DNA from: a virus
Strand: one strand, 5' to 3'
Length of the DNA: 32,901 nt
Virus record (IMG/VR): IMGVR_UViG_3300032753_000112
Coordinates: 1 to 32,901 of that record
This document shows, one piece after another, positions 1 through 32,901 of the stretch (its first letter is position 1; each line of letters opens with the position of its first letter). The notes beneath the pieces are model-generated. The model made no database searches. It was given only the letters and a program-made list of their open reading frames with translations, and had not been told where the DNA came from. Both the position numbers and the translations under genes were made by a program.

Positions 1-225
1 CATCAGGTAGCTAAAAGGCTTAGTAAAGAAATTAAAGCTTTAAAAAAACAATTAGAATTTGAAAAAGAACATTCTAAATATATGTGGAAATATGATGGTT
101 GGGATGATTCTATCAAAAGAATTGAAATAGAAATAGGAGTTTTAGTACAGCAAAAAATAAAACATGAAAAATGGCGCAAATTATTAAAACACCAAATAGA
201 AGAAATAAAAAACCTACTCAATTGA
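1..225 (+). CDS. C-terminal part of a coiled-coil protein (5' end outside window)
   Basis: Frame 1 is open from the window edge to a TGA at 223-225 and gives 74 residues. The peptide is rich in Lys, Glu and Leu with heptad-like spacing (AKRLSKEIKALKKQLEFEKE, then IEEIKNLLN at the end), so a helical coiled coil is likely. No catalytic motif is visible in this piece. The stop codon lies inside the hairpin of a terminator. The function cannot be named from this fragment; the opposite-strand open frame here is a shadow. Confidence 0.7.
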   Translation, partial: HQVAKRLSKEIKALKKQLEFEKEHSKYMWKYDGWDDSIKRIEIEIGVLVQQKIKHEKWRKLLKHQIEEIKNLLN

Positions 226-240
226 GTGGGTTTTTTATTT
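213..240. terminator. Bidirectional hairpin terminator
   Basis: CCTACTC, loop AATT, GAGTGGG (one T-G wobble), followed by TTTTTT on the plus strand and by the same kind of T-run on the minus strand. It separates the convergent ends of the plus-strand coiled-coil gene and the minus-strand gene ending at 235. Confidence 0.75.
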
Positions 241-750
241 TCTGTTATTATTAGAGTTTAATATTTGTTCTATTGTCATGTGCCTAATACTTTCAAAATC
301 TTCTGGTTTTAACCCGTAATAGCTATCTCTTTTAGAGAGTCTAACAGCAATTTCATCAAAAGGAACTAATTCCCAATCTCTTTCTTTAATTCCCTTAACT
401 TCTTTAACAATTAATCGGAAAAGTGCTTCTTCTTTATTTGAAACAGTATCTATTTTTCTTTCTTTAGACTTCTTAACAGTTACTATTTCTTTGGTTGCTT
501 CATCATCGAAAATATCATTTATGCGCATATCTCTTATTATAGCAGCCGGTATTTCTGTGAAGTTTTCATGTGAAAAAACCCCACTAATACCTTTTACTTT
601 TATTTTACAATCACGCCATCTATGTGTTCTAAACTTTTCAATTTCATACATAGTTCCAAATACAAAATATTTAAGATTGTCTGTATTACATTTAACCACT
701 GTGCCTATTAGGGCATTAAGTTGCTCATTTGATTTACCTCTTACGTTCAT
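235..750 (-). CDS. Hypothetical protein with a C-terminal RINDIFDD motif
   Basis: 171 residues, not recognised. The middle has a small beta-rich segment (GTVVKCNTDNLKYFVFGTMYEIEKF, residues about 16-40) followed by a short motif RDMRINDIFDDE near residue 80. A very similar ending is found in two other small proteins of this window (genes ending at 6877 and 25103). The remaining 90 residues are charged and helical. The ATG overlaps the stop of the phosphatase gene by four bases (ATGA), so the two are an operon and probably translationally coupled. Confidence 0.75.
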   Translation of the reverse strand: MNVRGKSNEQLNALIGTVVKCNTDNLKYFVFGTMYEIEKFRTHRWRDCKIKVKGISGVFSHENFTEIPAAIIRDMRINDIFDDEATKEIVTVKKSKERKIDTVSNKEEALFRLIVKEVKGIKERDWELVPFDEIAVRLSKRDSYYGLKPEDFESIRHMTIEQILNSNNNRK

Positions 751-1076
751 ATATCTACTTTAGTTTCTAACAATTCAATTAATTCTGGTTGGTAATAACT
801 ATAATTATCTTTTATACCTAATACAATTATCTTATTTAGGAATTCTTTAGTATAAGTAAGTATTTCTTCTTTATGTTTTTTTTCCATAACATAAATAGAG
901 TCCGCCCATTCTAACATCCATTCTTCCAATGGAACTGTGCCTTCTTTTAGGCAGGTTTTAATATTTGTTCCAGCGGATATAAAAACATTATCTGTATTAA
1001 CATATTTTTCACTAAAATAATCTTCTGCTGTTTTGGAGCGAAGTTTATTGACGGAACAGACGAATAGTATATTCAT
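747..1076 (-). CDS. Low-molecular-weight protein tyrosine phosphatase family protein
   Basis: 109 residues. The N terminus MNILFVCSVNKLRSKTAE carries the P-loop CX5R (Cys7 to Arg13) followed by Ser, the phosphate-binding signature of low-molecular-weight tyrosine phosphatases. The conserved segments SAGT, EWADSIYVMEKKHKEEI and YQPELIELL match the short bacterial subfamily often annotated as predicted tyrosine phosphatase (COG4551-like). A general acid Asp would be expected in the segment GIKDNYSYYQ. The substrate in an infected cell is unknown; host tyrosine kinases of capsule synthesis are a usual partner in bacteria. It is the first gene of a two-gene minus-strand operon downstream of the tmRNA terminator. 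Confidence 0.85.
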   Translation of the reverse strand: MNILFVCSVNKLRSKTAEDYFSEKYVNTDNVFISAGTNIKTCLKEGTVPLEEWMLEWADSIYVMEKKHKEEILTYTKEFLNKIIVLGIKDNYSYYQPELIELLETKVDI

Positions 1077-1105
1077 TATTTTTTCTTTTCTATTGCCATA
1101 AATAA

Positions 1106-1135
1106 AAAATGTCTATCATTTTTGATAGACATTTT
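1106..1135 (-). terminator. Rho-independent terminator of the tmRNA gene
   Basis: Perfect 13-bp inverted repeat (AAAATGTCTATCA / TGATAGACATTTT) with a 4-nt loop, directly after the tmRNA 3' end. On the minus strand it runs into TTTTTTATTT. Confidence 0.85.
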
Positions 1136-1136
1136 G

Positions 1137-1498
1137 TGGAGCTGCCCGGTTACGGGCCGGGGTGTTGCTAGCTAACTTAAATTACTCTTTCACAAGCTTA
1201 GGATGTTTTCTAACATCTCAAAATATTTAGTTTATCTGTTTCAACTTAAACTAAAAAATTATTGGGTTTATTATACACAACCACTTGTTTGACTTTTTAA
1301 CAGAGTCACCTGCTTCAACAGACTAGGCAAAAGCCACTTCGTTGATCAAGTTGTTCGAGAATGCGAAAGCGATGTCCTCGCTAGTTGCTATTTCGTTGTC
1401 ATTTAATTGTTTATTGCTTCTTATTAATCGGCTATGCAACATCCGATGCTTGTATCATAACTTACTTTACACTAACAGTCTAATCGAAAATCAGCCCC
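1137..1498 (-). ncRNA. ssrA: Transfer-messenger RNA (tmRNA)
   Basis: About 362 nt. Read on the minus strand, the 5' end GGGGCTGATTTTCGATT matches the conserved tmRNA start, and the 3' end CAGCTCCA pairs with it in a 7-bp acceptor stem (one G-U). A T-arm (CCCGG, 7-nt loop, CCGGG) precedes it. Long-range P2 pairing is visible (ACAAGC with GCTTGT). A pseudoknot upstream of the tag fits PK1: ATCGG/CCGAT interleaved with TTGC/GCAA. A further hairpin GATGTT-AGAA-AACATC lies in the 3' half. The CCA is not fully encoded (ACA follows the discriminator region). The T-loop lacks the usual TTC, which is odd. It has its own host-type promoter and a terminator. Its job is to rescue stalled ribosomes and tag the nascent chain; no smpB is in the window, so host SmpB or a gene elsewhere would be used. 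Confidence 0.92.
1323..1400 (-). other. tmRNA tag-peptide reading frame
   Basis: After the PK1 region an open frame starts around GAC (1400-1398), preceded by TTAAAT, and ends at TAG (1325-1323). It encodes 25 residues that begin DNEIATSEDI and end NLINEVAFA, after the alanine supplied by the charged tmRNA. The resume codon is inferred from the U and A at -5 and -4, as in E. coli tmRNA; one codon earlier (AAT) is possible. The tag is longer than the usual 8-15 residues and ends in AFA, not in LAA. Confidence 0.7.
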
Positions 1499-1526
1499 AA
1501 GTGTTCTATTGTTGTTTATTGTATAA

Positions 1527-1557
1527 CAAAGATACGACAAAGTTTTCAAATGACAAA
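1527..1557 (-). promoter_or_regulatory. Host-type (Bacteroidota sigma) promoter of the tmRNA gene
   Basis: Minus strand: TTTG (1557-1554), 19 nt, TATCTTTG (1534-1527), a perfect match to the Bacteroidota consensus TTTG-N19-TANNTTTG. The mature tmRNA 5' end lies 29 nt downstream of the -7 box. Confidence 0.85.
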
Positions 1558-1586
1558 AAAAATGTCGTATTTTTGTTAGTTATATA

Positions 1587-1844
1587 TTACTTTATTTTAA
1601 TAGGTTTAGGTTTAGTAGGCTTTTTTACTACTTTAGTAGACTCTTTACCATCATCTATAATCCAACCTTCATTTAGATAGTGTTGTAAGAATATATCCAT
1701 GTCTTTTTGTATAATCATGGATGATCTTTTTTTGCCAGATTTCTTTTCTGCGTGTATTATATACACAAACCATTCATCATCTTTATCTGGTTTAAAAAAA
1801 ATCTCAGTTCTAGCTCTTGGTTTAATCAGTTTTAATTCTTTCAT
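1587..1844 (-). CDS. Hypothetical small basic protein
   Basis: 85 residues from the chosen ATG (MKELKLIKPRARTEIFFKPD). An upstream ATG at 1901 is in frame but would overlap the preceding gene by 80 nt, so the shorter form is preferred. The protein has a beta-rich middle (EWFVYIIHAEKK), the segment MIIQKDMDIFLQHYLNEGW and a Lys/Pro-rich tail (KKPTKPKPIKIK). No family is recognised. It is the last gene of a run that starts with the peptidase gene, just upstream of the tmRNA promoter. Confidence 0.6.
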   Translation of the reverse strand: MKELKLIKPRARTEIFFKPDKDDEWFVYIIHAEKKSGKKRSSMIIQKDMDIFLQHYLNEGWIIDDGKESTKVVKKPTKPKPIKIK

Positions 1845-2127
1845 ATGTACAATATATATGTGGTTTGCCTTTATCCATCCAAATTTCAAATGTAGATTCA
1901 AAGCCGAACATATATTTTAAATGAATTTCTTTCAATTCATCCATTATATTCATAATACTATACATTGTTTCAGAATTTTCCAATTCTATTTGTATAATTA
2001 TCTGTAAATATGAATTTACATATACAATTATATTATTAGTGATTTCTCGCCTAATTTGATTAGCTATTTCTTTTATTTCATCAACTTCTTCTGTTGACAT
2101 ATTAAAATCTTCTTCAAAATTCTCCAT
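1822..2127 (-). CDS. Hypothetical acidic protein
   Basis: 101 residues, starting MENFEEDFNMSTEEVDEIKE. An acidic helical N-terminal half is followed by alternating hydrophobic strands (IIVYVNSYLQIIIQIELEN) and a C-terminal ERIKTD. No family is recognised. It follows the peptidase gene by two bases and overlaps the next gene by about 23 nt, so it is co-transcribed with them. Confidence 0.65.
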   Translation of the reverse strand: MENFEEDFNMSTEEVDEIKEIANQIRREITNNIIVYVNSYLQIIIQIELENSETMYSIMNIMDELKEIHLKYMFGFESTFEIWMDKGKPHIYCTYERIKTD

Positions 2128-2129
2128 GA

Positions 2130-3518
2130 TTATTCTATTTCAAAGTTCATTAACATACTATCCATATCATCCACAAATTCTACATATGGATTTAAATTCC
2201 ATTTATTAAATAACTTATTTAATTCAGATATATCTTCATAATTTTCTTCAAATGAAGAAGTTACTACTCTTAATTGTATTAAGATTCTATCGTCAATAGC
2301 TTTTAATTTAGCTTCACTATAAAACTGTAATTTCTTAAAATCCATCAACATTTCATAGTTTTTTTCTAAAATTTCTTTATTATATCCAATTTTTCTGGCT
2401 ACAATTAGATTCTCCCACTCAATATTTACACATGCTTTGCACAAATTTTCTAAAAATGTTATATTTTGGTACTCATTATTAGTATGTTCATTAAAATAAC
2501 CAATAGATACATTAGTGCATTCATTAATATTTTGAATAAAATTTGCTGAATCAGTAAATGAACCAGTGTCATCTAATTCAAATTCCATACCATGTTTACC
2601 TAATTCTTCACATAAACTCTGTGCAAACTTATCAGAACAAGTTCTAGTATAACTTTGGTGTGTAATTATAGAACTATATTTACGCCTATCAAATGATATA
2701 CACTTAGTTATCTCATTTAAATGCTCATTTTTATCAAATTCTTGCATTAACGCATATGAACCAATACCACCAACTTCTTCGCCAATGAAGAAATAATATA
2801 ATCCAGGCACTTTATTTTCAATCATATATAACATACATGTAACACCTGCTTTATCATCCGCACTTAATATAGTTTTACCATCGCTACATACAAATAAATT
2901 GTTAGATTTTTCAAAAGTCATTAATTTTACCTTAGTGAAATCTCGACAAGCAGAATCAAAATGTGAAGTAAACATTGTATTACTTTCTCCTATTTTTATA
3001 TAGTAGTTACCATAATTATCTTCTATTAATGGTATAGGCACATATTTTAAAATGGCATCTTCATACCCATGAGGGTATGTTTGGTAGCATAAAGAATTAA
3101 ATGTATATAAAATATCAGTTGGTTTATACTCAAAATGTTTTTGTTCATATGGTGTGACATCTACTAATTTATAGTCAATATCATCATATTGTTCAGGTAT
3201 TCTATTATTATATTCGCTTATAAAGCCATCTATTTCTCTTTGAGAAAATTTTCCTTCAAAAAAATTAGTAATGAATTCTGTAATATCAATAGTTTTGGTT
3301 TCTCTATTATACATATGTACTTTAAATTTACCTTCTGATGATAAATCTAATAATCTATAACCAAAAGAATTTTCTTCCATATGAGAACCCATAATTCCAA
3401 AAGATATATTATCACAGATATCTAAAAGCAATGCCTCTAATCTTATTGTATAAGTAAATATAACTTTTTTATCCGTAATTTCAGTATTCTTTTTCTTTTG
3501 CTTTCTTTTACGACTCAT
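2130..3518 (-). CDS. M20/M28/M42-type zinc peptidase
   Basis: 462 residues. After a basic start (MSRKRKQKKK) and a 130-residue N-terminal region of unknown fold comes a co-catalytic di-zinc peptidase domain. All expected ligands are visible: SHFD (His186, with the HxD Asp188), LSADDKAG (Asp221/222), the GEEVGGIGS motif (Glu247 as general base, Glu248 as ligand), SFDRR (Asp277) and EHTNNEY (His345). In this clan the enzymes are amino- or carboxypeptidases or small-amide hydrolases; which one cannot be told here. A C-terminal helical region follows. No signal peptide is seen, so it should act in the cytoplasm. It is first in a three-gene minus-strand run behind a host-type promoter. Confidence 0.85.
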   Translation of the reverse strand: MSRKRKQKKKNTEITDKKVIFTYTIRLEALLLDICDNISFGIMGSHMEENSFGYRLLDLSSEGKFKVHMYNRETKTIDITEFITNFFEGKFSQREIDGFISEYNNRIPEQYDDIDYKLVDVTPYEQKHFEYKPTDILYTFNSLCYQTYPHGYEDAILKYVPIPLIEDNYGNYYIKIGESNTMFTSHFDSACRDFTKVKLMTFEKSNNLFVCSDGKTILSADDKAGVTCMLYMIENKVPGLYYFFIGEEVGGIGSYALMQEFDKNEHLNEITKCISFDRRKYSSIITHQSYTRTCSDKFAQSLCEELGKHGMEFELDDTGSFTDSANFIQNINECTNVSIGYFNEHTNNEYQNITFLENLCKACVNIEWENLIVARKIGYNKEILEKNYEMLMDFKKLQFYSEAKLKAIDDRILIQLRVVTSSFEENYEDISELNKLFNKWNLNPYVEFVDDMDSMLMNFEIE

Positions 3519-3537
3519 TTATAATTTTTAGTTTTTA

Positions 3538-3569
3538 CAAAGATAAATTAAAAAACTGATTTTAAGAAA
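3538..3569 (-). promoter_or_regulatory. Host-type promoter upstream of the peptidase gene
   Basis: Minus strand -7 box TATCTTTG (3545-3538) with TTTC, one mismatch to TTTG, 20 nt upstream. It lies 20 nt before the ATG of the peptidase gene. Confidence 0.65.
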
Positions 3570-3673
3570 TATTTAACAGATTTATTAATTCATTATATTT
3601 CATAATGCTTTTTGGTGAGATCTGCAACATCATGATATATAATACTACTATAAATAATATTAATATATACACT

Positions 3674-3991
3674 ATGAAATACTTGAAACGATTTAACGAA
3701 GGTTTATTTTCGACTTATAATAATGATCAAGAAATAGCGGATATGTTATATCAATATCTATTTGATGAAGATTATAATGTTATAACAAATGACAACAGTA
3801 TAATAGCTAATAATTTGAAATTAGATGAATATGTAGGTATATATAATGTAAGAAGCACACAAAATATGCTTACTTTAGAGTATTATAAATTTGGTAATTT
3901 AATTTTTAAAAAAGAATTAAATTGTAATATTTCAACCATAGTAAATATATATAATTTATTAAAAGAAAAATCTAAAAATGGTAATTATTAA
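3674..3991 (+). CDS. Hypothetical protein with capsid-targeting-like N terminus
   Basis: 105 residues from the chosen ATG. A 23-residue upstream extension is open but is rejected because it contains the TATA box and because MKYLKRFNE is the motif shared with other starts in this window. The motif resembles the T4 internal-protein capsid-targeting sequence (MKTYQEFIAE), ending at an F-N-E/G site that a gp21-like protease could cut. The rest is a small alpha/beta domain of unknown function (DEYVGIYNVRSTQNMLTLEY). A TTAATATATAC box lies just before the start. It overlaps the next gene by 14 nt. Confidence 0.7.
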   Translation: MKYLKRFNEGLFSTYNNDQEIADMLYQYLFDEDYNVITNDNSIIANNLKLDEYVGIYNVRSTQNMLTLEYYKFGNLIFKKELNCNISTIVNIYNLLKEKSKNGNY

Positions 3992-5255
3992 TGATATAAA
4001 TGATGAACAAATATTGGACGAAATTCTCGAACAAGATTTGATTGTTTACGAAGATGTTAAAGGGACAATTATTTATGCTAAATGGGATGGCGAGGATTTT
4101 ATTATTAAGCCTAATTTAAAAGCAGACCCAATAAATTTTATTGATGAATCTATAGAAACTTTCTATGGCAAAGCATATTCATATCTTAATAATTTAAATG
4201 ATAGAGTTAAAAGCCTTTTAAATAAAAAATGGTGGTTTTGCTTTCAATACTTTCCAGTTAAAAATGATGACTATAATAGAAAAGCAAAACATGATTTAAT
4301 ATTATGTGGCATTATCAAAAGTGGTAAAAATAGTTTTACAGTTGAAGAACTAGAAGAATATGCAAGATTATTAGATGTAGAACCTTTACCATTTATTTTC
4401 AAAGGCAAATTAACTGATAAAATGGTAGAAGCTATAAAGTATTTTCTAAATACATCAGAAGATGATTTAGATTATGTATTTGGAGAAAAATCTTTTGCTT
4501 ATTTCTTTTATAAATTATTAAATCCACAATTATCTCATTCATTTTTAATGGATAATGAATTTAACTCTAATATAGAAAAAATAATTTTAAGATCTAATGA
4601 TAAAGAAGCCTCATTTGCTATACTAAATCCTTTATATAAGAAAATTAGTGATAAAAATTTAACTGAGTATGCTGAGGTGTATAGTTTAATATTGGTTAAT
4701 TTTTTGAATTTCTGTCAAAGTATTAATTTAGATGCGTTCAAATTAAAAGGAGAAAAAAGAGATGATGTATATACATTATTAATAAGTAAATTATTCAACA
4801 CTTATTTAATGGATGTTAGGGATGATATAAGCAAGTTTAATTTTGTTATACCAGAGTTTTTTAATAAAAATAAATTTAGGATTAACAAAGAATTAATTTT
4901 AAATAAAACCACAAGAGAATTAATTTCAGAAGATCCAAAATTTGAATATATTTTTAAATGTATATTTTTCTCATTTAAATATAAGATGAAAGAACCTATT
5001 GGTATACTTAATAATAATATGTTAAGTATATTTAATAATTATATTGATGAATTAGGTAGAAAAATTGACGAATATTTACATAAAAAGTCAGAATTTGAAC
5101 TAGGTAAAAAAGGTTTAGTTGATTTTGGCGATTTTTTCGACATTAAATATGATACTGATGCTGAAGATAAAGTTTACCCTGATATTTATGATGAAATAAA
5201 GAAAGGTGGTGAAGAAAAGAAAAAGAAAAAAGGTGCATTTATTACTAAAAAATAA
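3978..5255 (+). CDS. Putative nucleotidyltransferase/ligase-like protein (KWDG motif)
   Basis: 425 residues. Near the N terminus, DVKGTIIYAKWDGEDFIIKP carries KWDG, which fits motif I (KxDG) of the covalent nucleotidyltransferase superfamily (RNA and DNA ligases, capping enzymes). FCFQYFP (about residue 88) could stand for motif III and NIEKIILRS (about residue 200) for motif IV (normally E-G-hydrophobic-V). Motif V is not clear. The second half is helical without known motifs and the C terminus is Lys-rich (EEKKKKKGAFITKK). Comparable proteins occur in T4-type marine phages as far as I recall, without an assigned function. It may be an active RNA ligase-like enzyme or a degenerate one. It overlaps the upstream gene by 14 nt. 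Confidence 0.8.
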   Translation: MVIINDINDEQILDEILEQDLIVYEDVKGTIIYAKWDGEDFIIKPNLKADPINFIDESIETFYGKAYSYLNNLNDRVKSLLNKKWWFCFQYFPVKNDDYNRKAKHDLILCGIIKSGKNSFTVEELEEYARLLDVEPLPFIFKGKLTDKMVEAIKYFLNTSEDDLDYVFGEKSFAYFFYKLLNPQLSHSFLMDNEFNSNIEKIILRSNDKEASFAILNPLYKKISDKNLTEYAEVYSLILVNFLNFCQSINLDAFKLKGEKRDDVYTLLISKLFNTYLMDVRDDISKFNFVIPEFFNKNKFRINKELILNKTTRELISEDPKFEYIFKCIFFSFKYKMKEPIGILNNNMLSIFNNYIDELGRKIDEYLHKKSEFELGKKGLVDFGDFFDIKYDTDAEDKVYPDIYDEIKKGGEEKKKKKGAFITKK

Positions 5256-5285
5256 ACAATTTCATATTTAAAATTATAATTAAAT

Positions 5286-6224
5286 ATGAAATATGAAATT
5301 TATAATCAAGACTGTATTACTGGGGCAAAAAATATAAAAGATAATTCAATTGATTTAATTATCTGTGATCCACCATTTGGTATTAATGAAAAAAAATTTG
5401 ATAATCATTATAATAGAAAATCAGATAATGTATTAGAAGGTTATGTAGAAGCACCTTTTGACTATGATAAATTTACATTGGATTGGATAACAGAAGCTTC
5501 AAGAATTTTGAAAAATAATGGTAGTATGTATATTGTATCTGGTTGGTCAAATTTATCTTCTTTCTACAAAGCAATTGAAAAATTAGGATTAATAGAAATT
5601 AATCACATTATATGGAAATATAATTTTGGAGTAAATACTTCTAAAAAATATGTTTCGTCACACTATCATATTTTTTATTTATGTAAAAATCCTTCAAAAA
5701 GAGTATTTAATACTAATTGTAGATTTACTCAACAAGATAAAGAAAAAGGAAAATCTTCTTTATATCAAGATTTAGAAGATGTTTGGATTATAAATAAAGA
5801 ATATAGACCAGGAGAAATTAAAAATGTAAATAAATTACCTAATAAATTAGTTGAAAAAATGATACAATATTCGTCTAATACAGGAGAAATAGTATGTGAT
5901 TTTTTTATGGGTAATTTTACAACAGCTGATTGTGCTTTAAGACTAGGTAGATATGTTAAGGGATTTGAAATGAATTCAGAATCTTATAATTATTTTCTAC
6001 CAAAATTAGATGAAATTGAATTTGGCATAGATAACATAGAAAAAAAACATATTAATCCATTATTTAATCAAGGTAATCCATTAACTGAACAAGATATTCT
6101 TAATATTAAGAAAAGGTATGCTGAATTGATACCTATTTATAAGACAAAAAAAGCTACAATAGAACATTTATCAGCTGAATTTGGAAGAGGTAGATTCTCA
6201 TTACAAAACATTTTAAATAAATAA
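5286..6224 (+). CDS. DNA N4/N6 methyltransferase (beta-class)
   Basis: 312 residues. DPPF (residues 28-31, in LIICDPPFG) is catalytic motif IV of amino-methyltransferases. The S-adenosylmethionine-binding motif CDFFMGNFTTA (about 204-214, an FxGxG variant with F-M-G-N-F) comes after it. The order motif IV, target region, motif I is the beta class. Residues 240-312 form a C-terminal extension ending in a helix-turn-helix-like segment (TIEHLSAEFGRGRFSLQNIL). No restriction enzyme gene is adjacent, so it is an orphan enzyme, probably protecting phage DNA or modifying it for regulation. Confidence 0.88.
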   Translation: MKYEIYNQDCITGAKNIKDNSIDLIICDPPFGINEKKFDNHYNRKSDNVLEGYVEAPFDYDKFTLDWITEASRILKNNGSMYIVSGWSNLSSFYKAIEKLGLIEINHIIWKYNFGVNTSKKYVSSHYHIFYLCKNPSKRVFNTNCRFTQQDKEKGKSSLYQDLEDVWIINKEYRPGEIKNVNKLPNKLVEKMIQYSSNTGEIVCDFFMGNFTTADCALRLGRYVKGFEMNSESYNYFLPKLDEIEFGIDNIEKKHINPLFNQGNPLTEQDILNIKKRYAELIPIYKTKKATIEHLSAEFGRGRFSLQNILNK

Positions 6225-6271
6225 TTCCTAAAGCTTTAAAAAACTTTTTAGCTTATATAAATATAATATTT

Positions 6272-6517
6272 ATGGAAAACAAAAAGAAAAATTTATTTGA
6301 AATAGCTAAAGAAAATGCTAAATTTAAAGTTTGCCCTGGTTGTGGTGCTAAAAAATTAATTGACGAGTTTAAAAAAACTAATAAATATTGCAATGACTGC
6401 CCAACAGTAGCAGAAATTAGAGAGAAGTACAGAAATAAAACTATAGAAACCATAGATATTGAAGATATCCAAGCATTAGAAGATATAGATTTAGATGAGT
6501 TTTTTAAAGACCTCTAA
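6272..6517 (+). CDS. Small zinc-ribbon protein
   Basis: 81 residues. VCPGCG and KYCNDC (residues about 24-48) form a CX2C...CX2C zinc ribbon, followed by an acidic tail (IDIEDIQALEDIDLDEFF). It could be a nucleic-acid or protein adaptor. A TATATAA box lies 15 nt upstream. The opposite-strand open frame here is a shadow. Confidence 0.75.
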   Translation: MENKKKNLFEIAKENAKFKVCPGCGAKKLIDEFKKTNKYCNDCPTVAEIREKYRNKTIETIDIEDIQALEDIDLDEFFKDL

Positions 6518-6535
6518 TAAGTAAATATATAGTTT

Positions 6536-6877
6536 ATGCCATTACCACACTACAGAGGAAATAAAAAGCCATTTAAACCGGGCAACTATAAAGAATATGT
6601 TTATTTAGGTGAAGATATAGATGCTTCAAAACTTATCTGGGATAAGAACTTAACAACTAAGTTAAAAAAGAATACCATATACAGATTATATGAGGATAAA
6701 AAAGAAGAAGGTGAAATTTCTTATTATGAAGAAACTAATAATGGATTTATTTATTTATTATTAAACAACCAATTTTTTATAACTAGAGTTGAATTTGGGA
6801 TATTAATAGATTCTGGTGTTGTGGTGCCTATCTCTAAATATAGAGAACAAAGAATTGATGATATTTTTAAAGATTAA
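6536..6877 (+). CDS. Hypothetical protein with C-terminal RIDDIFKD motif
   Basis: 113 residues, no known family. It contains GNYKEYVYLGEDIDASKL, then NTIYRLYEDKK, and ends ISKYREQRIDDIFKD. The ending is shared with the protein encoded at 25103-25378 and with an internal segment of the one at 235-750. The pattern of a short beta-barrel-like domain followed by this helix suggests a phage-specific paralogue family. The TAA overlaps the next ATG by one base (TAATG), pointing to translational coupling. Confidence 0.72.
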   Translation: MPLPHYRGNKKPFKPGNYKEYVYLGEDIDASKLIWDKNLTTKLKKNTIYRLYEDKKEEGEISYYEETNNGFIYLLLNNQFFITRVEFGILIDSGVVVPISKYREQRIDDIFKD

Positions 6878-7332
6878 TGAATATAAAAAAAGAAGTACAC
6901 TCTATTGTAGAAAAGTATTTATTTAAACCTAATACAGAAGAAACCAGAAATAATATTATTAGTGAGATTAAATCTTATTTAGATGATAAGATACATGATG
7001 AAATAATAGAATCTTATGGACAAATAGAAGTTAGGATGCGTGATAAAGATACTATTTTCTTGAATATTACTCCTGAAATTAAATATAAAAGTAAGTATGT
7101 TAAGTATATCTATACTGGCGAGACACTTAAAAAAAGTAATTTTACATTAATATATGGTAAAATTTATGATGTTAAATGTGATATTTTTACTTTAGAGCCA
7201 CAAAGTATAAAATTTGATACTGGATATAAATTGCCACAATCACAAAGTGGTGAACTTGGAAGAGAACTCTTCAAAAAAATGTTTGAAGATAGATATTTTG
7301 TTGAAGTCTCTAATATAGAGATGATAGAATAA
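6877..7332 (+). CDS. Hypothetical protein, coupled to the preceding gene
   Basis: 151 residues, not recognised. The N-terminal half is helical and charged (IKKEVHSIVEKYLFKPNTEE). The second half, YIYTGETLKKSNFTLIYGKIYDVKCD, resembles the beta-rich middle of the neighbouring gene's product (YVYLGEDIDASKL...NTIYRLYE), so the two may share a domain. It ends FVEVSNIEMIE. The start codon overlaps the upstream stop (TAATG). Confidence 0.72.
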   Translation: MNIKKEVHSIVEKYLFKPNTEETRNNIISEIKSYLDDKIHDEIIESYGQIEVRMRDKDTIFLNITPEIKYKSKYVKYIYTGETLKKSNFTLIYGKIYDVKCDIFTLEPQSIKFDTGYKLPQSQSGELGRELFKKMFEDRYFVEVSNIEMIE

Positions 7333-7340
7333 ACGAAATA

Positions 7341-7703
7341 TTAGAGGACTAATTGATAATTATTATAATCATCCATTAAACCTTTTAATTCAAATCCCAT
7401 TTTTTGATAAAGATTATTAGCAACTTCATTAGTTACTTCTGTATTTAACTCCATTAATATACAACCTTTTTGTTTTGCCCTATCTATTGCTTTATTCATA
7501 AGTTGTTTACTATAACCTTTGCCTCTGAATTTTTCTAAAACGGCAACAGAGAAAACAGAGGCTTTGCCATCTTGTGAATAGCATAATATCAAACTACCAA
7601 CTTGTTTATTATTTTCAGTAATATATAGAAGTTCTGAATTAAGGCTAACACAGTTAACATCTATAAAGTTATTATTTTCGCAGATATAAGAAAATTTATT
7701 CAT
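7341..7703 (-). CDS. GNAT-family N-acetyltransferase
   Basis: 120 residues. The acetyl-CoA-binding motif A is clear: VAVLEKFRGKGYSKQLMNKAI (RGKGYS, residues about 60-66). It is followed by LMELNTEVTNEVANNLYQKMGFELKG, the typical motif B ending of GNAT enzymes. It is a single-domain protein, shorter than many (about 150). The substrate is unknown. It is the only minus-strand gene in this stretch, facing plus-strand genes on both sides. Confidence 0.85.
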   Translation of the reverse strand: MNKFSYICENNNFIDVNCVSLNSELLYITENNKQVGSLILCYSQDGKASVFSVAVLEKFRGKGYSKQLMNKAIDRAKQKGCILMELNTEVTNEVANNLYQKMGFELKGLMDDYNNYQLVL

Positions 7704-7756
7704 CTCATTAAACTTTTTGTATAAATATATATTTAATATAAAAAGTAAAAAAATAA

Positions 7757-8965
7757 ATGATTAAAAATTTGAATATAAAATCAAAAATAAAAGATAAAAA
7801 ATATAGCCTACAATTTTTACCAAAATGTCTTGAGCCAATAACACAACAAACTTGTGTTATTTTTAATAGTAAGAAATTAAAACCAGCATATATAATTGAT
7901 ATAGTTCATAATTTAATATTAAGATATTATTTTAAAAAGGAAAATAGATTCAATTTATCTTCACTTATATTGAAAGAAAAATACGGATATTTATATAAAC
8001 ATTATATGGAATTTCTACTTCATAAAGAAGTATTAATTGTACATAAAGATTACGCAGTAGGAAAAAATGCCAGAGTTTATAAACTTAGTCATAATGTTAT
8101 TAGCGAAGAAATTCTTAGGTATAAGAATGATGATGCATCATTATTGAAAAAATATAAAAAAGCGGTTAGTTATATTGATACAGAAGATATTATAACTAAT
8201 AGTATTTTACCAGAAATTAAACTGAAACTTGTTTCAGACTTATTCACATCCAATATAGATTACGAAAAAGCTATTTTTTATCTAGATAGTATAATACAAG
8301 ATCAAGATTCTTATAATAAAAATAAATATTCAGTTCAATCAATAGCAGATAAGCATATATTCTACCATTTTGATAATTATGGTAGAGTACATACAAATTT
8401 CACTATATTAAAATCTTATATACGTAAAAATTGTTTATTAATAAATGGTGAAGAAACTGCTGAAATTGATATATCAAATAGTCAACCACTATTTTTATCT
8501 AAATTGATAAATCAAGAAGGATTTAATTTAAATGAGCATGAAGTAAATGTATTTAATTATTTAGTATATCACGGTCAATTTTATGAATTTTTAATGAATA
8601 AATCAGGTATAAAAGATAAAAAATTATGTAAAGAATTAGTTTATATAACATTATTTGGTAGAAATTCGTCTAAAATTAAAAATCCATTTGCATTAATATT
8701 TCCTACAATTTATAATTTCATTGTAGATTATAAAAATACATATGGTGATTATAGATTAATAGCACATAAATTACAAAATGAAGAATCTAATTTTATATTT
8801 AATAAATTAATTAAAACATTATCTATAATAAATCCAAAAATTAATGTAATAACCATACATGATAGTATCATAGTTCAAAAACAATATGAAAAACAAGTAC
8901 AAGATTTAATGAATTCTATGCTGTCATCCGAATTTGATTTTATAGATAAGAACTATATATTCTAA
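7757..8965 (+). CDS. Minimal family-A-polymerase-like protein
   Basis: 402 residues. Residues 35-115 look like a winged-helix domain (LSSLILKEKYGYLYKHYMEFL...RVYKL). Residues 200-375 carry, in the right order, elements of the family A polymerase palm and fingers: GRVHTNF (209-215), EIDISNSQP (motif A, Asp238), CKELVYITLFGRNS (motif B, Lys292, Phe300-Gly301), AHKLQNEESNFIFNKLI (the NxxQG-like helix, Gln340) and VITIHDSIIV (motif C, His368-Asp369). There is no 3'-5' or 5'-3' exonuclease domain, and the thumb must be reduced. It could be a template-dependent polymerase, a primase-like replicase or an inactive relative. A TATATATTTAATAT box lies upstream. Confidence 0.75.
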   Translation: MIKNLNIKSKIKDKKYSLQFLPKCLEPITQQTCVIFNSKKLKPAYIIDIVHNLILRYYFKKENRFNLSSLILKEKYGYLYKHYMEFLLHKEVLIVHKDYAVGKNARVYKLSHNVISEEILRYKNDDASLLKKYKKAVSYIDTEDIITNSILPEIKLKLVSDLFTSNIDYEKAIFYLDSIIQDQDSYNKNKYSVQSIADKHIFYHFDNYGRVHTNFTILKSYIRKNCLLINGEETAEIDISNSQPLFLSKLINQEGFNLNEHEVNVFNYLVYHGQFYEFLMNKSGIKDKKLCKELVYITLFGRNSSKIKNPFALIFPTIYNFIVDYKNTYGDYRLIAHKLQNEESNFIFNKLIKTLSIINPKINVITIHDSIIVQKQYEKQVQDLMNSMLSSEFDFIDKNYIF

Positions 8966-8992
8966 AAATAACACTTCACCAATCTTAAAATA

Positions 8993-9003
8993 TAATATAT
9001 AAT
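8993..9003 (+). promoter_or_regulatory. Late-promoter candidate TAATATATAAT
   Basis: Exact 11-mer TAATATATAAT on the plus strand, 21 nt before the ATG of the following gene. The same 11-mer precedes six minus-strand genes in this window. Confidence 0.45.
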
Positions 9004-9023
9004 GAAAATAAATTTTTCATTTA

Positions 9024-9593
9024 ATGATTAACCTTAACGACATCAATTTATCATTTTTAATGACTTCACCAGAAGTTGTTGGTTTATCTCAATTAGAAAA
9101 TAATCATAGAAATAACATGTTTTTAAATATGTTATATTCTATGAATTATTCTATTTTACCTATATATGCATATACAACAGGTATTTATGAAAAAAATTAT
9201 TTAGCAGTTTGTTCTGAGGATAATGATAAATTAAGACAAGAAGCTATATTTATGATGAATCAATTTGGTAAAAGTGATATTATTATTAAATATAAAGGTC
9301 AAAATTTATTAACTAAAATACTAAAAGATGGAAATGAAATACCAATTGAAGTTAATTACTACGATAATAATGAAGGCAAAAAAACCTATATACACGAAGG
9401 TGTGTCATTTACATTAAGTGAGAAGAAAAGATATTTCTTTCCTTCTAAAAAAGAAGATTTAAAATCAGGAATGATTGTCGAATATCTCAATAATAATATG
9501 TGGTATCAAAAAAAGGTAGATAATTTAGATACTGAATACGAAAAGATGTACAAATTATTAATGAAATATGAAAAATTAAGAGTTTGCTACTAA
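9024..9593 (+). CDS. Hypothetical protein, DUF3293-like N-terminal region
   Basis: 189 residues. Residues 14-90 (TSPEVVGLSQLENNHRNNMF, then LYSMNYSILPIYAYTTGIYE and AVCSEDNDKLRQEAIFMMNQFGKSDIIIKY) follow the pattern I recall for DUF3293: an ENxxRN segment, a variable G-rich loop, an E-x-S/Y strand and an LaxxfgQxxii ending. The match is by memory and is tentative. The C-terminal part contains KKRYFFPSKKEDLKSGMIV. The stop overlaps the next ATG (TAATG), coupling it to the acetyltransferase. Confidence 0.7.
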   Translation: MINLNDINLSFLMTSPEVVGLSQLENNHRNNMFLNMLYSMNYSILPIYAYTTGIYEKNYLAVCSEDNDKLRQEAIFMMNQFGKSDIIIKYKGQNLLTKILKDGNEIPIEVNYYDNNEGKKTYIHEGVSFTLSEKKRYFFPSKKEDLKSGMIVEYLNNNMWYQKKVDNLDTEYEKMYKLLMKYEKLRVCY

Positions 9594-9979
9594 TGAAATA
9601 TCTTAAATTTTTTGAAGGCTTCATATTAAAATCAGATTTAGTATTTGATATACATTTCATATATGGTAAAATATTTCTAAAAACACAGGATTATGAAGAT
9701 GATAGCACAGTAATAGGTTATATACATTATAGATATGACAAATTTATGGATAAAAAGTCGCTACAAATAATACATATTATCATATATGATAAAAGAAAAG
9801 GATATGGTGATAAATTAATGTCTTATATGGATGACGCTGCATTAGAAAATGATTGTGAGTATATACATCTTAAAGTATTGAATAATAATATTCCAGCAAT
9901 AAACTTATACAAAAAGCATGGATTTGTAGAATATAAAAAAGATGATATTTGTGACTACATGTTTAAAAAATTAATTTAA
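9593..9979 (+). CDS. GNAT acetyltransferase with capsid-targeting-like N terminus
   Basis: 128 residues from the ATG that overlaps the upstream stop (TAATG); an in-frame TTG nine bases earlier is not preferred. The start MKYLKFFEGF belongs to the MKYLKxFxE group described under findings, with F-F-E/G as a possible cleavage site. The rest is a GNAT fold: KRKGYGDKLMSYMDDAA (motif A, K-R-K-G-Y-G) and LKVLNNNIPAINLYKKHGF (motif B). The acetylated target is unknown. If the N terminus works as in T4 internal proteins, the enzyme is packaged in the head and delivered with the DNA, as T4 Alt is. Confidence 0.82.
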   Translation: MKYLKFFEGFILKSDLVFDIHFIYGKIFLKTQDYEDDSTVIGYIHYRYDKFMDKKSLQIIHIIIYDKRKGYGDKLMSYMDDAALENDCEYIHLKVLNNNIPAINLYKKHGFVEYKKDDICDYMFKKLI

Positions 9980-9982
9980 TAT

Positions 9983-10720
9983 ATGTTTAATGAAGAGGAA
10001 TTTTTACGTATAGCCAATAGACCAACAGTTGAGTTCACTGGAAATGAATTTAAAACAAAAGATTCAGATAAAAAAAGAATTATAGAATATATTAATCAAA
10101 ATGAATTAGATTATAATGTATTTGATGGTGATATATTTAGGTTTTATTTAAAATCATATGATGATTATATATTCCAAGTATCCGAACATAATAATCAATA
10201 TGTTATTATTAAGTCTGATAGTGAATGTCGAAAATTTGAGTATTACCATTATAAAAATCTACAACAAGTCTTAGAACAATTAGCTTTCTATGATAATAAT
10301 TTGTATAAAGTTTGGTGGCAATTATTAGATGGGGCCGGAAGACCTTCTTCTATTAATATAGAATTTGTCAAAGAAAATTATAATGATGAGTGGGTAAATG
10401 ATTTTACAAATAATGAATGGAAACATTTAGATGAGGAGCAATATAAGTGCCTTGTTTATGAAAAAGAGGCGCATATAAAAATAACATCGCCACATGATAT
10501 ATACATGGAATACCCACCATATGATTTGCATAAATTATATATGGAAATACATCCAATTGATGTAAAAAAAGGCAACGAATCTTATTTTGTTAAAATACTT
10601 ATTAATAATGAAGAAGTGTTAAAAGAATATTTAAAATATCGTGTTATTCGCAAAAAAGGATTAAAATTATTTTTAGAAGAATTATTTAATAATAAAAATC
10701 AATTCATTAAATTTCAATAA
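9983..10720 (+). CDS. Hypothetical protein
   Basis: 245 residues, not recognised. It is acidic and aromatic-rich, with YKVWWQLLDGAGRPS (about residue 110) and NDEWVNDFTNNEWKHLDEEQ as the most distinctive segments, and a basic C terminus (KYRVIRKKGLKLFLEELF). No membrane segment or metal motif is visible. It follows the acetyltransferase by three bases and ends at a bidirectional terminator, so it is last in the 9024-10720 operon. Confidence 0.7.
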   Translation: MFNEEEFLRIANRPTVEFTGNEFKTKDSDKKRIIEYINQNELDYNVFDGDIFRFYLKSYDDYIFQVSEHNNQYVIIKSDSECRKFEYYHYKNLQQVLEQLAFYDNNLYKVWWQLLDGAGRPSSINIEFVKENYNDEWVNDFTNNEWKHLDEEQYKCLVYEKEAHIKITSPHDIYMEYPPYDLHKLYMEIHPIDVKKGNESYFVKILINNEEVLKEYLKYRVIRKKGLKLFLEELFNNKNQFIKFQ

Positions 10721-10747
10721 AAAAAAGCACCAAATTGGTGCTTTTTT
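10721..10747. terminator. Bidirectional hairpin terminator
   Basis: AAAAAAGCACCAA, one base, TTGGTGCTTTTTT. It lies exactly between the convergent ends of the gene at 9983-10720 and the glycosyltransferase gene. Confidence 0.85.
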
Positions 10748-10749
10748 AT

Positions 10750-11517
10750 TTATGAGAACTTATTTAGTTGTCCAATTTTAGGACCAGACATTTCAATATG
10801 CTTTTTCAATTGCTCTTTTGTTGCATTTTGGAAATGATTTAAAAGTTGTAAATTTCTTTGGTATAAATTCATATCAATTTGTGCTTTTTCGTGATAAAGA
10901 TGGTAACATCTATTAGGTAAAGTTGTATGAGTTAAAAATTTAGTCACTTTTAAGGATTGAAAATCATCTTCTGCGCCCCAGCCAATGAAATCTTCATTCC
11001 AGCCACCAATTTCATATAATTTTTCTTTTTTAAACATTATAATACCACCACACAATGGCACCTTTTGAATATCATCAGCTGCTTCACCTCTACCAATTCT
11101 ATCAATTTGAAGAATAGTATTTAAATCCATTTGTGATTCCTGTGGTGTTAAATCTACAACTGAATTATAAGGATTAACACAATCATAAAAATCTAATTGC
11201 TGCAATGCTTGTATAAAAGCATTTGGATGCATGACTAAATCTGAGTCACCAAATATTATAATAGGTGTTGTAACATATTTTGTGGCTACATTAAATGCCC
11301 ATGATTTATCAAAAGGCATGTTACTTTTAATGAAAATATGTTTTGCTCTTAAATTAAGTTCGGCTATTTTAGATTTCTTATCTTGTTCAACAATTAAAAT
11401 TTCTAATCCTTGAAATGGTTGTAACCATTCTAATACTCTTCTTAAATTCATAAGTCTATCTGGTTTATGTTGGTACGCAATAACATATGTTATTTTAGGT
11501 ATATTTGCTAATTCCAT
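10750..11517 (-). CDS. Glycosyltransferase, GT-A fold (GT2 / GT7 C-terminal-like)
   Basis: 255 residues. ITYVIAYQHKPDRLMNLRRVLEW opens a GT-A Rossmann-like domain. IIIFGDSDLVM supplies the D-x-D metal/nucleotide-sugar motif (Asp91, Asp93). VPLCGGIIMFKKE and GGWNEDFIGWGAEDDF (about 171-186) match the acceptor-binding and catalytic region of the galactosyltransferase C-terminal family (Glyco_transf_7C), and CYHLYHEK supplies the conserved His. It should use a UDP-sugar; targets could be hypermodified phage DNA bases, virion proteins or host glycans. The ATG follows directly after the stop of the sigma-factor gene (TAAATG), so the two form an operon. Confidence 0.85.
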   Translation of the reverse strand: MELANIPKITYVIAYQHKPDRLMNLRRVLEWLQPFQGLEILIVEQDKKSKIAELNLRAKHIFIKSNMPFDKSWAFNVATKYVTTPIIIFGDSDLVMHPNAFIQALQQLDFYDCVNPYNSVVDLTPQESQMDLNTILQIDRIGRGEAADDIQKVPLCGGIIMFKKEKLYEIGGWNEDFIGWGAEDDFQSLKVTKFLTHTTLPNRCYHLYHEKAQIDMNLYQRNLQLLNHFQNATKEQLKKHIEMSGPKIGQLNKFS

Positions 11518-12063
11518 TTAATTTTTCTTTTTTTTTATTTCTTCTTCAGATTTTTCTCTCAAAATTTGTTTACCTTTTCGTATCCAAGTTTTGATAGTAT
11601 TAATATTTTTATCCAATAATAAAGATATATCAGCATATTTTGTTTTTTTAATAATAAATAATTCCATTACTTCTTTATAAGGTTCTGGTAAATTGTCTAT
11701 TTGTTCCAAAATTATGGCAACTTTTTCTGTATCAGTAATATCTTCCGTATCTTGTATATCTTCTATTATTACACTATCTTCGGTTATAATATCTTGATAT
11801 ACAGTTCTTTTATTTAAGTTTATTTCACGTATTGTTTTGTTTTTGGCTATTGTAAATAACCAAGTAGAAAATTTGGCTATTTCTTTATCATAAGATAAGA
11901 TATTATCGAATGCAGCGATATAAGAACTAGTAGCTATATCTTGTGCCATATCTTTATCTTTACATATATTATTGATAAAAGAAATCAACTTTGGATTATA
12001 CTCTTCGTAAAATTTAGAAAAATCCTCACCAGTTTGCTGTTTAAATAAATATTCGGTATTCAT
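11518..12063 (-). CDS. ECF-type sigma-70 family RNA polymerase sigma factor
   Basis: 181 residues. Region 2 (residues about 15-85) contains FYEEYNPKLISFINNICKD, DIATSSYIAAF and FSTWLFTIAKNKTIREINLNKR, the usual core-binding and -10-recognition pattern. An acidic linker (EDIQDTEDITDTE) is followed by region 4 (about 125-175): NLPEPYKEVMELFIIKKTKY and the helix-turn-helix DISLLLDKNINTIKTWIRKGKQIL. The size and two-domain layout are those of extracytoplasmic-function sigma factors, common in Bacteroidota but unusual in phages. No anti-sigma gene is adjacent. It is the first gene of a two-gene operon with the glycosyltransferase. Confidence 0.9.
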   Translation of the reverse strand: MNTEYLFKQQTGEDFSKFYEEYNPKLISFINNICKDKDMAQDIATSSYIAAFDNILSYDKEIAKFSTWLFTIAKNKTIREINLNKRTVYQDIITEDSVIIEDIQDTEDITDTEKVAIILEQIDNLPEPYKEVMELFIIKKTKYADISLLLDKNINTIKTWIRKGKQILREKSEEEIKKKKN

Positions 12064-12121
12064 CCTATTTTGTTTACTTTTATATACAAAATATACAAAA
12101 TGTTTTATTACCTCAAATAAA

Positions 12122-12151
12122 AAAAAACAAATCTTTTAAGATTTGTTTTTT
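12122..12151. terminator. Hairpin terminator
   Basis: AAAAAACAAATCTT, TT, AAGATTTGTTTTTT; T-run on both strands. On the minus strand it follows the small gene ending at 12156. Confidence 0.8.
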
Positions 12152-12155
12152 AATG

Positions 12156-12341
12156 TTAGGATTTTATAATCCCTGGATTTTTATATCCGTTAGATTGCAC
12201 TATTTCTAATAGTTGTTCTGTTGTTAAATGGTTTTTATCCCATCCTTTTTTTCTTGCGTATTCAGTTATAAATCTTTCTCTAAGCATTGTTAAATCATCC
12301 TTAGATAGATTATGTGTACTTTTTATTAATTTTTCGTTCAT
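12156..12341 (-). CDS. Small hypothetical protein
   Basis: 61 residues from the ATG at 12341. The open frame continues upstream without an ATG (only a TTG), through the divergent promoter, so the shorter form is chosen. The sequence is helical and basic: SKDDLTMLRERFITEYARKK, GWDKNHLTTEQLLEIVQSNGYKNPGII. It looks like a compact all-helical domain; no function is recognised. It is divergent from the 2H phosphoesterase gene and ends at a strong hairpin. Confidence 0.65.
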   Translation of the reverse strand: MNEKLIKSTHNLSKDDLTMLRERFITEYARKKGWDKNHLTTEQLLEIVQSNGYKNPGIIKS

Positions 12342-12380
12342 ATATTTTATTATATTTTCATTATATATTAAAATAAAAAT

Positions 12381-12412
12381 TTCGTTTTTGTAAAGATATT
12401 TTCGTATCTTTG
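12381..12412 (+). promoter_or_regulatory. Host-type promoter for the 2H phosphoesterase / glycosylase pair
   Basis: Plus strand TTCG (one mismatch to TTTG), 20 nt, TATCTTTG (12405-12412). The ATG is 22 nt downstream of the -7 box. Confidence 0.65.
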
Positions 12413-12433
12413 TATTCAAAGAAATTTATAGAG

Positions 12434-12955
12434 ATGGTCATAAAAATGAAAGGAAAATTAAAATTTCAACCTGAGAATAAAACTAAAAAACATGATAAGC
12501 AAGATTGGAAAAAAGTTGCCATGATTATGCTTAAATGTGATTTAGATAATTATTATGCATGGTTTTTGAAAAAAAGATTTGACTTAGATTTTGTTAAAAA
12601 TCTAAGAGGCGCTCATGTGACTATTATTTCCGATAAAATTGATTCAAAAGTATTTGAAGAAGCATCAAAATTATTTAATGGTAAAGAAATAACATTCTAC
12701 TATGAATTAGAACCGAGAACCAATACTAAACATTGGTGGCTGAGAGTTCACTGCCCAGAAGCAGAATCAATAAGAGAAGCAATGGGACTAACTAAAGAAC
12801 CATATTTTGGGTTTCACTTGACAATAGGTTATATGAATGATAGAAATATAGGACACTCTGAATATATTTATAAAACTATAAAACATTTTGATATATTAAG
12901 CTCCGAACCAAGAAAACCATTGTCAGAACATGAAATTATAGAATTTAACAATTAA
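12434..12955 (+). CDS. 2H phosphoesterase-like protein
   Basis: 173 residues from ATG 12434 (ATG 12446 is also possible; an in-frame TTG at 12410 lies inside the promoter). Two H-x-T motifs are placed as in the 2H superfamily (LigT, AKAP7, CPDase): AHVTII (His61, Thr63) and FHLTIGYM (His128, Thr130), 67 residues apart, each on a strand flanked by hydrophobic residues. Such enzymes cut 2',3'-cyclic phosphates or 2'-5' and 3'-5' linked oligonucleotides. T4 Acb1, the anti-CBASS cyclic-oligonucleotide nuclease, belongs to the same superfamily. A role in RNA end repair or in removing defence second messengers is possible; the sequence does not decide. The glycosylase gene follows after 11 nt. Confidence 0.8.
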   Translation: MVIKMKGKLKFQPENKTKKHDKQDWKKVAMIMLKCDLDNYYAWFLKKRFDLDFVKNLRGAHVTIISDKIDSKVFEEASKLFNGKEITFYYELEPRTNTKHWWLRVHCPEAESIREAMGLTKEPYFGFHLTIGYMNDRNIGHSEYIYKTIKHFDILSSEPRKPLSEHEIIEFNN

Positions 12956-12966
12956 AATAAATAATT

Positions 12967-13740
12967 ATGCCAGAATGGGCCGAAGTTAAAATTAGTGCTG
13001 ATTATATCAATGCTAATTCTAAAGATAAAAATTTCACAAAACTTTTTAATGTCGTCAAAGGTAATTCTGCCGTAGAAGATACTAATTATAGTAATTTTAC
13101 TATAACTGCTAATACTAATGGTAAAGAACTAATCTTAAAATTAGATAATTTAACGCCTATCTATATTTTCATGGGTATGAGTGGTGGGTGGAAATATGTA
13201 CCAACTACAGAATGGAGTAATACAAAATTTGTTCGTTTAAGATTTGATGATGAAACAGGAAATTCATTGCTTTTATGCGGTGGATATTTAGGTCCAAAAT
13301 ATTCTATAAATAGCCCATTTAAGGGCTCAAAAAGAGGACCAGATCCTGTTAAAGACTTTGATAAGTTTAAGCAAAATATCTTAAACAACATAGATAAAAA
13401 TGCGTTTAAACAGCCTATTTATGAAGTATTATTAAATCAAGAATACTTTAATGGGATAGGTAATTATTTACGTTCTACAATTTTATATTATTTAGATGAA
13501 AATCCGTTTTTAGATGCAAAAACTGTAATACAGACATATCCTAAAGTTTTAGATTTATGTAAAGAAATACCACAAAAAGCATATGATTTAAATGGTGGTC
13601 AATTAAAAGATTGGGAAAACCCTTTTGTGAAAGATTCAACAGAGTTTGATAACTGGGTTTTCTATCAAAAAGGAGAATCTTTGAAAGATTCAAATGATAG
13701 AACATTTTGGTATAATAAAAAATGGAAACAAACCCCCTAA
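12967..13740 (+). CDS. Fpg/Nei-family DNA glycosylase, zincless-finger (NEIL1-like) type
   Basis: 257 residues. The N terminus MPEWAEVKI keeps Pro2 and Glu3 of the family (usually MPELPEVE or MPEGPEI), where Pro2 is the Schiff-base nucleophile after Met removal. NGKELILKL supplies the conserved Lys53. The helix-two-turn-helix is clear: QPIYEVLLNQEYFNGIGNYL. The C terminus has no Cys4 zinc finger; instead NDRTFWYNKKWKQ resembles the zincless finger of NEIL1 and of giant-virus homologues, with the R-T-aromatic turn. It should excise oxidised bases by base excision repair. It probably shares a transcript with the preceding 2H gene. Confidence 0.88.
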   Translation: MPEWAEVKISADYINANSKDKNFTKLFNVVKGNSAVEDTNYSNFTITANTNGKELILKLDNLTPIYIFMGMSGGWKYVPTTEWSNTKFVRLRFDDETGNSLLLCGGYLGPKYSINSPFKGSKRGPDPVKDFDKFKQNILNNIDKNAFKQPIYEVLLNQEYFNGIGNYLRSTILYYLDENPFLDAKTVIQTYPKVLDLCKEIPQKAYDLNGGQLKDWENPFVKDSTEFDNWVFYQKGESLKDSNDRTFWYNKKWKQTP

Positions 13741-13775
13741 GAGTTTTTCCCATTTTTTATTATTTTTTATTAACT

Positions 13776-14072
13776 TTAGAAAGTTAATGTATAAGTTGTA
13801 GTATCACCTAAAGCAGCATAATTCAGGGTCATATTATATGTTCCTTTACTTTGTGTAGGAGAAACAGAGAAAGTTAATGTTTCGGTATTTATACCTAATA
13901 CATAATCTGAACTAGTATTTGTTTCGTTATATGAAATTACAGAGCCACTAAATCCTGTAATAGTAATTGAAGCAGGCTGAGATCTCAATTTATAAAAAGT
14001 ATAATTCATAGTTAATACTGAGGATGCTGTTGCATAGCTCATAGAATTTATTTGTATATAAGGTCTTGACAT
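13776..14072 (-). CDS. Putative capsid decoration or appendage protein (paralogue 1)
   Basis: 98 residues, rich in Ser, Thr, Tyr and small residues, entirely beta-like (SITITGFSGSVISYNETNTS, GTYNMTLNYAALGDTTTYTLTF). The start MSRPYIQINSMSYATASSVL is nearly the same as that of the next gene upstream, so the two are tandem paralogues. An immunoglobulin-like or beta-sandwich fold is likely. The position just downstream of the major capsid gene suggests a head decoration (Hoc/Soc-like) or fibre role; this is inferred from context only. It has its own TAATATATAAT box 21 nt upstream. A short palindrome (TTAACTTT-AG-AAAGTTAA) covers its stop codon. Confidence 0.75.
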   Translation of the reverse strand: MSRPYIQINSMSYATASSVLTMNYTFYKLRSQPASITITGFSGSVISYNETNTSSDYVLGINTETLTFSVSPTQSKGTYNMTLNYAALGDTTTYTLTF

Positions 14073-14093
14073 ATTTTTAATTTATTTTGTTAT

Positions 14094-14104
14094 ATTATAT
14101 ATTA
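14094..14104 (-). promoter_or_regulatory. Late-promoter candidate TAATATATAAT
   Basis: Exact 11-mer on the minus strand, 21 nt before the ATG at 14072. Confidence 0.5.
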
Positions 14105-14130
14105 TTTTTTAAATGTGTTTTTTATACTAT

Positions 14131-14550
14131 TTATGTATTAAAGGTATAATTTAATGTTCTAACAGTTTCGTAAAATTGTGTCGAAGAACCCACATAACCT
14201 AAATTAACAGGGAACGCTCCATTTGTATAAGTTGGAATATTAGACACTGGACTTGAAGGCGAACCAGTTACTCCAATATAATAATTGGCATCAAATTGAT
14301 ACTCGTTTATAACACCTTTATAAAAAGAAAATGTTAAATTATATATAGTTGATGTGGATAGTCCTACAGAAAATGTATATGATACATTTGAGCCATATGA
14401 ATTTAAAGCACTGTAGTATAGTATAGATGGTAACCCAGTTATACTGAATGACCCACCACCTCTTAAATAAGCATAAGATGTATTTAATGTTAATATAGAG
14501 GATACTGTTGCATAACTCAACGAATTAACTTGTATATAAGGAATAGACAT
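14131..14550 (-). CDS. Putative capsid decoration or appendage protein (paralogue 2)
   Basis: 139 residues. The start MSIPYIQVNSLSYATVSSIL repeats that of the downstream gene at 14072, and the rest is likewise Ser/Thr/Tyr/Gly-rich beta structure (SFSITGLPSILYYSALNSYG, VSYTFSVGLSTSTIYNLTF). The C-terminal 50 residues (VTGSPSSPVSNIPTYTNGAF) are extra compared with its paralogue. No signal peptide or coiled coil is present. The location after the capsid gene terminator and its own promoter box indicate late, possibly high expression. Whether it is a head decoration or another virion surface protein is open. Confidence 0.78.
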   Translation of the reverse strand: MSIPYIQVNSLSYATVSSILTLNTSYAYLRGGGSFSITGLPSILYYSALNSYGSNVSYTFSVGLSTSTIYNLTFSFYKGVINEYQFDANYYIGVTGSPSSPVSNIPTYTNGAFPVNLGYVGSSTQFYETVRTLNYTFNT

Positions 14551-14565
14551 ATTTAAATTGTTTTT

Positions 14566-14576
14566 ATTATATATTA
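14566..14576 (-). promoter_or_regulatory. Late-promoter candidate TAATATATAAT
   Basis: Exact 11-mer on the minus strand, 15 nt before the ATG at 14550. Confidence 0.5.
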
Positions 14577-14598
14577 ATTTTATAAACAGATAAAAATA

Positions 14599-14636
14599 AA
14601 AAAGCCTTCTTTTTCAAGAAGGACTTTTTTATTTTT
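14599..14636 (-). terminator. Terminator of the major capsid gene
   Basis: Minus strand: CCTTCTT, loop GAAA, AAGAAGG, then CTTTTTTATTTTT. It lies shortly after the capsid stop codon. Confidence 0.85.
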
Positions 14637-14648
14637 ATTAACTTTAGA

Positions 14649-16541
14649 TTAGTTAAGGTATTGAGCAGCGTCATTTACAACGATAGTCATAAATTGCTTT
14701 TGTGGATACCAACCCACTTCTGCTACTGCGTAACGGCTTCTTAAAAGCATTCTTGGAGCAAATGTTGCTTCAGAGATGATGCTGATTGATTGTGCCATTA
14801 AGTAAGGTACAAATATGATACCTGGTTGGTCTGGGTTATTCTTTCTACCAATAACAATTCTGTTATCGTTATACTTCATATATGGGTCAACATATATTTG
14901 AATATCACCAATTTGTCCTACTGGGTAAAGTTGTCCAGAGCTATTCATTTTAGATTTAAGAGGGTTAATTGTGTAACCAGCTATATCCATTAAAGAAGCT
15001 GCAAGAGCACCATTTGTTACTGCGAATTGTGCAGGGCCTACACGACCTTCTGTTGCGATGTAGTTAGAAGCATGAACCATTTTAGTGATTAATTTTCTTT
15101 GTACAGCGTGTGTAGTTTCACCACCTGGACCAGAACCAACATAAGCTGTATCTAAGTCGAAGATAGTTTGTGAAGCAATATTTGCTAAAGTACCACCATA
15201 AGCAGGAGCAGAAGCTCTGTTAAGCGCACCCATTTCAAATATTTTAGAAACGATTTGTTTAGAAATTGTTTGAGATAATTCATTAACAAGGATTGATTCC
15301 ATCTTTTGTACGATGTCCATACCTGTGTTAGCTTTAATATCTTCGATTTCTGTTCTTCTTAAAGCAGAAGAAACTTCGATTGTACCAACAGCGATTGATT
15401 TTGAAGAAATCTTTGGACCAATTTGACCTGCATAAGTGTTTTCTTCTGATGCACGATCCATTGGATATCTACCGCCGCCAATGAAGTTAGAAACATAACC
15501 TGGAATGTGATCTTCTAAAGCAGAAACTAAAGAAACACCAAAGTTACCTTGTTGTAAGAATACACCAAATAATGCGAAAATTTGTGATACCATTGATGTA
15601 GTCGCGTTAAATGTATTTCTTGTAGTATCATAGCCCCATAATGTAGTTGCACCAGTTGTGGTGTTAACACCATTATAACCATTTCCGTTAGCAGCACCCG
15701 AATAATTCACATATGGATAACCATTTGTTTGTGCAGTGTTTGCTTGCTTATAAGCTCTAAACATTGGGAAACCGTCAATTCTTGAGAAACCTAAAAATTC
15801 CACAACGCCAGCCATATTTGATCCTGTTGTTAATAAATCAGAACCATTGGTTGTGTAAGTTGCTACTGATTTACCAGAATTTGCTGATATACCAGTGTTA
15901 ATAGTATTTTGGAAAGGTGTACCACCATTAATTGAGTTAGAAGCTGTTGCTACTGTTGCAGAAGTACCTATTGAAGTAAACACTCTAATATTAGCACCAG
16001 TGATAGTAGTTAAACCACCAACAGAAGTAATAACTGAATAAGTAGCTAATACTGCGTTGATAACAGAAGTTAATGTAGAAGCAGTTGTACCAGAATAAGT
16101 AGTATCAATTTTGAAAACTTGTGGTCTTTCATCTGAGTTACCTACGTTTGTGTCATCATATTGAAAATCAATATAAAGTAAGTCCATTTTAGGACCTGGA
16201 GTTGGCTTTACAGCTACTAAATCTAAACCTATTGTCTGAGCAGCTATTTTCATAGATACTGGTAATAAATTTTGACCTAAGTCACCAGAACCATTTGTGC
16301 CACCATTTGATGACCAGTTAGTTCCGATTGTTGTACCTGGCAAAGTAGATACTTGCGGAGCAGTAATACCACCTAAACCTGATACGTTAGATACGTTAGC
16401 ATATGCATTTTCATTGATTGCATGATACTCTGCGTATTCTGACATCCACTGAAGTCTGTCAGCATCTTGAATACCCATGTTTTCCAATACTGGAGCCCAT
16501 TTATTCAACGCCTTTTTTTCATCTATACGAATGTGATTCAT
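14649..16541 (-). CDS. 23: Major capsid protein, T4 gp23-like
   Basis: 630 residues, somewhat longer than T4 gp23 (521). The N terminus KKALNKWAPVLENMGIQDAD aligns with T4 gp23 (LLNKWKPLLEGEGLPE). The region LLPVSMKIAAQTIGLDLVAVKPTPGPKMDLLYIDFQY matches the HK97-fold start (MGMVRRAIPNLIAFDICGVQPMNSPTGQVFALRAVY). An I-N-E44/N site is the likely maturation cleavage point, equivalent to L-T-E65 in T4. Between these, residues 45-90 are Gly/Ser/Thr-rich. A long Thr/Ser/Gly insertion (about residues 130-300) may form a surface domain. The C-terminal half (GTIEVSSALRRTEIEDIKANTGMDIVQ region, YVDPYM, GVIFVPYL-like) is typical. It has its own promoter box and terminator, consistent with heavy late expression. 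Confidence 0.95.
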   Translation of the reverse strand: MNHIRIDEKKALNKWAPVLENMGIQDADRLQWMSEYAEYHAINENAYANVSNVSGLGGITAPQVSTLPGTTIGTNWSSNGGTNGSGDLGQNLLPVSMKIAAQTIGLDLVAVKPTPGPKMDLLYIDFQYDDTNVGNSDERPQVFKIDTTYSGTTASTLTSVINAVLATYSVITSVGGLTTITGANIRVFTSIGTSATVATASNSINGGTPFQNTINTGISANSGKSVATYTTNGSDLLTTGSNMAGVVEFLGFSRIDGFPMFRAYKQANTAQTNGYPYVNYSGAANGNGYNGVNTTTGATTLWGYDTTRNTFNATTSMVSQIFALFGVFLQQGNFGVSLVSALEDHIPGYVSNFIGGGRYPMDRASEENTYAGQIGPKISSKSIAVGTIEVSSALRRTEIEDIKANTGMDIVQKMESILVNELSQTISKQIVSKIFEMGALNRASAPAYGGTLANIASQTIFDLDTAYVGSGPGGETTHAVQRKLITKMVHASNYIATEGRVGPAQFAVTNGALAASLMDIAGYTINPLKSKMNSSGQLYPVGQIGDIQIYVDPYMKYNDNRIVIGRKNNPDQPGIIFVPYLMAQSISIISEATFAPRMLLRSRYAVAEVGWYPQKQFMTIVVNDAAQYLN

Positions 16542-16567
16542 AATTTTTTTTTGTTTATTTTTATAAT

Positions 16568-16577
16568 GTATATATAA
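16568..16577 (-). promoter_or_regulatory. Late-promoter candidate of the capsid gene
   Basis: Minus strand TTATATATAC followed by ATTATAAAAATAAAC, 27 nt before the ATG. The protease gene has ATATATATAC-TATAAAAATAAA at nearly the same distance, and the gene at 31431-32711 has TAATATATATAC with TATAAAAAT after it. Confidence 0.5.
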
Positions 16578-16671
16578 CCTTCAAAAATCTCATTTTTTAT
16601 TGTTGGATTTTTTATTGTTTTTCTACATTTATTTTTTATTCACAGTTTTTGTGATAAGATATATATATGCA

Positions 16672-16705
16672 AAATAAGCCGCCCTTTTTGAAAGGCGGCT
16701 TATTT
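16672..16705 (-). terminator. Terminator of the protease-scaffold gene
   Basis: Perfect 12-bp stem AAATAAGCCGCC / GGCGGCTTATTT with a 10-nt loop, GC-rich core, between the protease stop codon and the capsid promoter. Confidence 0.85.
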
Positions 16706-16722
16706 ATTGATATTGTTTAAAA

Positions 16723-18933
16723 TTATTTTAAACTTTTAATTCTTTCTAAGATTGATTGTACATCTTTATCAGAAAGTTTGTCCTCTTGAATTAAAGAATC
16801 ATGGTTTACTAAAGTTTTAGCAGATTCATTTTTCTTTAAATTTCTAGTGTACCAGAAATGTTCAACAGATGATTCAGTTGTTAAATCGTAACCTAATTTA
16901 GCTTGAGATAAAATTGATTTCTTTGCAGATTCATTTAATCCTTCCCATAATGGTTTTACGCTATCAGGCATTAATCTAACTATTCTTTCTTCCATTGTTT
17001 CGCTCTTAACAGCTAAAGCTTCTTGAACTAATTTTAATACATCAGCATTATTGAAGTAAGATTTACCATTAATATGTATTTTTACTAATTCTTGTTCTTC
17101 GTTAGTTAATGAATAATAACTATCTACTTGAGCCTTATTTAAGAATTTTAAGAAGTGTAAATCATTAGTTTCAACAATTTTACGCTTTTTAGCCTCAGCT
17201 ATCAAATTATCTATTTGTAAAGATAATTGAGAATCTGATTCAACTGTAAAAGATGTTGCACTTGGTGTTTCTGTTGTCATAACATTAGTCACATCAATTG
17301 TTGGCGCAACTTCTGGTAATTCAGTTGTTACTTCAGTAGTAACATCAGCAGGCATTTCAATTGGAGCTTCTTCTGTTGGAAGTTCAGTAGTTGTTTCAAC
17401 TGTAATTGGTTCTTCAACAACTTCTTCTGTTTGTTCAGATGTTTCATCAGCAATTGGTTCTTCTTCAATAATCTCTTCGACTTCGTCAATAACTGGTTCT
17501 TTAGTTTCAACTTCGTTTTCAAATCCCCATTCTTCTAATGTAGGAATAACATTTGAAGATGCATCTTCGTTAACTTTGTTACCATTTAATTTTTCTGCAA
17601 TTAATCCAGAATATGAAATAGCTTTATCTAAATTTTCAGCGATATATTCACCATAAGCAATATTATCATCTAAATGTTCAGCAATGTATTCAGAGTAAGC
17701 AATGTTACCTTCAACATGTTCAGCTAAATATTCAGAATAAGCAATAGCATTGTCAACATTTTCAGCAATATATTCACCATAAGCAATAGTTTTATCTAAG
17801 TTTTCAGCAATATATTCGCCATAAGCAATAGCTTTATCTAAATTTTCAGCGATATATTCACCATAGGCGATAGATTTATCCAAGTTTTCTGCTAAATATT
17901 CTTGATAACCAATAGATTTATCTAAATTTTCAGCAATATATTCTGTATATCCAATAGTTTTATCTAAGTTTTCAGCAATATGTTCAACATAAACAATATT
18001 TTTATCTACGTTTTCAGCGATATATTCTGTATAACCAATAGCTTTTTCAAGATTTTCTGCTAAATAATCGTTATGTTTGATTAATTTTTCAGAAGTTTCT
18101 CTTAAACTTTTATTTTCATTTACTACTACTTGTACAGTTTCAGCTAAATAATCTAAGTATTTAACCATTTGTGAATTAGTGTTATTTAACACTTCGTAGT
18201 ATTCAAGAAGTTTTTCCAACTTCTTAGGATCCATATTGCCCTTTTTAACTGATTCATCAATAGACTTTCTAGTGTTGTCTATTTCTTTAATTAAATAGTT
18301 AGAGTAACTAGATAATTGTTCTTTTGTAACATAATCATTGTTGTTCATGTTGAATATATCATTAATTTTTGACTCGTCATTCATTTCGTAGATTCTGAAA
18401 TTGGAGTTATTTGAATAATTTAAAGATTCATTTATAGAGCTCATTCTTGCAGAACCAAAACCTGGATCAGCAACTATGTCATAAGTGAATAATTTTTTAA
18501 GAGTTACAGTACCGTCATTCTCGGTAACTCCTGCTGCTCTAGAAGAAACGAAAATAGGGCATTGATCTTCAACTAATGCTCTTGCTTCTTTCCCCCAAAA
18601 TGTTGATAATAATTGAATTTTACCTTCTATTCTATTATGATCTTTATTAAAAACAGCTTCTTTCACAATATGTGAAGCTCTTGATAATGAAGTATCAAAT
18701 ACATCTGGATGATCAAATTCACCATAAACACCCATAGTAGTTATTCTTTGGTTAAGTTCTTCTAAACATGGTAAAAATTTATTAGCTGTATAAATTCTCT
18801 CATTACGATTTTTAATATCGAACTCAGTGAAAGTACCACCTAACAAATATGTTTTTTTACCACCAGAATTAAAAACCTCTTCGTTTAAACTTAATGGATT
18901 ATTATTATTTTCAATAATCATTACTGGTTTCAT
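16723..18933 (-). CDS. 21: Prohead protease fused to a scaffold-like repeat domain (gp21-like)
   Basis: 736 residues. Residues 25-165 are a T4 gp21-type serine protease: GGTFTEFDIKNRNERIYTAN, YGEFDHPD (catalytic His75), LSRASHIV, CPIFVSSRAAG (Ser130/131) and FTYDIVADPGFG. T4 gp21 has only about 210 residues. Here a helical region (200-286) follows, then 12 copies of a 14-residue repeat of the type YGEYIAENLDKAIA (287-452), which equals two heptads and should form a long coiled coil. Next come an acidic Glu/Pro/Thr linker (about 455-565) and a folded C-terminal domain (about 570-736). No separate gp22-like scaffold gene is visible, so the fusion probably acts as scaffold and maturation protease. 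An N-terminal S-L-N-E site may be self-cleaved. Confidence 0.92.
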   Translation of the reverse strand: MKPVMIIENNNNPLSLNEEVFNSGGKKTYLLGGTFTEFDIKNRNERIYTANKFLPCLEELNQRITTMGVYGEFDHPDVFDTSLSRASHIVKEAVFNKDHNRIEGKIQLLSTFWGKEARALVEDQCPIFVSSRAAGVTENDGTVTLKKLFTYDIVADPGFGSARMSSINESLNYSNNSNFRIYEMNDESKINDIFNMNNNDYVTKEQLSSYSNYLIKEIDNTRKSIDESVKKGNMDPKKLEKLLEYYEVLNNTNSQMVKYLDYLAETVQVVVNENKSLRETSEKLIKHNDYLAENLEKAIGYTEYIAENVDKNIVYVEHIAENLDKTIGYTEYIAENLDKSIGYQEYLAENLDKSIAYGEYIAENLDKAIAYGEYIAENLDKTIAYGEYIAENVDNAIAYSEYLAEHVEGNIAYSEYIAEHLDDNIAYGEYIAENLDKAISYSGLIAEKLNGNKVNEDASSNVIPTLEEWGFENEVETKEPVIDEVEEIIEEEPIADETSEQTEEVVEEPITVETTTELPTEEAPIEMPADVTTEVTTELPEVAPTIDVTNVMTTETPSATSFTVESDSQLSLQIDNLIAEAKKRKIVETNDLHFLKFLNKAQVDSYYSLTNEEQELVKIHINGKSYFNNADVLKLVQEALAVKSETMEERIVRLMPDSVKPLWEGLNESAKKSILSQAKLGYDLTTESSVEHFWYTRNLKKNESAKTLVNHDSLIQEDKLSDKDVQSILERIKSLK
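17578..18075 (-). repeat. Tandem 42-bp coding repeats in the scaffold domain
   Basis: Twelve head-to-tail units of 14 codons, consensus Y-x-E-Y-I-A-E-N-L-D-K-x-I-A. The central units differ by only one or two residues; the outer ones (HNDYLAENLEKAIG first, YSGLIAEKLNG last) are more diverged, as expected if the array grows and shrinks in the middle. Confidence 0.92.
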
Positions 18934-18954
18934 TTGTTATAATTTATTTTTATA

Positions 18955-18964
18955 GTATATATAT
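18955..18964 (-). promoter_or_regulatory. Late-promoter candidate of the protease gene
   Basis: Minus strand ATATATATAC followed by TATAAAAATAAATT, 22 nt before the ATG at 18933; the same layout as upstream of the capsid gene. Confidence 0.5.
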
Positions 18965-18990
18965 CACTTGTTTTATATCTATTTTAAAAA

Positions 18991-19030
18991 CGACGGACTT
19001 TTTATTGTTTCGACGGACTTTTTATTGTTA
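18991..19030. repeat. Two tandem 20-bp direct repeats in a divergent intergenic region
   Basis: CGACGGACTTTTTATTGTTT is followed directly by a second copy that differs only in the last base. The repeats sit between the divergent starts at 18933 and 19067 and contain the only GC-rich octamer (CGACGGAC) in that gap. They may be an operator or the remnant of an insertion. Confidence 0.85.
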
Positions 19031-19066
19031 TTTTAAACTTTTAGTAATATCAAGACTATAGAAAAT

Positions 19067-19411
19067 ATGTATAAAATAAAAATATTCCCAGCAATAAAAG
19101 AGAAACATTTATCTACTTTTATAGATAGAACTAAAGAACACAAATTAATAGGGTGTCCAGTAGAAATACATAATAATAGTTATTATACATTAAATAATAT
19201 ATCACATAAAATAAACGATATTATAATCTTAGATAATGATATGTGGGCACTTATTGAGTTTACTGATACAAAAATAGGAAATCATATGCGTTCTATAATA
19301 AATGGAATCGGAGAAGATAGCTGCTACTTAAAAGAATTTTTTGTTAGTGAAACTAATTTAGGTTTGAATATTTACCCAATTAATGATAAAAGAAGAGGTG
19401 TTGTATTATAA
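19067..19411 (+). CDS. Hypothetical protein inserted in the head module
   Basis: 114 residues, not recognised. It is a mixed alpha/beta protein starting MYKIKIFPAIKEKHLSTFID with a YYTLNNISHKINDIIILDND segment and the basic ending NDKRRGVVL. It is on the plus strand between the portal and protease genes, against the direction of the head genes, as moron or homing genes often are. A TATAGAAAAT box is near its start; the tandem 20-bp repeats lie upstream. Confidence 0.6.
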   Translation: MYKIKIFPAIKEKHLSTFIDRTKEHKLIGCPVEIHNNSYYTLNNISHKINDIIILDNDMWALIEFTDTKIGNHMRSIINGIGEDSCYLKEFFVSETNLGLNIYPINDKRRGVVL

Positions 19412-19436
19412 TATATAAATAAAATTAAGTAAAAAT

Positions 19437-19823
19437 ATGATACTAACTAAAGAAGTTAAAGTAAAGATAAATGAATCTAACTATGAACATTATGAAGAAT
19501 GTGGCTATAATGTTAGTATAGGAGAAACTATAGTTATACCACCTGGTCTTTTATCTACAGGTAGTCATTATAAAATTTTGTGCAAATGTGATTTTTGTGG
19601 CAAAGAAAAAGAAGTTATGTATAAAAATTATATAAAATATGACAATGTTTGGGGGGAATATAATTGTAGAAAATGCTCAGAACACAAAAGAAGAAAATCA
19701 CTAAATGATAGTTATGGAGTAGATTATCCTATACAAAATAAAGATATAAAAGATAAAATACAAAATACATTAATAGAAAAATACGGTATAGATAACCCTA
19801 AAAAGAAAAAGAAGGAAGATTAA
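19437..19823 (+). CDS. Zinc-finger protein related to homing endonuclease accessory domains
   Basis: 128 residues. Residues 5-65 contain CKCDFCGKEKEVMYKNY and YNCRKCSEHKRR, a CxxC...CxxC zinc finger. Next come two copies of a K...YGVDYPIQNKDIKDKI / KYGIDNPKK motif, of the kind that binds DNA in phage homing endonucleases. No nuclease domain follows: the frame stops at the KKKKKED end, inside a perfect 54-bp palindrome. It may be the N-terminal remnant of a larger homing endonuclease. A TAATATATAAA box lies 18 nt upstream. Confidence 0.7.
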   Translation: MILTKEVKVKINESNYEHYEECGYNVSIGETIVIPPGLLSTGSHYKILCKCDFCGKEKEVMYKNYIKYDNVWGEYNCRKCSEHKRRKSLNDSYGVDYPIQNKDIKDKIQNTLIEKYGIDNPKKKKKED

Positions 19824-19848
19824 TCTTCCTTCTTTTTCTTTTTAGGGT
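19795..19848. terminator. 54-bp perfect palindrome between convergent genes
   Basis: Arms of 27 bp with no mismatch and no unpaired centre, from ACCCTAAAAAG on the left to CTTTTTAGGGT on the right. The left arm encodes the last residues of the plus-strand gene and its stop codon is at the centre; the right arm ends three bases before the portal stop codon. It probably terminates transcription from both sides. Confidence 0.8.
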
Positions 19849-19851
19849 AAT

Positions 19852-21612
19852 TTAAAATTCAAATTCTGGTGTTCCGCCTTGTGCACCACCTTGTGCGGGT
19901 GGTGTTTGTGCGCCTGCTTGACCACCTTGTGCGGGTGGTGTTTGTGCGCCTGCTTGACCACCTTGTGCTGGTGCGCCGCCCTGTGCCGGTGCGCCGCCCT
20001 GAGCACCAAATTCAAATTCACTACCACCGCCACCACCAGCAGGTGCAGCAGGAGTAGCACCTCCGGCAGCACCTGAAGCGCCAGGAACAGCAGCTGTTTT
20101 GGATTTTATCCAATAGGCATTATTTTCTTCAATTTCTTGTTGAGATAATTTTAATATATTATTAACTATAAAATCAACATGGAAATATGGTGTACCATCT
20201 GCTTTTTGTAGAGATAAAATTGAAGTTGCTGCTTCTATCTTTTTAGTATATGTTTTAATTCTTTTCCATTCTTCAATAGTTTGATTAGAGCTAAACATTA
20301 TATCTATTTGGTTTAAAAATACATCACTATCTTTTAATTCAGGAAATTCCATACACATTTGTAATTTTAAAGGTTTAATAATAACTTCTTTAAAATTAGC
20401 TCTAATTCTGCCAACAAAATTAGCAAATTGTTGTTCTTCCTGACTCACATCAGCAGATTCCATAGTAAATATACTACCACCACCTCCATCAAATTCAAAT
20501 CTTGGAAATGGTATTTTAGAAGCCGTTTTTAATGCATTTGCAAAATATTTTAAAACACCTTCTTCATTTAAGTCATTACCAGTTGGAGAAACTAATTCCA
20601 TTGCTGGAGTGCCTTGATCTCCATCTGGGAACCATAATTGTTTATTATAAGGCAAATGTTTACTACCATTTATGGTTAATGTGCCCAATGAATCGTCCCA
20701 CTCAACATGTTCTGAATAATTTGCTATTAATTGTCCAATTTGCTCTTCAGCTTTCTGTCGTGATAAACTTTTAGTTGGAATGGTAAATTTTTGATAAACA
20801 GTAGCATTAATGATATTAAACATTATTCTTGTTTGCTCCATTATTTTTAACTGATTATATGGTTTAATTAAACCTTCTATGTAAGATGTTTCTGAAAAAT
20901 CATTTTGTGTTGTGTATGATATAAATATTAATTGAGAATCTAAAAATATTCTTCTTAATTGTGGATCTTCTGGATATTGTATCCATAAATTTCCTATTGT
21001 AGGCTCATATGACGGCACTAAAGTATCTGGTCTTAATCTATTAAAGTGAATTATATTTTGCTTTTTATCATCCCATACTATTTCTAATGCAATAAACCCG
21101 TCTATTAGAAAATCTTTCATCATATTCCACGCTGTGATGCCATCAGAAAACCCAAATTTATTATAAATTTTTTCAAAAAATTCTTGATATTTATCTCTTA
21201 TATCCGAAGAAAAACTATTTGATAATGGTTTTGGACTACAAAAATCTTGTCCATTAAATATAATGGCTTCGTCCGCCACAATTGCTATATAATCTCTTAT
21301 AGAATCTTTAATAGAATATTCTCTTAATATTCTTCTTTTATCTGCATATGATTTATCTAAATAAGGAATTGCTTTTCTATTTAATACTTGCGCTACAGCT
21401 CTTTGGCTGAAATAAGCGTACATGTCATTATTTTTCTGTGATAAAGGATCTTCATTCATACCTATACCCACAGTGTTTCTGATAATCATATCATCATATT
21501 TCATACCAAAATTACTTAAATTTCTAAGTAATCTATTAAAAATACCTTTATTTTCAGTTGCCGCTGAGGCTATATTCATTTGACCCTGGTTTGTTGGATT
21601 ATAACTCGCCAT
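19852..21612 (-). CDS. 20: Portal protein, T4 gp20-like
   Basis: 586 residues (T4 gp20: 524). The region DMYAYFSQRAVAQVLNRKAI, KDSIRDYIAIVADEAII, WNMMKDFLIDGFIALEIVWD, HFNRLRPDTLVPSYEP and LWIQYPEDP follows the gp20 clip and wing pattern. Then come LIFISYTTQND, EQTRIMFNIINATVYQKFTIPT and an EWDDSLGTLTINGSKHLPYNKQLWFPDGDQGTPAMELVSP stretch split over the stem and crown. The last 75 residues are a Gly/Ala/Pro/Gln low-complexity tail framed by EFEF at both ends, absent from T4 gp20. The protein forms the dodecameric DNA entry channel at one head vertex. It has an extended TAATATATATAAT box upstream and ends at a large palindrome. Confidence 0.92.
   Translation of the reverse strand: MASYNPTNQGQMNIASAATENKGIFNRLLRNLSNFGMKYDDMIIRNTVGIGMNEDPLSQKNNDMYAYFSQRAVAQVLNRKAIPYLDKSYADKRRILREYSIKDSIRDYIAIVADEAIIFNGQDFCSPKPLSNSFSSDIRDKYQEFFEKIYNKFGFSDGITAWNMMKDFLIDGFIALEIVWDDKKQNIIHFNRLRPDTLVPSYEPTIGNLWIQYPEDPQLRRIFLDSQLIFISYTTQNDFSETSYIEGLIKPYNQLKIMEQTRIMFNIINATVYQKFTIPTKSLSRQKAEEQIGQLIANYSEHVEWDDSLGTLTINGSKHLPYNKQLWFPDGDQGTPAMELVSPTGNDLNEEGVLKYFANALKTASKIPFPRFEFDGGGGSIFTMESADVSQEEQQFANFVGRIRANFKEVIIKPLKLQMCMEFPELKDSDVFLNQIDIMFSSNQTIEEWKRIKTYTKKIEAATSILSLQKADGTPYFHVDFIVNNILKLSQQEIEENNAYWIKSKTAAVPGASGAAGGATPAAPAGGGGGSEFEFGAQGGAPAQGGAPAQGGQAGAQTPPAQGGQAGAQTPPAQGGAQGGTPEFEF
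19873..20010 (-). repeat. GC-rich tandem repeats encoding the portal C-terminal tail
   Basis: Two near-identical 36-bp units (AQTPPAQGGQAG) plus shorter GGAPAQ units. The GC content here is far above the rest of the window, which makes several spurious open frames on the other strand. Confidence 0.85.
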
Positions 21613-21647
21613 ATTTTAATTATTTTTTTTAATTATTTTTTTTAATT

Positions 21648-21660
21648 ATTATATATATTA
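21648..21660 (-). promoter_or_regulatory. Late-promoter candidate of the portal gene
   Basis: Minus strand TAATATATATAAT, 35 nt before the ATG, followed by three A-rich direct repeats (AATTAAAAAAAATAATT type) in the leader. Confidence 0.45.
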
Positions 21661-21675
21661 CAAATTATTATCTTC

Positions 21676-22524
21676 CTATTTCTTGAAAATACAATCACCT
21701 ACAAAATATTTTTTTCTTTCTTTTATATTTAAGTCATTATATTCATCTGGATTATATAATATAACCGTTTGTGAACCCCAATTAAAATAACCTAATGTGT
21801 CAAATATGTTAACATTATCTCCTTTTTCTTTTAAAAAGTCAAAATCTTGTATTGTTGATTCACCAACTAACATTAAATAAACTGGCTTTTTTGTAGTCTC
21901 AAATTTTAAAATCCATAAACTATTTCTACCAAAAAAATCATCGTTGCCTTCAATTGGAATCATTCGAGTTAATTTACCATTAATAGGACAATGTATTCTA
22001 TGGTAAAAACTAACTAATAATTTCATATTAATATAGTTATAACCTTCTACATCTATATCAAGTTTTTTCAAATCTTGTGTTGCATATCTTCCAGATTCTT
22101 TTTTTAGTCTTAAAATTTGATTATCTGGTCTACCTTCTTTATCAAATTCACCTATAGATTCAATATAACATTCATTAGGAATTATCATTTCACAATCTTT
22201 GATATTTTCCCTAATTTTAGCATCGACTTGTTTGGATAATTTACGACTGAAAAAATCCATAAAAGATATTTTAGGCGCTTTCATATCATATTGAAATAAA
22301 GAAGAATTAAAATGATAATTTTGATTAAATCCATATTTAGGATTATTCATAAAATCTTCATCATCTGCTGAGAAATGATCAATAATTTTATCTAAAACTT
22401 TAGAATTAATTAACTTATACCTGAAAGATTTTAATTTATTTAAAATCTTTCTTTCATTATCACCTTGTTTTATTAATTTTTCTATATCTTTAAGATTCTT
22501 ATGATCTTCGTAACTTAATATCAT
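21676..22524 (-). CDS. psd: Phosphatidylserine decarboxylase homologue
   Basis: 282 residues, close to bacterial Psd (about 320). Segments line up with E. coli Psd in order: SFMDFFSRKL (FNEFFVRPL), IIPNECYIESIG (VMPADGVISQLG), VSFYHRIHCPINGKLTRMIP (YLSPRDYHRVHMPCNGIL), FFGRNSLWILKFET (LFARNERVICLFDT), VYLMLVGESTIQ (AQILVGATIVG) and GYFNWGSQTVILY (GRFKLGSTVINLF). Gly250-Ser251 is the expected self-cleavage site that makes the pyruvoyl group; His178 is the triad His. The triad Asp (SPADG) appears as Glu118. Known members convert phosphatidylserine to phosphatidylethanolamine. No clear membrane helix is seen. The ATG overlaps the stop of the DUF3326 gene (TAATG), and the portal gene follows. Confidence 0.85.
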   Translation of the reverse strand: MILSYEDHKNLKDIEKLIKQGDNERKILNKLKSFRYKLINSKVLDKIIDHFSADDEDFMNNPKYGFNQNYHFNSSLFQYDMKAPKISFMDFFSRKLSKQVDAKIRENIKDCEMIIPNECYIESIGEFDKEGRPDNQILRLKKESGRYATQDLKKLDIDVEGYNYINMKLLVSFYHRIHCPINGKLTRMIPIEGNDDFFGRNSLWILKFETTKKPVYLMLVGESTIQDFDFLKEKGDNVNIFDTLGYFNWGSQTVILYNPDEYNDLNIKERKKYFVGDCIFKK

Positions 22525-23774
22525 TATATTGTTGTAAATTTTGTTGGTTCTATTGGTCTTTTAAGTGAATTAATGCTTATACCATTTTTAATAGCTGTTA
22601 GAACACCAGCTGCTTCAAAATAATTATTTACAAAATAAATCTCCTTATCAGAAAATTTACTCAAATCATTTTTCATTACATTTTTTTCATCCTTAATAAC
22701 AATTACTGGTATATTTTGCTCAATAGCTGCTAAAAACTGTAACCCAATACATCTATCAGGAATTACTAAAGCATGTATATCTGAATTAGTTAATATCCCA
22801 TTAACACCTTTAATAGGTTCAACAATTTTTGGACTTTTATACATACCTTTTAATACGCAATGCAATTCAGTTACAGATAATGTCTCTGGTGCTTTTGCTG
22901 GATCAACAATCGGTAATTTATCGCCTAAACTATCTATAATAGAAGTCATCGGTGAATGTGCTACACTTACATTTAATATATTTGATAAAGAATGTGTAAT
23001 CATAGCTTCTATACCACCCCAAGGATTAACTATTAATTCATCTTTAAAATACGAATCCATTAATTCGTTACCACCTTGTATTTTAGTATGTAGTGCGAAA
23101 GAATTATATTTATCTTTATTATCATTTATAATTTTTAAAAGTTTTTCTAATCCTTCTACTTTACCACATGCAATACCATTTTCATTATAAAATGATTCAT
23201 ATATAGGCGCATCATTTAATTCTAAAACATCTATATCAGCACCCAAAGTTACTCTACCAGCTGATGCTGCATTAATAGTTAACCTTACATCTGAGCCACC
23301 ATCTGCTATAACTAAAATTTTATTCTTTCTAACTGGATTTAAACCTATTTGACCCATCATAAAGCGATTCAAAATACTACCCTCTACATATAAAGTATTA
23401 TCAGTCATTTCATTTAAGTCTGCTCCGTTTACTACATTTGGGTGTGTTATTAAATTATCACAACACCCTGCTAATAATTTAGCAGCAGGATTACCATCAC
23501 CAGAATCTCCACCAACTTGAGCTCCTATCCCTGTTGGTATAGTTAAAATTACATTAAATTTTTCATTATTTACATAAGTTCTAGGTTTAAACTCAAAAAT
23601 ATTCTTTATAGGAAATTGATTATCGCTAGCTACTGCACAGTCAATATCAATTTTATTATTATCACTACTTATAACCGCAAATCTGATAATATTTTTATCT
23701 TTTAATTTATCATTTAAATTAGCGATTGTAAGCCTATCTAAGTTTAACTCTAATTGTATCTGTGATACGTCCAT
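22524..23774 (-). CDS. DUF3326-family protein
   Basis: 416 residues. IPTGIGAQVGGDSGDGNPAA, CCDNLITHPNVVNGADLNEM and NTLYVEGSILNRFMMGQIGL (residues 79-145), then NKILVIADGG, VNPWGGIEAMITHSLSN and VPD-type segments, match what I recall of DUF3326. That family occurs in cyanobacteria, plants and scattered bacteria, and its function is unknown. The GIG...GGDSGDG glycine-rich stretch and the many invariant Asn/Asp/His residues suggest an enzyme with a nucleotide or metal ligand. The first 75 residues are a separate N-terminal region. It is the first gene of a two-gene unit with the Psd homologue, behind an exact TAATATATAAT box, so it is probably expressed late with the head genes. Confidence 0.82.
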   Translation of the reverse strand: MDVSQIQLELNLDRLTIANLNDKLKDKNIIRFAVISSDNNKIDIDCAVASDNQFPIKNIFEFKPRTYVNNEKFNVILTIPTGIGAQVGGDSGDGNPAAKLLAGCCDNLITHPNVVNGADLNEMTDNTLYVEGSILNRFMMGQIGLNPVRKNKILVIADGGSDVRLTINAASAGRVTLGADIDVLELNDAPIYESFYNENGIACGKVEGLEKLLKIINDNKDKYNSFALHTKIQGGNELMDSYFKDELIVNPWGGIEAMITHSLSNILNVSVAHSPMTSIIDSLGDKLPIVDPAKAPETLSVTELHCVLKGMYKSPKIVEPIKGVNGILTNSDIHALVIPDRCIGLQFLAAIEQNIPVIVIKDEKNVMKNDLSKFSDKEIYFVNNYFEAAGVLTAIKNGISINSLKRPIEPTKFTTI

Positions 23775-23793
23775 ATTTTTTATTTTTATTTTT

Positions 23794-23804
23794 ATTATAT
23801 ATTA
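23794..23804 (-). promoter_or_regulatory. Late-promoter candidate TAATATATAAT
   Basis: Exact 11-mer on the minus strand, 19 nt before the ATG of the DUF3326 gene and just after the stop codon of the gene upstream. Confidence 0.5.
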
Positions 23805-23805
23805 A

Positions 23806-24489
23806 TTACTTGCCGTGTTTTTCGTAAGATTTTCTGACACGTTCAATATGTTTTTCTAAAGCTGAATAATCATCTGATAATTCTTTTTCAAAATCATAAA
23901 AATCTTTTATAACCGCTTTCATCATCTCATTATGTCTCTGATCTCTGTCTTTTATTTTCTTTTTCCAGATACTATATAATTTAATAGGATCATATTTATT
24001 TTTCGGAAATCCTGAATATAAAAATTTAGGTACCAATGAATTTTCTATCTTATGAACTGATGTTATTTGTGCAACATTATATTCAACCAAAGCATATTCA
24101 TAACCATATTGTAATAAAACTTTATATACACTATTATAATCTACTTTTAATAATTTGTTGCCTTCAAATTCACTTTTTGAAATATATCTATCAAATATAG
24201 TAGCTCTTATTTGTAATGGTATAAAATTAAAATTTATAGCATATACAATAATTAAATTATCAAATTTTCTAAAATCCACTGTAAAAACTGGTGAATATTG
24301 CATCCAATTTGAATCATCTTTGTATTGCAAAAAATAAAATCCACCAATTTGTAATTTGCCAATTGGTAAGCTTAAAACTTCTTTAGAACTAGTTTTATAT
24401 TTTTCAAAGAAAAACATTGTATTTTCTTTATAGCTTTCTGCTATATTTTTACCATTTTGTTCTTCTATTCTATTTAATAATTCTCCCAT
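23806..24489 (-). CDS. Hypothetical late protein, possibly head or neck related
   Basis: 227 residues. IGKLQIGGFYFLQYKDDSNWMQYSPVFTV followed by NLIIVYAINFNFIPLQIRATIFDRYI (about 43-105) resembles a domain I have seen in T4-type phage structural clusters, with the shape G-x-Y-x-F-x-Y...P-V...x-G-I-N-x-x-x-I-P-x-x-x-R, but I cannot name it. The C terminus is a charged helix (DFEKELSDDYSALEKHIERV). It is the first gene of the minus-strand head module as seen here, divergent from the gp4-like gene. TATATA boxes for both directions lie in the 46-nt gap. Confidence 0.72.
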   Translation of the reverse strand: MGELLNRIEEQNGKNIAESYKENTMFFFEKYKTSSKEVLSLPIGKLQIGGFYFLQYKDDSNWMQYSPVFTVDFRKFDNLIIVYAINFNFIPLQIRATIFDRYISKSEFEGNKLLKVDYNSVYKVLLQYGYEYALVEYNVAQITSVHKIENSLVPKFLYSGFPKNKYDPIKLYSIWKKKIKDRDQRHNEMMKAVIKDFYDFEKELSDDYSALEKHIERVRKSYEKHGK

Positions 24490-24535
24490 ATGTGTATATA
24501 TTTAAGTTTAATATATAAGAAAAAATAATATTTGT

Positions 24536-25060
24536 ATGTTAAATTCTACACCTAATAAAAATGGTAAATACAAACAAGGTTTATTTATACCTAAAAATAA
24601 AGAAAAGATAATTAAATTGAATAATCAAGGAGGACTTTATTATCGTTCTGGATTAGAACAAAAATTTATGGTTTATTTAGATAATAATGAAAGCATAGTA
24701 CATTGGAATACAGAGTTGATAAAAATTCCTTATACTAAAAATGCTTGGAATAATAAACTATTAGAGATGACATTATCAGAACACACATATTTTCCTGACT
24801 TTTATTATGAATTAAAAAGAGCAGATGGTTCTATATCAAGAGTTGTAGCTGAGGTTAAGCCTGAACATGAAACTAAGCCACCAAAATTGCAGCCTAATCC
24901 AACATCAAAACAATTAAGAAATTTTGAATATGCTTTAAAAGAATATTCAAAAAATTTAGATAAATGGAAATATTGTATAGAATGGTGTAAAAAGAAAGGA
25001 TTTGAATTTATAATAATAACTGATAGACTTTTAGCGCCATCTAAACAAAAAAAGAAATAA
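24536..25060 (+). CDS. 4: Head completion nuclease, T4 gp4-like
   Basis: 174 residues (T4 gp4: 150). GGLYYRSGLEQKFMVYLDNN, SIVHWNTELIKIPY, HTYFPDFYYELKRADGS and VVAEVKPEHETKPPK follow T4 gp4 closely (YRS..E..F..Y, WNSE...IPY, Y..D.Y.....). The E-D-ExK pattern (Glu41, Asp87, ExK near 103-105) is that of TnsA/restriction-type nucleases. It ends with KWKYCIEWCKKKGFEFIIITDRLL. In T4 the protein is needed to finish filled heads before tail joining. It is the only plus-strand gene among late minus-strand genes and ends at a bidirectional terminator. Confidence 0.85.
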   Translation: MLNSTPNKNGKYKQGLFIPKNKEKIIKLNNQGGLYYRSGLEQKFMVYLDNNESIVHWNTELIKIPYTKNAWNNKLLEMTLSEHTYFPDFYYELKRADGSISRVVAEVKPEHETKPPKLQPNPTSKQLRNFEYALKEYSKNLDKWKYCIEWCKKKGFEFIIITDRLLAPSKQKKK

Positions 25061-25087
25061 AAAAGCCGCTCAATTGAGCGGCTTTTT
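25060..25087. terminator. Bidirectional hairpin terminator
   Basis: AAAAAGCCGCTC, AATT, GAGCGGCTTTTT: perfect 12-bp stem with T-runs on both strands, between convergent genes. Confidence 0.88.
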
Positions 25088-25102
25088 GTTAAAAAAGTGT
25101 CT

Positions 25103-25378
25103 TTAATCATTAAAAATTTCATCTATTCTATCATTCCTCACCTCAGATAATAATTTAAAATAATCTTTACTAATGTTTTTTCTAAACCCAAAATTATCAA
25201 CTAAATTATATTCTTGCCTATGATCATAGTCTTTTGTGTGTAATTGAGTATTCCAATCAATAGCATCATATATTCTACCAACTGTTAAATCAACTGCAAA
25301 GTTTCTATTATTATAATGTATTTTACAGCATACTATTTTAATTATGTTAGCACACCCACATCCTTCTATATTACACAT
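25103..25378 (-). CDS. Hypothetical protein with C-terminal RIDEIFND motif
   Basis: 91 residues. A Cys-rich start (MCNIEGCGCANIIKIVCCKI) is followed by AVDLTVGRIYDAIDWN, EYNLVDNFGFRKNISKDYF and the ending SEVRNDRIDEIFND. The small beta domain plus this ending is shared with the proteins at 6536-6877 and 235-750. The five Cys residues may bind a metal. It overlaps the upstream gene by 8 nt and is last in a minus-strand operon. Confidence 0.72.
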   Translation of the reverse strand: MCNIEGCGCANIIKIVCCKIHYNNRNFAVDLTVGRIYDAIDWNTQLHTKDYDHRQEYNLVDNFGFRKNISKDYFKLLSEVRNDRIDEIFND

Positions 25379-25682
25379 TGAACAAGATTATTATATATAA
25401 TATAATACTTATAATAGCCTCTATTAGTTCATAGTATCTATAAGTTTTGCCGGTAATTAAAGGATATATAAAATATTTTATTATACCCATGCCTAATAGT
25501 ATTGGGTATATTATATTACTACTAAATAAACCTATTATAAGCCATATAGGATATAATAATTTTAAAAGATAAAAAACCCATGAATATTTTACAATACCAT
25601 TATTTATTTTTTTATAAAGTAAATTGTTTTTTGAGATATGGTAATATTTCATCCATATAAATAATAATCCTAAATATCGCAT
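25371..25682 (-). CDS. Small integral membrane protein
   Basis: 103 residues, with about three hydrophobic segments: YSWVFYLLKLLYPIWLIIGL, IIYPILLGMGIIKYFIYPLI and LIEAIISIILYIIILFNV. Between them are short basic loops (KNNLLYKKINNG, TGKTYRY). No family is recognised; it could be an inner-membrane protein changing the host envelope. It overlaps both neighbours (13 nt and 8 nt), so it is part of the 25103-25969 operon. An internal ATG (MKYYHIS) is an alternative start. Confidence 0.65.
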   Translation of the reverse strand: MRYLGLLFIWMKYYHISKNNLLYKKINNGIVKYSWVFYLLKLLYPIWLIIGLFSSNIIYPILLGMGIIKYFIYPLITGKTYRYYELIEAIISIILYIIILFNV

Positions 25683-25969
25683 ATAATAACTAATTCTTCT
25701 AATTTTATTAAATTATTCATTTCGTATTGAAGCAATCTCAATGTTCCTTTTATAATAGAAAATAATGTTGAATCTACCATAACTTCGACAGGTTTGCCAA
25801 CAATTCTTTCATATTCATCTGGAACTTCTGTATCTTCTTCTCTTCCAGCATATATACTTTTAATATATTTCTTATGATCATCTAATGTAAGATGAAGTGA
25901 GCAACCATCAGGTCTAACACCCCATCCTCTTTCAGATTCCTCCCAATATTGTAAATAAACTTTTTTCAT
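25670..25969 (-). CDS. Hypothetical protein
   Basis: 99 residues, starting MKKVYLQYWEESERGWGVRPDG. It contains CSLHLTLDDHKKYIKSIY, DEYERIVGKPVEVMVDSTLF and a hydrophobic helical end. The layout resembles small phage proteins with a W-G-x-R-P-D-G motif seen in other phages, but no function is known to me. The start codon lies 5 nt downstream of a perfect host-type -7 box, so the transcript may be nearly leaderless. Confidence 0.72.
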   Translation of the reverse strand: MKKVYLQYWEESERGWGVRPDGCSLHLTLDDHKKYIKSIYAGREEDTEVPDEYERIVGKPVEVMVDSTLFSIIKGTLRLLQYEMNNLIKLEELVIICDI

Positions 25970-25973
25970 ATAA

Positions 25974-26005
25974 CAAAGATACGAAGTTTTTCTTGATTAA
26001 ACAAA
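25974..26005 (-). promoter_or_regulatory. Host-type promoter for the 25103-25969 operon
   Basis: Minus strand TTTG (26005-26002), 20 nt, TATCTTTG (25981-25974). It overlaps the end of the DUF1653 gene. Confidence 0.8.
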
Positions 26006-26236
26006 TTTTTGTTTTTCAAATCTTTTTACTCTCTCGCCCGTTCGGTCATTTATTATAACACTATCTGAAAAAATATCATAAGGACGCACATAAACACTTC
26101 CAAAATTAATTGATTTATAAACAACTAACTTTTCGTTAGTTTCTGTATGAGTTGCCATACTTATTATTTCATAAGTTCCACCTTTATAATGTTGATAAAT
26201 TTCACCCGGTAATGGATATTCTATTTTAAATGTCAT
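25997..26236 (-). CDS. DUF1653-domain protein
   Basis: 79 residues. PLPGEIYQHYKGGTYEIISMATHTETNEKLVVYKSINFGSVYVRPYDIF is the DUF1653 pattern (P-G-x-Y-x-H-[YF]-K-G-x-x-Y-E-V...H-[ST]-E-T-x-E-x-L-V-V-Y...W/V-V-R-P), split by short variable parts. The domain is small, all-beta and common in bacteria and phages; its function is unknown. A 13-bp hairpin with a T-run ends four bases before the ATG, which is unusual and could limit expression. Confidence 0.88.
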   Translation of the reverse strand: MTFKIEYPLPGEIYQHYKGGTYEIISMATHTETNEKLVVYKSINFGSVYVRPYDIFSDSVIINDRTGERVKRFEKQKFV

Positions 26237-26240
26237 AAAA

Positions 26241-26270
26241 AAATTGATTATAATGTTTTATAATCAATTT
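26241..26270 (-). promoter_or_regulatory. Hairpin with U-run directly before the DUF1653 start codon
   Basis: Perfect 13-bp stem AAATTGATTATAA / TTATAATCAATTT with a 4-nt loop, followed on the minus strand by TTTT and then ATG (26236). It has the form of a terminator for the gp55-like gene upstream or of an attenuator in the DUF1653 leader. Confidence 0.6.
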
Positions 26271-26319
26271 TTAATAAGTTTTTTATTTAAAATAAAAATA
26301 TATAAAATAAAACTCTAAA

Positions 26320-26442
26320 ATGGCAAAATCTAGAAAATCAAAACCGTATAAAACTAATAGGTCAAATCAAGTTAAAAGATTAAAAAATATTGCAGAAACA
26401 CAAGCTTTTGTCAAGAAATTATTAAATGAAATAATTAAATAG
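26320..26442 (+). CDS. Small basic protein
   Basis: 40 residues from ATG 26320 to TAG 26440-26442: MAKSRKSKPYKTNRSNQVKR, then a helix (LKNIAETQAFVKKLLNEIIK). The start has an A-rich leader with TATATAAAATAAAA upstream, like other genes here. The strongly basic N-terminal half suggests nucleic-acid or RNA-polymerase binding. It converges with and overlaps the gp55-like gene by 8 nt. It is too short to be sure that it is expressed. Confidence 0.5.
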   Translation: MAKSRKSKPYKTNRSNQVKRLKNIAETQAFVKKLLNEIIK

Positions 26443-26806
26443 AGTGTAATCCTTGTCCATCATTGGAACCTTCTAATGATATTAATTTTATTTTATGATC
26501 TGCATCACCTTTCTTTTTATATAATTGGTTAAAGCCTTTTGCTAATCCTCTTTTAAAAATTTCGGTGAAGTATGCAAAAGCATTACCATCAGATTTTTCT
26601 TCGTTAAAATTATACCAGTTATCAAACATATCTAGTAATCCAGATTGATAGCAATCCATTTTGTCATCATTTGACCAGTATCTCATTTTTTTAATTGTTC
26701 TTTTAGCAAGAATTTCTAACATTAATTTAGCATCTTTGGTTAATTTACCTTGCGCTTTACTTACTACTATTTCAACATAAAGATCTTTGTTGTGGAGATA
26801 ATTCAT
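26435..26806 (-). CDS. 55: Late transcription sigma factor, T4 gp55-like
   Basis: 123 residues (T4 gp55: 185). NYLHNKDLYVEIVVSKAQGK matches the gp55 start (YVNNKELLQAI). Next come LAKRTIKKMRYWSNDDKMDCYQSGLLDMFDNWYNFNEEKSDGNAFAYFTEIFKRGLAKGFNQLYKKK, split over sigma region 2 and resembling gp55 ([38 protein letters not shown]). The C-terminal clamp-binding tail (SLDFLYE in T4) is not evident; the end is GSNDGQGLHSI. gp55 directs host RNA polymerase to TATAAATA boxes; here the matching boxes are probably the TAATATATAAT sites. A TATATAG box lies upstream of the gene. Confidence 0.8.
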   Translation of the reverse strand: MNYLHNKDLYVEIVVSKAQGKLTKDAKLMLEILAKRTIKKMRYWSNDDKMDCYQSGLLDMFDNWYNFNEEKSDGNAFAYFTEIFKRGLAKGFNQLYKKKGDADHKIKLISLEGSNDGQGLHSI

Positions 26807-26859
26807 TAATTAAAATTATTTTTGGTATTATAGGGTAAAATCTATATATTGTTTAAATA

Positions 26860-26888
26860 AAAAAAGCCGATTTAAATCAGCTTTTTTA
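26860..26888 (-). terminator. Terminator of the cupin-like gene
   Basis: AAAAAAGCCGATTTAAATCAGCTTTTTT: an 8-bp A/T-flanked stem with one C-A mismatch; it overlaps the stop codon at 26872. Confidence 0.7.
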
Positions 26889-27177
26889 TTTTTAATTCTA
26901 AGTCACCATCACCTTTTATGACTCGGTGCCATGTTTCTTTTTCTATGAAAATTTTTTTATCAAAACTTATAGGCAACTCATTATCTCTTTGAAATAACCA
27001 ATTAGTCTTATGATTACATTCTATAATTCTATCTTCTTTATCTCTGTGCCAGACAAAAAGTTCAGGGTTAACGTCATGTTTAAATACTCTTATTGAAACA
27101 TTATTATCTATTATTTCATCAAATGGTAAATTTTGGTAATCTACCTCTAATGAAGTTTTCTTCTTGTTCTCCATCAT
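26872..27177 (-). CDS. Cupin-like protein of T4-type phages
   Basis: 101 residues. VSIRVFKHDVNPELFVWHRDKEDRIIE, NWLFQRDNELPISF, KKIFIEKETWHRVIKG and DLELKI form a single-domain jelly-roll pattern. The H-R-D (about residue 45) and W-H-R (about 86) His residues are possible metal ligands, as in small cupins. Similar proteins occur in T4-type cyanophages as I recall, without a tested function. The 5' end overlaps the HNH endonuclease gene by 59 nt in another frame. Confidence 0.72.
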   Translation of the reverse strand: MMENKKKTSLEVDYQNLPFDEIIDNNVSIRVFKHDVNPELFVWHRDKEDRIIECNHKTNWLFQRDNELPISFDKKIFIEKETWHRVIKGDGDLELKIKKLI

Positions 27178-27973
27178 TAAATAATTTTTCTATCTTTGTT
27201 GCTGGATTATAGAACCATTTTTTCTTTGATAATCTACCAATAATCCAACCATCTGGTATACTATCACTGTTATTAAAATACTTTTCTTTCTTTAAATAGG
27301 TGTTATGATAACATATTTTACCCAGTAGATTATTATTAGACACCATATTATTTTTATATCTACCTATTATCCACTCATCTGGTATAATATCTTCTTTGCT
27401 AAAATATTTTTCTTCTCCGCTTAAATTATGGTACCATGATTTACCAGATATCTGTGATTTACCTAAACTTCCAGATTTAAATCTACCTCTTTGCCAACCA
27501 TCTGGTATAATATCTCCAAGTTTAATCATCTTTTCTTCAGAACTGCTGACATTTTTGATCCATATTTTTCCAAAATTATGATTTAAATTGCCTTCTTGAT
27601 TAATATTTATTTTTTTACCTTTTTTACCTTTTGAAATTTTTTCTTTCGTTTCTTTTGATTTTTTCTTTGTCCAAATTGGTAATAATAATTTTTTAGCATA
27701 TTCATAATCTCTACCAGAAACTATATAGTTTCTATTTTTCGTCTGATTACACATAGCCCAAAAAGCATATTTTAATTTTTCACTATTAGGATGTAATATA
27801 CACAAAATTTTATGAACTATAAAATGTTCTTTTGCTGTCAAAGTCGTTAAATTGTCTTTGTCATTCTTACCACCCATACATTTTGGTATTATATGGTGTT
27901 TCTCCGTGTAGGTATCTAAATATCTTACTTGACCTCTTTTACATATTTCGTTATAAATCACTAACAAATTCAT
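27119..27973 (-). CDS. HNH homing endonuclease with four C-terminal repeat modules
   Basis: 284 residues. Residues 20-60 form an HNH nuclease: YTEKHHIIPKCMGGKNDKDN, LTTLTAKEHFIVHKIL (H-H...N...H...H). KKKSKETKEKISKGKKGKK (about 105-125) is a NUMOD3-like DNA-binding helix. Residues about 135-280 hold four repeats of the shape [IW]-x-[HN]-N-x-x-x-x-E-E-K-x-F-x-x-x-D-x-I-P-D-G-W-I-x-G-R, probably DNA-contacting modules. It is a selfish element that cuts genomes lacking it. Its stop codon lies inside the cupin-like gene. The promoter 11-mer TAATATATAAT ends only two bases before the ATG, so the true start may be internal. Confidence 0.88.
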   Translation of the reverse strand: MNLLVIYNEICKRGQVRYLDTYTEKHHIIPKCMGGKNDKDNLTTLTAKEHFIVHKILCILHPNSEKLKYAFWAMCNQTKNRNYIVSGRDYEYAKKLLLPIWTKKKSKETKEKISKGKKGKKININQEGNLNHNFGKIWIKNVSSSEEKMIKLGDIIPDGWQRGRFKSGSLGKSQISGKSWYHNLSGEEKYFSKEDIIPDEWIIGRYKNNMVSNNNLLGKICYHNTYLKKEKYFNNSDSIPDGWIIGRLSKKKWFYNPATKIEKLFNDGEQEENFIRGRLPKFTI

Positions 27974-27975
27974 AA

Positions 27976-27986
27976 ATTATATATTA
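27976..27986 (-). promoter_or_regulatory. TAATATATAAT box at the HNH endonuclease start
   Basis: Exact 11-mer on the minus strand, directly upstream of the ATG at 27973. Confidence 0.4.
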
Positions 27987-28001
27987 AAAAGTATCTTCTT
28001 C

Positions 28002-28019
28002 GTCTCTGTCTCTGTCTCT
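28002..28019. repeat. Short tandem repeat (GTCTCT)x3
   Basis: Three perfect hexamers in the 67-nt gap between the HNH gene and the gene at 28041. Confidence 0.8.
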
Positions 28020-28040
28020 ATCTTTTCTTCAAATGGAAAT

Positions 28041-28451
28041 TTATAGTTCTTCTCCTGTTTCATCTGTCATTGGATTTGATTGAAAATCTTCTGGTTCACT
28101 ATCCATATCAACATTATCTAATTCAATTTCATCGTGCATATCCATGTCATCGTGCATATCCATATCCTCATCATCTGAATTATTCATTAAGAAATCATAT
28201 ACTTGTTCAACATCAGCTTTTGCAACTGCTACGTGATCAGTAACCCAATCATGTCCACTTTCAATGATTTCATCAACTTCTGTTTCATCTAAAGTTAGTA
28301 ACTCTTCTACCAATCTTTGTAATGTTTTTAAATTTTCAAAAAACATATAGTTTGAAGTATTATCTCTGTCCATATCATGCTCAATATCTTGATGCATATC
28401 CATATTCATATCTATATCTTCATTAAATTGTTGGAATTTTTTTAATTTCAT
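28041..28451 (-). CDS. Asp/Met/His-rich protein with capsid-targeting-like N terminus
   Basis: 136 residues. It starts MKLKKFQQFNEDIDMNMDMH, where K-F-Q-Q-F-N-E fits the T4 capsid-targeting peptide and F-N-E/D is a possible prohead-protease site. A helical core (LQRLVEELLTLDETEVDEII, ESGHDWVTDHVAVAKADVEQ) is a pattern common in phage small proteins. Two acidic clusters of the type MDMHDD flank it and could bind metal ions or act as DNA-mimicking acidic surfaces. An exact TAATATATAAT box lies 17 nt upstream. It is a candidate internal head protein. Confidence 0.78.
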   Translation of the reverse strand: MKLKKFQQFNEDIDMNMDMHQDIEHDMDRDNTSNYMFFENLKTLQRLVEELLTLDETEVDEIIESGHDWVTDHVAVAKADVEQVYDFLMNNSDDEDMDMHDDMDMHDEIELDNVDMDSEPEDFQSNPMTDETGEEL

Positions 28452-28468
28452 TTTTTAATTTTATTTTT

Positions 28469-28479
28469 ATTATATATTA
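28469..28479 (-). promoter_or_regulatory. Late-promoter candidate TAATATATAAT
   Basis: Exact 11-mer on the minus strand, 17 nt before the ATG at 28451. Confidence 0.5.
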
Positions 28480-28484
28480 ATTTT

Positions 28485-29015
28485 TTATAATACTGTTTCT
28501 ATTTCTTTAAAATCAATTATTTTTGGGCTAAAATATTCTTCTTCTGCGGAATTTTCTATTTCTTTTGAATCATATTTTATTATATTTTTTGAATTTTTAT
28601 TATAAATAGACATTTTTTTGATACCAACAATCTTACAATTAAAATCCTTTTCCCATTTTTTAGTATATTCATTATTCATCAAATCAATAATAAAATCAGT
28701 ATCTAATTTAATATCATCATCTATTACGAACCCGTAAGATTCAATATCTTTTTTGCGAATATCGTTGTTATAATATGTTGTATTTGCAATAATATTAATA
28801 CCAAATTCGTTTTCCAAAATATCAGAAAATGAATTAACTATATTTTTTACCTGACTCATAGATATATGAAAATCTATTTCTTCTTCTGCATTATCAAATT
28901 TTTTATAAATATAAAACCAATAGTGTATATCTTTATATTTTTTATCATACATGTAAGCTATGATATTAAAAATTTTTTTAATATCAAAATTTTCAAATAA
29001 TTTCAAATATTTCAT
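28485..29015 (-). CDS. Hypothetical protein with capsid-targeting-like N terminus
   Basis: 176 residues. MKYLKLFENF shares the MKYLKxFxE start with the genes at 3674 and 9593; L-F-E/N fits the (L/I/F)-x-E cleavage rule. The rest is not recognised: KYKDIHYWFYIYKKFDNAEEEIDFH and FVIDDDIKLDTDFIIDLMNN suggest an alpha/beta fold, with an acidic C terminus. A TATATATAATTA box lies just upstream, and the GIY-YIG gene ends three bases before its start. Confidence 0.75.
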   Translation of the reverse strand: MKYLKLFENFDIKKIFNIIAYMYDKKYKDIHYWFYIYKKFDNAEEEIDFHISMSQVKNIVNSFSDILENEFGINIIANTTYYNNDIRKKDIESYGFVIDDDIKLDTDFIIDLMNNEYTKKWEKDFNCKIVGIKKMSIYNKNSKNIIKYDSKEIENSAEEEYFSPKIIDFKEIETVL

Positions 29016-29018
29016 TAA

Positions 29019-30392
29019 TTATATATAAAAATAATTCTCATAATTTTTAGCCTTTAATCTATATCTAATTAATTGCCTATCTATACCAGTTTTTCTAACT
29101 GCTTCTGCAATAGATTCATATATTATATCATCAATAGATATTTTCTTTAATTTTTGTGGTCCAGTTTCTTTTAATTCAATATGTTTATTTAAATAAACCC
29201 AATTAGTATAAGATTTTGAATTTAACCGCCAAGTAATATAATCATGTGTTTTATTTAATTTGATGGTAGCTTCTGTTATTGAATTATAAATAACATCATT
29301 TATAGAAATTTTTTCTTTTTTAGATTCATAAGGATCATAATCAATAAATTTATTATATTTAATATTCAATTCATTATCTCGGTATAAATAATTTTTAAAT
29401 TGAGAGGATTTAAGTCTATATCTTATTATTTCTCTTTCAATATTTAACTTGGTTGATGCTGAAAATATACTATCATATTCTTCGCCATCTATTATAACTG
29501 CTACTTTTGAACTTTGATTTTTTTTGTTATTTAATTTTAATTCATCTTTGATAATTAACTTTAAATCTTCGCCTATATATTCATAGAAAATTTCTCTTGT
29601 CTTAAAAATTCTTTTAGGTAATTTTTTCATATAATTAATTATTGCTTTAATATCCTTTTCTAAAACAAGCTTATTAATTTTTTCAAATTCGACATTTTCA
29701 TTTATTTTTAATTTGCCAAAAATATATTTTAACTTTTTGCCGAAAAAATTATAGAAGCCTTCGGAATTTTTTAAAAAGTTCCAATAAACACTTTCTTTTA
29801 TATTTTTTAATTCATCTATATAATTATCTATTTTTCCATTATTGATTTCTCTTTTTAGAAATTCACACCGTTTAATTAATTCTTCTCTTTTTGTATCAAA
29901 AAATAATTTGCTATTTTCTTTGGCTTTATCAGAAAAAATTGATAAATTTAATTTCCCCTTTAACCTTTCTTTATATGCTTTTGCTTTCTTTTCACCAAAT
30001 GCTTCTTCATATGTTTTACCTTTAACCAAACTACCATTTGATATTTTTTCTTTGATAATATCTAAATTAGGATTATTGGATAGTGTATCACCACCATCTC
30101 CTCCTTTTGATATATTATAACCTATTTTTATATTAGTAGAATTAAAATTTTCAATCCAATACTTTTCTTTTATAGATAAATCTTCGTAATTATCTGTTTC
30201 GTCTATAATTTCTTTCCTAAAATTTTCTATACCATACTTTTTTATCGCTCTTCTGATCAATAAACCAGACCCAAAATAATTTGGGTCTGAAGTTGTATCT
30301 TTACCTATGTAAATTTTATTGTTGATTAAATTAGTAATTTTGTAGATTTGCATTTTAATATAATTTTGTTTATTATAGAATAAAATTTCCAT
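29019..30392 (-). CDS. GIY-YIG homing endonuclease
   Basis: 457 residues. The GIY-YIG nuclease occupies residues 14-105: MQIYKITNLINNKIYIGKD, FGSGLLIRRAIKKYG, EKYWIENF (catalytic Glu) and GYNISKGGDGG (N). A Lys-rich linker (about 110-290) follows. Then come three repeats of the shape K-x-x-I-D-x-I-x-Y-x-S-I-x-E-A-x-x-K-x-x-I-x-x-x-x-I-x-x-R-L-K (about 297-457), which are NUMOD1/intron-encoded-nuclease repeat-like DNA-binding helices. ATG 30353 (MQIYKIT) is an equally good start. It is a selfish gene between two late genes and has a TAATATATAAT box. Confidence 0.9.
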   Translation of the reverse strand: MEILFYNKQNYIKMQIYKITNLINNKIYIGKDTTSDPNYFGSGLLIRRAIKKYGIENFRKEIIDETDNYEDLSIKEKYWIENFNSTNIKIGYNISKGGDGGDTLSNNPNLDIIKEKISNGSLVKGKTYEEAFGEKKAKAYKERLKGKLNLSIFSDKAKENSKLFFDTKREELIKRCEFLKREINNGKIDNYIDELKNIKESVYWNFLKNSEGFYNFFGKKLKYIFGKLKINENVEFEKINKLVLEKDIKAIINYMKKLPKRIFKTREIFYEYIGEDLKLIIKDELKLNNKKNQSSKVAVIIDGEEYDSIFSASTKLNIEREIIRYRLKSSQFKNYLYRDNELNIKYNKFIDYDPYESKKEKISINDVIYNSITEATIKLNKTHDYITWRLNSKSYTNWVYLNKHIELKETGPQKLKKISIDDIIYESIAEAVRKTGIDRQLIRYRLKAKNYENYFYI

Positions 30393-30401
30393 TTGTTTAC
30401 C

Positions 30402-30412
30402 ATTATATATTA
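30402..30412 (-). promoter_or_regulatory. Late-promoter candidate TAATATATAAT
   Basis: Exact 11-mer on the minus strand, 10 nt before ATG 30392 and 49 nt before ATG 30353 of the GIY-YIG gene. Confidence 0.45.
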
Positions 30413-30432
30413 AATGTTTTTCCCTCCCTTCT

Positions 30433-30999
30433 CTACCAAAACCCGCTGTAAGAGCCTGAATATAAATTTTTATACCGTGGGATTCTGCACGACCAGTACC
30501 CTGCTGTCATTTTATCTTTTTTAGTGCTGCATTTATGTCTGGCTACGAATGATTTTCTCGCTGCCGGGTTTCCTATTTTAGTAGTTAACCCACCCTTTAA
30601 ATCGCCAAAATTTATTTTCTTAACATTACCAGTTTTTGGGTTTTTAACATAAACTTGATATTTTTTAGGTCCTGAACTTCTAGTTGGATGATTTAATTTA
30701 ACATTGTCATGTTTATCTTCGTTTATTATTTCTTCCGAAAAAGGAAAATCTAATGCAACTCTTTTACCTTCAAACTCTACAAATTTACCTATATCAGTAG
30801 TTTCAAATAATTCTTTATCCAAATCACTTAATTCAATAGAATTATTATCAAATAATATTCTTGCCTCATTTAATAATGAGAAAAAAGCTTCCGAACCTGG
30901 CCTAAATATATTTTCTAATACAGATAATTTATTATCTATGTGATATTGTAAGTTTTCGCTTATTGCGGAAAATGTGTCAAAATTTCTTATGTGTATCAT
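30433..30999 (-). CDS. Conserved phage protein with R-S-F-x-A-R-H-x-C motif, possible internal head protein
   Basis: 188 residues. The C-terminal half KKYQVYVKNPKTGNVKKINFG, ARKSFVARHKCSTKKDKMTA and GYWSCRIPRY is a domain I have seen in many T4-type and marine phages without a function; the Cys and His residues could bind zinc. The start MIHIRNFDTFSAISEN looks like a longer capsid-targeting peptide with I-S-E/N as cleavage site. The middle (VLENIFRPGSEAFFSLLNEA) is helical. A TATATAG box lies 10 nt upstream. Confidence 0.75.
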   Translation of the reverse strand: MIHIRNFDTFSAISENLQYHIDNKLSVLENIFRPGSEAFFSLLNEARILFDNNSIELSDLDKELFETTDIGKFVEFEGKRVALDFPFSEEIINEDKHDNVKLNHPTRSSGPKKYQVYVKNPKTGNVKKINFGDLKGGLTTKIGNPAARKSFVARHKCSTKKDKMTAGYWSCRIPRYKNLYSGSYSGFW

Positions 31000-31018
31000 A
31001 ATGCTATATATAAAAAAT

Positions 31019-31042
31019 AAAAACCACCTATAGGTGGTTTTT
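31019..31042 (-). terminator. Hairpin terminator
   Basis: Perfect palindrome AAAAACCACCTA / TAGGTGGTTTTT, with a T-rich run on both sides, after the small membrane protein gene. Confidence 0.85.
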
Positions 31043-31062
31043 ATTTTTTATTTTTATTAAAT

Positions 31063-31311
31063 TTAGTCTTGAGATCCTTGTGTCCCCGTAGGACCCTGAA
31101 AACCTTGATCTACTTGAGATTTAATAGCATTTACATCAGTAACAACATCAGACTTAACTGTGTTAACATCTGTGTTGATTTTACTTTCTACGTCTAATAC
31201 ATCAGACTTAACATCGGATATACCATCATTTATTACTGCTTTTTTCTTGATAACCACATATATAGCTACTGCAATTATAGCTACTGCGATTAATAAAATT
31301 GACATACTCAT
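31063..31311 (-). CDS. Small single-span membrane protein with collagen-like tail
   Basis: 82 residues. Residues 3-22 (MSILLIAVAIIAVAIYVVIKK) are one transmembrane helix with the N terminus probably outside. Residues 28-68 form a heptad-like helix (VKSDVLDVESKINTDVNTVK). The end, GFQGPTGTQGSQD, is a short Gly-x-y collagen-like stretch. It could be a trimeric membrane or virion component; no family is recognised. A TCATATATAAT box (one mismatch to the 11-mer) lies 25 nt upstream. Confidence 0.72.
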   Translation of the reverse strand: MSMSILLIAVAIIAVAIYVVIKKKAVINDGISDVKSDVLDVESKINTDVNTVKSDVVTDVNAIKSQVDQGFQGPTGTQGSQD

Positions 31312-31335
31312 AATTTATTTATTAATTTTTTATAC

Positions 31336-31346
31336 ATTATATATGA
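31336..31346 (-). promoter_or_regulatory. Late-promoter candidate TCATATATAAT
   Basis: One mismatch to the recurrent TAATATATAAT; 24 nt before the ATG at 31311, followed by GTATAAAAAATT. Confidence 0.4.
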
Positions 31347-31356
31347 CTAAATATTG

Positions 31357-31416
31357 AGATTGTTTAAATAATAAAAAAGAACCTTGAAGGTTCTTTTTTT
31401 ATTATTTAAACAATCT
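31357..31416 (-). terminator. 60-bp near-perfect palindrome, terminator of the late gene upstream
   Basis: Arms of about 29 bp (AGATTGTTTAAATAAT... / ...ATTATTTAAACAATCT) with a one-base centre and one extra T on the right arm. The core AAAAAAGAACCTT / AAGGTTCTTTTTTT is a normal terminator; the outer extension is unusual. Confidence 0.8.
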
Positions 31417-31430
31417 ATTCTCCGCTAAGG

Positions 31431-32711
31431 TTATAGTTTTATTCTTTCTTTATATTGCAATTCTTTAACTGCTTGCAATTCTTCATTTAAAACTTGTCTT
31501 CTAGAAGTTAAATTTGACATAGCTGTTGATAAAACTTCTGATTCGCCAATATATTTTATTGAAGCTTCTAATTTAGAAATATTAAAATTTAAATCTTCTA
31601 ATTTAATAGAAATTTCTCTTTCTTTATCTTCTAATTTTCTCTTAACAATTAATTCTTTATCTAATTTATTTTCGTAAAAGAAAGTTAAATCATAATTCAA
31701 TTCATTTTTAACCTCATTTACTAATTCTAAAGCAGATTCATATTTGAAGAATGAATTACCATATCTTTCATCACATCTATATAAATAAGTAGCATTTTTA
31801 TAATTGAACGCATAACATTCTAAATAAGGATTAATTAAATTATTAACTTTTTTAACTACATCTAATTCAACAAATTTGTTTGTATTATTCATAGTTTCCA
31901 TCAATAATGGATAAAAATTTTTATTTACGATTGGAATAATTGGAGATGAGAATAAAGATTCTAATGTAGTTTCTTTCATTTCATCATCATTGATGTATAA
32001 AACACCTTTTTTAGCAACTGATAAACCTATTGTTAAATTTTCAGAAATTCTAAAATTAATTCTATCTTCACCTACTGTTGCATAATTCATAGCAGTTTGA
32101 AGGTTTCTTAATAAAATTAATCTTTCATTATCTGTAACATGCGTTTCTAATAATGTTTTTTCTATATTATTTTCAGCAAGTAAAAACCAAGAACCTTTAA
32201 CTAAACAAATATATCCTTCTTCAACTCTATCAACAATAGTATAAACTGATTCAGATTTACCACCAGATAAAAGATTAGTTCTTTGCTCAGGAGATTTTGT
32301 CAAATTATGTACAAATAATTTTATTTCTGGAACCCAATCATAGATAGCCAATTCATTAAGAACTTTGGACATTCTATCTTGGTCATCACCTAGATTAATA
32401 GTTTGTAAAACAACATTTATAGGTTGTCTATACATTTCACCTTGGTTCTTTGAGTTTAAGACATTATATAGATTTTTTAATTCATATAATAATTGATATG
32501 TTTTCATATCAGTATTTAATGATTCTAATAAGTTTTTAACATCAGAATCATAAGTATATGTTTTAAGCTTCTCATTTAGAGATAATATAATTTGCTTCTC
32601 AGATGCCACGTTACAAGCGTTTAAATGGCTTTCTACGATATGGAAAATGTCACTTTGTTCGTAGGACAAATTTTTCTTAAAGTTAAAAAGCTCTAATTTG
32701 AGATCCTTCAT
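31431..32711 (-). CDS. Large hypothetical late protein, probably structural
   Basis: 426 residues, not recognised. The N-terminal 120 residues are helical (LSYEQSDIFHIVESHLNACN, VLNSKNQGEMYRQPINVVLQ). The middle is mixed alpha/beta (YTIVDRVEEGYICLVKGSWF). The last 75 residues are a coiled coil (LEDKEREISIKLEDLNFNIS...LNEELQAVKELQYKERIKL). No enzyme motif is seen. It has a strong promoter candidate (TAATATATATAC with CTATAAAAAT downstream, like the capsid gene) and its own terminator, which supports abundant late expression. Confidence 0.8.
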   Translation of the reverse strand: MKDLKLELFNFKKNLSYEQSDIFHIVESHLNACNVASEKQIILSLNEKLKTYTYDSDVKNLLESLNTDMKTYQLLYELKNLYNVLNSKNQGEMYRQPINVVLQTINLGDDQDRMSKVLNELAIYDWVPEIKLFVHNLTKSPEQRTNLLSGGKSESVYTIVDRVEEGYICLVKGSWFLLAENNIEKTLLETHVTDNERLILLRNLQTAMNYATVGEDRINFRISENLTIGLSVAKKGVLYINDDEMKETTLESLFSSPIIPIVNKNFYPLLMETMNNTNKFVELDVVKKVNNLINPYLECYAFNYKNATYLYRCDERYGNSFFKYESALELVNEVKNELNYDLTFFYENKLDKELIVKRKLEDKEREISIKLEDLNFNISKLEASIKYIGESEVLSTAMSNLTSRRQVLNEELQAVKELQYKERIKL

Positions 32712-32736
32712 AATTAAAATTAATTTTTATAGTTTA

Positions 32737-32748
32737 GTATATATATTA
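32737..32748 (-). promoter_or_regulatory. Late-promoter candidate TAATATATATAC
   Basis: Minus strand, 26 nt before the ATG at 32711, followed by TAAACTATAAAAATTAA, similar to the capsid and protease leaders. Confidence 0.5.
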
Positions 32749-32761
32749 GTTTTTAAAAGCC

Positions 32762-32786
32762 TGTTTTTGATAGTTTTTATCAAAAA
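32762..32786 (-). terminator. Hairpin terminator
   Basis: Minus strand GTTTTTGATA, loop AAAAC, TATCAAAAAC; it overlaps the stop codon of the partial gene at the window end. Confidence 0.65.
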
Positions 32787-32901
32787 CCATTTCCATTAGT
32801 ACTGTCTATACTACCATTATTATCAGGGTTTCCCGATGATTTGTTTATGTTAGAATACCACTTTGTTCTTTTTGGTATAATAATATCTTGTTTATCATTT
32901 T
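32780..32901 (-). CDS. C-terminal end of a protein (5' part outside window)
   Basis: An open frame from the window edge to TGA at 32782-32780 gives 40 residues, including DIIIPKRTKWYSNINKSSGN and an Asn/Gly/Ser-rich end (NNGSIDSTNGNGF). It lies upstream of the late gene at 32711 in the same direction, with a hairpin at its stop. It is too short to identify. Confidence 0.55.
   Translation of the reverse strand, partial: NDKQDIIIPKRTKWYSNINKSSGNPDNNGSIDSTNGNGF

Follow-up and report, generated by a model that had tools for sequence, protein, structure and literature searches.

A divergent one-piece tmRNA gene with a long peptide tag in a phage fragment of predicted Mahaphage type

Phage tmRNAs are already known. 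The original prediction for the locus described here called tmRNA genes rare in phages, and this is fair at 2.3% of phage genomes (PMC9004378), yet tmRNA (called by ARAGORN) and SmpB have already been reported in huge phages (PMC7162821), and the marine megaphage Mar_Mega_1 carries a tmRNA (PMC9723777). Among the huge phages are the Mahaphages, and Bacteroidetes are the predicted hosts of those above 634 kb (PMC7162821). On the bacterial side, the commonest tag length is 10 aa (PMC11915505), and the ALAA ending of the tag is conserved except in Mycoplasma, where the ending is AFA (PMC3985003). We describe a tmRNA family, divergent in the T-arm and with long tags, that is new with respect to the open-licence literature; the accessible text of PMC7162821 and PMC9723777 holds no description of such T-arms and tags.

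We analysed 32,901 nucleotides of viral DNA (IMG/VR record IMGVR_UViG_3300032753_000112), hereafter the window, in whose numbering positions are given. A complete one-piece tmRNA gene (ssrA) lies at 1137-1498 on the minus strand, from G1 to A73, and is identified by its RF00023 match, by a family model and by covariation. The prediction of a phage-encoded tmRNA therefore holds. In a permissive Rfam scan, RF00023 aligned with the gene end to end (model positions 1-374, 35.3 bits, E 1.7e-12), and the family model R1, a sequence-only model made from 16 other phage tmRNAs, matched 1135-1492 (-) with E 2.2e-27. Because R1 was built without the window and still finds its tmRNA at this value, the locus is not a chance match. 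The proposed check by covariance model was borne out in part, since the match is full-length but lies below the gathering cut-off of 47 bits, which is a detection rule and not a biological trait, and a default Rfam scan of the window accordingly does not list it; taken at its word, the refuting condition set with the prediction would dismiss the gene at default cut-offs. ARAGORN at default settings reported no tmRNA in the window, and an RF00023 search of the whole record missed the gene, giving no first-pass candidate. The folding-energy z-score of the tmRNA is -2.5. The 3' end of the gene lacks an encoded CCA, with A-CAA following A73 in the sequence. The predicted divergence from host tmRNA is strongly supported: 21 tmRNAs found in 28 Bacteroidota genomes score 102-155 bits with RF00023. 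ARAGORN detects 19 of these 21 and reads from them tags of the kind GENNYALAA and GNTQYAMAA. Two of the tags that it calls seem to be spurious, and the readable host tags are about 9-10 aa long and end in ALAA or AMAA.

The window appears, from its major capsid protein (MCP), to be a 32.9-kb fragment of a Mahaphage-type megaphage; this MCP shares about 61% identity with those of LR756502 and LR745206, whose genomes measure 642 and 635 kb, respectively. The starting set for the family was 80 capsid-gene relatives, in which RF00023 gave full tmRNAs in four records. Further tmRNAs were gathered by profile HMM, which brought the number of distinct tmRNAs read, counting that of the window, to 45. 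R1 matches occurred in 28 of 47 records, and a T-arm pattern matched 19 contigs, all within the divergent megaphage tmRNA family. Default ARAGORN found none of the 45 family tmRNAs, and one of 18 tested sources scored above the Rfam cut-off. The closest tmRNAs to that of the window are those of contigs L170 (93% identity), L105 (80%) and L106 (77%), the others being at most 62% identical. Exact-match searches with DNA patterns taken from the window tmRNA gave no second viral contig, and blastn of this tmRNA against phages gave no relative. The gene usually shares the strand of the capsid gene and lies downstream of it at a distance of 2.4-3 kb; about 13 kb separates the two in the window. Upstream of the window tmRNA is a peptidase gene with weak PepT-like matches (2130-3518, minus strand), and the peptidase and tmRNA neighbourhood recurs in LR756502 and LR745206; a search for relatives through this gene confirmed none. 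The window also encodes, all on the minus strand, a sigma-70 family factor limited to regions 2 and 4 (11518-12063), a prohead protease protein with about 12 repeats of the EYIAENLDK type (16723-18933) and, between head genes, a DUF3326 protein (252 bits, 22524-23774).

The pairing of the tmRNA is strongly supported by covariation. When a 36-pair structure is laid over an alignment of 20 family members, 94.4% of its cells hold standard pairs and 18 of the 36 pairs show changes on both sides, values that none of 500 shuffles reached; when the partners were slid as a control, pairing fell to 35-50%. Compensatory changes are seen in the acceptor, the T-stem, a 3' hairpin and P2, the last bearing out the predicted P2 pairing. 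Of the elements bearing on the putative pseudoknots PK1-PK4, covariation supports one stem adjoining P2 and the 3' hairpin.

The acceptor stem and T-arm are present as predicted. The 5' strand of the acceptor, GGGGCTG (1492-1498, minus strand), contains G3, and the 3' strand, CAGCTCC (1138-1144, minus strand), contains U70, with A73 at 1137; the stem pairs at 7/7 positions, G3:U70 included. The original prediction had suggested loss of alanylation from the unusual T-loop. We rejected this suggestion, because all 45 of 45 family members keep a fully paired (7/7) acceptor stem, G3:U70 and A73, that is, the alanine charging signals are intact throughout the family. The T-arm itself reads CCCGG-CCCGTAA-CCGGG (1145-1161, minus strand). 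Its loop departs from the canonical TTCRANT, which is usual for tmRNA and not strictly defining, and retains C56 and R57, which are readable in nearly all family T-loops. A TTCRA loop occurs in one of the 45 members (L105 only), and in 31 of the 45 an RGCRRTR-like loop sits on a T-stem of 6 bp. The more distant lineages, to which the window belongs, show variants such as CCCGTAA, CTCGTAA (in L170, the closest relative), ATCGTAC and AGTCGGAG. In solved complexes, SmpB touches the D-loop side of the elbow, whereas EF-Tu, uL16 and 23S rRNA (H38, H89) are the partners of the T-arm (PMC8363625). Accordingly, the T-loop change need not disturb SmpB binding; it could weaken contacts with EF-Tu or the ribosome.

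The tag frame, DNEIATSEDIAFAFSNNLINEVAFA, is located at 1323-1400 on the minus strand, with the resume codon GAC after UAAAU and the stop codon TAG, and encodes 25 aa ending in AFA. This frame is conserved in the relatives and is also the one returned by ARAGORN with a relaxed cut-off. A start two nucleotides after UAG ('TSED...') was rejected, since a G-codon after UAAAU fits both ARAGORN and the host tags. Family tags are 25-30 aa long (45 tags, of which 43 were read automatically and 2 by eye). None of the 45 ends in AA: each closes with A or V, preceded by a residue other than A. The AFA ending is shared by the window, L105, L106, L168 and L170, and most tags of the family end in LV, VA, TV or TA. 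A tag core, [TS][RSK]E[DE]LVxAL, is common to all lineages. In 24 tags of 29 aa, pN/pS of the core is 0.42, and shifting the frame raises it to 0.98 and 1.64; the tag frames of the window and L105 give 0.26. The tag frame is under amino-acid constraint. The C-terminal (L/M)AA of the ClpXP-type SsrA tag is absent in the window, and the tag is most likely not the standard ClpXP signal. As it is long and ends in AFA rather than ALAA or AMAA, it is probably not read normally by host ClpXP.

The gene also appears to have its own promoter of the Bacteroidota (host) type. On the minus strand, the -33 element TTTG (1554-1557) is followed after N19 by the -7 element TATCTTTG (1527-1534), the layout that had been predicted. 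The same layout is found in L105, L106, L170, L081 and others, and the -7 motif, TAnnTTTG, lies upstream of the tmRNA in 30 of 44 family members. At the other end, the predicted 13-bp intrinsic terminator is found at 1101-1135 (minus strand) as a hairpin (1123-1135 with 1106-1118) and a U-rich tail, and terminator-like sequence lies downstream of the tmRNA in 42 of 43 family members. The sequences ATACGACA/TGTCGTAT (1532-1539 and 1563-1570) form an inverted repeat across the promoter, and L106 has ATACGAA/TTCGTAT at the matching place; this repeat is perhaps an operator.

The original prediction had proposed looking for smpB elsewhere in the genome. SmpB was found neither in the 33-kb window fragment nor in the small relative fragments; large relatives do encode it, namely LR756502 (W01), LR745206 (W02), LR756504, LR756501, Lak-A1, G041 and G043 (by label W01, W02, W03, W04, G041, G043 and Lak-A1). 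The SmpB of LR745206 aligns over its whole length with solved structures of SmpB, 1P6V and 4V8Q among them, and the phage SmpBs fall among those of Bacteroidota in a weakly supported tree.

Taking these results together, we consider, with a probability of about 0.8, that the window carries a functional tmRNA of a Mahaphage-type megaphage with a Bacteroidota host, which would rescue ribosomes and whose tag would not be the standard ClpXP signal. The tmRNA would be transcribed as a single-gene unit from its own host-sigma promoter, and host AlaRS would load it with alanine by way of G3:U70. To judge from the relatives, it would bind an SmpB that is probably phage-encoded elsewhere in the genome. 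In infected cells it would then enter stalled ribosomes and free them through translation of the tag and stop codon that it carries. The 25-aa AFA tag would probably bypass the usual reading by host ClpXP, and the tagged proteins may pass to another protease or be left intact.

Regarding the fate of the tagged proteins, the tag may be read by a phage Clp unfoldase together with ClpP, as a private degradation channel serving viral quality control and amino-acid recycling, a possibility we hold only tentatively. Of the 12 large relatives, 10 encode ClpP, which in five of them is present as two full-size copies. A Clp-type unfoldase with two AAA domains, about 700-745 aa long and scoring below the ClpB and ClpA equivalog cut-offs of NCBIfam, occurs in W01, W02, G071 and W04, the first three with a VGF motif resembling the ClpP-binding loop. 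No Lon was found in the phage relatives, and the tag core, as T(S/R)EDLVxAL, is kept over all lineages, which also favours such a channel. However, W04 has the unfoldase and no ClpP match, the Clp proteins may do other jobs, and none of the SmpB and Clp genes lies within the window. The wider proposal, that a megaphage clade has a private pathway of T-loop-divergent tmRNA, phage SmpB and a long tag made for phage Clp and unread by host ClpXP, seems doubtful to us. In the related megaphages L315, L316, L322, L306, L308 and L313, the Clp-type unfoldase has two AAA domains and no evident N-domain, and ClpP is often present in two full-size copies.

If the tag had simply lost the ClpXP signal, ribosomes would be freed and phage proteins spared. 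The lack of an AA end in all 45 tags, with A or V last and a residue other than A before it, agrees with this account, but a longer tag with a conserved core is not expected from plain degron loss, and the tags of Mycoplasma, which end in AFA (PMC3985003), are still degraded by another protease, so that we regard rescue without destruction as rather unlikely. It is less likely again that the tag is aimed at host Lon, as is the case for the long AFA-ending tags of Mycoplasma. Gur and Sauer are said to have identified Lon in 2008 as the protease for those tags. The AFA ending of the window, L105, L106, L168 and L170 is indeed that of Mycoplasma (PMC3985003); however, the likeness is limited to three residues, the endings of most family tags are different, and the phages themselves encode no Lon. 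Finally, a decoy that ties up host SmpB or blocks host tmRNA, or a decaying copy, could be suspected from the divergent T-loop, and the tag-less tmRNA of mycobacteriophage DS6A offers a precedent (PMC4131195; PMC11915505). Constraint on the tag frame, stop codon and G3:U70 across the 45 members and the SmpB carried by related phages make this very improbable, and a decaying pseudogene was rejected on the same constraint.

In summary, tmRNA is widespread in this Mahaphage clade, where it is overlooked by default ARAGORN and lies mostly below the Rfam cut-off. The family supplies natural T-loop variants that retain alanine identity, and its 45 tags show the near-universal AA ending gone together with tag lengthening. 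Accordingly, the question of why phages carry tmRNA becomes testable, as rescue alone against redirected proteolysis.

Compared with known systems, the window tmRNA resembles the one-piece tmRNA of Bacteroidota (RF00023) in its end-to-end structure, G3:U70, A73, the resume codon after UAAAU, a tag frame with a stop codon and, in the window's relatives, an SmpB partner; it differs in its score of 35 bits, in the lack of a TTCRA T-loop and in the 25-aa tag ending in AFA. It shares this ending, in place of ALAA, with the tag of Mycoplasma (PMC3985003), an unrelated organism in which the rest of the tag is different. As in the methylophage Melnitz, a phage tmRNA is thought to be active in infection, but the ssrA of Melnitz is two-piece, permuted and of the alphaproteobacterial type, and lies beside a glutamine riboswitch (PMC9004378). 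As in the reports on huge phages (PMC7162821, PMC9723777), trans-translation genes are encoded by megaphages; the tmRNAs in the accessible text of PMC7162821 were ARAGORN calls, unlike the divergent family. The Mahaphage outgroups LR756500 and Prevotella phage Lak-A1 are related megaphages that likewise carry tmRNAs, matched by RF00023 at 95.5 and 54 bits, but with short tags (GNNAEMRMAA and DDEIDFRMAA, respectively) and TTC-type T-loops. The tag of LR756504 has 24 aa and ends in VAA. In LR756501 (L304, 735 kb), a group I intron (RF00028, 96 bits) splits the tmRNA T-loop (2660-2891 and 2889-3232, minus strand); with splice points placed by eye, the joined T-loop would read TTCGAAT and the acceptor GGGCTCG/CGGGTCC keeps G3:U70, and the tag, also read by eye, has 33 aa and ends in LVLA. 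Since the outgroups thus include short AA tags, a 24-aa VAA tag and a 33-aa LVLA tag, the long tags and the loss of AA seem to have arisen within Mahaphage-type megaphages.
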